NCBI RefSeq assembly: GCF_001316265.1
Contig: NZ_BBDN01000011.1
Location: 1 to 64,000, forward strand
DNA from: Vulcanisaeta sp. JCM 16159
GTDB lineage: Archaea; Thermoproteota; Thermoprotei; Thermoproteales; Thermocladiaceae
Direction: 5' to 3'
Length of the DNA: 64,000 nucleotides
Shown: in pieces, positions 1 to 64,000 of the stretch
Layout: every line of letters begins with the position of its first letter
Position numbering within the stretch: the first letter of the stretch is position 1
Made by a program: the position numbers and the translations under genes
Notes under the pieces: generated by a model
What the model was told of the DNA's origin: nothing
Seen by the model: only the letters and a program-made list of their open reading frames with translations
Database searches by the model: none

Positions 1-3000
1 TTACGTGTGGTGGGTATTGAAGCTTCAGTATTCCCGTATTGTCGGCTGCGTAGTAGGAGCAGTAGGCGCACGTAAACATTACTACCTTCTTCTCAGGCTC
101 CTCAGCCAAGGCAGCCTCAATCTGAGCCATAATAGCATCATCGCTGAGTAGGTCCATGTCCAATGCACCATACGGGCACTCACCAACGCATGAACCACAA
201 CCCTGGCACGTGGCAGGGTCTATCTTAACGGGCTTTCCAGGCTCACCCTTAATTGCGCCATACGGGCAAGCCTTAATGCATAGTAGGCAACCAACGCACT
301 TACTTGGGTCTACCCTGGGTACGGAAACTTCCTTAATTATGTAATCCCTGGTCAATAGAGTTAACGCCTTAGCGGCTGCCGCATAACCCTCCAGAACTGC
401 CTCGCCGAAACCCCTATGAGCCCTAACCGCACCGGCTATGAATATTCCAGGCGTCATCGTGTCCACTGGACCGAGCTTCGGGTGAGCCTCCATCAGGAAG
501 CCCTCCTGATCCTTAGAAAGCCTCAGCACCTTGGAAACCTCGTCTGAGTTAGGTCTCATGGGCGTGCTGAGCACGACAGAGTCTACGTGGATAGTCACAT
601 CCCCGCCAAGCTCCACATCTCTAATCACGCAGTATCATGATCAAGTACTACATAATTCATGACATCGCCATCCCTTGGAACCCTCAATATTGTAACGCCA
701 GCCCTCCTAACCTCCCTATACAGGTCCTCATACTGAGTCCCAACCATCATCACATCCCTAACAACAACGTACACATTCTTACCAGTCCTCCTCAGCGCCA
801 GGGCTGTGTTAAACATTATGGCTTGGCAGTAGGGCTTATTGCATAAGTCAATAAGTAATACATCATTACCAACGCTTAAACCCCTATTAACTAGGTCGTG
901 TATAGTCACGATATTAAGCCCATCGCCAGCATTATAATTAACGGCATTGACGGGGCTAGCTCCCGTGGCCACTATTATTGCGCCGACGTCGAGTTCCATG
1001 CCGTTGCTTAAGACTACGTGGAAGTTACCCGTGAAGCCTGTGACCTCCTTAACCGTGGTCCCATAATAAACCCTAACCCTGGGGTCTCGAGAACCCTAAT
1101 CAATTTATTAACCAACTCCTTAGCCCTGATGCCTTCCGGTAAGTACTTAATCACGAAGTCATTTAGGTAAGGACCACCGCATCTATCTCCCAACTCAACC
1201 ACTATTGTTTCAACATCCGCGTTGGCGAGGGCGTCAATGGCCGCTAGCCCTGCAGGGCCGCATCCAATGACCAGCGCCCTCTTGACGATACTGAGCTTCC
1301 CGGGCCTGAAGGGCCTCATGAGCGGTGCCTTGGCTACGGCCATTCTTATCATGTCCTTTGCCTTCTCTGTGGCTACCTTCCTGTCGTTGTGAACCCAGGT
1401 GTCCAGGTTCCTAATGTTCGCCATCTCCACGAGATAAGGATTAAGACCAGCCCTCCTCGCAGCATCCTGGAAAAACCTAAGGTGTGTCGCTGGGGAGCAG
1501 GCCGCCACGATGACCCTGTTAAGGTTATTCTTCTTTATTGAGTCGGCAATCCTATCCAAACCCGCCTTAGAGCAGGCGAAGTACATCCTCGGCGTGAACC
1601 ACGCCAGGCATCTGCCTAGCAGCCTCCACCAACGCAGGAACATCAGCAACACCGGCAATATTCGTACCACAATGACAAACAAAAACACCAATCCTTGGTT
1701 TCTCAGTCTCTATGGTCTCACTGAATTCCTCGGTCTCGATAATGGATTTTCTCATGAAGCCCACGGCTTGGGCTGCCGCTGCCAGGCCCATGAGCACCGA
1801 CTCCGTAATGTCCATGGGTCCGGAGGCGCTTCCTGCCACGAATATACCTGGTATATTGGTCTCAACAGGGTTTGCGGGGTTCACCTTAATAAAGCCGTAC
1901 CTATCCAATTCGAGACCTAGCGTATTAGCCAGTTTCTGAAGTTCTCTGGGTGGCTTCATCGCTGGTGCTAAGACAACCATATCATAATCCTCAGCCCTAA
2001 CCTCCCTACTTCGTGTATCCTCATATTTAACCCTTATCGAGCCATTGACGAGACTAATAACTATCGGTCTTCCATGGGATATCCTAACGCCCCTCTCTAC
2101 AGCCCTTTGGTACAGGTTTTCGAAGCCCTTGCCGTAGGTCCTGACATCATTCATGTATAGTATTGTGACATCCTCAATACCGTGGTTCTTCGCGTAGATG
2201 GCTTGCTTGAGTAGGTACTCGCAGCAGACCTTTGAGCAGTATGGGTTTGCCTTATTTGTTCTTGAGCCAATGCAGGATATGAACAGGACTTTCCTAGGGT
2301 GGTTATGGTTACTTAGCCTAACTACCTCACCTAGTGATGGCCCTGTGGCATTGACGAGTCTCTCAAACTCCATTGCCGTGAGTACGTCCGGGTGCTTACC
2401 ATAGCCGTACTTACCCAGTACATCGCCATTCTCTATTTCATAACCCGTGGCCACTATGACCGCAGCCACCTCCCTTTCGACTATCCGTGGCATCATTGTG
2501 AATAGTATGGTCCTGGGCTCACAGACACTGACGCATCTATTACAGACTATATTTTCAGGGGGCTTGTTTAGGCATAGGTCTGGGTCTATGGCGTATATTC
2601 CTGGCTCGGCCTGTGGGAATGGTAGGTATATCGCCTTTCTAAGGCCGATACCCGCATTATACTCGCTTGGGGTTATTACGGGGCATACGTTCTCGCATAA
2701 CCCACATTTCGTACACTCATTAGTCACGTACCTAGGCTTAACCAATATCCTAGCCCTATAACGCCCTGGCTCACCCCTTAACTCTAGTAGTTCTGCCATG
2801 GTTAATACCTCTATGTTTTTGTTATTCGACGTATCGCTCATTAGTGGTCCTTCTATGCATATGCTGCAGTCTAGTGTTGGGAACGTCTTGTCGAGCATTG
2901 CCATCTTACCACCAATAGTCGCTGATTTTTCGATGATCGTCACCTTATAGCCCATGTTAGCCAGGGCAAGGGCAGCCTCAATACCAGCAATACCACCGCC

Positions 3001-3343
3001 AATTACGAGAACGCGATTATTATTTGCGTTATCCTGCGCAGCCCTGATCCCATCAATCTTCGTTAAGTAATCCTTAACTGTTATTTCCTCCTCACGCTCG
3101 ACATATATCGCATTTGTTGGGCAAACCTTCTCGCATATACCGCATGCCACACAGTCGAATTCCCTGCCAGGCTTAATCCTGACGTAGTGGTAACTTCGGG
3201 TTGACCTCCTCCTTCGAGAGCTCCAGTATACCCATTGGGCACCTCTTAACGCATAGCTCATCACCAATACACATCTCCGGCGTAATCTTAAGCCTACCCA
3301 ATGGCCTCTTTACACGATCAGAATTCAACGCCCTATAACCCAC
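1..3343 (-). CDS. hdrA: Tandem HdrA-like flavin/iron-sulfur oxidoreductase (C-terminus beyond window)
   Basis: HdrA-family FAD and iron-sulfur protein, expected in the cytoplasm in electron transfer or bifurcation with other Hdr-type subunits. The chain begins with a 4Fe-4S motif (CIGDELCVKRCP) and a second (CVACGICEKVCP). A first HdrA module follows, with FAD motif GGGIAGIEAALALANMG and further clusters (CTKCGLCENVCP). A second HdrA module then starts at VFVCHCGTNIAGV and VIGCGPAGLAAIDAL. The end has two ferredoxin motifs (CVGCLLCIKACP, CQGCGSCVGECP) and an MvhD-like stretch with CAYCSYY. More than 1,110 residues are visible, about twice a single HdrA. I chose the GTG at 3343 because a TATA-like box lies about 25 bases upstream. 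The frame shifts near 3195, 1620, 1090 and 622, probably from sequencing error. No hdrB/hdrC is in view, so the partner is unknown. Confidence 0.85.
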
Positions 3344-3365
3344 GATTAGTGAGTTATGCCGTGGA

Positions 3366-3376
3366 TTAAAAATTTT
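3366..3376 (-). promoter_or_regulatory. Probable TATA box of the HdrA gene
   Basis: On the minus strand the A/T run AAAATTTTTAA lies 23-33 bases upstream of the proposed GTG start at 3343. That is the usual TATA spacing for leaderless crenarchaeal genes. The rest of the gap up to ilvC (to 3575) is very A+T rich and shows no gene. Confidence 0.4.
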
Positions 3377-3575
3377 GCCTAAGTCAACAATAAAAGATTA
3401 ATAAGCCAATAGACTAACCTCTAAATTATTAAAAATTATTCATAATAAATAATCACAATTTATAATTAATAATTACCTAGCGTCCACTAAATAATTTACA
3501 TTAATATTTAAATAAAATCTCATTAAATAAATAATAACCTACTTAAAACTAATTTTTATACACAAGGAATTAAAC

Positions 3576-4821
<1,246 letters not shown>

Positions 4822-4838
<17 letters not shown>

Positions 4839-6549
4839 CACCTGGGTACCTGAGGTCGACCCTGAACCCCTCAGGAAATATGACCTCCTCAAGCCACTTG
4901 CCTGACGGTACGAAGGGCAGAACGAAGTCCCTCTCCCTATCAATGGTTATGTCGACAATCAACGCCTCATTATTCCTAACGGCCCTTGCCACGGCGCTCC
5001 TCAACTCCTCATAATTACTTGGCCTAACACCCTCTATTCCATAGGCCTCGGCTATCTTCATGAAGTCTGGATTTACGTTGAAGTCCACGGCAATGATCCT
5101 CTTATTATACAGCATTACCTGCCAATGCCTGACGAGCATTAGCGTTGAATTGTCAAATATGGTTACTATCACTGGTAGGTTGTATTCACGGATTAAGGCC
5201 AGGTTCTGCATGGTCATTTGGAATGAGCCATCACCATCAATGTCCAGTACTGGGACATCCGGCCTAGCAATCTTTGCGCCTAGGGCGGCGGGTAATCCGA
5301 AACCCATTGTACCAAGGCCCGCGCTAGTTATGAAGGTTCCAGGTACGTAAACATCCCAATGAAGTTCGCACCACATTTGGTGACTGCCAACGCCGGTGGC
5401 TATTATTGAATGCGGCGGCATCACCTCCCTAAGGACCTTCAGGACCTTCCATGGCGCAAATCCATTAATATCAACCTTGCTCCTATACTCCTCATAATTC
5501 TCCTTAATACCCCTTAACCACCTAATGAATGCCTCGTGCCTCCTCTCAAGGGCCTTGGGCACGAGTTTAATCATTGTTGATAACACGGTCTTCGCATCAC
5601 CGGCAATACCAACCTCAGGCTTTACATTCTTGCCAATTTCACTTTTATCAATATCGACATGTATTATCTTCCTACCCCTCCTAAACTCGTTGAAGTTACC
5701 CACGGTTCTGTCACTGAACCTTGTGCCGACCGCCAATATTACATCGGCATTTATTATGGCTGCATCGGCCTCAAGCTACCGTGCATCCCCGAGGCCCCAT
5801 AACCAGTGGGTGGTTATTTGGCACACAGTTCTTACCCAGCAGTGTGGTGACTATGGGCATGCCTAGTAACTCGGCGAGGGTCAGGACCTCATTGGTAGCG
5901 CCGCTCCAGCATACACCGCCGCCAATGAGCATTACAGGTCTCTCAGCATTAAGAAGTAACTTGAGTGCGTAGGCAATCAGTGATGGGTCTGGCTCTGGGG
6001 CTATTTTCCTGGTTATTCGTATAGTTCTTGCCTTAATAACCGCTGGGTCGACCTCCATTAACTGAACATCTCTCGGCAGGTCTATGACCACAGGACCTGG
6101 CCTTCCATCAATCGCTATCTCATGAGCAGCCTTATACACGGGCACCAAATCCTCCGGTTTTCTAACCATGAAGGTATGTTTAGTGACAGGCATCGTTGCA
6201 CCAACAATGTCTGTCTCCTGGAAGGCATCCCTTCCGAAGAATGCCGTTGGTACTTGACCAGTTATTGCAATTAATGGTGATGAATCCATCATGGCATTGG
6301 CAAGGCCGGTCAGCAGATTTGTGGCGCCTGGACCTGACGTGACGACCACGGTCATGGGCCTCTTCGTGACCCTGCCGTAGGCATCAGCGCGTGTATTGCG
6401 CCTTGCTCATGCCTAAACATATAAACCTTAATATTAGAATTATATAATGCATCAAAGAACGGCATTATCTGACCACCAATGATACCAAAGACCTCCTTAA
6501 CACCTATACTCTCCATCTCCCTAACGAGTAGGTCAACCGCCCTGGGCAT
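4822..6549 (-). CDS. ilvB: Acetolactate synthase large (catalytic) subunit
   Basis: Thiamine-diphosphate enzyme making acetolactate or acetohydroxybutyrate, the first common step of branched-chain amino acid synthesis. The N-terminus VKEVFGIIGGQIMPFFDAL contains the ThDP-binding region and is followed by the active-site stretch FRHEQGAIHA (catalytic Glu). TSGPGATNLLTG, the central domain LLNAERPVMLIGGG, and the C-terminal GDGSFQMTMQNL (the GDG...N ThDP-Mg motif) complete the family signature. About 576 residues, normal length. Start ATG 6549 is chosen because AGGTGAT, complementary to the 16S 3' end, lies four bases upstream. Frameshifts near 6385 and 5775 split the gene and are probably sequence errors. 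First gene of ilvBNC, divergent from the leuA-type gene. Confidence 0.93.
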
Positions 6550-6553
6550 CACT

Positions 6554-6560
6554 ATCACCT
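6554..6560 (-). promoter_or_regulatory. Shine-Dalgarno site deciding the ilvB start
   Basis: AGGTGAT on the minus strand, four bases before the ATG at 6549. It matches seven bases of the anti-Shine-Dalgarno GATCACCTCC seen at the 3' end of the 16S gene in this window. It stands out because most genes here look leaderless, and it selects this ATG over two upstream in-frame candidates. Confidence 0.6.
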
Positions 6561-6756
6561 GGCGCTCTCGATTCATGCGCATGCACCGTATCATTTAACC
6601 GTGAGTTTAACCGATCGTTTTCATCCGCATTATACGTAAAGAATAAAACACCTCATCATACATAGGTAAATTTATAAAATATTTAAGCTTTTCCGTCATA
6701 TAACTAGTGTAATGTGAATTATCAATTATTTATGTTCCTTCTATATCATGGGGAAA

Positions 6757-6768
6757 TGCTTAAATAAA
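6757..6768 (+). promoter_or_regulatory. Probable TATA box of the leuA-type gene
   Basis: GCTTAAATAAAG lies about 30-40 bases before the start of the isopropylmalate-synthase-type reading frame, in the 250-base divergent region between it and ilvB. A second A/T-rich box near 6670 may serve ilvB on the other strand. Confidence 0.45.
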
Positions 6769-6798
6769 GTATTTTGTTTATAGGAGACGGTGGGTTAG

Positions 6799-7983
6799 AT
6801 TGCTCAGGAAAACATAGTTAGGGCTTCACCGGGGAGTAAATACGTAAGGTTATTAGACACGACACTTAGGGATGGCGAACAAACACCAGGTGTTGCCCTT
6901 AAACCTGAGGACAAGCTAAGAATTGCGCTAAAGCTTGAGGAGTTAGGCGTTGATTCTATAGAGGCTGGTTTCCCAATAGTCAGCGAGGGTGAGTTTAAGG
7001 CCGTTAAGGCCATAGCCAGGGAGGTGAGCAACTCAGAGGTCATAGCATTGGCGAGGACTAGGAAGGAGGATATAGACAGGGCGATTGATGCCGACGTTAA
7101 GGCAATACACATATTCATAGCCACGTCAGACCTACACATGAAGTATAAGCTGAGGATGAGTAGGGAGGAGGTCGTGGAGGCCGCCGTGAATGCGGTCACC
7201 TACGCCAAGTCCCATGGCTTAACCGTGGAGTTCAGCGCGGAGGATGCAACGAGGAGCGACCCCAAGTTCCTGGCTAGAGTCTTCCAGGAGGTTGTTAATG
7301 CAGGTGCTGATAGACTAGATATTGCAGATACCGTCGGTGTGATGTGGCCGAGCAGAATGGCGTCATTGGTCAGGTTCGTTAGGGATATGGTTAAGGGCAA
7401 TTACTTACTGAGCGTGCATTGTCACGATGATTTTGGAATGGCTGTGGCAAATAGCGTAGCTGCGATAGAGGCTGGGGCTGACCAAGCGCATGGTACGATA
7501 AATGGCGTTGGGGAGAGGGCCGGCAATGCAGCGCTTGAGGAGATAGCCGCTGCTGTGAAATTCCTACTTAATTATAATGTTAATATTAGGTTTGAGAGGG
7601 TCAAGGAGGTCTCCGACTTGGTATCGAGACTGTTTGGAATACCGGTACCGCCGAATAAGGCCATTGTAGGAGCCAACGCCTTTTCTCATGAATCTGGTAT
7701 TCATGTGCATGGCGTTCTCTCGAACCCCTTTACCTATGAACCAATAGATCCAACAAGGGTAGGCATGAATAGGAGGATAGTCGTTGGGAAGCACAGCGGT
7801 AAGCACTCAATAATATATATACTAAGGTCCATGGGTATTGAACCACGTGATGATATTGTAAATGCAGTATTAAAGAAAGTTAAGGAGTTGGGTGACATGG
7901 GTATTAAGGCTTCAGAGGAGGATATTAAACGCATAATAATGGAGTTGGTTAATTATGGCGCCGATAAGGCAGGTCATTACTAG
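6799..7983 (+). CDS. leuA: 2-isopropylmalate / homocitrate synthase family enzyme
   Basis: DRE-TIM metallolyase that condenses acetyl-CoA with a 2-oxoacid, here most likely 2-oxoisovalerate for leucine. LLDTTLRDGEQTPGV near the N-terminus carries the catalytic Arg-Asp. HCHDDFGMAVANS holds the metal-binding histidines, GTINGVGERAGNAALEE the G-x-G-E-R-x-G motif, and HESGIHVHG a second family motif. About 394 residues, so the regulatory LeuA dimer domain is largely missing, as in archaeal homocitrate/AksA-type enzymes; HCHDDFG is also closer to that group. Substrate is therefore uncertain. The start is unclear: the frame opens after a stop at 6796-6798 with no ATG, GTG or TTG in frame, so a base error near 6800 is likely. 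Context (ilvBNC, leuB) favours leucine. Confidence 0.82.
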   Translation: MAQENIVRASPGSKYVRLLDTTLRDGEQTPGVALKPEDKLRIALKLEELGVDSIEAGFPIVSEGEFKAVKAIAREVSNSEVIALARTRKEDIDRAIDADVKAIHIFIATSDLHMKYKLRMSREEVVEAAVNAVTYAKSHGLTVEFSAEDATRSDPKFLARVFQEVVNAGADRLDIADTVGVMWPSRMASLVRFVRDMVKGNYLLSVHCHDDFGMAVANSVAAIEAGADQAHGTINGVGERAGNAALEEIAAAVKFLLNYNVNIRFERVKEVSDLVSRLFGIPVPPNKAIVGANAFSHESGIHVHGVLSNPFTYEPIDPTRVGMNRRIVVGKHSGKHSIIYILRSMGIEPRDDIVNAVLKKVKELGDMGIKASEEDIKRIIMELVNYGADKAGHY

Positions 7984-8285
7984 AAAATAATTTCAAAAAT
8001 TTATAGTTTAAATATTGATTAATTTTCAAAACACTATTCTCCATACCTTAAATAAATCATACCTAATAAGCGAGTGGATGCCAATGATCAACAAATCTTA
8101 AACCTTAATAAGAATGACCATTGCTGTTCTCAATCCATGCTTATGCCTTTACTAGGTTAATTTCCCAAGTTTCTCAAGTCAGTGTCTTCATGGTTAGGGG
8201 CCATTATCCAATTCGATTGATGGCATTTATTAGTAATTTCTATAGTTTAGCAATACATAAAAAAATAGGCTATGTAATAGGCTTG

Positions 8286-9292
8286 ATGAGGGTGGCGGTT
8301 ATTGAGGGTGATGGTGTCGGGCCTGAGGTAACAAGGTCGGCGCTGGAGGTTCTTAAGGCTGTGTCGTCGAGGTTCAGCTTAAGAATTGATGTGTCGTATA
8401 TTGAGGCTGGGGATAACGCTGTTAGGAAATACGGGGAGGCCTTGCCAGGTAAGTACTGGCGAGTAATAGAGGAATCGGACGCAATACTGAAGGGACCGGT
8501 TGGTGAGAGTGCGGGTGAGGTTGTTGTTAAGTTGAGGAGAGGTCTCGACCTATACGCCAATATTAGGCCTGCGAGGAATTACCCAGGGGTTAAGGCGGTG
8601 AGGGACGGCGTGGACTTGGTCATTGTGCGTGAAAATACCGAGGACGTTTATGTGAGGGCCGAGTACATGCTTAACAATGACGTTGCAATAGCCCTTAGGG
8701 TAATAACCAGGAGGGCGAGTGAACGCATTGCCAGGGTAGCCCTCAACATGGCGAGGGCCAGGCGTAGGAAGGTCACCATAGTGCATAAGGCCAATGTATT
8801 AACAGTGTCAGACGGCTTGTTTAGGGATACTGTTAAGGAAGTTGCTGAGGATTACCCGGACATTGTGGTTAATGAAATGTACATAGACTCGGCCGTGATG
8901 GACCTGGTCAGGAGACCCCAGGATTTTGACGTGATAGTCACAACAAACTTATACGGCGACATACTCAGTGATTTAGCAGCCTACGTGACTGGTAGTATAG
9001 GGCTTGCGCCATCGGCCAACATAGGCGATAATAAGGCCCTCTTCGAGCCCATACATGGGGCTGCCTTCGACATTGCCGGTAAGGGCATTGCAAATCCAAC
9101 AGCAATGATGCTGAGTACGGCATGGATGCTCAGGTGGTATGGGGAGAGAACTGGGGATGGTAACTACGTAATGCTGGTAACGCCATTGAGAATGCCGTTA
9201 TCAACGCCCTAAACCGAGGAATACACACGCCGGACCTTGGTGGTAACTATACCACCGCCTCCTTCACCGTCGAGGTCATTAAATTTATTTAA
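8286..9292 (+). CDS. leuB: 3-isopropylmalate / isocitrate dehydrogenase family enzyme
   Basis: NAD(P)-dependent beta-decarboxylating dehydrogenase. MRVAVIEGDGVGPEVT opens the chain, VRENTEDVYV and the LKGPVGE region form the substrate pocket, NLYGDILSDLAAYVTGSIGL is the metal/substrate motif, and EPIHGAAFDIAGKGIANP the nucleotide-binding loop. About 335 residues, usual size. VRENTED is the archaeal form also found in homoisocitrate and isocitrate enzymes, so specificity is inferred from the neighbouring synthase gene. The ATG at 8286 fits the conserved N-terminus; a longer upstream opening is non-coding. A frameshift near 9180 separates the last 37 residues (ending HTPDLGG...VIKFI), a normal C-terminus for the family. 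The 300 bases before the start are A+T rich, with a TATA-like run at about 8252-8264. Confidence 0.85.
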
Positions 9293-9455
9293 TATTAATT
9301 CGTTAATGTCTTAAAATAATATTCACTATTTTCGACCATAGCATCAATATTTAATATATAATTATCTAGATGAATAAGAAATAGCTTATTTACATATTGC
9401 TTAGGAATATAAAGCTTAAATATTCCTTACATGAACTTATTTATTGCCCGCGCAT

Positions 9456-11428
9456 ATGATATCACTCGTTAAATACCCAGCAGATTGTGGGATTTTCGGC
9501 GTAATTAGACGCGGCGATAACTCAGATAAGGTAAGTGGTGACCTTGTGGTTAAGGCTATAGAGACTATTAAGTTCAGGGGTGCAGGACTGGGTTCGGGCT
9601 TCGCCCTGCTTAACCGCGAATCAATGGGTCTCAGGATGGGGGTCTTCGTTAAGGAGGGGTCTATGAAGGCGCGGTGGATATCATTGAGTCGGTAATGAGG
9701 GATAATGGTTTTGGTCCCGTGGACATAAGGGTTAGGAATAAGCTTGGGCCTGTTGTTGACCTAGAGGTTAGGGTACTCAATGGTGCTAGGTTTAATTACG
9801 GGGTCATGAATATCGTCAACTACATTAATGACTTGCTGTGGGAGGATAGGGCTGGCAGGGTTTACTACTGGGTGAGCATGTCGACGTATTTAAGGGTGTT
9901 GGTTACCCAGGCGATATAGCTCTATATATGACATAGAGAAGTATAGCGCAGACCTATGGGTTGCCCATACAAGGTTTCCAACAAACTCGCCGGGCTACCT
10001 ACCCTATTGGTCACACCCATTTTCGGTGAGTGACATCGCCGTTGTTCATAACGGCGAATTAAGTAGTTATGGTAATCATGTGAACGCCCTACTCTATAAG
10101 TACGGCCTTAACTCATTTGTGGGAACCGACAGCGAGGCCGCTGTCTACCTAATGCACTACCTACTTCATTTGCATGGACTTGATATCGAAAGTGCGGTTA
10201 AGGCCTTAATTGGTGAGTCGCCTAAGTACGTACATGACAGCAAGGCTTTGTCATTAATTAGGCAGTTTAGGTGGGCCATGCTTGATGGCCCCTTCGCCAT
10301 TCTAATGGGTATTTATCACAATGATGATGTCTACCTAGTGGCCATGGTGGATAGGTTTAAGCTCAGGCCCATGGTAATAGGCATGGATGATGAACACTAC
10401 TACGTGGCTAGTGAGGAAGCCGCCATTAGGCTGTGGCGCCTGAAGCCCAGGTCTGGACCCTTGAGCCTGGTGGTTATTTCATAGTCTCGTTAAGACACGG
10501 CGTTATTTCATGGGGTAGGCCTAGGGAGGAAGTGGATATCTTCTTTACACGTAGGTTCTTCCCAACCTATGTTGGGAAGGATGCAATAAATGCTGAGGGT
10601 CTCAATTATAGGGAGTTAAATGAGGAAATATTGAGAAGGGCATTAAGTGGTGAGAGGGTTATTAGGATAATAAATGTTAGGGGCCAGAGATTCATAGGCG
10701 TTAACTTACCAAGGCATAACATAAGGGGTGTCAGGGTAGAGATATACGGCACGCCAGGAAATTCCTTAGCGAATCTAAATAATGGCGTTGAGTTCGTGGT
10801 CTACGGTAATGCCCAGGACGATGTTGCGGATACAATGCATGACGGCAGGGTCGCAATACATGGCGATGCAAGGGATGTGCTTGGCCAGGCACTGCAGGGT
10901 GGTGAGGTTCTTATTAGGGGTAATGCGGGTAATAGAACTGGCATTCAAATGCGTGAGTACCGTGACAGGAGGCCCTACTTAATAATTGGTGGTAGGGTCG
11001 ATGATTACCTCGGTGAGTACATGGCTGGCGGCGTGATCATGGTCCTCGGCATTGATGCATTAAATAGGTGTAATGTCCAATTAGTTGGTAAGCACGTGGG
11101 TAGTGGCATGGTTGGTGGCAGGATATACATCAGGGGCAAGGTGCCCGAGAATAAGATAGGTTTAACAATACCCTACTCCGAACTCAAGGAGTTTCTTGAT
11201 GCGTCTAATGACGAGGGTTTAAGACAGGACGAGATTAATAAATTATTAAATGTACTGGTGCGTTCTGAGCATGTTAGGAGGAATAGAATAGAATACAGAG
11301 ACCTAAATAGCGATGAGATTAAGGAGCTGGAGTCTATATTGCGTAGGTTTACACAGGAATTCAACCTAGGCGAGTCCATAGTTGATACTTTGCTCAGTTC
11401 AAGGTATACCGTAGTAACGGCTGAGTAG
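9456..11428 (+). CDS. Glutamate synthase glutaminase domain fused to GXGXG domain
   Basis: Class II glutamine amidotransferase part of glutamate synthase, releasing ammonia from glutamine, fused directly to the C-terminal beta-helix domain. PADCGIFGVIRR gives the nucleophilic Cys, implying removal of about ten residues. VAHTRFPTNSPG, SHPFSVSD and VVHNGELSSYGN are the glutaminase motifs. GTPGNSLANLNNG, GNAQDDVADTMHDG and GNAGNRTG are the repeats of the GXGXG domain. About 657 residues. Frameshifts near 9685, 9915 and 10455 split it; joining the frames gives a continuous family alignment. The ATG at 9456 follows an A/T-rich box at 9414-9423. The FMN part is the next gene, so canonical GltB is divided and re-ordered. 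No GltD-type subunit is near, so the electron donor may be ferredoxin. Confidence 0.82.
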
Positions 11429-11493
11429 TGGTCTCGATATATATTATTTAAATAAGGATAATATTTATAAATAGGTAATTGATATTTACCTGA

Positions 11494-13733
11494 ATGAATT
11501 ATATAATTAATATAAGGCCCAGGCAAGTAATTAGTGATTTTATCAGGTTAATGAGTAAGGGGCCTACAAGCGATTACTGGTATAGCGATGTTATTGAGGA
11601 GATTAGGGAGATGGCCAAGTACGGTAGACCCATTAGAATATTCAGAAGAGGCGTTAGGAAGTATAGGATACTTGACAACATTGGCTTTGGCATTAATGAA
11701 ACTAGGTTGACAGGTAACGAGAAGGGCAAGGCCAGCCTCACCTCGTCCATAGGCGGTATAGAGGTTTCGGCACCCATATACCTGGCCGACATGTCCTTCG
11801 GAGCCCTTGCCGGTGTGCCCAACGTAGTCGAGGCCGAGCTAGCCGACGAACTAATGCTCATAAGCGGTACTGGTGAGGGTGGTTTACACCCTGAGGTTGC
11901 CAGGCATAAGAGGATATTCGTGCAGTGGGCCTCGGCCAGGTTCGGCGTGGATATAAATACGTTAATGGCGGGCATGGGCGTGGTCATTAAGATCGGGCAA
12001 GGAGCCAAGCCAGGCATTGGTGGTCACCTACCGGCCTCTAAGGTGACCCAAGTAATATCTCAAGTTAGGAGGATTCCCATCGGCATTGACGCATTATCGC
12101 CCGCGCCCCACCACGATATTTACTCCATTGAGGACCTCAAGCAGAGGATTGACGCGCTTAAAGAGGCCACTGGTAAGCCCGTCTTTGTTAAGGTCGCGGC
12201 TACCAACTACATACCATACATAGCGGCCGGCATAGCAAGGATGGGGGCTGATGGTATTATTATTGATGGCCATGGAGCTGGCACGGGGGCCACACCACTG
12301 GTGGTTAGGGATAATATAGGCATACCCATTGAGTTGGCCGTGGCCTCGGCCGATAAGATGCTTAGGGAGGAGGGGCTCAGGGATAGGGTTACGTTGATAG
12401 CCGCCGGTAGGATTTCCACGGCTGATGACGCCGCGAAGCTCATGGCCCTTGGGGCCGACGCGGTCTCCCTAGGCACGGCATTGCTTATATCCATGGGCTG
12501 TGACATGGCCAGGACATGCCATAGGGGCAACTGCCCTGCAGGGATAACGAGTAAGCTCGTTGATGGAACAATAATAGTTGACCATGACTTCGCCTTCAAG
12601 TCGTCTAGGAACTTCCTAACGGCATTCATGGAGGAGTTAAGGTTAATCCTAGACAGCCTGGGCATTGATGATGTTAGGAAGCTCGTTGGAAGGAGGGATC
12701 TGCTGCAGGGCCGTTGTCTTGATGAGGTAACGGCGAAGGTTCTAGGCATTAATGAAACGCACTGTGACTCAATTAATGAGAACATCATAAACCCAGGCAA
12801 TGTTTGGACGCCTGATTATTCGATTTATGCGACGCAGCTCGTGAGGACCGGTGACGTAGTCATCGTGAGCATGGGTAGCACCGGGCCGCCGGAGGTTGAG
12901 CCCCCGAAGAGACTGATTGATTGGTTGAGGTTCGATGGCGCCCAGGTCACGAAACCAGCCATAGACCATATAGAGAGGACATAGACGTGTCGACAACGCT
13001 GGCTGAGGGTAGACTGTGGCTTTCCATGCCGGTAATAATTAGGCCACCGAGGACCTGGGACAGGGAGCTCATTAGAGAAGCCAAGTTTGTTGCCAGGGCT
13101 AATTCAGTAATGGTGGATCTCGAGGGCATGGATATAGTTGATAACAAGCACCTAATGAGGGTTATGTGGGATACATACATTGAGAAATTGGGCGCGCTCG
13201 TAATAACCAATCCGCAGCAAGTCATGCCCGGCGTCAACGTACCCACATACGTAAGGATTACGGAGGCAGGTGAGGTTAGCAATGCCGTAAATGCACTGGC
13301 GAGGAAAAATAATTGGTTTGACGGTGTAATAATAGACATTAATGATGATTATCCAGAGGCGCACTTGGTTAGGCTTGATGTTGAGCTTAGGAGGAGGGGT
13401 ATTAGAGATAACGTGGACTTATTAATCCACATGCCCAATATCAGGAGTAGTGGGGATATTATTAAGTTAGTGGCCCTTGGTGCGGATGCAGTAATCATAA
13501 GTGGTTTTGTGGAAAGGGCGCTACATGGTTATTCAGGTATTGAGGACTTTAGGCTTAGGTTTATGAAATTCCTAATCGGCGTTAAGAGGGAGATTGCCCA
13601 GCTCCTTGGTGCGGCCGGCATATACTCGCTGCAGTCGGTTGTTGGTAATAGGGAGTTGCTCAGGGCTTTGAGTGGTAGGGTTAGGGACATGCTCATGGTT
13701 AAGCTCGCTGGTGAGGACGTACTCTATAGATGA
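11494..13733 (+). CDS. Glutamate synthase FMN/iron-sulfur domain followed by a central-domain-like barrel
   Basis: Synthase part of glutamate synthase, reductively aminating 2-oxoglutarate. APIYLADMSFGALAG, SGTGEGGLHPE, KIGQGAKPGIGGHLPA and DGHGAGTGATP form the FMN/2-oxoglutarate barrel. GCDMARTCHRGNCPAGI supplies the three cysteines of the [3Fe-4S] cluster. After about residue 480 the chain continues with AQVTKPAIDPYRED, the sequence that normally opens the GltB central domain, and a second barrel-like region follows (VALGADAVIISGF, GIYSLQSVVGNRELLRAL). About 746 residues in all. A frameshift near 12962 lies exactly at this junction, so two separate genes remain possible, but the continuous family match favours one protein. 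Works with the preceding glutaminase gene. Confidence 0.82.
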
Positions 13734-13806
13734 TTAATCAATAAAAATATAGTAAGTAATCCACGGCATGGTAATATTTATAAAAGGATAACTAGCAAAT
13801 TGATGC

Positions 13807-14785
13807 GTGATTAACCAGGAATTTCAGAATTAATGGCGCAATAACCAGGGCTGAGGAGGACCTTAGCAGGTTAAGGGAGTTGTTGGTTAGGTATGGCGGT
13901 AATGTGAGGGTTGTGGACCTCATGCAATTAATACATGAGCCGCTACTTCTTAGGCTTATAAATGATGTGTTAGTGAGCAATGATAGGATTGCCTACCTAG
14001 GACCCGAGGGTAGTTACTCACATGAGGCTGCCCTTCAATTATTTGGTAAAGATGCAATACTTACTTCCCTTAAGTCAATTGGTGATGTGGTCAAGGGCGT
14101 TTATAGGGGCGATTATGGCTTTGGTGTTATACCCATCGAGAATAACCAGGCCGGGGTTGTTGGTGAGTCCATGGAGGCCCTGCTTAGGTGGAATGTGTAT
14201 GTGAATTACGCAATTGATTATAGGGTGTCTCTATGCCTGGTTGTTAATGATGGGAGTGACATAAACGACATTAAGGAGATTTACTCCCACCCACATGCGA
14301 TTAATGAGGCACTGAACTTCATATCAAAATTAAATGTCTCGGTAAATTATACGCAATCAACTTCAGAGGCCCTGAGGATAATTAAGGGCTTTAGGCACAG
14401 GGCCGCGGTGGCCTCTAGAATGGGTGCTGAGCTTCATGGTCTTAAGTCATTGATCTGCGGTATTGAGGACAACCTGAACTACACAAGGTTCTTGGTAATA
14501 TCAAGGCACATGGGTAGGGTTGGAGATAGGACAATGGCGATATTCTCAGTACCCAATAGGCCGGGTTCCCTATTCAATGCCCTTAAGCCCTTTGCTGACC
14601 TTAGCATAAACCTATCAATGATTTACTCAAGGCCTAATAGGGGTAGTCCCTGGAGCTACGACTTCCTACTGGAGACCGAGTGCCAATTAAGCGATGTAAA
14701 CTGCTCAAGGGCTTTTGATGAATTAAGTAGGGTGGCTGTTTATGTAAAAATGCTGGGTAGTTATCCTGTGGTTAGGTTTTATTAA
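13807..14785 (+). CDS. pheA: Prephenate dehydratase
   Basis: Converts prephenate to phenylpyruvate in phenylalanine synthesis. RIAYLGPEGSYSHEAAL begins the catalytic domain, GVIPIENNQAGVVGES is the substrate-binding loop, and NYTRFLVI contains the catalytic T-R-F. The C-terminal ACT domain is NRPGSLFNALKPFA with YSRPNRGSPWSYDFLLE, which binds phenylalanine for feedback inhibition. An N-terminal helical extension of about 60 residues precedes the catalytic domain; it is shorter than a chorismate mutase domain and I cannot assign it. The start is uncertain: I give the GTG at 13807, which requires a frameshift near 13825. TTG codons at 13880 would give a shorter protein with intact catalytic parts. 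Confidence 0.88.
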
Positions 14786-14871
14786 CTGACTAATTCTATA
14801 TATTTTAACTGACGAATTTATATAAAATAAGTATAACTTATAAGCACCCCCTTCACTATTTTTCATTGAGT

Positions 14872-16405
14872 ATGGACCACACACCAATGAGCATGTGCAC
14901 CCAACACCCAGATAACGCTCAAGTACCTAATTGGGTTAAGGATAGCGTTATCCAGGGTGATGATGAGATTCACGAGGCATACCTAGCCTACAGCCTATAT
15001 GGTTGCCATGAGGTCATGTGGGACTTTGAGGGCAAGGATGTCGATATTTACGTGGTCAGGAAACTACTTAGTAGGTACCCCGACTTCTTCAGGAAGCACG
15101 TGATTGGTAGAGACGTATACCTAACCCTCAGGTTACCTAATCCCTGGGCTGAGACCACTGAGAAAAAGTTGTTCTCGCAAGCCCTGGAGTTGGTTCCAAC
15201 GGCCTATGACATTGCCAGGGAATTTTATGGAGATGATAATGTGAATGGCGTGTTTCAGGTAATACTGCCACTAACGTCGAGGGCAGAGGAGTTGATATTC
15301 ACGTATAGGTACTACGAAAGGGTTGTGGCCGGTAAGGCTTTCATGGAGTTACTCCCTGGTGTCAAAGTTATGGATGTACTTGGCAGTGTAAAGCCGGGCA
15401 CAATAGACGTGATACCCCTCATTGAGGACCTGGACTCAATGTTGGGGATTGGCAAGATAATCATTGGTTACTGGAAAGCCATTAGGCCGAGTTACCTCAG
15501 GGTCTTCATAGCTAGGTCAGACCCAGCAATGAATTACGGCTTAGTACCTGCGGTACTCATGGCAAAGATAGCACTGAGTAAGTCATTGAGTATTGGTAGG
15601 GAGCTCGGTCTCGAGGTTTACCCAATAATTGGCGTTGGCCCAACACCATTTAGGGGTCACTTAACGCCGTATAACGTGGATAACGTCATTAGGGAGTACC
15701 ATGTGTCCATACCTTCACCATACAATCAGCCTTTAGATATGACTACCCAGAGGGTTCTGTGACTAATGCAGTGTCTAGGCTAAACAATAGGGCACCAGGT
15801 AGTGACTGCTTAATTGCGGATTATGGAAAACTCGTAGGCATTATTAGGAAGTACGTGGTTAACTACCAAAGGGAGGTTGAGGGCTTAGCAAATGCCATAA
15901 ATAAGGTCTCTAACTATGTACCTAGGAGGAGAGCCAGGAAACTACATATAGGCTTATTTGGCTATAGCAGGGGGTTTAGGGGCGTAGTCCTTCCCAGGGC
16001 AATCACATTCGTCGCAGCGCTTTATTCCCTGGGTATACCGCCTGAGGTGTTGGGGGTCTCTACTATTAATGAGTTAAGCGATGCAGAGTATGCAGCGTTG
16101 AGTGAGGCCTATGTAAACCTAAGGCATGATCTAAGCGTGGCGGCTAGGTACGTATGCCACGAATGCCTAGACATGCTCACAAAACTGGGTAATGCCTTCG
16201 GGATTACCAATGATGTAGTTCACATGGTTAGGAAAGACATTGAGACGCTTGAGGAAATGGGCATTAGGGCGGGGCCCAGCGACTATGAAAGTAGGAACAT
16301 GAGTTGCTGGCGCAGCTGTTAATTAATTCGTTGGCTGAGGGTAGGGAGGATGATACGGTTAAGTACATGGTTGAGATGGCACTAATAAGGCACGCAATAG
16401 GCTAA
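14872..16405 (+). CDS. ppcA: Phosphoenolpyruvate carboxylase, archaeal type
   Basis: Carboxylates PEP to oxaloacetate (anaplerosis). The small archaeal enzyme of about 510 residues is recognised by its N-terminus MSMCTQHPDNAQVP, by YGCHEVMWDFEGKDVD, LPLTSRAEEL, and GVGPTPFRGHLTP, which carries the active-site Arg. The ATG at 14872 is chosen over a TTG six bases upstream because archaeal PpcA proteins begin close to the MCTQHPD motif. Frameshifts near 15760 and 16300 interrupt the gene; the third piece ends ELLAQLLINSLAEG...ALIRHAIG. The stop codon overlaps the stop of purP on the opposite strand, a tail-to-tail arrangement. All large conserved motifs are present, so the enzyme is probably functional and the breaks are sequence errors. 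Confidence 0.92.
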
Positions 16406-17509
16406 GTCACCAACTTTTCCAGGCAATCACCCTCAAGGCACTCCCTAATCTCCATCGCAACCCTCTTGCCCATGCTTATGGGCTTTCCAAAGTATAGCTT
16501 GCTGTATTGGCTCCCGATGCCCATGTATATGTTCGTGCCACCACCAATCCTGAGGGCCACATCGAAAACCACTATGTCGAGGTCCGAGGTGACCATAAGC
16601 TGCAGTGTGAATGGCCCAATGACGCCCGGCGGCTCAACCTCCTCAGCGGCCCTCACAAACCTGTCACCCACCTCGAAGAGCCTATTCAACTCGCTCTCCC
16701 TAATGGTGGCAGGTTCATGACCGATCTCAATCATCTCCACATCAAAGTAATCCCTAATCTCCAACTGCACATCAGCCGTAAGTCTCAGTAGCCCATCAAG
16801 GTTCGTCTGAATCCTCCTATCAATACTGAGTATCTCCACCTCATCCCTAGCGACACTCCTAAAGTAATTAACATTGAAGTGGGCTCCAACAACCAACTCC
16901 TCAATCGATGCCTTACCAAGGTCACCCTCACTCACCACCCCATCATTAACCAACTTCCTAAACTTCCTCCAGAAGTCCTCCCTATCCACGGCCACGAAGA
17001 AACCCCTCTCAACCCTCTTCCTCGCGTGGGGCATCTTAACCATCACGGGCCTATCAATGTCGTCAGGCGAGGAGTAAGTCCTAGGTCTCCTAATGCCTGC
17101 CCTATCGAGGATCTTATAATACGTCTTATCCCCAACCCTCTCCTCATACCTAAGCAGGTACCTATTACCGAATATGGGCACTGGGAATTGGCCCTCGATA
17201 GTATCGTAGCCCACGTAAACCGAGAAGCTCCTGTTGGGCACGAATACGGTGCTTAACGACCTCAACTTACTTACGACATCCTCCCTAGCCACATCGGCAT
17301 ACTTATCAAGTATTAACGGAATATCAACAACCCTCCTAAACCTGAGGTACGCCGTCTCCCTACCCCTCTGGCAGACGGCTATCGTCCTGAACTCCTCGTC
17401 CTTAGCCCCATCAAAAACATCAAGCTGAGTGACTCGCTATGGCGGCTATGTGCACCGAATCCACGCCAAGCTTATAATTGCTTAGTAATTCCCCGGCACT
17501 ATGCCTCAT
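16402..17509 (-). CDS. purP: FAICAR synthetase PurP, paralogue 1
   Basis: ATP-grasp enzyme that formylates AICAR with free formate in archaeal purine synthesis. Seen: IASHSALDVFDGAKDEEF at the N-terminus (after a frameshift near 17430), FPVPIFGNRYLLRYE, GAHFNVNYF, GHEPATIRESELN, PPGVIGPFTLQ and KPISMGKRVAMEIR, all typical of PurP. About 368 residues, normal. The ATG at 17509 overlaps the stop of the next purP upstream by four bases (ATGA), so the two are co-translated. This copy is almost intact and keeps the C-terminal PMSMG-type motif as KPISMG. Last gene of a PRTase-purP-purP operon that ends against ppcA. Confidence 0.9.
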
Positions 17510-18561
17510 GTGACCACCCTCTCCAGCGAGTCCTTCTCGATTGCCATCCTCACCTCCCTGGCAATCCTCCTACCCATGCTCATCGGCTCGCTCCAGTAGA
17601 GATACGAGTACGGGCTACCATACACGTACAAATTAGTCCCTGCAACAATCCTCCCAGAGAACTCGAAAATCCTTATATTAGCCTCATCATCAATAACGCC
17701 CTCCAGGGAGAAAGGTCCAATTATGCCAGGCGGTAGGGCCCTCCTGGTCTCCTCGGTAAATTTAATGCCGTAATCGAGGACCTTGGGCAACAGGCTCTCC
17801 CTGAGCACAAGTGGTATATTACCCACCACGACGAAGGTGGCTTTAGACCCAACTCCACAATTACGTCCGGCGTTAGCCTCCTCAAGCCATCAATGTTGGT
17901 TTCATACCTAATGTCGGCACCCAGTATCTCGACCCTACAGTACTGGGCTGTGGAAGTAATGTATGTATATTGGCACGCCTATCAAGTACTCCTGGACAAT
18001 GGCATCCTTAGGCGTCTTCACCAAGCCTCCCTAACCCTCTCCTCAACACCCCTAACCACCTCCTCCCCAGACCTGGCAATGAAGTAACCCCTACCGCCCT
18101 TCGCACCCGGCAACTTGACTATCACGGCCCATCAACATCATCACCGACACTGAAGAGTCTCGGTATTGGTATACCAGCCCTCCTAAGGAGGTCCATCTTA
18201 GCCCACTGATCACCCTCAACCCTAAACAACCTCCTGAGCCCGAAGATGGGTACCTCAATACCCTCGGCACAGTCCAGGCCCACATACTCGACATAACTGC
18301 CATGCGGCACCAACACGGCATTCAACGAGTGAAGCTCCCAACCACCTCGGGGTTGCATAGCTCCCTCCAGTTATTGAGAACCACGAAGTGATCAATCAAG
18401 TGCCTAAACTGCTCATAGAACCAAAGCCTATCCCTGGGCACGATGGCTACGGTCTTAAAACCCTCGAGCTTGGCCCCATGGAATATCTGAAGCGATGAGT
18501 GGCTCGCCAGCGTGGCTATGGTGACCCTATCCAAGTCATACCTAGCAAGGACCTCACTCAT
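17506..18561 (-). CDS. purP: FAICAR synthetase PurP, paralogue 2
   Basis: Second PurP-family ATP-grasp protein, diverged from its neighbour. The N-terminus has [18 protein letters not shown], then [15 protein letters not shown] and [15 protein letters not shown]; the C-terminal part has [14 protein letters not shown] and [14 protein letters not shown]. Three or more frameshifts, between about 18350 and 17830, break the middle, more than in most genes here. I cannot exclude a true pseudogene, but motifs on both sides of each break are conserved. The ATG at 18561 overlaps the stop of the phosphoribosyltransferase gene by eight bases. Thermoproteales and methanogens may carry two PurP proteins, and the second need not have the same activity. 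Confidence 0.75.
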
Positions 18562-19196
18562 CACCCAACACCCCAATGAGGGACTTATTCATGAACCTAC
18601 CGTACAACTCCCTCGATACGTAGATCGGTAGGTAATCGAAGAACACCAGATCGTTTGAGGCGTACCAGGGACCCTCACGCCAAATGCACGCCCTACAAAC
18701 AACCTCACCACCAACCCTATTAACAAGCCTCTCCAGAGTCCTCATTGTGCTACCCGTCGAAACAACATCATCAAACAAGCACACCCTCCTACCCCTGATA
18801 AACTCCACATCTTCACTGGTAAGTACAAGGGTTTGGGGCTCCCTAGTCGTTATTGACTTCACGCTCTCAGTAACGTAACCCCTCATGTAACCCTTAACGC
18901 TCATCCTAACAACCACGAACCTACCATGACCGAGACCCTTAGCCACCTCATAGGCCATGGCAATGGCCTTAGCCTCAGCCGTAACAATGATGCCCGGGTC
19001 GTATCGCCTCACGGCATTGGCAACCTCACGGCCAGCCCTACCAATGAACTCCACATCACCAAGCACAAGCCAGCATCCGAGGCAATCCATAAGCCATCAC
19101 CAATGGGCACTATGGCAAGCTACGCCTAAGGCCGAAGACCTCCACCTCATGAAACACCTGCCCCTCATAAAACCTGACAAGCCCAGTGCTATTCAT
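18554..19196 (-). CDS. Purine-type phosphoribosyltransferase
   Basis: Type I PRTase, about 214 residues. RVCLFDDVVSTGSTMRTLE is the PRPP-binding loop (two acids, small residues, T-G-S-T). GIIVTAEAKAIAMAYEVAKGLG is a second conserved stretch, and RMSVKGYMRGYV the flexible-loop region. Substrate base is not evident. Being the first gene of an operon with two purP genes, purine salvage (adenine, hypoxanthine or guanine) is the likely role. The N-terminus (MNSTGLVRFYEGQVFHEVEV) is recovered by joining frames near 19100 and 19075. The ATG at 19196 lies about 25-35 bases downstream of an A/T-rich box at 19221-19232. The stop overlaps the next gene. Confidence 0.8.
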
Positions 19197-19220
19197 GACC
19201 CATCAACCTATTAATTAACA

Positions 19221-19232
19221 CTTTTATTTAAA
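19221..19232 (-). promoter_or_regulatory. Probable TATA box of the purine operon
   Basis: On the minus strand TTTAAATAAAAG lies 25-36 bases upstream of the ATG at 19196, the right spacing for a leaderless transcript. The surrounding 60 bases are strongly A+T rich. Confidence 0.45.
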
Positions 19233-19327
19233 AATTACTTATTAAAAAAAACCGACATGCATGACGTATTTATTTAAATAATTAATTAAATAAAGCCCTA
19301 AAATTAACCACACCAGGTAAGGCAAGG

Positions 19328-19339
19328 AAAACTTAAAAG
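19328..19339 (+). promoter_or_regulatory. Probable TATA box of the tRNA gene
   Basis: AAAACTTAAAAG ends 24 bases before the first base of the tRNA (19363), the expected distance for an archaeal promoter. Confidence 0.5.
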
Positions 19340-19362
19340 ACGCGAAATAACACATTGAGCGC

Positions 19363-19481
19363 GGGGCCGTAGTCTAGCCTGGCTAGGATACGTGGGTTCA
19401 ACACGCCCGAAGCTCGGCTCGGGATCTAGGGAAGGACGCGAGCCCGAGTGATCCCGGGTTCAAATCCCGGCGGCCCCACCA
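19363..19481 (+). tRNA. tRNA with intron(s), probably tRNA-Pro(CGG)
   Basis: Acceptor halves GGGGCCG (19363-19369) and CGGCCCC (19471-19477) pair perfectly and are followed by A and an encoded CCA. The D arm (GUCU...GGAU, 19372-19389) and T arm (CCGGG-UUCAAAU-CCCGG, 19454-19470) are canonical. The gene is 119 bases, about 41 too long, so it contains intron sequence. One consistent reading puts the anticodon stem at CUCGG (19413-19417) and CCGAG (19444-19448) with loop CUCGGGA (19418-19424): anticodon CGG, Pro. That leaves about 22 extra bases after the D arm and 19 after the anticodon. I could not build perfect bulge-helix-bulge motifs by eye, so identity and intron borders are tentative. Confidence 0.8.
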
Positions 19482-20214
19482 CAAATCGTTGGTTACTTAC
19501 ACGGCCAGTCAATACCGAGGCAAATCACTCTCAATACACCCCGACTAAGTACTACGTTGGCCATAATACTACTACGGGACTAAATTAAGCCCTACCCCTC
19601 ATTTGCAATTGCCTTTCACTATTTAACGCTACGCAATGTTCAGATTATCAAAATTGAACCCTCCTTTATTTGTAGAATTACCTCCCCATTATGCGCAATG
19701 CCACCGATATGACTGATTGGTGTGCCTCTAAAAGATAAACTTACAACACTGCCTTAACCATACCTATTCCAGCCTTAGCCGGCCTTGGTTCATTGGGTGG
19801 GTTGGGCTTTGAAACTAACAGCAAACGCCTCAACGACCTCGCCGATCTATTTGCTCGTTATTCACGGCCTAGCGGTTTGGGAACTCACGAACTTAACACG
19901 TCCACAATACTCACGTCATTAATGATTAGCGTAATCGCGACAACGGCAATATACGTACTGATTATAACCAAGGAATACCTAAAGCTCCTGGGCATTAGCC
20001 CTAACCAACTACCCCAGCATTAATCATGGACTACGCACCGCCAGGTTCAATCAAGAATTGCCCTGAGGAGGACGCCGGGCCTAGCGAACTATGCACAAAA
20101 CACCGCGAGGAAGTACCACGGGAAACAACGTACAGGGAAATACTGGGTATGTGGTGAGTTTCGAAGGACTGTGAGCCATTATCCAACCAAGATACAATTC
20201 ACCATGCATGGTGA
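19482..20214. other. Intergenic stretch with one weak small reading frame
   Basis: About 730 bases between the tRNA and the CRISPR leader. It contains one short frame, 19793-20023 (+), of 76 codons. Its C-terminal half is hydrophobic (TSLMISVIATTAIYVLII), suggesting a single membrane helix, but I see no recognisable family and no clear promoter. Nothing else convincing is visible. It may be decayed accessory DNA. Confidence 0.4.
19793..20023 (+). CDS. Doubtful small membrane protein
   Basis: 76 codons, with a polar N-terminus (SKRLNDLADLFARYSRPSG) and one membrane helix (SLMISVIATTAIYVLII). No family recognised and no clear promoter. It lies alone between the tRNA and the CRISPR leader. Could be a fragment of a larger membrane gene. 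Listed for completeness. Confidence 0.25.
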   Translation: MGGLGFETNSKRLNDLADLFARYSRPSGLGTHELNTSTILTSLMISVIATTAIYVLIITKEYLKLLGISPNQLPQH

Positions 20215-20399
20215 AAGCACCGTAGGAACAAGTACGTTATTTAGTAATTGAATGGTGATGAAGGAATGGTATTACTGATGTCGTAAACACCGTTGGAACA
20301 AATACGTGCCGTGAACGCTCATGGCAATTAATGTTCCAACGACAACCATGCGGAGGGCTAGGGTAATACTTATAAAGAGCCTAATAAAGTAGCGAGCCG
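20215..20399 (+). promoter_or_regulatory. CRISPR leader with TATA box
   Basis: Non-coding region directly before the first perfect CRISPR repeat, on the side opposite the truncated repeat, so this is the leader end. ACTTATAAAG at 20368-20377 is a TATA box placed about 25 bases before the array. Upstream, two imperfect direct repeats of about 20 bases (CACCGTAGGAACAAGTACGT at 20218 and CACCGTTGGAACAAATACGT at 20289) and an inverted copy (CGTTGGAACA at 20291-20300, TGTTCCAACG at 20332-20341) occur. These could be binding sites for adaptation or regulatory proteins. Confidence 0.6.
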
Positions 20400-21050
20400 G
20401 AAGATTTCAATAGAATATTGAAAGTGCCCCACTTCTCTGCCCTATTCGTGAGTGGGGCAAACGGCGCGTTTTGAAGATTTCAATAGAATATTGAAAGATT
20501 ACTCATTACCCAACCCGAGACCGCTTTATAGACAGAACCGAAGATTTCAATAGAATATTGAAAGTAGTTATTAAGTTCCTGGAGTCAATAATGGACAGGA
20601 TTGGTAAGTGAAGATTTCAATAGAATATTGAAAGAAGGCCAGAAAGCCCCTTGGCAATAGTCAAGTACTCACTCCTAAGAAGATTTCAATAGAATATTGA
20701 AAGTGGTCTCCTTGAACATGTGCCAGGCAATGCCGATGATGATGAGCATGAAGATTTCAATAGAATATTGAAAGTTACTGCCATTACCACGGCAACCGCA
20801 ATACTCTCGTAATGCCTACCCGAAGATTTCAATAGAATATTGAAAGCGTCCCTCAGGGTGGGCACGCCATGTCGCCTGTGTAGAAACTGAAGATTTCAAT
20901 AGAATATTGAAAGCCCTATCTATGCAAATCACCTTCATGGTTAATCACCACGCAATGCCTGAAGATTTCAATAGAATATTGAAAGTATCTCAATGACCAC
21001 TTTGTAATGCCTTTCTGGTAACTAATACCTAACGAAGATTTCAATAGAAT
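20400..21050 (+). CRISPR. CRISPR array: nine full repeats, one truncated, nine spacers
   Basis: Identical 25-base repeats begin at 20400, 20473, 20540, 20610, 20679, 20750, 20822, 20889 and 20961. A 17-base truncated repeat is at 21034-21050. Spacers are 42-48 bases. The repeat reads GAAGA, then TTTCAATA, GAA, TATTGAAA and G. It ends in ATTGAAAG, the typical crenarchaeal 8-base crRNA 5' handle, so the crRNA strand is plus and the leader is on the left. The truncated repeat marks the old end. The arms TTTCAATA/TATTGAAA make the repeat a near-perfect hairpin. No cas gene is visible anywhere in the window, so processing and interference proteins must be encoded elsewhere. Repeat perfection suggests a recently active array. 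Confidence 0.97.
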
Positions 21051-21187
21051 TGCGTGAGCGTTAAAAATGGCAAAAGCGGACAAATTCCCTGGGTAAACCC
21101 ACCCAAGTACCCATGGGGAGGTTGGCACCACCGTAACTCGCTGACCCAAATACGTAAGTAATACTTAATGGTGCATATAGACAAAAG

Positions 21188-21200
21188 AAATATAAATACT
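21188..21200 (+). promoter_or_regulatory. Probable TATA box of the ParA-type gene
   Basis: AAATATAAATACT lies 24-36 bases before the ATG at 21224, consistent with a leaderless transcript starting at the start codon. Confidence 0.5.
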
Positions 21201-21223
21201 GCCCTGAGACGAACACAATTGGA

Positions 21224-22011
21224 ATGTTAATAGTAGTCACGAGTGGTTCGAAGGGAGGGACGGGAAAGAGTACGGTTGCCCTTGGCCTATCGGCTATTCT
21301 TTCGCTTAGGGGCTTTGGTCATGAGTTGTTTGATTACTCCTGCAGCTTGGTGTGTGTACTGGCGTTTATTACTACCTTAGTGACTTCGTTGATGGTGTTA
21401 ATAGGTTGTCGAGGATGGTGAAGGTCAGGCAGGGCTTGCCCCCCCAGGACTATAGCAGCCTCGCCATTGTTGACCTGCCTCCAATGAGTATTGCCCAGCC
21501 TGAGTTTGTTGATTTGTTGGGTAGGTCTGACGTGCTTGTTGTCGTTAGCTCCTACGAGCCTGACTCCGTGGTCTCTGCTGAGAGGGTTCTCGAGGCCTAC
21601 CCAGGCAGTAGGGTTGTTAAGGTTTGTAATAGGGCTTCCATGGAGGGCTGTGGGCATTATCTAAAGGTCACGCCTGAGTCCCCCTTCTTCGTGATTGGGG
21701 AGCCCACGAACTTCAGGACATTCAGTGAGTTGGTTAATGAGCTTGGCTTCCGGGGTGAGGATAAGTTTGAGAGGGTTGGTAGGCAGTTCGTGGTTAATGG
21801 CGTTAGGGCTAAGCTCGTTGCCCGTTGGGACCCCTATGCCATAATTGGTGTTGAGGTCTCGCAGAAGTGGTACTACGCCTTAATGCCGTATACGAAGCCT
21901 ATTGAGGAGTTGGTGACAATGGCTAGGAGCCTCATTGGGCCATTTTACCTCAATAGACTTGGTTTCGCGGATAATGCATTGACTAAGTTGTTTAGGGTTG
22001 TCAGGCGTTAA
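21224..22011 (+). CDS. ParA/MinD-type P-loop ATPase
   Basis: About 262 residues. The N-terminus MLIVVTSGSKGGTGKSTVA carries the deviant Walker A (K-G-G-T-G-K-S-T) of ParA/MinD/Soj ATPases, which act as membrane- or DNA-bound spatial switches. SSLAIVDLPP is the Walker B region, followed by SDVLVVVSSYEPDSVVSAERVL as in the family. A frameshift near 21330 separates the P-loop from the rest. The C-terminal half is not diagnostic. The following gene is a small membrane protein starting almost at this gene's stop, so they may form an operon. Substrate (plasmid, chromosome, pilus or division system) cannot be told. The gene lies directly downstream of the CRISPR array. Confidence 0.75.
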
Positions 22012-22450
22012 GTGCGCTGTCTCCGGTGCATCGTGGCCTTCACATTGCCTAACCTTAATTAGGGGCCTAATCGGCATTGCCACCATGACGGTGCTACTCA
22101 CCACGAATGCCACAAACCCCTTCGCCACCGCCGAGAGTGCAATTCAGGGCGTTGTTAATGGCGCCGTTGACTTCATGGCCTTTGTGGCGGCCGTGCTTAT
22201 CTTAATAACCATAGCAGGCCTAAGTCTCATAGGCTTCCTGGCCCTCGTTCAGTCACTGATTGGTTACTCACTCATTGAGTGGTCCAGCATTAGGCGTATT
22301 ATTGGTGCCCTGGCCGCGATGGGCGTGGTCTTCATCCTATTAATGGGCATATTACCTGCCGTGCTTAACTCTGTTGGTTTAATGGCGGTGGCTACGGCGC
22401 TTAAGAGCTTCATGTCCATGGTTATGAACCACCTATCATCACTCGTCTAG
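21998..22450 (+). CDS. Small multi-helix membrane protein, pilin-like
   Basis: About 120-150 residues depending on start (ATG 22085 or an earlier codon; the segment LIRGLIGIATMTVLLTT before ATNPFATAESA could be a signal peptide). Two long hydrophobic stretches follow: FVAAVLILITIAGLSLIG continuing to about residue 85, and IGALAAMGVVFILLMGILP. A short soluble turn with EWSSIRR lies between. No Cys or catalytic motif. The size and topology resemble VirB2/TrbC-type pilins, including the TedC/CedA1 class used by crenarchaeal DNA-exchange systems, but no sequence match can be claimed by eye. Overlaps the end of the ParA-type gene. Confidence 0.5.
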   Translation: MSGVKCAVSGASWPSHCLTLIRGLIGIATMTVLLTTNATNPFATAESAIQGVVNGAVDFMAFVAAVLILITIAGLSLIGFLALVQSLIGYSLIEWSSIRRIIGALAAMGVVFILLMGILPAVLNSVGLMAVATALKSFMSMVMNHLSSLV

Positions 22451-22454
22451 CCCA

Positions 22455-23175
22455 TTACTCGAGGACAACCCTCATCAAATTCTTGATGTAATTCCTAATT
22501 CTTTCCGCAACCTCGAGTTGATTATTTGCCCCTTCCACGTATGGTATTACCGCGGCCATGCCGTCTATCCTCAGGTTTTCCCTGGCCATGTAATTGCACT
22601 TCGGCCCCTTGGTAGGGACTTCGTGACTTACTCCCTGGTAAGAACCGCGTGTTTGTAATCACGCCTGGCCTATTTATTCATTATCCATGGGCCCTTTGCA
22701 TTGTGTGGGTGTGCTCTGGGGCTTGGCCGAGTACTCTCATTGCATGTCTGGTTAATTCCTCGGGGCCTATGTTCCTTATTAGTCCTTCCACGACGTTGAT
22801 CCACGCATCGAATGACTCCTTGCTTGGTGTGTTGCAGGTTATTGAGCCTAGGCTCAGTATTTGCGGTTTATATAACTCAGCGAGTTTCCTGGCCTCCCTG
22901 GGCACTAGAATTACTATGCCGGGTGTGTTGCAGCCTGGCGTTAGTATCGTCGCGTCGAAGTACTCCTCAAGCCCCGAATCCTCTATTATCCATAGCACCG
23001 CGTCTATGTCGAGGCTTGGCCGTAGGATTATCCAGGCAATGTCCGTGATCGGCCTCTCGAAGATTAGATCGAACCCCTTGAAGTTACTTAGTGCCGTGCA
23101 CCAGTAATTAATTATGTCAAGGTTGTCTGTGTCCGGGCAGGTTGGGTTATTGTCACTGACCAGGACCTTGACCAT
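22455..23175 (-). CDS. Hypothetical protein, frameshifted
   Basis: No family recognised. The first 164 codons from ATG 23175 are continuous (MVKVLVSDNNPTCP..., with ITDIAWIILRPSLD, TPGCNTPGIVILVP and RHAMRVLGQAPEH). A stop occurs at 22681. In another frame the minus strand continues with a plausible coding end (ENLRIDGMAAVIPYVEGA ... RNYIKNLMRVVLE) stopping at 22455, so the gene may run to there with a frameshift near 22680. It has several cysteines and alternating hydrophobic strands, suggesting a small alpha/beta cytoplasmic protein. It converges on the membrane protein gene. Confidence 0.45.
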
Positions 23176-23919
23176 TGTTGATCACCCATTTATTGACTGC
23201 ATTGTCGATTGATCCGATGAATTCATAATCAATGCGTGCCTTAGTCCAATGGTATGAATCATAAACGGTTAAGTTCCAAATCATCAGTAAAACTATGTTT
23301 AGCCCTAAATAAAAGCATTTCGATGGTTAATGACGAGATTTTTAAATAACTTCACCTAATGAGGGGCAAACCCACCAGGTATTGGCAATACACACAGTGG
23401 CATTAATACCACCGGAAGCGCCTTTGTGATGCAATGGTTTCCGCTAGAGATGGGGATGACGACATTACGACTCACCAACGCGCTAGGCCGGTGGGTTTGC
23501 TGCACAGTCCTAGTGCTCCCTGGCAGGTTCACTCACCACTGGGGACTGCATTGAGCGTGAGGGAGATTGATTGAGGGTGTCCAGGGTTCGGCTTTCCGGT
23601 TCACCAACACTCTATGGTATTTAAGTAACGATTAACTAACCCGCACACTCATCACCGAGGTCCTAACCCTACTCAACGATGGCTCAACCTACGCGGCCAG
23701 GTCAATGCTTCCTGTAAGCGATAGGCCCACCCGTGATGTGGGTTGGGCTTTGAATAACCGAGCAGTCGCCGGGGAACTTGATACCGCTTATTATGGATGG
23801 CGCATTTACTGCAGCATCCTGGGTAGGTGCGTTGGCTGGGTCACGGGCTCTATTGAGCATCAGTCTGAATAATGGGTGTTAAAGATCATTTAGGTTTTGT
23901 TTAATGGAACGAAGTAAAC
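23176..23919. other. Intergenic stretch with a possible short unannotated frame
   Basis: About 740 bases. One uninterrupted plus-strand frame of 74 codons runs 23651-23872 (ITEVLTLLNDGSTYAARSML to YCSILGRCVGWVTG). It starts about 25 bases after a TATA-like GGTATTTAAGTA, but has no ATG/GTG/TTG at its beginning; the first Met is about 18 codons in. I do not recognise it; it may be a damaged small gene. Nothing else supported. Confidence 0.3.
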
Positions 23920-25035
23920 TCACCCCTCTGGCAGTAGTCTCCTTATTATGGCGTAGTATAGGGCTAACGTGAATATTGCGTGAATATAATCGTCGAGAGG
24001 AGCATTGTGTACATGGCGATTAGGGGCAGCGGTATGAGTGTGTTTAGTAACTGCGTTATTGGTACGCCTGAGCCACCGCTTATGAATAGGTATGGGTACC
24101 TGGACCCGTCATTAACGTACTCCATGAGCACGAGTACGGCCTCCGCGAGGAGGCCCGTGCTAATTACGGCCGGTCTGACGACCCTACCCTGCATTACCGC
24201 GTAAAAGGCGTATAGGGCTGCGGCGCCCAGGGCTATGGTGAGGGCTATCGCGGCGTAGAAGGCTGGGTAGAACATGGCCGTGCTAGGGTCATAACCGAGT
24301 AATGGCCCCGCAATGTTGCTGGCTATGTATGGGTCGTACCTCTCGAGGACTGTGAAGTAGTAGGCCCCGGCAATGGCCTGTGGCACTAGTAGTACTAGCC
24401 GGTGCCGAGGGCGATCCTCACACCCCTAATGTCTAGGTTCCTCCTAGTCGCCAGTACCGAGGCTGTTACGAAGCGCCTATGTCCATGGCGCCAATTAGCG
24501 TGTGGGCAATGAGCGGTGGGTATACAGGGTTTGAGAAGACTGTGAGTGGGTTGAGGTCCCCCGTGACGTACTGTGGGTAATCAAGGCCCGCGAAGAGGTA
24601 CCTGAAGCCCACTGGTACGAGTAGTACGGATATGGCGAGTGGCACGCCAATTAGGCTGTGGGTCCTTGGGCTGACCCTACCCCATAGGTGCCAGTAGATG
24701 GCTATGAGCGGTATGCTCAGTAGTATGCCGACGAGGGCTATGGCTATTGGGTAGAAGTAAACCTTCGTGAATATCGCAGTCATTGATGGGAAGAGCCCCG
24801 CCATGAACACGGTCAGTATCGTGCCCCAAACACCGCCAAAGAGCTCCGTCACCACCATGAGCCTGAACATGTCCCTGGCCACCGACTCGAGACCTGGGTC
24901 CCTGCGTAGGTAGGCCAGGTACCTGGTTATTACCGTGAGCACTGTGGCCCCTATTATCACGTTAACGAAGACCAGGTGCATCTCCAGGGCGAAACCAAGC
25001 ACGGCAAAGGAGAGTAGGGCGAGGTAACTACTCAT
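23920..25035 (-). CDS. CydA'-like second subunit of an archaeal cytochrome bd-type oxidase
   Basis: Membrane protein of about 370 residues with many hydrophobic helices. It starts SSYLALLSFAVLGFALEMHLVF, a CydA-like first helix with E and H, and continues with ARDMFRLMVVTELFGGVWG and IYWHLWGRVSPRTHSLIG. It ends near YYAIIRRLLPEG after a frameshift near 23975; another break lies near 24425. It follows CydA with a 4-8 base overlap. It does not look like a typical CydB. Murali, Gennis and Hemp described archaeal oxidases built of CydA plus a CydA-derived CydA', shown for Caldivirga to reduce oxygen. This pair matches that arrangement. Assignment as CydA' is inference from helix pattern and neighbour. 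Confidence 0.72.
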
Positions 25036-26685
25036 GACCACCCACCCCAGCCAACTCCCTAACCCTATCCAGTAGGCTTGGTCTCGTAGCTACGTAGTAC
25101 ATGGCCAGGGCCCCCACAACAGCTATCGCAAGTAGTATGGCGACCACGAAGGCCACGAAACCCGGCGTTATTGCATCACTCGTTACGACCTCACTTGTGG
25201 TTATCAAGCCATAGACCGTCCACGGCTGCCTACCAACCTCCCTCGCGGCCCACCCGGCCGTGGCCGCTATGCCGATAACACAGCCATTGCCGAGGCCAGG
25301 AAGGCATTACATTGTCGGCGCCTATCAATACGCCCAGTATTTCGTTGTTTATGAAGTCCGTTATTGCCGATAGAATAGGTACCCTCACGAGGTATGTGAA
25401 TAGGGCGAGAACGGCGGCTATTGCCAGTAGTATTCCCGCACCAATCATTGTGTAGTAGAACGCGCTCACCAGCGGCGCCAACGGCTCCAAGGAGAGAACC
25501 GCGGCCTCGCAGTTCTGGGCTAGCGTCACGTTTGTCAGGGGCCCGAGGTAGCCCAGCATCCCTGGGTCGAGCTCGCCATAGAGCTCGCCGAAGGTGGTGT
25601 TGCCCAGCGCCCTGCATTGGCTTAGGTAATAATTGAAGCCGTGGAGTGGGTGGTATGGGTTTCCATAGGCGAATAACGCCTCCGCTGGGTCATAGTACTC
25701 ATACCCATAGACCCTGGGCCTCCTGTCAGTGTGGTTAGTGCCGTGAACTTGAGCGGTTGGTATGCCACCACGTCATCACCCATGAAGTGACCAAGGACTA
25801 TGGGCTCGATGATGAGTACCACAACGAGTATCCAGAGAAGGGGCTTTAGTAACTTGGTGTACTTACTGTCGTGGGTCCTGAAGAACCTTATCGATATTGC
25901 CAGGGCCACGGCGCTACGCCGATTGCGTAGGCTGCGAATAATGTGTGGAGTGTGGTCACTACGGCGTCGGGGTTAACCATGGGTAGCCATGGGTTCGTTA
26001 GGTATGTACCGACCAGTGATGTGAAGTTTGTGCTTGTTAGGGCGACTGAGCCCGAGCCATCTACCGTGTAGTGCAGGAGGAGTGCGGCTAGGTTTAGTGT
26101 CGCGGTTAGGTTTGCGGTGTCTGGACCGTAGCTCGGTAGGAATGGGTATAATGCGTGTGGTATCCCGCCCATCCCCCAGGGAACGTTCATCCAGGCATTC
26201 GCCGTTAGTATGAAGTACCCGGAGAGTGAGCCGAGGAGCCAGGCCGCGATTAATATACTGAGTGTATACCTCGCCCTCCACCTGCCTATGGCGATTATGA
26301 AGAGCACCACGAGAACCGCCTCGCCTATGAAGGCTATGGTGGCTTCGTAGAGGAGTGGGATGAAGGCTGAGGAGGAGAAGAGTAGTATGCTCGTTGGCCA
26401 GATGTCCAGTAGGCCGAACTCCACTATGGTGCCTGTGACGGCGCCGAGGGCGAAGTTCACGGCCCAGACCATGGTTAGGGTCTTGGAGTAATTGAGGAAT
26501 AATGCGTCGCCAGTCCTGTACCACTTAATGAGCCAGGTGAGTATGGCCAGTGGAAAGCCCAGCGTGAATGATACGAAGACCGCGTGTAGGTAAATGCCGA
26601 TTATGGTCATGACCATTGCGTTACTAACGTTGGTACCATGCACGTAAATCTCACTAAGCACTCCCAAGGTTGAGTTAGTCATCAT
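25028..26685 (-). CDS. cydA: Cytochrome bd-type quinol oxidase subunit I (CydA)
   Basis: Haem-bearing catalytic subunit of a bd-type oxygen reductase in the cytoplasmic membrane. Seen: YLHAVFVSFTLGFPLAILTW (conserved His), PLLYEATIAFIGEAVLVVLF, GYFILTANAWMNVPWG, GHFMGDDVVAYQPLKF (quinol-site QP-K-F), and near the C-terminus GWAAREVGRQPWTVYGL, a CydA hallmark. About 552 residues. Several frameshifts (about 25900, 25740, 25600, 25300) interrupt it, but the order of motifs is intact. The stop overlaps the start of the CydA'-like gene. A TATA-like box is at 26700-26712. Role: oxygen respiration or oxygen detoxification using quinol. Confidence 0.88.
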
Positions 26686-26699
26686 GGTATTACCTAGCC

Positions 26700-26712
26700 C
26701 CTTAATTAAAAG
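26700..26712 (-). promoter_or_regulatory. Probable TATA box of the cydA operon
   Basis: CTTTTAATTAAGG on the minus strand, 15-27 bases upstream of the first Met codons of cydA (26685). It is the only A/T-rich element immediately upstream. Confidence 0.4.
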
Positions 26713-26868
26713 TGCTTAGGTATTGGTTATTCATTATAGTTGGTAGTTTCCAGTTAAATTCAGTGGCGATGGGGCTTGGATTTATTTTGTTATTCAACGG
26801 TATTCATTCGAATGCGACGTGGCATAACCCCAGCAAAAGTTTTTCTCTACCTAGGCTATGTATTACTC

Positions 26869-27800
26869 GTGAATTACTGGCTTGTCATTATGAGGGAAAG
26901 GGTCTTCATGGGCATTGTCGAAACGGGCCTATTTGGTTGCCGTGACCCAGAGTGCGGCCTGTTAATGACTAGGGTAAGGCCCGGCACACGCCTTGTGCTC
27001 TTCGTGAGCGGCTTCGGTTGTAAGTCCTACTGTAAGTCCTTCGTGGGGGTTTTCGAGGTTGTTGGTGATTGGGTTAAGGCTGGTAAGAAGTTGAATGATT
27101 GGTCCCACGTGGTTGAGGTAAAGCCGATATCCCTGGGTAGGGTTGAGCTTGGCAGCATCGCCAATAACTATCGTTCATTAGGGGTAGGAGGGGCATTACC
27201 GAGGCCCTGCACTCCGTGGATCCATCCAACCCCAGGGCCATGCCAATGCCCGTTGAGGATGCGGAATTGATAATTAATGAGTTGAGGAACCAATCAATGC
27301 CCAAGCCCGTGATCGAGGTTTTGGGGACTCCAAAGGGCGGTGCTAAGGAAGTTGTTGGTGGGGTTGATTCAACGGGTGCCAAGGCAGGCGCCGAGGCCCT
27401 AGGCATTAGCGAGGCGGTGACGTTATTGAAGGAGGCAGCCCAGTTATTTGGTTATTACCCAGTCAGTAACGTGGATGCGGGTGAGTATAGGCTTGACCTT
27501 GCCTGGTGGGGTAATGAGGATGAGTATAGGGATGGGTTGGCGCCGCTGGCTGTGTTTGAGGTTGTTGATAACCCCGAGCAGGCATTGGCTAGGCTTAAGC
27601 ACGCGAGGGACAAGTGGAGGGGCGTCAGGCTATACGCCATTGTTAAGGATGAGAATGCTGAGAGGGTGTTGAGGGGTTCGTTCCATGAGCTTAGGAGGAG
27701 GGTTAGGGTGATACTGCTTAGTGAGCTTAGTGGGCTTGTTCGGGACCTTAGGAATCATGGTGAGTTGGTTAGGGAGTTCGTGATGTTGGATAAGGACTGA
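26869..27800 (+). CDS. EVE-domain protein fused to a PD-(D/E)XK-like domain, candidate modification-dependent nuclease
   Basis: About 310 residues. The first 115 fit an EVE (PUA-like) domain: VNYWLVIMRERVFMG at the start, RPGTRLVLFVSG, GVFEVVGDWVKAGKKLND, and VEVKPISLGRVELGSI. EVE domains read modified bases in DNA or RNA. After a helical linker, the C-terminal part has RLDLAWWG (Asp at strand end) and LAPLAVFEVVDNPEQALARL, then RLYAIVKDE. This alternation resembles a PD-(D/E)XK nuclease core with E-V-V in place of E-x-K, so catalytic competence is uncertain. The start GTG 26869 is placed where EVE domains begin (YWL), with a T/A-rich box upstream. A frameshift near 27195 joins the two parts. 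Divergent from cydA. Confidence 0.65.
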
Positions 27801-27839
27801 AGAACGTCATTGGTTGAACGGTTGATGCCTTCGACTAAC

Positions 27840-28095
27840 CCCGGCCATATTCATAGTCTCGGTCCTTGACATGCACTTCTCGCACAACAATAAGCCTAAT
27901 CACCGACTCCCCCTCATACTAGCCTCCCACTCACCAACCCTGCTCACCAGGCCCCTGGGCGGCACAATATTTGGCCACGTAACCGACAGAATCGGTGAGG
28001 GATTACTAACGCATTATTCCTTGGTTTACGCATCAATGATTGAATCCTCGATTACTACCCTAGTGATGGCGTTAATGGCGCTCTTAGGGGTTTGA
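27840..28095 (+). pseudogene. Remnant of an MFS transporter
   Basis: A fragment reading LTRPLGGTIFGHVTDRIGEG matches the cytoplasmic loop-2 signature of major facilitator carriers (R-P-x-G-G-x-x-F-G-x-x-x-D-R-x-G). Hydrophobic sequence follows (ESSITTLVMALMALLGV). No start, no remaining transmembrane domain before or after, so only one or two helices survive. Downstream codons run into a separate remnant. Interpretation: old, decayed transporter gene. Confidence 0.55.
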
Positions 28096-28440
28096 GGAGC
28101 TATACCTCACAATGATTAAGGACACAGTTCAAACCCATAGGGCCACACTCAACGTGAATAGGGAAGCAGGGGTCATGGATTAAGGCTAGGTGATTACTAC
28201 GTAATCATCGACACCCCACCACTGGTTAAGCCTCTGGGTTTGGCATTACCCTATGGGTGTAACCACGTGAATTAACTAACCCCTCACCCATGTAGGTTTA
28301 CGTAGCTGCCAAAATAGGCTGGGCAGCATGGATTTCATGAGGTTGACCCGCCATGGACCGTGCAGCAGGAAGGAAGATTAGGCGTTCCATAAATACATGA
28401 GTTAATCATCGATACACAGGCCACCATCCCCTTAGTACCC
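28096..28440 (+). pseudogene. Possible remnants of a ParA-like ATPase
   Basis: Two short plus-strand fragments carry Walker-B-like strands: GDYYVIIDTPPLVKPLG (about 28192-28242) and ELIIDTQATIPLVP (about 28396-28440). They are separated by stops and frameshifts. An earlier fragment, EELYLTMIKDTVQTHR, also looks coding. No Walker A is present. I think this is decayed coding DNA of the ParA/MinD class, but each match is short. Confidence 0.3.
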
Positions 28441-28464
28441 CCAGTTAGTTACTGAGGGAGAGGC

Positions 28465-28665
28465 TTAGTTCATTAACGCCTTAATCCGCGAACACCTACT
28501 TCTCTTTACCTCATAATCAATATTAACCAATAACTCCCACAGAACATCAAGCACATTATCTCCCTTCATGGAACCCACCTTGCCATAGGCAATTACCCTA
28601 AACGCTTCATTTATAAAGTCATTTAACGTCTCACGAACCACTCGCCTCTGCCGACTTCGAACCAT
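28465..28665 (-). CDS. Small hypothetical protein
   Basis: 66 codons with no recognised family: MVRSRQRRVVRETLNDFINE at the N-terminus, GDNVLDVLWELLVNIDYEV in the middle and a basic end. Predicted helical and basic at both ends, possibly nucleic-acid binding. An A+T-rich region with TATA-like runs (28690-28745) lies upstream on the minus strand. It sits alone among gene remnants, and could itself be a remnant. Confidence 0.35.
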   Translation of the reverse strand: MVRSRQRRVVRETLNDFINEAFRVIAYGKVGSMKGDNVLDVLWELLVNIDYEVKRSRCSRIKALMN

Positions 28666-28978
28666 TCAAGTCTCCACCAGATCATTTTACTTATAAAATT
28701 TCCTTTAGTTAAATCATTAATAATAATTATAATTATTTATAATTTATAGACCCCACCTACGCCATGTTCAATGAAAATCAATACCACCTATCCCCATATC
28801 CCAGGGGTTTATTAAATTAAGGGCTTTAGTAATTACCGTAGTTCTCAACACTTATAGCCTAAACATTGAAGGACCCATGCCTATAATTCCCAGCACCCTT
28901 CACATAATTAACCACATCAACCAGCAAGTCGACAACACCTAATCACCCACTCATCGCTAATCACGAAGAAATATTGAC

Positions 28979-29010
28979 GGCGGGCCCAGTCAGGACTCGA
29001 ACCCAAGATT
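28979..29010 (-). other. tRNA 3' fragment (T arm plus acceptor strand)
   Basis: On the minus strand UUGGG-UUCGAGU-CCUGA (29006 down to 28990) folds as a T arm. It is followed by an acceptor 3' strand CUGGGCC and GCC. Upstream sequence (AUGACCC, GUGAAAAUC) resembles an anticodon-arm 3' side and variable loop, but no GGCCCAG-type 5' acceptor strand is found within 150 bases. It may be an attachment-site remnant of an integrated element, the 3' half of a split or trans-spliced tRNA, or a dead tRNA. The remaining DNA 28666-29471 shows no other gene; 29270-29470 is A/C rich. Confidence 0.5.
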
Positions 29011-29471
29011 TTCACATGGGTCATACCTTGGTTTCGGCTCAGGAGTTTATTGCTATGTATGTCCTAACACTTGTTATTACGGCCACCGTGGTTATTTAGC
29101 CAGTTAATGGGCCGCGGATACCCCTGCCCAGCGTATTCAATGAACCGAGGTTGATTGGGATGGGTACGGTTAAGGCAGTGGCATCGATGATCGCCAGCGC
29201 CAGACATGACCGAGGTTAAGAAAAAGCGATGAGCACAGGCCGAGACTACGCATGAATGCGGGTTAGTAATCAAGCGAATCTAAAACCAAACAAAAACAGG
29301 CAAAGGGGGCTAGGAAGAACACAAGCACACCAAAAGCGCAAGCAAATGCCAACAAAGCCCCATTGAGTAGTCTGAGAGCCATCGTAATCATTAACATCCC
29401 AACTTAGGTTCACCCCAGGGCAGACAGACTCATAAAACCCGGGAAAACAACCCCCTAGCCGGGGCAGATTA

Positions 29472-32312
29472 ATGAGCAATTTCTGGAGTAGGTACCTACA
29501 CCCAAGGCTTGTGAATACAATTAAGGAGTTTGGTTACCTAGAGCCAACGCCAGTCCAGGAGAGGGCCATACCCAGGGTGCTCGGCGGCGCCAATGTCCTA
29601 ATCACCGCGCCCACGGGAAGCGGCAAGACCGAGGCAGCCATGTTCCCAATAATGAGCAAGATACTGAGCGGGGGCTCGACTGGGGGTGTCGCGGCGATTT
29701 ACATAACGCCCGCGAGGGCGCTCAATAGGGACGTGAACGTTAGGCTCAGGGAGATAGCCAATAGGCTGGGTATAACCACGGCAGTTAGGCACGGCGACAC
29801 ACCGGAGAGTGAGCGTAGGAGGCAGGTTAGGGAGCCACCCACGATACTCATAACCACGCCGGAGACACTCCAGGTTATCCTGGTGATGAGGAGTATGAGG
29901 AGGGCGCTCAGGAATGTTAGGTGGGTGGTGGTTGATGAACTCCATGAGTTGATGAATGACGAGAGGGGCGCCCAACTATCCATAGCCCTGGAGAGGCTCG
30001 TGAACATAGCCGGTGAGTACCAGAGGATTGGGCTCTCCGCGACCATTGGAAACACCGAACTAGCCAGCCAGTTCCTAGCAGGTGTGGGTAGGAGGGTGGA
30101 GGTGGTGAGTGTGGACGTGAGTAGGGAGATGGAGATAAGCGTGGAGTACCCAGAGGCCTCCGAGGAGGACGTGGGCTTGGCTGAGGAGTTGAACACAATG
30201 CCAGAAACAGCCGCGAGGCTCAGGAGGATAGCCGAGATAGTTGGTGCTCACAGGGCAACCCTGGTCTTCACGAACACGAGGGACGAGGCAGAACTACTGG
30301 GGCATAGGCTCGGTAGGGTGTTCAGCGACAACGCCGTGGGCGTCTACCACGGATCACTGGACAAGGAGGAGAGGGAGGGCCTTGAGGAGGGCCTGAGGAG
30401 TGGTAGAGTTAGGACCGTGGTCACCACGTCGAGCCTCGAGCTGGGAATAGACATTGGGCACGTAGACGCCGTAATACAGTACTCAAGCCCGAGGCAAGTC
30501 GCAAAGCTAATCCAGAGGGTCGGCAGGAGCGGGCATAGGCTTGGTAGGAGGGCCGTTGGTTACGTAATTGCCAGGGACACCGACGACTACCTCGAATCCC
30601 TCGTAATCGCCAGGAAAGCCCTAAACAACGAGTTGGAGAGGGAGGTTGAGTACCACGAGAAGGCCCTCGACGTGCTCCACCACCAGGTCGCAGGCATGGT
30701 GATTGAAGCCAAGATAGAGGGCAGGGCATTGACTGTGGGTGATATCTTGGGCACAGTGAGGAGGGCACACCCATACAGGGAATTAACGCCTGAGGAGCTC
30801 ATGGAAGTCCTGAGGTTCATGGAGGGAAACAAGCTCGTCAGGGTCAACGAGGACGGAACAATAACCCCAAGGAGGGGACTCCACAGGTACTACTTCGAGA
30901 GCATCTCCATGATACCAGACCAAAAACACTACAGGGCAAGGGACATGATCACGAACAAGGCAATAGGCGAGCTAGACGAGGAGTTTGTGGAAACCACGGA
31001 ACCGGGCACACAGATAATACTAGCGGGCAGGCCCTGGAAGATAGTGAGTATTGACCGCGGGAAGGGCGAGGTAATACTCGAACCACTGAACCAAATCCTA
31101 AACGCAGTACCCACCTGGATCGGCGAGGAAATACCAGTACCAACCGAGGTAGCCCAGGAAGTATGCAGGCTAAGGGAGGAATTAATAAACGCCATAGCCA
31201 ACGGCGCAGGCCCAGCCACGGCATTGGCAAAATACCCAACGAGGGAGATCCCCAACCCACTCATCGAGGAACTGAGGCAACAGGCGGGTACGGAGGTCAC
31301 GGAATTCACCAACGCAGTAATCATCGAGTGGAGGGGTAGGGACGCCGTGATCCACGCATGCCTAGGCACCAAGGGAAACCAGGCACTGGCCCTATACCTA
31401 GCCAGGCACATTGGGCAGAGGTATAGGGTCGCCGTGACCTACGTCACAGACCCATACAGGGTACTCATAACAACACCAATAAGCATACCACCCCAGGCAA
31501 TAACCGAGACCCTAAACCAAAGCCCGGACTACGTGGAGGGGGAGTTGAGGGAGGCCATAAGGGGCACCAGGCTGTATAAGTACAGGTTCATACACGTAGC
31601 AAGGAGGTTCGGGGTACTGCCGAGGGAGTCCGTGGATGTGAACATCGAGAGGCTAGCCACCGCCCTCAGGGACACCGTGGTGGATAGGGAGGTCATTAGG
31701 GAGATACTCACCGAAAAGGTGGACTCAACACCCCTCAGGCAATTGGTGAGCAGTGTCAGGGAGGGGAGAATAACGGTTAGGGTCGTTAAGGTCGAACAAT
31801 ACACGCCAATAGCCCAGCACATAATAAACCAAGCGGGCAAATACGACACGGCAATCCAGGGAATACCAACAACCACAATCCTACAACTACTAAAGAAAAG
31901 AATCGAGGAAAGGGAAGTAACACTACTATGCCTAAACTGCGGGTGGCACACAACAACCAAGGTCAAGTACATACCAGAACAAATCAAATGCCCAAGATGC
32001 GGAATGAGACAAATAGCCGTACTAAAGTACGGGGAAGACCCACGAAGAACCTACGAAATAGCCAGGAAAGCCAGGAGAAAACAAAGACTAACAAGGGAGG
32101 AACAGGAAAAATGGCAAGAACTAACACAAACAGCCTAGCAGTCCTACAATACGGCAAAAAAAGCCATAACAGCCCTGGCAGCACACGGAGTAGGACCAAC
32201 AACAGCAATAAGAAAAATCCTACCAAAAGCCAAAACAGAACAAGAACTCTACCAACAAATCCTAGAAGCAGAACGACAATACCAACGAACAAAACCCTTC
32301 TGGAACGAATAA
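29472..32312 (+). CDS. Lhr-family superfamily 2 helicase with C-terminal zinc ribbon
   Basis: Large helicase-related protein for nucleic-acid repair or RNA metabolism. Motifs in order: Q-motif area EPTPVQERAIPRVL, Walker A APTGSGKTEAA, TPARALNRD, VVVDELHELM (D-E-x-H), LSATIGN, TNTRDEAELLGHRL, TSSLELGIDIGHV and QRVGRSGHRLG. The Lhr-specific C-terminal region contains a Cys4 zinc ribbon, CLNCGW...CPRCGM, near residue 820. The frame is open for 888 codons, unusually clean for this window. A TAG at 32136 then interrupts, but the same frame continues to 32312 with typical Lhr tail sequence (LAAHGVGPTTAIRKILPKA), so I extend to 32312. The strand here is unusually A/C rich. Confidence 0.88.
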
Positions 32313-32333
32313 GTAATACCAAAAACCACGGAG

Positions 32334-32348
32334 AAAAAGCTTATAAAA
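32334..32348 (+). promoter_or_regulatory. rRNA operon promoter (BRE plus TATA)
   Basis: AAAAAGCTTATAAAA is a strong BRE/TATA element 22 bases after the helicase stop and about 130 bases before the 16S gene. Transcription would start near 32370, giving a leader that contains two short hairpins (CCCGGG pair near 32396-32422 and GGTTGG/CCAACC near 32417-32434) before the processing stem. Confidence 0.6.
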
Positions 32349-32448
32349 CACAAAAACAAGGATACCTCCGCACAATGAGTCCCCAACCAAACCACCCGGG
32401 AACAGCCCGGGCGGAAGGTTGGGATGATCCAACCCCAACCACACCCAA

Positions 32449-32477
32449 ACCCAACCCCCGAACAAACCCCATCCCCA
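32449..32477 (+). other. 5' strand of the pre-16S processing stem (bulge-helix-bulge)
   Basis: ACCCAACCCCC, GAAC, AAA, CCCCATCCCCA, in order. It pairs with 33991-34020. The four-base helix GAAC/GTTC flanked by AAA bulges on each strand is the archaeal bulge-helix-bulge motif cut by the tRNA-splicing endonuclease. Confidence 0.8.
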
Positions 32478-33990
<1,513 letters not shown>

Positions 33991-34020
33991 TGGGGATGGG
34001 GTGTTCAAAGGGGGTTGGGT
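33991..34020 (+). other. 3' strand of the pre-16S processing stem
   Basis: TGGGGATGGGG, T, GTTC, AAA, GGGGGTTGGGT, complementary to 32449-32477 with the bulge-helix-bulge described there. It shows that the 16S precursor is excised by splicing-type cleavage. Confidence 0.8.
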
Positions 34021-34039
34021 GGTACCCACCCTGACCAAA

Positions 34040-34053
34040 CCACCACCCGCACC
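34040..34053 (+). repeat. 23S processing stem, 5' strand
   Basis: CCACCACCCGCACC is the exact reverse complement of 37091-37104. The two arms enclose the 23S gene and form its processing stem. The 16S-23S spacer is only about 65 bases and has no tRNA. Confidence 0.8.
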
Positions 34054-34055
34054 AG

Positions 34056-37088
<3,033 letters not shown>

Positions 37089-37090
37089 CA

Positions 37091-37104
37091 GGTGCGGGTG
37101 GTGG
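37091..37104 (+). repeat. 23S processing stem, 3' strand
   Basis: GGTGCGGGTGGTGG, perfect complement of 34040-34053. Downstream to 37330 the strand is extremely G/T rich with short T runs (near 37148 and 37160) that may terminate transcription. No gene lies there. Confidence 0.8.
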
Positions 37105-37346
37105 GGTCTAATGGGTGGGTGCCTGGGTGTGGTTGGGGTTGGGTTGTTCTTTCATGGTTTTGCATATCCGGTGTTGCTTATACCGTTATGGCTAACTCAG
37201 TGGTTAGGTTCTTGTTGCGTTCATTAATAAAGTATCCATTTTGTTCAATGCAAGGGTAGTAAATAATCAGGTGTTGGGGGTGACGGGTTAGTTGTTTGTT
37301 GGTGGTTTGGGGTAATGCTTAAAGTTGGTTGTTCTTTCTTGTGGTT

Positions 37347-38249
37347 ATGCCTAATCCGTACTTGTATGTTGTGGTTGTTTTGGTTGTGGTTCTTGTGGTT
37401 GTTGGTGTTTACCTTGGTATGCTTGTTGGTGGTGAGGCTTCGAAGGTTTCGGCGTTGCAGGGTGAGGTTAATTCGCTGAGGATTAACTGCACGGAATTAA
37501 AGGGTCAGTACGTGGTGTTGCAAGCGAACTACTCGGCACTGCAGTCGCAGTATAATCAACTTGTGGTTAATTATACGAGTTTGAGGGGTGAGTATGAGGA
37601 GTTGAGGGGTTTCGTGGGTTCATTACTCGGTGGGCAGTTGATTCTTTGGAGTAGTGTGCCTGGCTATCCAAGGCTAGTGAATGACCAGTTGCAGGTTACG
37701 CCCAATGAGCCTAATACGATGGGTATAATAGCAATCCCCATCAGGGTGTACCGTGGCCTTGTGAATTTAACGATTGATGGCTTCAACGATGAGGTTGTTG
37801 GTAATGACACGGCAATACTCGTAGTAATAGCCCCATACGGACCACTAACATTAACACCCCAGTCAATAAGCCTAGGCAATCAGTCGATCCAGGCATTAAT
37901 GCCGAGTAACGTGGTATATTACGCAGTGTATCACGTTTTTCTTAGCAACTTAATATCCGGCGGCGTTAGTTGGAATAACATAAGTTGCAGTGCGGCATCC
38001 TCATCCTCCTACTACCCAATAACCCTAGTAATTAAGTCCCCAACCACCGCACCCGCACTTGGGATGGGCTGTGGTGCCGGTTATGCAACGGGGTCGGAAA
38101 TCCTGTTAGGTAATGGAATTTATTGGTTAGTTATTGAGTTTATCAATGGTCCTGGCTCGTACATAGGTGATAATTACATAGTGAGTATTAACTATGAGAC
38201 TGGTGGTTGGTCAATGACGTTAACACCAATGGGAATAACAAGTGGGTAA
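37347..38249 (+). CDS. Membrane-anchored coiled-coil surface protein (hypothetical)
   Basis: About 300 residues. A single N-terminal membrane helix (YLYVVVVLVVVLVVVGVYLG) is followed by a coiled coil of about 60 residues, rich in repeated L-x-x-x-Y and N-x-S/T sequons (QYVVLQANYSALQSQYNQL). The extracellular C-terminal domain of about 200 residues is beta-rich, with more sequons and two or three cysteines. No known family. The ATG at 37347 is favoured over an upstream one by a TATA-like GCTTAAAG 23-30 bases before it. Intact, with no frameshift. Likely cell-surface protein with unknown partner. Confidence 0.7.
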   Translation: MPNPYLYVVVVLVVVLVVVGVYLGMLVGGEASKVSALQGEVNSLRINCTELKGQYVVLQANYSALQSQYNQLVVNYTSLRGEYEELRGFVGSLLGGQLILWSSVPGYPRLVNDQLQVTPNEPNTMGIIAIPIRVYRGLVNLTIDGFNDEVVGNDTAILVVIAPYGPLTLTPQSISLGNQSIQALMPSNVVYYAVYHVFLSNLISGGVSWNNISCSAASSSSYYPITLVIKSPTTAPALGMGCGAGYATGSEILLGNGIYWLVIEFINGPGSYIGDNYIVSINYETGGWSMTLTPMGITSG

Positions 38250-38766
38250 TGAGCAAAATATTAATGGGGTAAGTCAATAAAGCTTGAGGTGCACGTCAAA
38301 CTCCGTTTCCCAGTAACCGCAATACCTGTAGGTATTGGTACGTGCAATTCCACGATTCGTGAGGTCGCTTAATGGCCTTAATTAGTCCCTAAGGCGCGTC
38401 TAAATGGCTTGTGTAGTGAATTACGCTCTCTCAGGTGCGTGGTTGGGTTGTCCTGTGGCTTTGTGGTGTTGAGTACGAGTGTTGGTAACGTGATAGTACC
38501 ACTACTGCCGGGCTATGAGTGGTGGCAGGGCTGATGATTAAGCTTTATGATTAATTAAATTAAATAGGAATTGAACTTGATTTCAATTACTATAGCTTCC
38601 TCGCGATTTTAATTTACTTTATTGTGGTTCCTAAGTCTGATTTTACTGTGTTTAATTTGTGTCTTTATTGGTGTTGGTGGGTGGTGCTTATTGGTTGTTG
38701 ATTTTCTTTGAGTGGTTTTAGGGGTGTTGTTTGTGATGCTGAAGTTTTAAATGGGGGTTCTGTGGT
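38250..38766. other. Intergenic, G/T-rich on plus strand, no gene seen
   Basis: About 500 bases between the surface protein and the next small membrane protein. I find no open frame with a start and no RNA structure I can support. The strand keeps the strong G/T bias seen downstream of the rRNA genes. Confidence 0.5.
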
Positions 38767-38775
38767 GTGGGGTTG

Positions 38776-39163
38776 ATGGTTGTGGGTTTGAGGGTGGGAT
38801 GGTTTTTGGTGACTGTGGTGGTTGTTGCTGTTGTGGCTTCTTTGTTTGTTGTTAAGTTCTTTATTACGAGGTCTGTGGGTTTGCCCACCCCGTCCCTAGC
38901 GAGGTTTCCTATGGTTATCTTCTTTGTTATGGTGATTATGTGGTTATTCCCGGCGACACCATGGTCATACTCTACTTCCATCTGCGTGGTTCTGCGGAGT
39001 TAATGGCGTTGGTGTTTCTAGGGAGAGGATTCTCGTTGTTGGTGGTAGTAGGGATGGGACCCTGATCGGATTACAATTCCTCGGAATGGCCGCCATGGCA
39101 ATATACATGAAGAGAATGGAGTATAGGCTCAGGAAGGCCATTGAATCATTGCGTAGGGATTGA
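38776..39163 (+). CDS. Small membrane protein, frameshifted (hypothetical)
   Basis: Reconstructed from three frames: an N-terminal helix (GWFLVTVVVVAVVASLFVVK), a short extracellular part (VVIPGDTMVILYFHLRGSAE), then RERILVVGGSRDGTLIGLQF running into a second helix and a basic cytoplasmic tail (MKRMEYRLRKAIESLRRD). Frameshifts lie near 38935 and 39000. About 125 residues. No family recognised. Frame joins are inferred from continuous amino-acid character only. Confidence 0.45.
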
Positions 39164-39194
39164 TGCTTGGGCCGTAGGTCCTGTTAATTAGTAC

Positions 39195-40391
39195 GTGTAT
39201 CCTGGACTATGTGTTAAGGCTATTACCTGGCTTGAGAAGTGTCTTGATGATTCCTCGGGAGATATCCTTATAACTGCTGGGTCTTCAGTTACTGCTGGGT
39301 CTGCAGTGCTCTTTGACCTGCACCCGAAGGAGGTTCGGGATGAGCTTTTTGGTAGGGATGAGGAGGTTGAGTATGTTAAGAGACAGGTTAGGGCTGGTAA
39401 TTGGGTTGTCATTAGTGGTCAGCGTGGTATTGGTAAGACCAGCCTATTGAAGGTTGTACTTAATGAGTTATCCAGGGATGGATTTAGGGCAATCTACGTC
39501 AATGCGAGGGGCATCACAACGCTTAGGGATTTGCTTGCGATATTAATTAATGAGATCAATAAATCACGCGTAAGGCTTAGGCTTACCGTCTCGCTGAACT
39601 TCATCATTGGCTCGGCGGGTATCACCCTAAGTAGGGGTTCCAGGGTATTCAATGGCTTGTTGGAACTCCTGTTATCAATCGATGAGGATACCGTGATTGG
39701 GATTGATGAGGTTCAGGAGTTGAGTAGGGTCAGTGGTCAATTCCTAAAGATACTCGGCAACGTATTCGCGAGTAATCCGAGGGTCTCCTTCGTGTTCACC
39801 GGGTCGTACGTGGGCCTCGTTAAGGCATTACTAAGGCCGAGCCCCGAGTCACCACTGTACGGCAGGCCGCCGGTGGAGGTTAGGCTTAGGTCGTTTAGTG
39901 ATGAATTGTCCAGGGAATTCCTAAGGAGGGGATTTAATGAGTTGGGTATTCAATTCCACGCCTTTGACACCGTCATCAATAGGCTTGATGGCGTGATTGG
40001 TTGGTTAACACTCTTCGGTAATTACCATGGGGTTAGGGGCTTGGGCATAGAGGATTCGCTGAGGGAGACGGTTAATGAGGGCGTTAAGATAATGATCAGC
40101 GAGCTTGAGCACTTCCTAGAGGATAAGGCGAACAAGGCGCTCTACCTGGCCATACTATCGGCATTGAGATTCGTGAATAGGTGGAAGGATATTAAGTTCG
40201 CAGTAACGGCAAGGCTCGGTAGGGAGTTCGGCGATAGAGAGTTTGTAAATGCGCTAAATGCCTTAATTAATTATAACTTCGTTGAGAGGGTCAGGGAGGG
40301 CGAGTATAGGCTAATTGACCCAATGCTTAGGGAGGTCGATTACGATGAATTAATTAGGAAGTACTCACGAACGAGCGAACCGCAGCGCTAG
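39195..40391 (+). CDS. Archaeal-type P-loop ATPase (PF01637-like)
   Basis: 398 codons, intact. FDLHPKEVRDELFGRDEEVEY is the usual lead-in of this family. VVISGQRGIGKTSLLKVVL is Walker A, VIGIDEVQELSR Walker B, and FVFTGSYVGLVKALL sensor-1 region. GRPPVEVRLRSFSDELSREFL and a C-terminal winged-helix-like domain (FVNALNALINYNFVERVREG) follow. These STAND-like ATPases are common in Thermoproteales and mostly uncharacterised. They are sometimes found near toxins or PIN/HEPN proteins, and a PaREP1/HEPN gene follows here. The start may instead be the GTG near 39306, closer to the family N-terminus. It is not an Orc1/Cdc6 initiator. Confidence 0.8.
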   Translation: MYPGLCVKAITWLEKCLDDSSGDILITAGSSVTAGSAVLFDLHPKEVRDELFGRDEEVEYVKRQVRAGNWVVISGQRGIGKTSLLKVVLNELSRDGFRAIYVNARGITTLRDLLAILINEINKSRVRLRLTVSLNFIIGSAGITLSRGSRVFNGLLELLLSIDEDTVIGIDEVQELSRVSGQFLKILGNVFASNPRVSFVFTGSYVGLVKALLRPSPESPLYGRPPVEVRLRSFSDELSREFLRRGFNELGIQFHAFDTVINRLDGVIGWLTLFGNYHGVRGLGIEDSLRETVNEGVKIMISELEHFLEDKANKALYLAILSALRFVNRWKDIKFAVTARLGREFGDREFVNALNALINYNFVERVREGEYRLIDPMLREVDYDELIRKYSRTSEPQR

Positions 40392-40572
40392 GTAGTGCGT
40401 GGATAAGGCCGTATTAGGCGGTAAGGATTTGTGCGCATTTACCCTTATTAGTAATAATTAACGGCGGGTTTTATGTAACGAATAATCTGAAGCACGGAAT
40501 CCAATCGCCAAAATTAAGTTACCGGCATTACGGCAAATCACTAAGTATTTAAGGGCTAACTCAATTAATAAG

Positions 40573-41075
40573 TTGCGAATACTGAAGCCCCTTGAGAGGC
40601 CTTTGCCTAAGCCAACTACTGAGGATTACATTAATGCCAAGTTGTTTGAGTCACTCGTTGAGGCTGGTTTGGCTTTGTGGTTTCTCAACGAGGGTCTCGT
40701 TAGGAATGCGGCTGGTAAGGCCTTCCAGGCCTGGAGGGCTTTTCTTGCCGCCTTACTGAGACTTGAGTTAAACAAACTATTACAGGTAGCTAGGGATGAT
40801 GAGGAGAGGAATTGGCTTGCTAATAGGGCTGTACCGAGGATTCCAACCACGAGGATGGTCAAGCTATCACAGATGCTCGAGGAGGTTGGTCACTACGGAA
40901 TATCTGCATGGACTGCGGTAACCCTAGAACTGCATGATTATCAATACAATGGGCCGGACCAGACATGGCAATGAGCAAGTACAGGGATAGGCAGAAAGCA
41001 GCAACAACCGTAATAAAGCTGATGGGGGAGTTAGTGAACAGAAGAGAACCTAAAGCAGAGGATAAGGCAGAGTGA
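40573..41075 (+). CDS. PaREP1/HEPN-type protein
   Basis: About 167 residues, all helical. The stretch VRNAAGKAFQAWRAFLAALL is typical of PaREP1-family proteins, HEPN-like helical bundles expanded in Thermoproteales. The last 35 residues (MAMSKYRDRQKAATTVIKL and REPKAEDKAE) are in another frame after a frameshift near 40960. The classical HEPN R-x4-6-H motif is not clear, so RNase activity cannot be assumed. TTG start at 40573 is set by a TATA-like run (AAGTATTTAAGG near 40540). Function of the family is unknown; toxin-antitoxin or RNA-related roles are speculated. Confidence 0.7.
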
Positions 41076-41207
41076 CGTACTTGAGAGTAGCTTAAGGCAT
41101 TGAGGGAGGGTTTAGTGGGTGGTTCGTGATTGTGCTTAGCCGTTGGTTTCTGCCTCGTTATTTGGTTATTGGGTAACGCTTTTATAGGTCCTTTTCCCGG
41201 CTTTACC

Positions 41208-42062
41208 GTGGTTGAGGTTAGGAAGTTGACGGTTACCAAGGCGCCTGTTGACCCGCGTGAGTTGGGTGTTGATGCCCTGCCCTACGTTGGTGTTATTGGT
41301 GGTAGTGGGCTTTATGAGGCTGGCTTCTTCAGTGAGTACTTTGAGGTTCAGCTTCACACGCCCTATGGCCTGCCCAGTGATAACGTCGTGATTGGTAGGG
41401 TTGGTAATGAGTGGGTTGCCTTCCTGCCCAGGCATGGCCGTGGGCATAGGTACCCGCCGCATAAGATTCCGTATAGGCCAATGCCTGGGCCCTGTGGGCC
41501 CTTGGTGTTAAGGCCGTGATTAGTGTCAGTGCCGTGGGTAGTCTTAGGCAGGACTTCGCGCCCGGTGACTTCGTGATTCCTGACCAGTTCTTTGATGCGA
41601 CGAAGGGTAGGGAGTACACGTTCTTTGACGGTCCTAGGACCTGCCACATACAGATTGGCCTTGAGCCTTTAACCAAGTCATTAATCAATTGCTCTATGAG
41701 GAGGCTAGTAGGTTAATAGGACTCACCTCGGTGGTTGTTACGTGTGTATTGAGGGCCCGAGGTTCAGCACAAAGGCTGAGTCCAGGGTTTGGAGGGATGT
41801 CTATGGCTGCGACATTATCGGTATGACGCTCGTGCCCGAGATAAACCTGGTGCGTGAGTTGGGCATGTGCTACTCATTACTCGCCCTGGTGACCGACTAC
41901 GACATTTGGGTCCCGCACCAACCCGTGACTGCGGAGCTTGTGGAGAGGGTCATGAGTGAGAAGCTGGAGCTTGCCCGTAAGGTCCTCCTAAACGTGATAC
42001 CCAGGATACCCAGGGACGTGCACGTCAAGTGTGAGGAGGCGTTGAGGAACGCCTGTGTCTAG
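41208..42062 (+). CDS. mtnP: S-methyl-5'-thioadenosine phosphorylase
   Basis: Phosphorolyses methylthioadenosine from polyamine synthesis to adenine and methylthioribose 1-phosphate. [15 protein letters not shown] is the N-terminal phosphate-binding motif, [19 protein letters not shown] the second, [19 protein letters not shown] the substrate motif and [21 protein letters not shown] the purine-site motif. About 284 residues. The GTG at 41208 lies 22-30 bases after a TATA box (CTTTTATAGG, 41178), so translation is probably leaderless. Frameshifts near 41495 and 41680 split the gene; motifs on all three parts are conserved. The adenine product could feed the phosphoribosyltransferase at 18.6-19.2 kb. 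Confidence 0.92.
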
Positions 42063-42215
42063 TGTTTGGTGATTGAACCCAGTTACCGCCTTCTGGGGTT
42101 GGGTTTTGTAATTCGTAGGGTTAACCTTGGTTGTTAGCTTGAGTTTGTTGGGCACTTGCGTATTTTGGAGAAACGCATTTATAGTCCCTACCAAGGATAC
42201 TTACGACTAGCGCCC

Positions 42216-42786
42216 ATGGTTGTTAGGCAATTCGGTGGTAAGTTCCCCGTCACCTCCCTGGATGAGTTGGAGGCCTTGTTTAGGGCTTCGAGTGTTGAGT
42301 TGGGTAGGAGGTTTGGGGCTAGGAGGGTTGGTGATAAGTACCTACTGCCCATTCAGGCGGTTCCCTGGTTCACCCTGGTTGACCTTGGCCGTGAGTACCC
42401 AGTAAACGACTTGGTTGTTAGAGCGTTGCCATTGAGGGACCCATTGACAAGCCTTGGTTCGACCTGGTCCTCGGGTTCCTGGTCGGTGACTACGTGATTG
42501 GGGTCTCACTGGTTGGGCGTAGGGCCGTGGGCTGTAGGTCACGCCCACTCAACCCACCGCTTGATCTTTGGGACCTGCCCAGGGCCTTGATTTCCCGAGA
42601 CCCGTGGCCATCACCAGGGAGGTCAATGGCGGCGTCATCGATGTGTCGGCCCCAATGGACTGCTTGGTGGGTTTTGGCCTTAGTACTGCCCAGACTACTC
42701 GTTATCTCCTTGTGTATGGGGCGTTGGTGAGTGTTGGCGGTAGGGTTTTCATTAATCTTGGGGGTTCCTCCCTGCTTGTTTCGTGA
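42216..42786 (+). CDS. Hypothetical protein, frameshifted
   Basis: About 190 residues in three frames joined near 42475 and 42590. Readable parts: VVRQFGGKFPVTSLDELEAL, FGARRVGDKYLLPIQAVPW, VGDYVIGVSLVGRRAV, and GGVIDVSAPMDCLVGFGL followed by QTTRYLLVYGALVSVGG. No family recognised. Compact alpha/beta character, no membrane segments or cysteine motifs. TATA-like CATTTATAG near 42177 supports ATG 42216. It sits between mtnP and aIF1, in the same direction. Confidence 0.5.
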
Positions 42787-42847
42787 TGCTGCATCCTTTC
42801 CTGGACGCAAAAGATATAAATACATGTGTTGCTTACTTACTCGGTCC

Positions 42848-43201
42848 ATGAGTGGGGAGGGTCAGGGAGACATAGTTGATGAGTTGCTTTCGTCAGTGCT
42901 TGGTGGTGAGAGTACGGCTGAGTCGGAGATTGCCAAGGAGCAGGCCCTGGTTAGGGTTAGGGTTGAGAGGAGGAAGAGGCATTTGGTTACTGTTATTGAG
43001 TTTGATAGTTCTGATGTTAAGGCCATAGACATAAATGGCATTGCCAAGGAGCTTAAGCGTAGGCTTGCGGCTGGTGGTACTGTTAAGGATAACGTCATTG
43101 AGGTTCAGGGTGACCAGAGACAGAGGGTTAAGAAGTTGCTTGTGGAGTTGGGGTTTAGGGAGGAGAACATACTGATTGATGAGACCATTGTGGAGACCTA
43201 G
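42848..43201 (+). CDS. Translation initiation factor aIF1 (SUI1 family)
   Basis: 117 residues, intact. The C-terminal SUI1/eIF1 fold is clear: RKRHLVTVIEFDSSDV, then KRRLAAGGTVKDNVIEVQGD and RVKKLLVELGFREENI. aIF1 binds the small ribosomal subunit and checks start-codon selection. The ATG at 42848 is preceded by GATATAAATACA (about 42811-42822). Followed after two bases by an unknown gene and then rpo7, a plausible information-processing operon. Confidence 0.93.
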   Translation: MSGEGQGDIVDELLSSVLGGESTAESEIAKEQALVRVRVERRKRHLVTVIEFDSSDVKAIDINGIAKELKRRLAAGGTVKDNVIEVQGDQRQRVKKLLVELGFREENILIDETIVET

Positions 43202-43203
43202 GG

Positions 43204-43614
43204 ATGATTGGGAGGGATGAGGCATTAATTAAGTACCTGAAGGATGAGTTGCCCGGTAGGGTTAGTGAATCGCTTGGGGGTGATGGTGCGTCAATAATAA
43301 ATGGCCTCTCAAAACTATGCATTGAGGTCCTTAATAGGTCCTGTGGTGCCCTGGGCGTTGATTGCGGTGGTGATGAGTTGGTGAATGCCTGGAGGGTTAT
43401 GGAGAGGGTTGTGGAGTTGAGTGGTGAGTTTGTCCTGGCTAGGTACATGGCCATTGTCGCCTCCTCGGGCTTCATAGCCTCCGTGGCCGGCCCAGTGATT
43501 GCGGAGATGCTTGGTAGGGACCTGCTTACGTGTGTTGAGAAGGTTAGGGTTATGATACTTAGGATGGTTGAGGAGGGTAGGCCGTGGAGGGAGGTTTATG
43601 GGTTGGGTGATTAG
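43204..43614 (+). CDS. Hypothetical helical protein
   Basis: 136 residues, intact, starting two bases after the aIF1 stop, so probably co-transcribed. Sequence is helical with amphipathic segments (DEALIKYLKDELPGRVSESL, RVMERVVELSGEFVLARYMA) and two or three cysteines in the centre (RSCGALGVDCGG). GFIASVAGPVIAEML is moderately hydrophobic but not a clear membrane helix. No family recognised. Confidence 0.6.
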   Translation: MIGRDEALIKYLKDELPGRVSESLGGDGASIINGLSKLCIEVLNRSCGALGVDCGGDELVNAWRVMERVVELSGEFVLARYMAIVASSGFIASVAGPVIAEMLGRDLLTCVEKVRVMILRMVEEGRPWREVYGLGD

Positions 43615-43648
43615 TTTTTTTTAAAGGGTTTCTTAAAACGGAGCCTGC

Positions 43649-44241
43649 ATGTTTAGGGTTTTGACACTCGAGGACTACATCAGGATCCCACCCAGTAGGT
43701 TTGGGGAACCTCTGGAGAGGGTTGCCTTTGAGGTTTTGTGGGGTGAGTACGTGGGTAGGGTTGAGAGGGATGTGGGTGTCTACGTGGCCATATTCGACGT
43801 TGAGGTCAGTAGGAGGGGTGTGGTAATATTCGGTGATGGGGCCACCTACAACAGGGTTCGCTTTAAGGCCCTGGTTTACACGCCGTTGATTAATGAGGTT
43901 GTTGAGGGTGAGGTGGTTAGGACTGAGGACTTTGGGGCCTTCGTGAGGGTTGGGCCATAGACGCCTTGATACATAGGACTCAGATGATGGAGGATAACGT
44001 GGTTCTCTATGACAAGCAGAGTGGGGCCTTCGTTGGCGAGCGTAGTAGGCGTAGGCTTGGTAGGGGTGACGTTGTTAGGGCTAGGGTTGTGGGGGTTAGC
44101 TACGTGACGGCTGGTAACAGGGACGTGGTTAGGGTTAGCCTAACCCTTAGGCAGCCAATGCTTGGTAAGCTTGAGTGGATTGAGGAGGAGCTCAGTGGTG
44201 GTAAAAAGACCGCACAGGCCAAGGCTCAGCAGAAGCAGTAG
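43649..44241 (+). CDS. rpo7: RNA polymerase subunit Rpo7 (RpoE')
   Basis: Stalk subunit of archaeal RNA polymerase, partner of Rpo4. The N-terminal tip domain begins MFRVLTLEDYIRIPPSRFGE. The OB/S1 domain follows with VVEGEVVRTEDFGAFVRVGP, then, after a frameshift near 43958, IDALIHRTQMMEDNVVLYD and VRARVVGVSYVTAG. About 197 residues, normal length. Since the subunit is essential, the frameshift within the S1 domain is strong evidence for sequence error. The ATG is unambiguous. Confidence 0.93.
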
Positions 44242-44253
44242 TCCCCCTCTTTC

Positions 44254-45796
44254 TCACCGTCTGGCCAGCCCGATTAGGATGAGGGAAAGTGTCATTGTTT
44301 CCACCGTGCCCGTGATTAATAGGGTGATTGTTGAGTAGGCCGTGTTCGTTGTAATTACCTGGACCGTGATAAAGGCTATCATTGGTATTGAGGCCGTCAC
44401 TATTATTAGTACGGTATTGACCAAGTTCAGCAATGCCAGGGCTTGGGAACCCCTTAGGTAGTCCCTGACCTCTAGTTGGAATATTACGGCGGACATCACG
44501 GTTGAGGCAAGTGGAGATATGGAGAGGGCTAGGATTGGCGGTATGGCTGATTGGTGGTGTAGGGCGGTGAGTATTGCCACTATGGGTACTGCGAGTGCGT
44601 AGTACGTCGTTAGTACCATGGGTATTTTTGCGAGCATCCTCCTAATCGGTGTTATTGGTATTGTGAGAATTATTGGCAGTGCGGAGTATTCCGCGTTGTA
44701 CATCATGACGGGCAGGAATGAGGATATGAAGGCCAGTGGAGCTGCGTAGGCCATGACACCGATCATCAACCCGAATTGGCTTAGGTCATTCATTGAGGTG
44801 GCCAAGGATGCGTATAGGAACACGGCCATGAGCAGGCCACCAATGACCATACCCAGGGATCCCCTGGCACTCAATATCATCTTCATGTAGTACCTAACCA
44901 AGCCCGTGAATGAACCCCTGAATCTGAACCCCATGAATGACCTCCCAATATTTATCACGGACTCTGGGCCGCCTGGTATCTTCGGTCTCAGCAGCCTGGG
45001 TCCCGCATTTATCACTAGGCACACATCGGTTATGAGGAGTATTACCGTGGTTGCCATGGAGTTCATGACGGCCATTGGGTATTTCATGATTAATGGGTCG
45101 TTTACCAGCGGTATGTATTGGGCAATTCCAGGCTTATGATGCCGGGATCCTCACTGAGCATCAGTAGTGCCATTGCTATTGCCCAGGGTATTGAATTCAT
45201 TATGATAACGAGCGACCTAGTCAAGAATGCGTTTGCCAATCCCCTCCTCCTGACCACGGTGTCGAGAGCCACTATACCCATCAACGGCCCCATCAAACCC
45301 AGAAGAAGTGCCTGCGCCGTGACTAACACCAACACTGGCGTGTGTGCTATTACTGATATTATTATTGCCATCATGATTGACGCAAATAATGGCGCATCCA
45401 CGGCCCTAATTATGGCCACCGTTGCGGCGAGCCTTATGGAGCCCTCATCGAGGCCCAACACCCTGAGTAGGTCGCCAATCACCGGGTAGCCCATTACGGA
45501 GGTAACTATTGGAGTTAGTAGCATGTAGATCATTAATATTATGAAGTACATGGCCAGGTATTCATAGGGTGGTGTCTGGTACATGCTAACTGCGCCATTC
45601 CAGTGCGTGATTAGGTCTATGATGAGCGGCGCTGCTAGGTATGTTGTGGTCATTATCGAGCCACGGCCTTAATTACCCCATAGCCATTAACAATCCTATC
45701 AATCCTGACGGGCCTAGCCCCAGTCCTCCTGGACTGGGTTATTGCCTGGACAATCAATTCCCTATAGACCAGGCCACCAAGCCACCAGGCATTCAT
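44254..45796 (-). CDS. ABC-2 type transporter permease
   Basis: Integral membrane protein of about 510 residues with 11-12 predicted helices, for example YFIILMIYMLLTPIVTSVMG, ASIMMAIIISVIAHTPVLVL and LSLILIGLARR at the end. It starts two bases after the ATPase gene (stop 45798, ATG 45796), forming an exporter pair. The N-terminal cytoplasmic part is MNAWWLGGLVYRELIVQAI. Frameshifts near 45655 and 45110. Substrate unknown; no binding protein is encoded nearby, so export rather than uptake is more likely. Confidence 0.72.
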
Positions 45797-45797
45797 G

Positions 45798-46534
45798 TTA
45801 TAAACCCTCCAGCAATCCCTTGATTTCATCCTCAGCCTTAATGGCCCTTAGGAAGGCGTCCTCGAGATACCCGCGTTGGCTGCGTTAATAATTTCCGTGG
45901 GCGTTCCCTCTATTACGAGTTTGCCCATGTTTATGATGCCGATCCTCATGCAAACCCTCTCTGCAACTTCCATTATGTGCGTTGTGAAGAGTATCGAACC
46001 ACCGGACTCAAGGTGCCTCTGCATCAACTCCTTAATAACCCTCACGGACTTGGCGTCCAGATAATTAAAGGGTTCATCCATGAGCAGAAGTCTCGGCCTA
46101 TGCATTAGGGCTGCCGCAATAACCACCTTCTGCCTATTGCCCGCGGACAGCGTCATTATTGGCCTGTCAATGAACTCCTCAAGCCCAGGGCCCTAACCAA
46201 GGCCTCCACGTACCTGGAGTCCTTAACACCCCTAACCGAGCCAACGAACTCCAGGAAGTCCCTTGGGCTCAAGGTTTCCAGGACCAGTGGGGTCTCCAGG
46301 ACCGCACCCACGTGGTTCATGACCTCGGGTCTTGGTGGTCCCATGCCCAGTATGTCTATGACCCCCTCATACCTCACGAGCCTAGCACGGCCTTAATCGT
46401 CGTCGTCTTCCCAGCCCCATTCGGCCCAGGAGGCAGTAGGTCTCACCCTGCCTTACGCAGGTGCTTAGGCCGTCAACGGCGACCTTGCTCCCGTACTTAA
46501 CGGTTAATTTTTCAATTCTCAATGCACAATCCAT
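45798..46534 (-). CDS. ABC transporter ATP-binding protein
   Basis: About 245 residues. CALRIEKLTVKYGSKVAVDG opens the domain. The Walker A region reads LLG...GLGR/KTTTIKA across a frameshift near 46405. LSAGNRQKVVIAAALMHRP is a variant signature motif, LLLMDEPFNYLD Walker B with D-loop, and SILFTTHIMEVAERV the switch His. The C-terminus is EDAFLRAIKAEDEIKGLLEG. Further breaks lie near 46175 and 45865. Drives the permease encoded immediately downstream. Confidence 0.8.
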
Positions 46535-46636
46535 TCAATTAAACGCCAACACACCCACTTTTATTACTTTATTGGGTTATCACCCCGGTTTTACCAGTGA
46601 CTATGTTTAAATCAGTGATTTTTCGCCCAGTTTAGA

Positions 46637-47815
46637 ATGCACAGGAGTGTTTACCTGGTTTTATTTGTTAAGGGGTTGAGGACCTTCGTCTTCGGCATGG
46701 TCAGTGTGTTGACGCCGATTTACCTGGCAATGTTAGGCTTCTCACCAACCTATGTTGGTGCGTCCATATTCCTCATAGTCCTCGGTAATGCCTCCTCAAA
46801 CATACTACTTACGTGGTTCGGCGACGTGATTGGTAGGAGGAGGTTATTAATCATCTTTAGTCTCCTCACGTTCGCCTCCGGCATCCTCCTATCCTCATCC
46901 TCACTATACCCATACTAGCCTGGCGCTGTTCATGGATAACATAAGTACGACGGGGACTGAGGCCGGTCCCTTCCAATCCATCGAGGTTGGTGTACTGCCC
47001 AGGTTCACGGGCAATAGGTTGGGTAGGGTCTTGGGTATTTACAACCTAATCGGTTACTCAGCCTCATCACTGGGCGCCCTCGCATCATCAATACCGGCCT
47101 ACCTGGGGGATAAACTGGTGCTTGTTAGGTCGATGTACCTCATATACGCAGTGGCTGGCTTGGTCATGGTCATCACCTACAGCGCAATGAGTAATATCGA
47201 GGCTGGGGGAAGGAGGCTTGGCTTGAGGGGGTTGGGTAGGACCGCCGTTGTTGACATTAGGAATTTATCAATACTGTTCTCGGTGGATTCCTTCGGTGGT
47301 GGTCTAGTAACGCAATCCCTAATGTCCTACTGGTTCTATATTCGCTAGGGGTATCCCTGAGGGAGTTGGGTATTGTGTTCATGATTGTTAATGCGATTAC
47401 GGCGACCTCGCTGGTTATTGCCCCGTTGATTGCCGAGAGGATTGGTAATTTGAGGACCATGGTATACACGCACTTATTATCAAACGTATTCCTGATCCTA
47501 GTGCCACTCGCGGGCTCCCTCATGGATAGCCTCGCATTCCTCCTACTTAGGCAGAGTGTTTCGCAGATGGATGTGCCGACTAGGCAGGCATTCATGGCGC
47601 AGATATTCAGTGATGAGGAGAGGGTCCCCGCGAATGCGATAACGAATACGGCGAGGAGTGTTGGTTCCCTACCTGGCCCATTAATAGTTGGTGATTTAAT
47701 AACCCAGAGGCTCTACTCCCTGCCATTCATAGTCAGTGGGTCCCTGAAGATGATGTATGACTTGACGATATACCTCATGTACAGGAATAGGGTTAGAGGT
47801 GATGGGGCTAATTAA
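46637..47815 (+). CDS. Major facilitator superfamily transporter
   Basis: About 393 residues, 12 predicted helices. It begins VYLVLFVKGLRTFVFGMVSV, and the loop-2 signature is GDVIGRRRLLIIFSLLTFAS. The second half has AERIGNLRTMVYTHLLSNV and the unusual QSVSQMDVPTRQAFMAQIF, seen in drug/sugar exporters of the MFS. Frameshifts near 46915 and 47345. Substrate unknown. Divergent from the ABC exporter, with an A/T-rich region between (46540-46636). Confidence 0.8.
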
Positions 47816-47944
47816 GTACCAATTATGAGTAAGGGGACAAAAGCCCTAATCAATGACAACAATGACTTATGCATAATTATTACGCCCTACGTGCGTAATT
47901 ACTACGAGGAGGTCCCAGGCAGTATTAATGCAATAATTAGTTAT

Positions 47945-48332
47945 TTACTCCTCGTTTTCCAGCACGTATTCCTCCACAGTGCCGGTGTGGAGCGACACTA
48001 TGGCGTCGGCAATTGTCACCACTGTTTCAGGGATCCTCATTACCCTAATCCCATGAGTTATGAAGTCATAGACAGCCTGGGCCCAATCCTCATTACCATA
48101 ATTGCATCGGGTCCTAACCCTATTATCCTCTCATGAATACCCCTGCGTACCGCAGAGGCTTGTTCATCCTCTCCTCTCTCCTCATGTGGTCCCTCGCCCT
48201 CTATGAATGATATATTTAGTATTTTACCGTCCTCATCAATGTCCACAAGGCTAGGTATGGGGCCCTGCCGAAGTGTGGTGATATCCTTGATTGTTCACCA
48301 TTCTCATCAAGCACGGGTATTAATACCCTCAC
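47945..48332 (-). CDS. NifX/NifB-type dinitrogenase cofactor family protein
   Basis: About 128 residues of the family that binds iron-molybdenum-type or iron-sulfur clusters in nitrogenase systems, but which occurs widely without nitrogenase. MRVLIPVLDENGEQSRISPH with FGRAPYLALVDID is the family N-terminus, GLGPDAIMVMRIGP the central motif, and SLHTGTVEEYVLENEE the end. Frameshifts near 48255 and 48075. GTG at 48332 follows a TATA-like CTTATAAG about 25 bases upstream. No nif genes are visible; function here is unknown, possibly metal-cluster handling. Confidence 0.75.
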
Positions 48333-48485
48333 AATGACCCGCACCCCCTTGTGGCTTATAAGTATTGCTTCACGTGTATTGGGGTTTAATCTTTCTATTT
48401 TTCTAAAAATTCTAATGTTACATTATTTTTAGAAATTAAGAAAGTTTTAAAAACTAGTGAATTAGTAGTATAGTCGGTGAGTGAT

Positions 48486-48838
48486 ATGGGTGAAAACCAG
48501 ACTAAACCCGCACAGGCAACGGTGGGTAGGTTAAGTACATGGGGCTTTTGGCTTGCGATAATTGGTGCGTTGCTAATACTCATTGATGGTGCCTGGTGCT
48601 CGGCATGAGCACGTTCTATGGTCCGCATTATGGCGGTGTCTCCGTGGTTGGTTGGACTGAGATAGCCCTTAGTATCATCATGTTCATACTACTACCCTTC
48701 TATAAGAGGTGGCCTGCTGCCATTGGCTGGACTGTTTTTGTGCTCGCAATAATAACCATGCCATTTGATGGTGGGTTCTGGGAGGTTGGTGCCATACTTG
48801 CCTTGATCGGAGGAATCCTCGTGGCACTTAAGAAGTGA
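48486..48838 (+). CDS. Small membrane protein
   Basis: About 117 residues with four predicted helices: WGFWLAIIGALLILIDGA, ALSIIMFILLPFY, AIGWTVFVLAIITMPF and VGAILALIGGILVALKK. A soluble N-terminus MGENQTKPAQATVG precedes. Frameshift near 48598. The order (short polar N-terminus, G-rich helices, K-K end) is common in archaeal DUF membrane proteins; no function known. ATG 48486 overlaps a GGTGA-like stretch that could act as a ribosome site. Confidence 0.6.
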
Positions 48839-48919
48839 GACTAGAGGATGCTGTGTGTAACTTTTAAAAATTCAAAATTTTTTTCTTAATTTCTCCTATT
48901 AGGGTTTTGGGTGGTTACC

Positions 48920-49389
48920 ATGGCCCTTGGTGATACCTTGGATGATTCCCTGGAGTTAATGGGTAGGATACTTAGGCGTTGGGGTTTTAGTGAGAAGGAC
49001 ATAGCGATATACACGGCGCTTCTCCTCAGCCTGGACCCATGACTATGAAGGATATTTCCGAGAAGACAGGCTTCAGCCTGTCGACTGTGTCCCAATCACT
49101 TAATAACCTGGTTCGGTATTACATGGTTAAGCCCGAGAAGAGGGGTAGGGTTAGGGTTTTCACTGCGGTGCCCATGTTCTATGAACTCTTCCTAAACCAG
49201 CCAGTGGAGATGCTTGATAAGGAGGTTATACCGCTTAAGCAGAGGTTGCTTGAGCTTAGGGGTAAAATGCCTGAGTTGAGGGATAGGATTGACTTAATAC
49301 TGAGTAACCTGAGCAACATGGAGTGCGTGTTGAATGAAATAATAAGGATAAAGAACAACAACATCTGCGTGAATAATAGGAAGGCATAA
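48920..49389 (+). CDS. Winged-helix transcriptional regulator (MarR/TrmB/GbsR-like)
   Basis: About 156 residues. LMGRILRRWGFSEKDIAIYT is the lead helix pair. After a frameshift near 49038, MTMKDISEKTGFSLSTVSQS with LNNLVRYYMVKPEKRGRVRV form a winged helix-turn-helix. The C-terminus is a long helix, probably for dimerisation (PLKQRLLELRGKMPELRDRI). Resembles archaeal GbsR/TrmB-type regulators. It stands just upstream of the polyferredoxin gene and may regulate local genes; its operator is not evident. Confidence 0.7.
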
Positions 49390-49469
49390 GTAATTATTCA
49401 CAACCTACTAATTACGTGCTTCTGCAGGGACTTACACATTCCCTGTGGAATAATCCCTAAGTAATTATA

Positions 49470-49485
49470 TTGACTGACTGGTCAA
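49470..49485 (+). promoter_or_regulatory. Putative TetR operator at the polyferredoxin start
   Basis: TTGACTGACTGGTCAA, an imperfect palindrome, ends three bases before the ATG at 49489 and directly after an A/T-rich TATA region (49459-49470). The core TGACTGGTCA recurs next to the tetR gene (51382-51391). With leaderless transcription, a bound repressor would cover the start site. Confidence 0.6.
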
Positions 49486-49488
49486 TCG

Positions 49489-50264
49489 ATGTCACACGGG
49501 ACAGAACGAAGGACTTGGCATGGAGTGGATAGGACACGCTTAACTTGGTATCCAAGAATAGACTATGGTAAATGCACCGGGTGCGGCCTGTGCCTGCTTA
49601 CGTGTGGTAATGATGTCTTTAGGTGGTCGGACAGGGGGTTACCCATTGTTGCGAACCCAGGTAACTGTGTATTGGGGTGCACCACATGCGCAAAGTTATG
49701 CCTGAGGATGCCATGACATTTCCGGATGACCCAAAGAGGTTCCTGAGGACTATAATAATTAAGGAGAAAATATACCCAAACGTTAAGAAGGAGTTAATGG
49801 AGAGACTCAGTAAGTACCCTGACCACAGGGTTGACTCAAGAACCTTCAAACTAATTAATAAACCAAGCCCCGAATTCAGCAAGTGGCATGGTATTGATAG
49901 GACAGCAATAAGGTGGGGCCCAATGATTGATGAGGATAAGTGCGTTGGTTGTGGTCTCTGCGTTGTGCAATGTAGTGAGAGGAGGAATGTATTTGGTTAT
50001 GATGAGACAAGGAGAAAATCCGTAGTTTTATACCCGTACAACTGCATGGTTGGTTGCAACAACTGCCAAGTGGCTTGCCTCTGGGACGCAATTAAATTCC
50101 CAGACTTCTCCGAGCTTAAGAAACTCGCACGAGACCTGGTGGATTCAGGAATAGTGAGGAGGGAACTTGAGGATAGGTTAAGTAGGAACCCAAACCTATT
50201 AATGGAGTTACCAGACTCACTAATTGTGAGGATGACTAAGTTGGTGAAGATCGTTGATAAGTAA
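49489..50264 (+). CDS. Polyferredoxin with two duplicated double-cluster units
   Basis: About 258 residues, cytoplasmic electron carrier. The sequence is an internal duplication. Unit 1 has WHGVDRTRLTWYPRIDY, CTGCGLCLLTC and NCVLGCTTCAKLCPEDAMTF. Unit 2 has WHGIDRTAIRWGPMIDED, CVGCGLCVVQC and NCMVGCNNCQVACLWDAIKF. Sixteen cysteines in total suggest four [4Fe-4S] clusters. A frameshift near 49690 lies inside unit 1. A helical tail follows (KKLARDLVDSGIVRRELEDR). The putative TetR operator overlaps its start. Partner enzyme is not encoded adjacent; FmdE at 53.8 kb may share the regulon. Confidence 0.82.
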
Positions 50265-50339
50265 AACGCATTTTACTCTTAGTTAATTAGGTACCGTGCC
50301 CTCCCTCCCAAGGCTTCTCAAAGGGTTTCCTATGTGGTT

Positions 50340-50681
50340 TCATAAATGGCTTTCGCCAGGTCCCTCTTCCACTTCCCCCTCTTTTTCCTCAGGCTTACCC
50401 TCCCTACCTCTTGATGATAAGTACTCACTTACTATCTCAAGGGCCCTCTTAGGATCGCCAACGCCGATCAACCTCTTCGCCAATTCAACCTCGCCAATAT
50501 AAACAAGCCACTGAACAATATGGCCCTCCCTAAGGTGGTACTCAAGGGCCTTTGGATCAACATTAATGAGCCTCTCAAGCTCACTCTTTAGTTCCTCAAC
50601 ATTACGGGCTATGCCGATGACCCTGTCAAAGGACTTGAAGTAGAACGGTTCCTTACCCTGGGCCTTCTCGCCACTACTCAT
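50340..50681 (-). CDS. Hypothetical protein with acidic tail
   Basis: About 113 residues. EPFYFKSFDRVIGIARNVEE starts a compact helical domain (LERLINVDPKALEYHLREGH, IVQWLVYIGEVELAKRL) resembling the DUF5752-type domain of archaeal proteins. The domain is followed by a charged tail (GREGKPEEKEGEVEEGPGE). Intact. It faces away from the polyferredoxin (tail to tail) and lies between that gene and tetR. Role unknown. Confidence 0.6.
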   Translation of the reverse strand: MSSGEKAQGKEPFYFKSFDRVIGIARNVEELKSELERLINVDPKALEYHLREGHIVQWLVYIGEVELAKRLIGVGDPKRALEIVSEYLSSRGREGKPEEKEGEVEEGPGESHL

Positions 50682-50732
50682 TACTAACACATAATCTGTT
50701 TCACTTAAATACTTTGTTCTTGGTGGTTAAGC

Positions 50733-51323
50733 CTATCTTTGGCTTGTTTGGAGGCTGGTGGCGCTTAGTAGGCTATCGACTAATTCCTCAACGAATTTCC
50801 TGGGTTCCATCTCATTCTCATCCCACCAAATGGTGTAGCACATCAATGCCCCGAAGAAGGCTCTCCTGAGAGACATCGGTATTGAGTGCCCCGTAAGCGT
50901 CTCAACCCTCCTAAACATTTCATTCATCTTGTCCATGCATGTCTCTCTTAACCTCTCCTTAACTCTCCCATACCTATCCTTATAGGCCATTGTGAGCATC
51001 AGTAAGGACCTTAAATCCCTGTTGGAGTACTTCTCCATAAACCTCATACCGAAATCAATTAACAAATCCCGTGCATTATTGTAATCTCTCCTCAACACTT
51101 CATTTATTATGTCATGCGGTACAGATAAGAGGGCAACACTTTGTATCAACTCATCCTTGCTCTTGAAATATAGGAATATTGTGCCCTTACTAACACCGCA
51201 CATTTTAGCAACCTCATCCATTGAGGCTGCATCAAACCCCTTCTCAGCAAAGACCTTAATAGCTGCATTAATAATGTTCATCATTCTTTCCTTCCTCATC
51301 TTGCTCCTCATGGTTTTCCTCAC
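50733..51323 (-). CDS. TetR-family transcriptional regulator
   Basis: 196 residues, intact. The helix-turn-helix domain covers residues 10-60 (NIINAAIKVFAEKGFDAASM, DEVAKMCGVSKGTIFLYFKS). The ligand-binding domain has no recognisable specificity. Divergent from an MFS gene, with several TGAC-N2-GTCA elements in the intergenic region. One element abuts this gene's own TATA box (about 51344-51355), suggesting autoregulation. Start is GTG 51323 or ATG 51311/51299. Confidence 0.9.
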   Translation of the reverse strand: MRKTMRSKMRKERMMNIINAAIKVFAEKGFDAASMDEVAKMCGVSKGTIFLYFKSKDELIQSVALLSVPHDIINEVLRRDYNNARDLLIDFGMRFMEKYSNRDLRSLLMLTMAYKDRYGRVKERLRETCMDKMNEMFRRVETLTGHSIPMSLRRAFFGALMCYTIWWDENEMEPRKFVEELVDSLLSATSLQTSQR

Positions 51324-51358
51324 GTGTTTATTTTAGCATTACACCTTTAAATAACTTA

Positions 51359-51434
51359 CTGACCAACTGGTTATTACTAACTGACTGGTCAGAAAGCTTT
51401 ATAAACCAGCTAACTGACCGGTTAGTTGACCAGT
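51359..51434. promoter_or_regulatory. Divergent tetR/MFS promoter with multiple operators
   Basis: Contains TGACCAACTGGTTA (51361-51374), TGACTGGTCA (51382-51391), the MFS TATA box CTTTATAAA (51397-51405), CTAACTGACCGGTTAG (51410-51425) and TTGACCAG (51426-51433), ending next to the MFS ATG at 51435. Operators flank the TATA box on both sides, an arrangement suited to tight repression in both directions. Confidence 0.65.
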
Positions 51435-52652
51435 ATGTCCCAACAAAGTAGATGGAGGAAAATCGGGTTGGATTTCGGTGTAATAAGTGGAGCCGAGTGG
51501 TTAATAATAGTGGCAGCGTTCCTAGGTAGGTACCTACTTCAATTCTATCAAACATCAATAGGCTACCTAGGGAGTACCTTCGGCATGAACTCATTTGAGA
51601 TAGGTATAGGCTTCGCACTCTTCACACTAGCCTTCGCAGCATCAGCATTCATAATGCATAGAATAAGGCCCAGTCAATTAAGGACTGCTGAAATAATAGC
51701 GCTCACGCTTCTCGGCGCAACAATGCCACTATACATAGTAGTGAAGGGCTATGCTGAGGTTTACACGTTGATGATTATTGATGGCCTAATAACGGGCGTG
51801 GTCATGGATTCCTTTATGACCATGTCAGGTATGGCATCAATCGACCAGGCAAGGAGGCAGGTGGAACAGGCGGCATTCTCATTCTGGGTGGCGCTGGCGC
51901 TTATTGTAGCTCCGTTCACTACAGGTTATCTACTTGGCCTTGGAATAAAGACACTATTCGCATTATTCGCCATAATGGCCTTCATAGCAATACCCTTCGT
52001 GGTGGCGCTACGTGGGAGGTACGCGTTGAAGTACGTGGAAGCCAAGGGCCATGGCGGACACACGAGTATATCATCCCTATTCAGGAACCTTGAGTTTAAC
52101 TGGGCAGTGATTGCGGCATTGGCATACACAATACCCTTCTTCATAATATTCTCCTTCAGTTACGAAATAGGAAGTGCCTTAGGTTTCACTGCCAGCGAGG
52201 TTTACTACCTATTGGCCGCCATGTTCGTTGGTGATGTGTTGACGAGACTCGTGGTTAGGCTTAAATCACCAATAACCAACAGGAGGCCTTACATGATTGC
52301 CGCCGTCACCATAGCGCTACTAGCCTCGGTATTCCTGGCATTAAGCATGGTTTCATGGATATTCTTCATCCTAGCACTCCTAATAGCAGGTATACCAGAT
52401 GGATTGACCTGGACCCTTGGGTTACAAATTGCCAACACGTCATTTAAGCGTGAGGAAATCGCAACCTCCACATCATTCTTCAGTTCAATAATGATGATAA
52501 TGTCAGCCCTAATGCCACTGGTGGGCTACATGTTCTCAGTGGTTGGCGAAACTTATACTTTAACAGTATTTGCAGGAATAACCGCGGTATTCTTCGTTTG
52601 GGAGCTTCTCCTCAGGCCAATCAATAAAAATAAGGAGGTGAAAGTGCAATGA
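51435..52652 (+). CDS. MFS transporter under TetR control
   Basis: About 405 residues, intact, 12 predicted helices (SGAEWLIIVAAFLGRYLLQF, GMNSFEIGIGFALFTLAFAA, MIAAVTIALLASVFLALSMV). The substrate is unknown; a divergent TetR gene suggests a small-molecule exporter. I chose ATG 51435, immediately after the operator. The stop overlaps the next gene's start (ATGA at 52649-52652), so MFS and TauE/SafE are co-translated. A partial, decayed relative of this protein lies at 53.5 kb. Confidence 0.85.
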   Translation: MSQQSRWRKIGLDFGVISGAEWLIIVAAFLGRYLLQFYQTSIGYLGSTFGMNSFEIGIGFALFTLAFAASAFIMHRIRPSQLRTAEIIALTLLGATMPLYIVVKGYAEVYTLMIIDGLITGVVMDSFMTMSGMASIDQARRQVEQAAFSFWVALALIVAPFTTGYLLGLGIKTLFALFAIMAFIAIPFVVALRGRYALKYVEAKGHGGHTSISSLFRNLEFNWAVIAALAYTIPFFIIFSFSYEIGSALGFTASEVYYLLAAMFVGDVLTRLVVRLKSPITNRRPYMIAAVTIALLASVFLALSMVSWIFFILALLIAGIPDGLTWTLGLQIANTSFKREEIATSTSFFSSIMMIMSALMPLVGYMFSVVGETYTLTVFAGITAVFFVWELLLRPINKNKEVKVQ

Positions 52653-53395
52653 TAGCATCAGTTATAGTTCAGCTAGTGAACTTTTTGGCAGCGCTGCTTT
52701 TCGGCATGCTTGGAGTTGGAGCTGCACCTGTCTTTATAGCAAGCATGGAGGGCTTGGGTTATAGCGTGATTTCTACGATATTTCCTCTCGCCATACTGCT
52801 TAACGGGATAAACAGCGGCTTCGCGTCGATACCTTTTATAAAGACCAGAAACGTGGACTGGAAGTACGGGAGCCTACTTTCAGTTGCGGCTGGCATCGCG
52901 GCATTCACTGGAGCTTACTACGCATTCATGGTTCCTGTAAAAGTGATAATGTATCTTTTAGTCGCTGTCCTGCTGATCCTCAGCGCATGGGTTATCTTAA
53001 ACGTAAAGAGGGAGGGAGTCAGCATTGAGGCCAAAAGGGTATTTTCTGCAGGCCTGCCAGGAGCTATATTTGCAGGGTTCATAGGAGGGCTTCTGGCAAT
53101 AGGGGGAGGAGGCATAATGATGCCCTTCCTGCTCATCTCCGGCTATAACACTAAGAAGGCAGCCGGCACAACGGCAATAATAGCAACAGTTGCAAGCTTT
53201 GCCGGATTTGCAGGTTTTGTTATGCACTCATTCATACCTTTAAACTTTTTAATCTTATCAGCCTCCCTCGTTGCAATAGCCTCTGTAATAGGTGCTTTCC
53301 TTTCGATAAAACTTGCAAAACCATCATGGTTGAGGATGCTTCTCGCTCTGATACTATTGGTTTCAGCATTAAGGATAGCAATAACGCTGATTTGA
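52649..53395 (+). CDS. TauE/SafE-family anion permease 1
   Basis: 248 residues, intact, 7-8 helices. The family signatures are FGMLGVGAAPVFIAS near the start and GGLLAIGGGGIMMPFLLISG in the middle (two inverted repeats). TauE/SafE proteins export or import sulfite, sulfonates and related organic anions. Codon and base use differ from the neighbours (more CTT/CTG/TCA and GGA codons), which may indicate recent transfer. Second gene of the TetR-controlled MFS operon. Confidence 0.88.
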   Translation: MIASVIVQLVNFLAALLFGMLGVGAAPVFIASMEGLGYSVISTIFPLAILLNGINSGFASIPFIKTRNVDWKYGSLLSVAAGIAAFTGAYYAFMVPVKVIMYLLVAVLLILSAWVILNVKREGVSIEAKRVFSAGLPGAIFAGFIGGLLAIGGGGIMMPFLLISGYNTKKAAGTTAIIATVASFAGFAGFVMHSFIPLNFLILSASLVAIASVIGAFLSIKLAKPSWLRMLLALILLVSALRIAITLI

Positions 53396-53511
53396 TGAGC
53401 CGCTAGAATTGTTAAGAATTTAACTTAAAATAAATAAAATATAGTTCCGCTCCTTTCTACATAATATTTTCGTTTGAAGTTATTATCGGGGATAAGCTTG
53501 GCTTCTCTCTC

Positions 53512-53665
53512 CTTCGACCGTGTTCTACCTGTTCGGGCGATGTTCGTGGGGGTGTAGAGTCGCCTATGCAGAACAGAAGGCCTTATATGGTATTCGCTGT
53601 AACGATAGCCCTAATATCAGCTGTATTACTTGTTCTCAGTTATTTCTTTTATTTCTTTACATAAT
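53512..53665 (+). pseudogene. Remnant of a second MFS gene related to the one at 51.4 kb
   Basis: VFYLF, AMFVGV, then SPMQNRRPYMVFAVTIALIS and AVLLVLSYF align with VYYLLAAMFVGD ... SPITNRRPYMIAAVTIALLA of the intact MFS protein. About 12 codons are missing between the parts, and stops and frame changes are present. Only about 45 codons remain. It lies directly after TauE/SafE gene 1, so the pair order (MFS, SafE, MFS fragment) suggests recombination or an incoming cassette. Confidence 0.7.
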
Positions 53666-53768
53666 AGCTTAGCGTTAGCGCTTATGTGGGATTCGCTTAA
53701 AACTTTATTATCGAGTTTTCAATCTCAAGGGCTTTTTACGGATTACGTGTAATAATGATTAAATATTA

Positions 53769-53784
53769 ATTGACCAGTTGGGCA
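53769..53784 (+). promoter_or_regulatory. Putative TetR operator at the fmdE-like start
   Basis: ATTGACCAGTTGGGCA, a degenerate copy of the TTGAC..GTCAA palindrome, sits between the A/T-rich GATTAAATATT (53756-53766) and the ATG at 53785. Same TATA-operator-ATG layout as the polyferredoxin gene. One half-site is weaker. Confidence 0.5.
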
Positions 53785-54433
53785 ATGGATCAATACGGCC
53801 TCGGCAAACCTGAAGTACGAGATTCCTGACTGGGTCTTTGAGTTCCATGGACATAGATGCCCAGCGCTTGTTCTGGGTTACTTGGCGGGTAAGTACGCCC
53901 TTAAACTGCTTGGGATTGAGAGGGAGAGGGACTCGGGTACCTACGTGTTTTCCGAGACTGGGGATGAGCATCACCAGGAGTGTTTCGACGATGGTGTGCA
54001 AGCAGCCACTGGATGCACATACGGCAAGGGCCTTTACAAAAGGCTATACTACGGGAAGCTGGCAATAATACTCTATAGACCAGGTAAGGGGGCCGTAAGA
54101 GTTGCCATAAAGTCGGAGTTCTTGAACGAACTCGGCAAGTTCGAGTTCTTTAGGTACCGGAGGTCAGGGATACCGGCTTCCCAGGTACCTAGGGAGGTGG
54201 TTGATGAGGTCATAAACTTCGTACTATCTAAAGATCCCGAGGAGGTATTTAAGTACGAATTCCTTAAGGACTTCAATTACAGGCCAGCAATTAGGAAGGC
54301 GATGAGCAGGATACCTTGTGACTCATGCGGGGAGCTCGTTTTTGAGAATTATATCAAGATATTTAATGGAAAGAAACTATGCCCAAGGTGCTACGAGACT
54401 GAGTTGAGGGGAGAATCACGAGGATCACTATGA
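53785..54433 (+). CDS. FmdE-family protein with C-terminal zinc ribbon
   Basis: About 215 residues. IPDWVFEFHGHRCPALVLGY is the FmdE signature (H-G-H-x-C-P), and HQECFDDGVQAATGCTYGKG continues the fold. The C-terminal zinc ribbon is CDSCGELVF...CPRCYE. FmdE proteins accompany formylmethanofuran dehydrogenases and other molybdenum/tungsten or formate-type oxidoreductases; their exact role is unknown. ATG 53785 requires a frameshift near 53810. Its stop overlaps the following TauE/SafE gene (ATGA). Confidence 0.82.
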
Positions 54434-55190
54434 TTACGGCAGACCTAACTCCTATCATAATCACCATACTAACCTGGGCAATCTCAGCGCTCTTCGCAAT
54501 CGCTGGAGTGGGTGCGGCCAATACCCTAATCCCTATATACTACTCGCTAGGCATACCATTCCCTGTGGCGGCCGCCTCAGGGCTATTACTCAATGTGTTC
54601 TCCTTATCCACGGCCACAATATACAATGCGAATAAGAAGAGGATTCTGTGGAGGTTGGGGACAATCTTCCTAATACCCGCCATCGTCATGGCGCCAATAG
54701 GCGCCTACATAGGCATCCACACACCAAGGAAGATACTGCTCTGCGCATTCGCGGCATTCCTGGCATACACACTATACAACCTGGCGAAGGGTAGGGTTAA
54801 GGAGAGAGTGGGCAGGTTTTACATGGGCCTAAAGGGCTATGCGCTGGGTGTGTTTACCGGTGCTATTGTGGGCTTCCTAGGGGGTTTGCTTGGCGTTGGT
54901 GGCGGCATGATAATCCTGCCCGTACTAGCCTCATAGAGAATGACTATAAGAGGGTTTCGGCAACGGCGGGTTATATAGCATTGTTTAGCTCAGCAAGCGG
55001 CTTTGCGAGCTACCTATTCTTATTGAGGGGTATTGATTACATGCTATGGATCATGGTACTAGTGGGCGGTGTCTTGGGCGGGTTCACAGGTTCGTACCTA
55101 ATGAATAGGATAAGGACCCAATACATGAGATTTGTCATAATGTTAATAATAGCGTTTGTGCTTGGAAAAATATTGATAAGCATCCTTTAA
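54430..55190 (+). CDS. TauE/SafE-family anion permease 2
   Basis: About 253 residues, 7-8 helices. ISALFAIAGVGAANTLIPIY is the first signature and GAIVGFLGGLLGVGGGMIIL the second. After a frameshift near 54935 it continues KRVSATAGYIALFSSASGF and ends MLIIAFVLGKILISIL. Overlaps fmdE by four bases. It differs clearly from permease 1 in sequence and base composition, so it is not a recent duplicate. Confidence 0.85.
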
Positions 55191-55214
55191 ACTAGGTAAT
55201 TTGGGCGTCTTCTC

Positions 55215-55754
55215 ATGAGTTCTCCAGTTCTCGGGTCTAGGGAGAGGATTCTGCAGGCGGCCAGTGAGGTCTTTGCCGAGGAGGGCTTTTTCAGGGCCTC
55301 TGTGGATGAGGTGTGCAGTAGGGCAGGTGTATCCAAGGGATTGGTATTTTGGTACTTCAAGTCCAAGGATCAGTTGATAATTGAGGTTGCCCGGAGGAGC
55401 ATTCCCCTTGATGTTGTTGAGGACTGCCTGGGTAGAGGAGGCGGTGGGTATGAGATCCTTAGGTGCATTGGGATTGGTTTCCTGGGGAAATACCGCGACT
55501 CGGTAATGAGGAGGTTATTCCTGCACACAATATCGGCAATGAACGTCTACAGGGAACTTGAGGAGAGCGTTAGAGAACTATGCAGGTCAATGGTGGTTAA
55601 GATAAGTAGGGTGGTCTTCAACGATGAGGGTCCCGAGGGCATTGTGAGGATTAGAGCATTCCTAGGTGGGTTGTTATGCTATGTGATTAATCCGCCGGGG
55701 ATTGATGAGGAGACCTACGTGAATACCCTGATGAGGATTACCCTGAGTAAATGA
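55215..55754 (+). CDS. Second TetR-family regulator
   Basis: 179 residues, intact. The helix-turn-helix domain is ERILQAASEVFAEEGFFRAS with VDEVCSRAGVSKGLVFWYFK. It resembles the first TetR in the DNA-recognition part (GVSKG-x-x-F-x-YFKSKD), so the two may bind related sites. The C-terminal domain differs. A TATA-like CCTTTAAAC (55184) overlaps the end of permease 2. No TGAC-type operator is visible at this promoter. Confidence 0.85.
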   Translation: MSSPVLGSRERILQAASEVFAEEGFFRASVDEVCSRAGVSKGLVFWYFKSKDQLIIEVARRSIPLDVVEDCLGRGGGGYEILRCIGIGFLGKYRDSVMRRLFLHTISAMNVYRELEESVRELCRSMVVKISRVVFNDEGPEGIVRIRAFLGGLLCYVINPPGIDEETYVNTLMRITLSK

Positions 55755-55765
55755 TAAATTTGACT

Positions 55766-57395
55766 TTAATACCTGGCTTTACTCAGCCTCCTAATTATTA
55801 GTACGGGTATTGGTGATCTCGCCACAACCTTCAATGCGACACTACCAATGATATGCGGCCTGTGGCCCATCATGACTAGGTCAAACTTGCCCGTACTCGC
55901 ATAGTCAATAATTATTGATGCGGGGTCGCCAACGGCAGCCTCATAATTAATATTTATATTATTTATCTCAATAATCTTACTGGACTTAATGATATTGATT
56001 AAGTTAATTAACTTACCCTCCGCAACCTTCTTCCCCTCGGCAATAACGTTCTCCGTAATGAACTCACTAACCTCGGAAAGGTTAAGCGGCACAACGTAAA
56101 GAAGTGTTACACTACTTACGTTGCTTAATCTACTCAATCCCTCAATAACCCATCTCTCTGTGTCTCTCGATAAGTCCACAGGGATTAAGACGTTTAGGCC
56201 TGGCTTACCCACCATGCTCTCAATCTCAAAGGCTCCCTCTTCAGCAATACCCCTGGCACTGACCTTAGCCCCCTCCTCCACGGGCACCTTAATAGCCTCC
56301 CTCTCCCTCCTAACTCCATAGAAGTTCATAACCCTATCCCTCAACTTGAGAAATGTTATTATGAAGACCACCTGGAAGGCAGGTAGTAATGATGGTGGCA
56401 TTGAGGCTAAGAAGGCGATTCCAGAACCAAGTGGCGCGAGCGCCACTGCACTTAGTGCTATGGCCGTTGCTCATTCTTCGGAATACCAGTTAGTATCGCC
56501 ACCATTGCTGGGTCATACGGTGACTCACCCCTCCTATTCAATTTAACGTACTTAAAGAGCAGCGTGAATACCGCGAGTGATACGGAGCCGAAAACCATAG
56601 CTGAGTAGAATATGCCCAGCACATCCATCATGTGCGTGATGAGGACTCCTGCATGGGCGAAGAATATCGTGAATATTATGATCATCATACCAATCATTGT
56701 GATTGATGGGAATAAGGGGCTGATCCTCCTAAACCCTGCCTGCCCCATCCTCCTGATCATCGCCTCGCGGGTTGGTATTGCCAGGACCAGCGGTATGATT
56801 AGGACCTCTATTATAGTCATGACTAGGTTCATCTCGACCTTCCCAAGGACTGCGCCGGATAGTGTGAGCCCCCTTACATGGGTTAGGAACATGCTTATGT
56901 AGGCTGAGGACTCAGCGGGTATCAACGCTAGCGATAGTATGAATGATAGGGCTACCATAGCCGTTGCGGCACTTATGTCAGCCATCATTAACCCCACATA
57001 GCCAATGCTCATTGATGAGCATGGGACAACCCAGGCAAGGAAGAGGCCAAACCTAACGAAGGGGCTTGGTACAAATAATAGCCCAAGTAGTACTGCCATT
57101 AACGGGCTGTAAACGAAGTTCAGCAGTACCACCGCCGTAGTCAGCTTGTAATTCCTAAAGGCGTTTCCCAATGCCTTATGTTTAGCATGAGTAACATGGG
57201 GAATATCATTATGTATATGGAGGCCATCATTACCATGTTCAATAACTGCTCGTGATAACGCACCCAACCTATACTGTAGTAACCTGCGACCAGGCCGAGA
57301 ACTATCATGAGACCTACGTAGGCACCAAGCCACCTATCAAGGTGCGCCCTAACTCTCTCCAACCTATTACTTACTTCAAGTGTGTTTGACGTCAC
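55766..57395 (-). CDS. Arsenite/bile-acid-type permease fused to a universal stress domain
   Basis: About 540 residues. The N-terminal 350 form ten helices of the ACR3/BASS permease type (YVGLMIVLGLVAGYYSIGW, LNFVYSPLMAVLLGLLF, WVVPCSSMSIGYVGLMMADI, ending QVVFIITFLKLRDRVMNFYG). The last 200 form a universal stress (USP) domain: GLNVLIPVDLSRDTERWVIE, TLLYVVPLNLSE, and FDLVMMGHRPHIIGSVALKV with the G-x2-G-x9-G-S type ATP loop. ACR3 enzymes normally have PCTAM; here PCSSM, so arsenite specificity is uncertain. Frameshifts near 57180 and 56455, but the junction to USP is continuous. Start taken as GTG 57395. Confidence 0.75.
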
Positions 57396-57662
57396 GAAGC
57401 ACGACAAAACACGCAAAGCTAATAGGTCTTTCTGGCAAAACTTTGGATGGTAATGAAATATAGTTGTAATAATTAGATGATCAAAGTAGGGAGAGAGACA
57501 AGAATTGCCACTAAATATTTTGGCTATGCATATGTAATCCTTAATACTTTCTTAAAATGAATTCCTTAGATAATTATTTACCATATTGTGAGACATGTGT
57601 AAAATATACCGTGTAGGAGACTGTGAATTGGTAATGATTTTTCGAGGCATCGCCGTAACCCT

Positions 57663-58112
57663 TCACTTCACCTTATCAATAACAACATTAAGTTCCGTGT
57701 TATATACCTTAAACTTAGTGAGATTATTCAATATGAACCTCCTAATATTATCCAAATCCCTACCCACTATCACGGTTACAATACGCTTATCGCCAGTAAT
57801 TATGAATAATTCCTTGATCATTTCCTGAGACCTCATGAAGTCCAGGGCCTCCTCCATGTTCTCCGGCGGTACATTAAAGAACAGGACGACCTCACTATAA
57901 CCCAACGCCTTATAATCAACAACAGCCCTACACCCCTTAATAACGCCCATACGCTTAAGTCTCTCAATCCTATGCCTAACGGTCCACGGGCTCCTACCAA
58001 CCCTCTTCGCAACCTCATGGTACGTAAGCGCGCAATCCTCCTCAAGGACTCTTAGTATCTCATGATCTAAATCATCAAGCAGTAGGGAATCGTTCCCATG
58101 TACACGTCTCAT
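57663..58112 (-). CDS. Lrp/AsnC-family regulator
   Basis: About 149 residues, intact. The DNA-binding domain is LDDLDHEILRVLEEDCALTY with HEVAKRVGRSPWTVRHRIER. The RAM ligand domain is YSEVVLFFNVPPENMEEALD with ELFIITGDKRIVTVIVGRDL. Such proteins sense amino acids or redox state and often autoregulate. It stands alone, convergent with nothing, so its target is not indicated. ATG 58112 preferred over a TTG three codons earlier. Confidence 0.9.
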   Translation of the reverse strand: MRRVHGNDSLLLDDLDHEILRVLEEDCALTYHEVAKRVGRSPWTVRHRIERLKRMGVIKGCRAVVDYKALGYSEVVLFFNVPPENMEEALDFMRSQEMIKELFIITGDKRIVTVIVGRDLDNIRRFILNNLTKFKVYNTELNVVIDKVK

Positions 58113-58121
58113 AACCCCCAA

Positions 58122-58430
58122 CCATGAAAATTAACCCTAGGCGTTATAAGCTTTTTACAGGGATCATTACTAAGCCCGTTGTGCTATCTCCGCATATATA
58201 ATTTCTTCCTTAACCATAGTGCAACATTGACAGGGCTTATGAGAACTGGCACTTCGAATAACGGCCCTACTGCCCCATTGACCAACAAGTCAATGTATTA
58301 TTTAAAATCCTATTTCACGTGTATTGTGAAATAAGTAGATCCTTGAGATCTATGGTACGTGAAAACGTGGGAATTACCACGTAATGCATTATAAAGGATT
58401 ATTATTGGGTTTACATTAATTACATTGGTT
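58122..58430. other. Divergent intergenic region
   Basis: About 310 bases between the Lrp-type gene and the methyltransferase gene. It contains CATTATAAAGG (58387-58397), a probable TATA box for the methyltransferase gene about 35 bases upstream of ATG 58431. Two short inverted sequences CACGTG-like (58316 and near 58350) occur; no gene. Confidence 0.4.
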
Positions 58431-58881
58431 ATGCTAAGTTACAAGCTCTATGTGCGTGGTTACTACGAGGCCCTGGGCACCAGGTACCTGGAACTCTACC
58501 TAAGGGATAGCGTGCTTGGTTACGTAAGGGCTTCGGAGATACTGAGGGTGAGGGCTGCGAGGGTCCTGGACATTGGCTGTGGGATCGGCGTTGGGGCCGG
58601 CCTGCTGTCCGGCTTGGCTAGGCAGTACGTGTGCCTAGACATTGCCTGCGGCGTGCTTAAGTACGCCAATTACCTGCCGAACGTTGACGTGGTCTGTGCT
58701 GACGCGGCATTACTGCCCATTAGGCCCGGCTCCATTGATTATGCCTGGCAATAAACGTCATTAATGCCGACACCGATGGGGAGCAGATACTTAGGGAGGC
58801 CCTGGGCCTAGGTGCCCGCGTCTATGCTGAGTCGCCTAGGGCCGTGGATAATGAGTTAATTAATCGCCTATTGCGTGGGTA
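58431..58881 (+). CDS. Small SAM-dependent methyltransferase-like protein
   Basis: About 150 residues. ARVLDIGCGIGVGAGLLSGL is motif I of class I methyltransferases; YVCLDIACGVLKYA and VVCADAALLPIRPGSIDYA are motifs II and III-IV. After a frameshift near 58750 the end reads INADTDGEQILREALGLGAR. It is short for the family and may be a minimal or truncated form. It precedes the toxin-antitoxin cluster. Confidence 0.65.
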
Positions 58882-58916
58882 GGTTTTTAACTCAGGGCTC
58901 AGCATTAATGCTGGTA

Positions 58917-59149
58917 ATGGGTTTTGAGGAGGTGATTAAGGAGTTGAGGGATAGGGAGGAGGAGGCTAGGAGGATTAGGAGGGCTGAGGCTGATTGGGAC
59001 TTCATAAACTCACTGCCCCCCAGGGTTAAGTTAGCGGTCATTCACTATATAGAGACTGGGGATATTTACGTGTCGGCTAGGATAGCCGGCATGAGTGTTG
59101 AGGAGTTTAATGAGGTTAGGATTAGGCGAGGGTTCCAAATGCCAACTGA
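58917..59149 (+). CDS. Antitoxin-like protein (UPF0175-type), copy 1
   Basis: About 77 residues: a coiled N-terminus (EEVIKELRDREEEARRIRRA), DWDFINSLPPRVKLAVIHYI and ETGDIYVSARIAGMSVEEF. This pattern is typical of antitoxins paired with PIN toxins in Thermoproteales. In the raw frame it runs into the PIN gene, but with one base restored near 59126 it ends RARVPNAN and stops at 59147-59149, overlapping the PIN start by 11 bases. It is a paralogue of the gene at 59635. Confidence 0.7.
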
Positions 59150-59638
59150 CGCCATTGCCGACACGTCATTCATAATCGACTGGGTTAGGTACTCAGGGAG
59201 GGACTTATTGTTTAGGTTGTTCAGTACTGTGTGGATTCCCGAGCCCGTGCTTAATGAGGTTAGGTCTGAAAACTCCCTTTCCTGGATAACGGGTAAGTTA
59301 GCCGAGGGTAAATTTGCGCTATTCCCTGAGCTGACTAATTATAGGGATGAGGCCCTGAGACTCATGGAATTGAGCAGTAGGTATCCGGTTAGGAGGCTTG
59401 ATTACCCTGAGGCCTACTGCATTGCCGTGGCTAGCGATAGGGGCTACGTAGTGCTTTCCGAAAATGGCGGCGCTATGCATCGCAATTCCTCTACGCCAGG
59501 GCCAGGGTCTGGAGGGCCTTCGAGGTTCTGGCGGAACTACTTAGGTTGGGCGTGATTGATAGGAGTGAGTTTTATAAGTATGAGAGGGAGACAATGCATA
59601 GGTTCTCAAGGAGGGATTTAGAAAGGCTTGGGCTATGA
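59139..59638 (+). CDS. PIN-domain toxin (VapC-like RNase)
   Basis: About 166 residues. AIADTSFIIDWVRYSGRDLL carries the first conserved Asp. VWIPEPVLNEVRSE supplies the second acid, and YPEAYCIAVASDRGYVVLSE the remaining acids, as expected of a metal-dependent RNase. After a frameshift near 59480 the chain continues FLYARARVWRAFEVLAELLR and ends RRDLERLGL. ATG at 59139 overlaps the preceding antitoxin, and the TGA overlaps the next antitoxin (ATGA at 59635). Confidence 0.75.
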
Positions 59639-59859
59639 GTGACGTGATTAGGGAGCTTGAGGAGCGTGAGAGGGAGTTGAGAGAAATGAGGAGGAGGGAG
59701 GCTGATTGGGATTTCATTAATTCACTACCGCCCAGGATTAGGAGTGCCGTGGTACTATTCATAGAGACTGGTGACCTAAGGCTCGCCCAGAGGCTGTCCG
59801 GCCTTGGCCTTGAGGACTTCGTGGACATCCTCAGGAGGGCCAGGGTTTGGATCACCTAA
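59635..59859 (+). CDS. Antitoxin-like protein, copy 2
   Basis: 74 residues, intact: RELEERERELREMRRREADW, DFINSLPPRIRSAVVLFIET and GDLRLAQRLSGLGLEDFVDI. Strongly similar to the antitoxin at 58917 (DWDFINSLPPR and I-E-T-G-D shared). Overlaps the toxin stop. Two antitoxins flanking one PIN toxin suggest a duplication with loss of the second toxin, or a dual-antitoxin design. Confidence 0.75.
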   Translation: MSDVIRELEERERELREMRRREADWDFINSLPPRIRSAVVLFIETGDLRLAQRLSGLGLEDFVDILRRARVWIT

Positions 59860-59893
59860 GGCTATTTAAGGCAACCCAGTGGGGTGTAGAATC

Positions 59894-60899
59894 GTGAAGA
59901 GGGTTAGGTTGAGGTTTGCTGGTGGCGTTGAGGTTGACTTCGTTGATAGGGATCTTGCCCTTAGGCGTGTTGAGGATTGGGCTGGGCGTGGGATGGGCGT
60001 GGTTCACGTGGTTTATGGCCCTGAGGCTGCGGTAAAACGGCGTGGCTTAGGCAATCAGCGGAGTTGCTCAGAGAATTGGGCTTTGACGTTGTTTACGTTA
60101 ATCCCATTGATAGGGATGTCCTCGCCGAGTTTAGTGTTAAGGAGTTGAGGGGGGAGTTCATGAGGCTTGTTAGGGAGCCATTAGCCAAAACGCCCTTGGT
60201 AAATTGGCTTGGCTTGCCCTCGACATGGCTAAGGAGTTGATTAAGGCAACGAGGGGCAAAATAGCCGTAATAGTTGACGACGCCTTCCAAATACTCGGCG
60301 TAAAGGAATCAGCAATATACGTAAAAGCCCTACTAAACCTAATCGAGTATCCACCAGAAAGTTACGAAAGGATAGTCACTATAGCGGCAACCAGCGAGGG
60401 CATCTCTAAGTATGAAATAGGTAGGCATAGGTGGGCCTATATAGACGTCATGTGGAATATGCCCAGGGGTGGTTTTGAACAATTGTACGGGCAAATATCT
60501 GGTGATAAGCCACTATTCGAGGATGTGTGGAGGATAACGGGTGGAAATCCAAAGGCGCTGGGTCAGTTATATGAGGCTAATTGGAGCATCGACAGTGTGG
60601 TTGACAGGATTATTAACGAGAGAGTGATCACCCCACGCTTCATTAGTAGGTGGCGTGGGTGGCTTGAGGAGGCTGTGAGGGACCCGGACGCCCTATGGAG
60701 CCCGGACGCGCCGGAGGAGTTAATTAATGAGTTGGTTGAGAAGAACCTAATAATTTACTTCCTACCCGAGAGGAATCCGGAGTTTTGGATTGATGAACCG
60801 CCTGGGAGGGATCCTGAGCTTGGCATTGGCAAGTATGTGGCCTGGCAAACACCACTGCATAGGGAGGCCGTTAGGAGGGCCCTCCAGGACATTAAATAA
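59894..60899 (+). CDS. P-loop ATPase, archaeal family
   Basis: About 335 residues. RVRLRFAGGVEVDFVDRDLA leads in; Walker A reads VVYGPEGCGKT across a frameshift near 60030; Walker B is KIAVIVDDAFQILG; RITGGNPKALGQLYEANWSI is a sensor-2-like motif. The winged C-terminus includes PEELINELVEKNLIIYF. Further frameshift near 60200. Same broad class as the ATPase at 39.2 kb but a distinct subfamily. GTG 59894 is 23-33 bases after a TATA box (GGCTATTTAAGG, 59860). Confidence 0.72.
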
Positions 60900-60923
60900 T
60901 CAATCACGGCTCCACGCCAAGCC

Positions 60924-61280
60924 TCACATTAATAGTAACTCAGTGGGCCTTAGTGTTTTGTTCACTGGATCAACCTCTAGGCCGAGCTCCTCAAGGGTTG
61001 TTGCGCCCAGGAGGTATATTCCCTCATCACCAAACACCACCATCGTGTGGGCCCTTATTCCCTGAACCTCAATACCAACAACGCCAACACTTCTCTCAAT
61101 GATTCTACCATCCGCAAGCTTAAACCTCCTTAAACCCATCGGCTTAACCCCCAATTCATTTAATAGTTTAGCGGGCAGCACCGTATATACCGAGCCTGTG
61201 TCCACCACGAGTTCTACCTCGCTTGGCTCGCTAGGCCTATCCACACTCCATACCTTAGCCCTAACCCTTATAAAGCCCAT
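60924..61280 (-). CDS. Retropepsin-like aspartic protease
   Basis: 118 residues, intact. VELVVDTGSVYTVLPAKLLN holds the catalytic D-T-G-S of single-domain clan AA aspartic proteases. FKLADGRIIERSVGVVGIEV and YLLGATTLEELGLEVDPVNK complete the fold (hydrophobic-hydrophobic-G near the end). Such proteins act as homodimers. Biological role in archaea unknown. The region faces the ATPase gene tail to tail. Confidence 0.85.
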   Translation of the reverse strand: MGFIRVRAKVWSVDRPSEPSEVELVVDTGSVYTVLPAKLLNELGVKPMGLRRFKLADGRIIERSVGVVGIEVQGIRAHTMVVFGDEGIYLLGATTLEELGLEVDPVNKTLRPTELLLM

Positions 61281-61399
61281 ATCAAGATGCTCTTATAATC
61301 AATTCTTTAAAACTTTAGCGCCCTGCTACGTGGTGTTTCAATTACTATTTTTCGTCATGTTCCTGAGACAATCCGTTGAGTTAAAAAAATAAAAAGGCA

Positions 61400-61789
61400 A
61401 TGCCTTACCCAAGGCTTCGGTGGGATTATTACGTGTTTAAAAGAGGAGGAGCTAAGGAGGAGGATAATAGAGGAGAGGAGAAGGGTGGAGGAGTTGAGAA
61501 GGAGGTTGGAGGAGGTCAGGAGGGATCTGGAGTTGATTTACGAGCTTCAGAGGGAGGCAATGCGTTGTATGGAGAAGAGTGCATAGGCTTACTTAGGGAG
61601 TTGCTTAGTTTGTCGTCTGAAAGTTCAGCACTATACTTCGAGCTCTACCAGGCATGGGAGGAGGCTAAGATAGAGACAATGCGCCTCGGAGGATTGATAG
61701 GAGCGTGTAGATTTAGGAACCCGGAATTAGCTGGCAGGCTTTATGAGAGGTATATGTACCTCTTTCGGAAGTATCTACGTGGGGAGTGA
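61400..61789 (+). CDS. Coiled-coil hypothetical protein
   Basis: About 129 codons. The N-terminal frame is low in complexity, but a second frame (61430-61590) gives a clean coiled coil (EEELRRRIIEERRRVEELRR, LELIYELQREAMRCMEKS), so a frameshift near 61435 and another near 61590 are likely. The C-terminus reads ESSALYFELYQAWEEAKIET and RFRNPELAGRLYERYMYLFR. No family recognised. A TATA-like run (TTAAAAAAATAAAAAGG) lies just upstream of the ATG. Confidence 0.5.
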   Translation: MPYPRLRWDYYVFKRGGAKEEDNRGEEKGGGVEKEVGGGQEGSGVDLRASEGGNALYGEECIGLLRELLSLSSESSALYFELYQAWEEAKIETMRLGGLIGACRFRNPELAGRLYERYMYLFRKYLRGE

Positions 61790-61802
61790 CGCATTTTATC
61801 AT

Positions 61803-62949
61803 TTACGGCTGCCGCATCCTCATGATTAATAGCAGGGCTATTGCAAAGGATATTAATGATGAGGCTGATGCGAAGTAGTAGGCGTAGGAGTAGTGTACCT
61901 GGTATAGGGCCCCCATGATGGTATTTCCAAGGAATACCCCTACGCTTCTACCGAAGGTTAACAACCCCATCCCAGAACCCACTGCTTCCTCCGGCATTAG
62001 TTTAGATATTATGGTCGGTTCAAAGACCTCAGTGGCTGCGACTGCAATACCCAGCGTGAATGCCATTGGTACAGGCCAATAATTCCGAATGGAGCCAATA
62101 ACGCAAAACCCAGGGAGGCTACTGAACCCACTAGGTATCCAAGGAAGGCTAAACCAGAATACTCGTTAAGCTTCAGTCTACCAAACACGTAACCAAACAC
62201 CGCAGATGCCATTAGGAATACGCCATATGTCAGCACGGCTAGGTAGTCTTCATGCGTAAACTCGGCGGTTGTTATTACCGGGAACCCGAAGCTGTATTGC
62301 GAGAATCCGAAGAAGAACGTGGACAGTACAATTAACCACACGAACCTATGGGTTGCCCTTAAACTCGCGATGCTGGGCCTCGAGTTTGTCTTCACCCTGC
62401 CTGCGTTAACCGTGGACAGTATCAATGTTGATATTACCAGTGGTATTGCCGTGATTGCAAGCAAGTACTCAATTGGGAGTTTAAGGTAGAGTAGTATTGC
62501 TGTGTATGTTATGGCCAATGCCGCACCCGTTATATCAAGCGCGTGGAGGATTCCAAAGGCCTCACTCCTCTCGTTAGGTTCCGTGACCTCGCTAAGCATG
62601 GCCCTCCTGGGCGGTGTCCTGAGGTTCCTAGCCCACCAACCAACTAGAAATATTAACCAAGCCTCCCACCAATACCTGGAGAAGCCGAGTAATGCGACTA
62701 CGGTTATTACCGCATTGCCGATCACGGCAACCCTCTTCCTACCATATACATCACCCAGAAGCCACCCAGGAAGCCTATGAAACTGCCTAAGCCGTAATTA
62801 ACAGCCTCGACAACGCCGTAAAGCCACATCGGCGCGCCCAGGAATACAACGAATATCAATGGGAACATGACCACAGCCGTCTGGTAACCAAGGTCCGCGA
62901 AGAATGCCGAGAATGATATCTTCAAGACCTCCCCACGATTCCTCATCAA
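61803..62949 (-). CDS. Major facilitator superfamily transporter
   Basis: About 382 residues, 12 helices. EVLKISFSAFFADLGYQTAV starts it, AVNYGLGSFIGFLGGFW and WARNLRTPPRRAMLSEVTEP follow, then TFFFGFSQYSFGFPVITTAE and EEAVGSGMGLLTFGRSVGVF. The R-T-P-x-R-x-A-M-L-x-E-V motif is typical of archaeal MFS proteins of unknown substrate. Frameshifts near 62740 and 62060. ATG 62949 overlaps the end of the ClC gene, so both are one operon. Confidence 0.8.
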
Positions 62950-64000
62950 GGCATTACGAACTCCTCAGTTTTTTTCAGTCTTTCTGAATAAGCTTTGTTC
63001 ATGTTTTCCATGGTTAGTATTCCCAGCAACTTGCCATTACTCACCACGGGTACCCACGTAGTACCTGCCTCACTCATCACACTAATCGCATCATAAAGTG
63101 TTGACTCTGGCTCTACGTGGCGCATGGGCCTCACGTAATCACGCACCACGCCCTTACCCCCACCAACATCATAAAGGTTTATTGCGCCCACGTACCTGCC
63201 TCATGATCAACGACAGGCAGTACCGTGAACCTATACCTAAGCATCCTGTTGAGTGCTGTGGACGCACTCTCATCAATGTGGGCGACCGGCTCATTAACCA
63301 ACCTGCACTCACCAACCTAATCTCCATCAGTAGTGGTACCCTGTACTCACCCGCGTGGGCTGGTGAGTCCCTCCTCGTTGGTACCTGGGCCCTGTAGATG
63401 GTATAGTCGCCCGAGACCAGGTAGGCTATGGCTACGGCTATCATGGCGCCAGGCAGTAGTTGGTAGCTACCGGTCATTTCAATTACCATGAACATCACGG
63501 CAATGGGTGCCTTGGCGGCGGCGCCGAAGAAGGCAAGCATGCTTATTATCACGAAGGGGGCTGGGTCAGGGGCTAGGCCAGGCATTAGGTAGTGTAGGAT
63601 TAGCCACACGTCGAATCCCGTGAATGCGCCAATGACTATGCCAGGGCGAAGACGCCACCACTACCCCCTGAGCCTATTGAGAATGAAGTGGTTATTATCT
63701 TGAGGAAGGGGAGCATGGCTAGGATTATTAATGGTGGTAGTGCGATTATTGGTGACACGAATGCATCAACCCTGTTAAACTCAACTAGGTTCAGCCAGCC
63801 GTAACTCGTACCGAGGACCTCAGGCGTCAACAAACCTATTAACCCAGTCACGGCACCTCCGATGACGGGCTTAACGTAATTACTAACCCTCCACCTCTTG
63901 AAGGCGTCATGCACTGAGTAGAAGGTCCTCACGTAGAGTATTGCCATTAAGCCGTCGACAACGCCCAACACCACGTATAGGGGTAGTCTCGCTGGGTTGA
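62946..64000 (-). CDS. ClC-type chloride channel/transporter with CBS domains (N-terminus beyond window)
   Basis: Visible part is the C-terminal half of the membrane domain plus a cytoplasmic regulatory region. [20 protein letters not shown] is the ClC signature (G-S-G-G-x-G-G-V-F-A). [20 protein letters not shown] and [20 protein letters not shown] follow. Two CBS domains ([40 protein letters not shown] with [12 protein letters not shown]) end the protein. Frameshifts near 63635, 63310 and 63200. The gating Glu region lies outside the window, so channel versus exchanger cannot be told. Confidence 0.85.

Follow-up and report, generated by a model that had tools for sequence, protein, structure and literature searches.

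An EVE-nuclease fusion gene beside a cytochrome bd operon in Vulcanisaeta, and its relatives with a candidate relocated catalytic lysine

Introduction

EVE domains are of a type known to recognise chemically modified bases. Fusions of an EVE domain to a PD-(D/E)XK domain were predicted to be type IV restriction enzymes by Bell, Wolf and Koonin (2020; PMC7641849), and the same paper, in its abstract and the sections compared here, reports YTH-like-PD(D/E)XK fusions and archaeal EVE proteins encoded beside a DUF499/COG1743/SNF2 system. The EVE-PD(D/E)XK fusion as a predicted type IV enzyme is already published there and is not new. Three further described systems are relevant in the parts of their reports drawn on here: VcaM4I, an EVE-HNH endonuclease which depends on modified cytosine and has the pocket residues P24, W82 and Y130 (PMC7897488); the COG4636 PD-EXX-K nucleases of Feder and Bujnicki, in which the catalytic Lys has moved from strand 3 to a neighbouring helix and which include E-x-D lineages without the Lys (PMC551604); and the DUF499 systems, which a 2026 paper ties to BREX (PMC12839542). 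Among the literature titles and abstract openings searched (mostly open-access), none concerns a Thermoproteales EVE-nuclease family or its relocated Lys.

Here we describe a member of this class from Vulcanisaeta sp. JCM 16159, encoded in a stretch of 64,000 nucleotides (positions 1 to 64,000 of contig NZ_BBDN01000011.1; henceforth the window) from a draft genome of 28 contigs that is 63% complete. An earlier note, made from the letters of the window alone, had proposed an EVE reader fused to a PD-(D/E)XK-like domain as a candidate modification-dependent restriction enzyme of a crenarchaeon. We show below how this locus compares with its relatives across the phylum, and argue that the proposed function should be judged separately for the wider family and for the Vulcanisaeta branch.

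Results and discussion

One gene with a single frame break

The gene lies on the + strand and starts with a GTG at 26869, from which it reads VNYWLVIMRERVF... in frame +1 to about 27165. This segment (26869..27165) covers the first two thirds of the EVE domain and carries two cysteine pairs, C-x4-C and C-x3-C. The remainder is in frame +3 from about 27168 to a TGA stop at 27798-27800, and comprises the end of the EVE domain (...AMPMPVEDAELIINEL) with a linker (27168..27365, delimited by alignments and by a PH1033 profile match that reaches position 145), after which comes the domain for which a PD-(D/E)XK fold is predicted (27366..27797). The single break from frame +1 to frame +3 was placed at 27160..27180 by means of the orthologues in two single-contig genomes, G007 and G003, where the gene is an intact frame of 319 and 328 codons, respectively; the counterparts of the C-terminal window piece inside these frames are 84% (G007) and 82% (G003) identical to it. 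The idea that the EVE and C-terminal parts belong to distinct genes, or were joined by accident and are not one protein, has in its favour only their different frames in the window and is exceedingly improbable, as both parts share a single open frame in G007, G003, G023, G025, G031 and G036; these relatives rule it out. Thus, the window locus is one gene encoding an EVE-PD-(D/E)XK protein, in line with the fusion across one frameshift read in the earlier note.

Such breaks are common in this draft: six of 11 compared conserved genes of the window are broken, with 11 breaks over 3502 codons, i.e. 1.05 per kb. One break in the 0.93-kb EVE-nuclease gene is what this background predicts, and the break is therefore probably noise.

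Divergently adjoining the gene are two cytochrome bd subunit I-like genes (23926..26697, - strand), with three frame breaks each, across an intergenic stretch at 26698..26868 whose limits vary with the start codons chosen and which has blocks of similar appearance in G007 and G003. Downstream, on the + strand, lies the remnant of an MFS transporter gene (27835..28026), the counterpart of the gene that in G007 and G003 lies 3' of the EVE gene; in V. distributa JCM 11216 this transporter gene is likewise present as a fragment only. Elsewhere in the window the 16S and 23S rRNA genes lie in tandem on the + strand (32480-37102), an Lhr-type helicase gene (29472-32138) ends about 340 bases upstream of them, and a 116-base tRNA match at 19363-19478 is reported by Rfam and not by ARAGORN; its length suggests that it contains an intron.

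The EVE domain

The Pfam EVE model PF01878 matches the 115-residue N-terminal window piece with E=1.2e-4 and 22.6 bits, narrowly missing the cut-off of 23 bits, and the G003 orthologue with 22.5 bits; the NCBIfam model PRK00809 matches the same window piece with E=3.5e-8 and 33.2 bits, far below its own cut-off of 139 bits. Three of six tested relatives (L007, L008 and L013) pass the PF01878 cut-off with 27.7-47.5 bits, while a fourth, L003, falls narrowly below it and the remaining two, L009 and L014, carry front ends of another kind. Thirteen relatives picked for their EVE-like front ends were combined into a profile (A3), which matches the archaeal EVE structure PH1033 (1wmm) over positions 2-145 with E=5e-19. 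The N-terminal domain of the window gene accordingly shows the EVE/PUA fold, and the EVE-type N-terminus recognised from the letters alone is supported.

The Vulcanisaeta rows are nine residues short in a loop that bears a W in 11 of the 13 aligned rows. Since in the profile alignment standalone EVE structures also have no W at this loop position, the shortening may or may not affect base binding by the Vulcanisaeta EVE. The C-x4-C pair can be read directly in five of the six Vulcanisaeta orthologues, the stretch being broken in JCM 14467; the C-x3-C pair found beside it in this branch is common to four other aligned rows.

The predicted nuclease domain and its active site

The C-terminal window piece has no match in Pfam or NCBIfam, and searches of Pfam, NCBIfam, PADLOC and PHROGs with the window pieces and with sets of 8 and 5 proteins gave no convincing match for the nuclease domain. 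Its structure model, together with VIA structure matches of middling quality, predicts a PD-(D/E)XK-type fold with the core order helix, three strands, helix, strand; the five best VIA matches are proteins of the PD-(D/E)XK fold. The PD-(D/E)XK-like domain proposed earlier is in this sense upheld, and both motifs named for it, the D of LDLAW and the E-V-V of FEVV, are present in the window as described.

In an alignment of 61 domains, 55 of them ungapped at the key columns, the predicted metal-binding Asp of LDLAWW in strand 2 (27495..27497) is D in 47 of the 50 rows ungapped there, and the predicted Glu of E-V-V in strand 3 (27558..27560, the motif extending over 27558-27566) is E in 53/55 rows. 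Further downstream are the His-Glu of a G-(S/A)-F-H-E motif (27684..27689), recognised from the alignment and the window reading, and, in the helix after strand 3, the Lys of L-K-H-A (27597..27599), which is K in 38/55 rows. The canonical Lys position of E-x-K is occupied in the window by the Val of E-V-V (27564-27566), and none of the 55 rows has Lys there: the third residue is Q in 21, H in 16, V in 8, E in 4, S in 2, and N, R, D and M in one each. The five rows with an acidic residue all lack the helix Lys and form one clade (support 0.969).

Given that this third residue varies and is never Lys, that the helix Lys is common, and that COG4636 offers a precedent in the part of its report considered here (PMC551604), the aligned sequences suggest that E-V-V is just one of the forms which a variable position takes and that the helix Lys, rather than this position, is the candidate catalytic residue. 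The domain of this family appears to be a second instance of the PD-(D/E)XK fold with its catalytic Lys relocated, and the new catalytic variant which had been offered as one explanation of E-V-V fits the family. The natural sub-clade with E-V-E/D and without the helix Lys provides a comparison set for such a relocated-Lys site. Separately, a locus with an EVE-like start in G027 (L038; G027:C1:650163-650555) has V, M and R at the E, X and K positions, having lost both the Glu and the helix Lys, and is likely a second inactive copy.

Phyletic spread and genomic associations of the family

Of 398 genomes of the phylum, 56 are matched by a profile of the domain; the window's own genome and those of one distant group are among them. 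The profile also matches an Acidobacteria MAG. The distant group (L105-L110; e.g. in G211, G093 and G079) is matched with E about 1e-11 in open frames of 263-392 codons, has E-V-Q or E-V-H and an L-Q-(R/K)-A in place of L-K-H-A, and is probably a separate nuclease family. The front ends joined to the nuclease domain vary: besides EVE, there are zinc-ribbon-like regions in L009 and L014 (below cut-offs), an Mrr_N domain in L053 (34.9 bits, cut-off 29.5) and a winged-helix-like region in L052 (below the cut-off).

Proximity to methyltransferases was searched for two families, the Eco57I-type and DUF1156. With the window's ortholog group set aside, the order has 14 loci, and ten of these have an Eco57I or DUF1156 match within 10 kb, where 0.34 would be expected by chance; beyond the order the association is a weak one (3/27 genomes). 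Within the order, the genes found nearby encode type IIG-like enzymes (PADLOC REase_MTase_IIG, up to 1328.9 bits), BrxL, DUF499 and an SNF2 helicase, and the neighbouring DUF1156 methyltransferase shows similarity to HmaB (170.9 bits). At one locus (L074 7008-13536, in G031) the genes for the EVE-nuclease, a type IIG-like enzyme and BrxL are consecutive on the same strand. Elsewhere in G003, the genome of one of the single-frame orthologues, L040 and L046 (G003:C1:2222222-2222482) represent the remnant of a different, second family member, with a stop codon and with the E-x-X part missing.

The loci near methyltransferases suggest that these family members are type IV companion nucleases, and a type IV-like companion nuclease is the reading we favour for the family as a whole. 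Under this proposal the front end would recognise incoming DNA by a mark or a sequence that it bears, the nuclease domain would cut this DNA using the Asp, the Glu and a Lys supplied from the following helix, and the enzyme would back up a methylation-based system. With no convincing Pfam, NCBIfam, PADLOC or PHROGs match for the proteins tried, counts of defence genes in thermophilic archaea can easily overlook the family. The earlier proposal of a modification-dependent restriction enzyme is well motivated for the family; for the window gene itself it is doubtful.

The Vulcanisaeta branch

The gene has six Vulcanisaeta orthologues, namely those of the window, G007, G003, V. distributa JCM 11217 and JCM 11216, and Vulcanisaeta sp. 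JCM 14467; the presence of the same gene in the last three, which are named strains, also bears out the crenarchaeal host guessed from the letters. In all six the same cytochrome bd operon divergently adjoins the gene, and none has an Eco57I or DUF1156 match within 10 kb, although some of the contigs stop short of that distance (the 40,306-base contig of G002 about 6 kb from the gene); as far as this search extends, the window branch lacks a defence-gene neighbourhood. The closest outgroup is a Caldivirga copy (G023) together with the G014 copy (support 0.897), with a methyltransferase match 4.3 kb from the former and 8.9 kb from the latter, and the stem branch of the Vulcanisaeta group is long (0.905). 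A gene for a PLD-like domain protein (PF13091) lies two genes downstream of the EVE-nuclease in G007 (L072 10692-11726), and likewise occurs in G003 and JCM 14467.

In pairwise comparisons, the EVE piece has a dN/dS of 0.13-0.17 (5 pairs) and the C-terminal piece one of 0.17-0.27 (9 pairs), compared with 0.09-0.30 for eight neighbouring genes: both pieces of the Vulcanisaeta orthologues are under purifying selection. This signal bears on whether the gene is a decaying relic heading for loss, with the frame break and the change from Asp to Gly as steps of decay. Such decay would be in keeping with the break in the window, the copies spread over several frames in three draft genomes, the Asp lost in 3/6 orthologues, the downstream MFS gene, of which the window and JCM 11216 have only a remnant, and the absence of the gene beside cydA in four (G010, G011, G005 and G006) of the ten genomes of the genus that have a cydA at least 70% identical. 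However, the dN/dS values lie at 0.13-0.27 in all 14 pairs computed, both single-contig genomes retain a single frame, and the cytochrome bd genes are broken at least as often; on account of the selection signal, we consider decay unlikely.

The catalytic Asp itself differs between close strains: the window, G003 and JCM 11216 have a GAC codon for it, whereas Gly stands at this position in the other three orthologues (single-contig G007, JCM 14467 and JCM 11217). None of the six has lost the Glu, the helix Lys or F-H-E. Around 5465-6423 of the JCM 11217 locus (L065) there are, at several places, extra glycine codons (G runs) relative to the orthologues, which were probably introduced when that draft was sequenced or assembled.

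These observations have to be weighed against the possibility that the window gene encodes an active type IV nuclease, whose EVE domain would flip out a modified base and whose PD-(D/E)XK domain would cut, with the helix Lys replacing that of E-x-K. The window copy has the Asp, Glu, helix Lys and F-H-E, both pieces are under purifying selection, and methyltransferases lie near ten of the order's 14 other loci; moreover, both the EVE-PD(D/E)XK class (PMC7641849) and sites with a relocated Lys (PMC551604) are described in the parts of the literature drawn on above. Nevertheless, the Asp has been lost in half of the orthologues under similar selection, the EVE loop that bears a W in most aligned rows is shortened, and no Eco57I/DUF1156 methyltransferase is nearby. 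For these three reasons the label of restriction enzyme is doubtful for the window gene, and an active type IV nuclease seems to us possible but not the better bet.

We instead propose that an ancestral Vulcanisaeta may have captured such a nuclease beside the cytochrome bd operon, away from methyltransferases of the Eco57I/DUF1156 type, and that the gene would then have been inherited with conserved synteny and under purifying selection, while its reader loop was shortened and the catalytic Asp became dispensable. Most likely, therefore, the window gene encodes a repurposed protein that binds nucleic acids and cuts them weakly or not at all, instead of an active modification-dependent restriction enzyme; we put the chances of this at about even, and between repurposing and active restriction in the window branch we regard repurposing as somewhat likelier. 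Against it stands the window copy with its Asp, Glu, helix Lys and His-Glu all present, for which reason nuclease activity of this copy can still be entertained; the retention of the Glu, the helix Lys and F-H-E in all six orthologues would be surprising for a site that has no use. A more specific form of repurposing, in which the domesticated defence nuclease became a regulator that binds DNA or RNA without cutting and ties expression of the respiratory genes to a redox or nucleic-acid signal, is a long shot: it is speculation from the divergent oxidase operon, which has about 170 bp of intergenic DNA in common with the gene, and from the C-x4-C and C-x3-C pairs. The occurrence of Asp or Gly at one site in close strains forms a natural series, by which the passage from restriction enzyme to another role becomes directly testable.

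Comparison with known systems

The NucS/EndoMS nucleases and AF1548 (PDB 2vld, 5gke and 1y88) are 9-14% identical to the domain described here; they have an E-x-K site and are not known to carry an EVE domain. VcaM4I shares with the window protein the combination of an EVE sensor and a nuclease, but its nuclease is of the HNH type and not PD-(D/E)XK, according to the part of the report used (PMC7897488). The DUF499-centred (Hma) systems, as presented in the compared part of PMC12839542, find their like beside relatives of the window gene: DUF499 and a DUF1156 methyltransferase adjoin a Vulcanisaeta relative in G010, and a DUF1156 match adjoins another in G005. Hma is in these cases the system of the relatives' neighbours, whereas the window gene has no such neighbour. 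The COG4636 nucleases have the PD-(D/E)XK fold that is predicted for the present family and, as proposed for it, a Lys relocated to the helix, and their E-x-D lineages without the Lys resemble the E-V-E/D members found here, so far as the consulted part of PMC551604 describes them. The EVE-PD(D/E)XK fusions of Bell, Wolf and Koonin have the same architecture, archaeal occurrence and defence context, with EVE proteins likewise found next to the DUF499/COG1743/SNF2 system; relative to the abstract and sections of that paper that were compared (PMC7641849), the features added here are the candidate relocated Lys, the varied front ends, the type IIG and BrxL neighbours, and the Vulcanisaeta branch linked to cytochrome bd.
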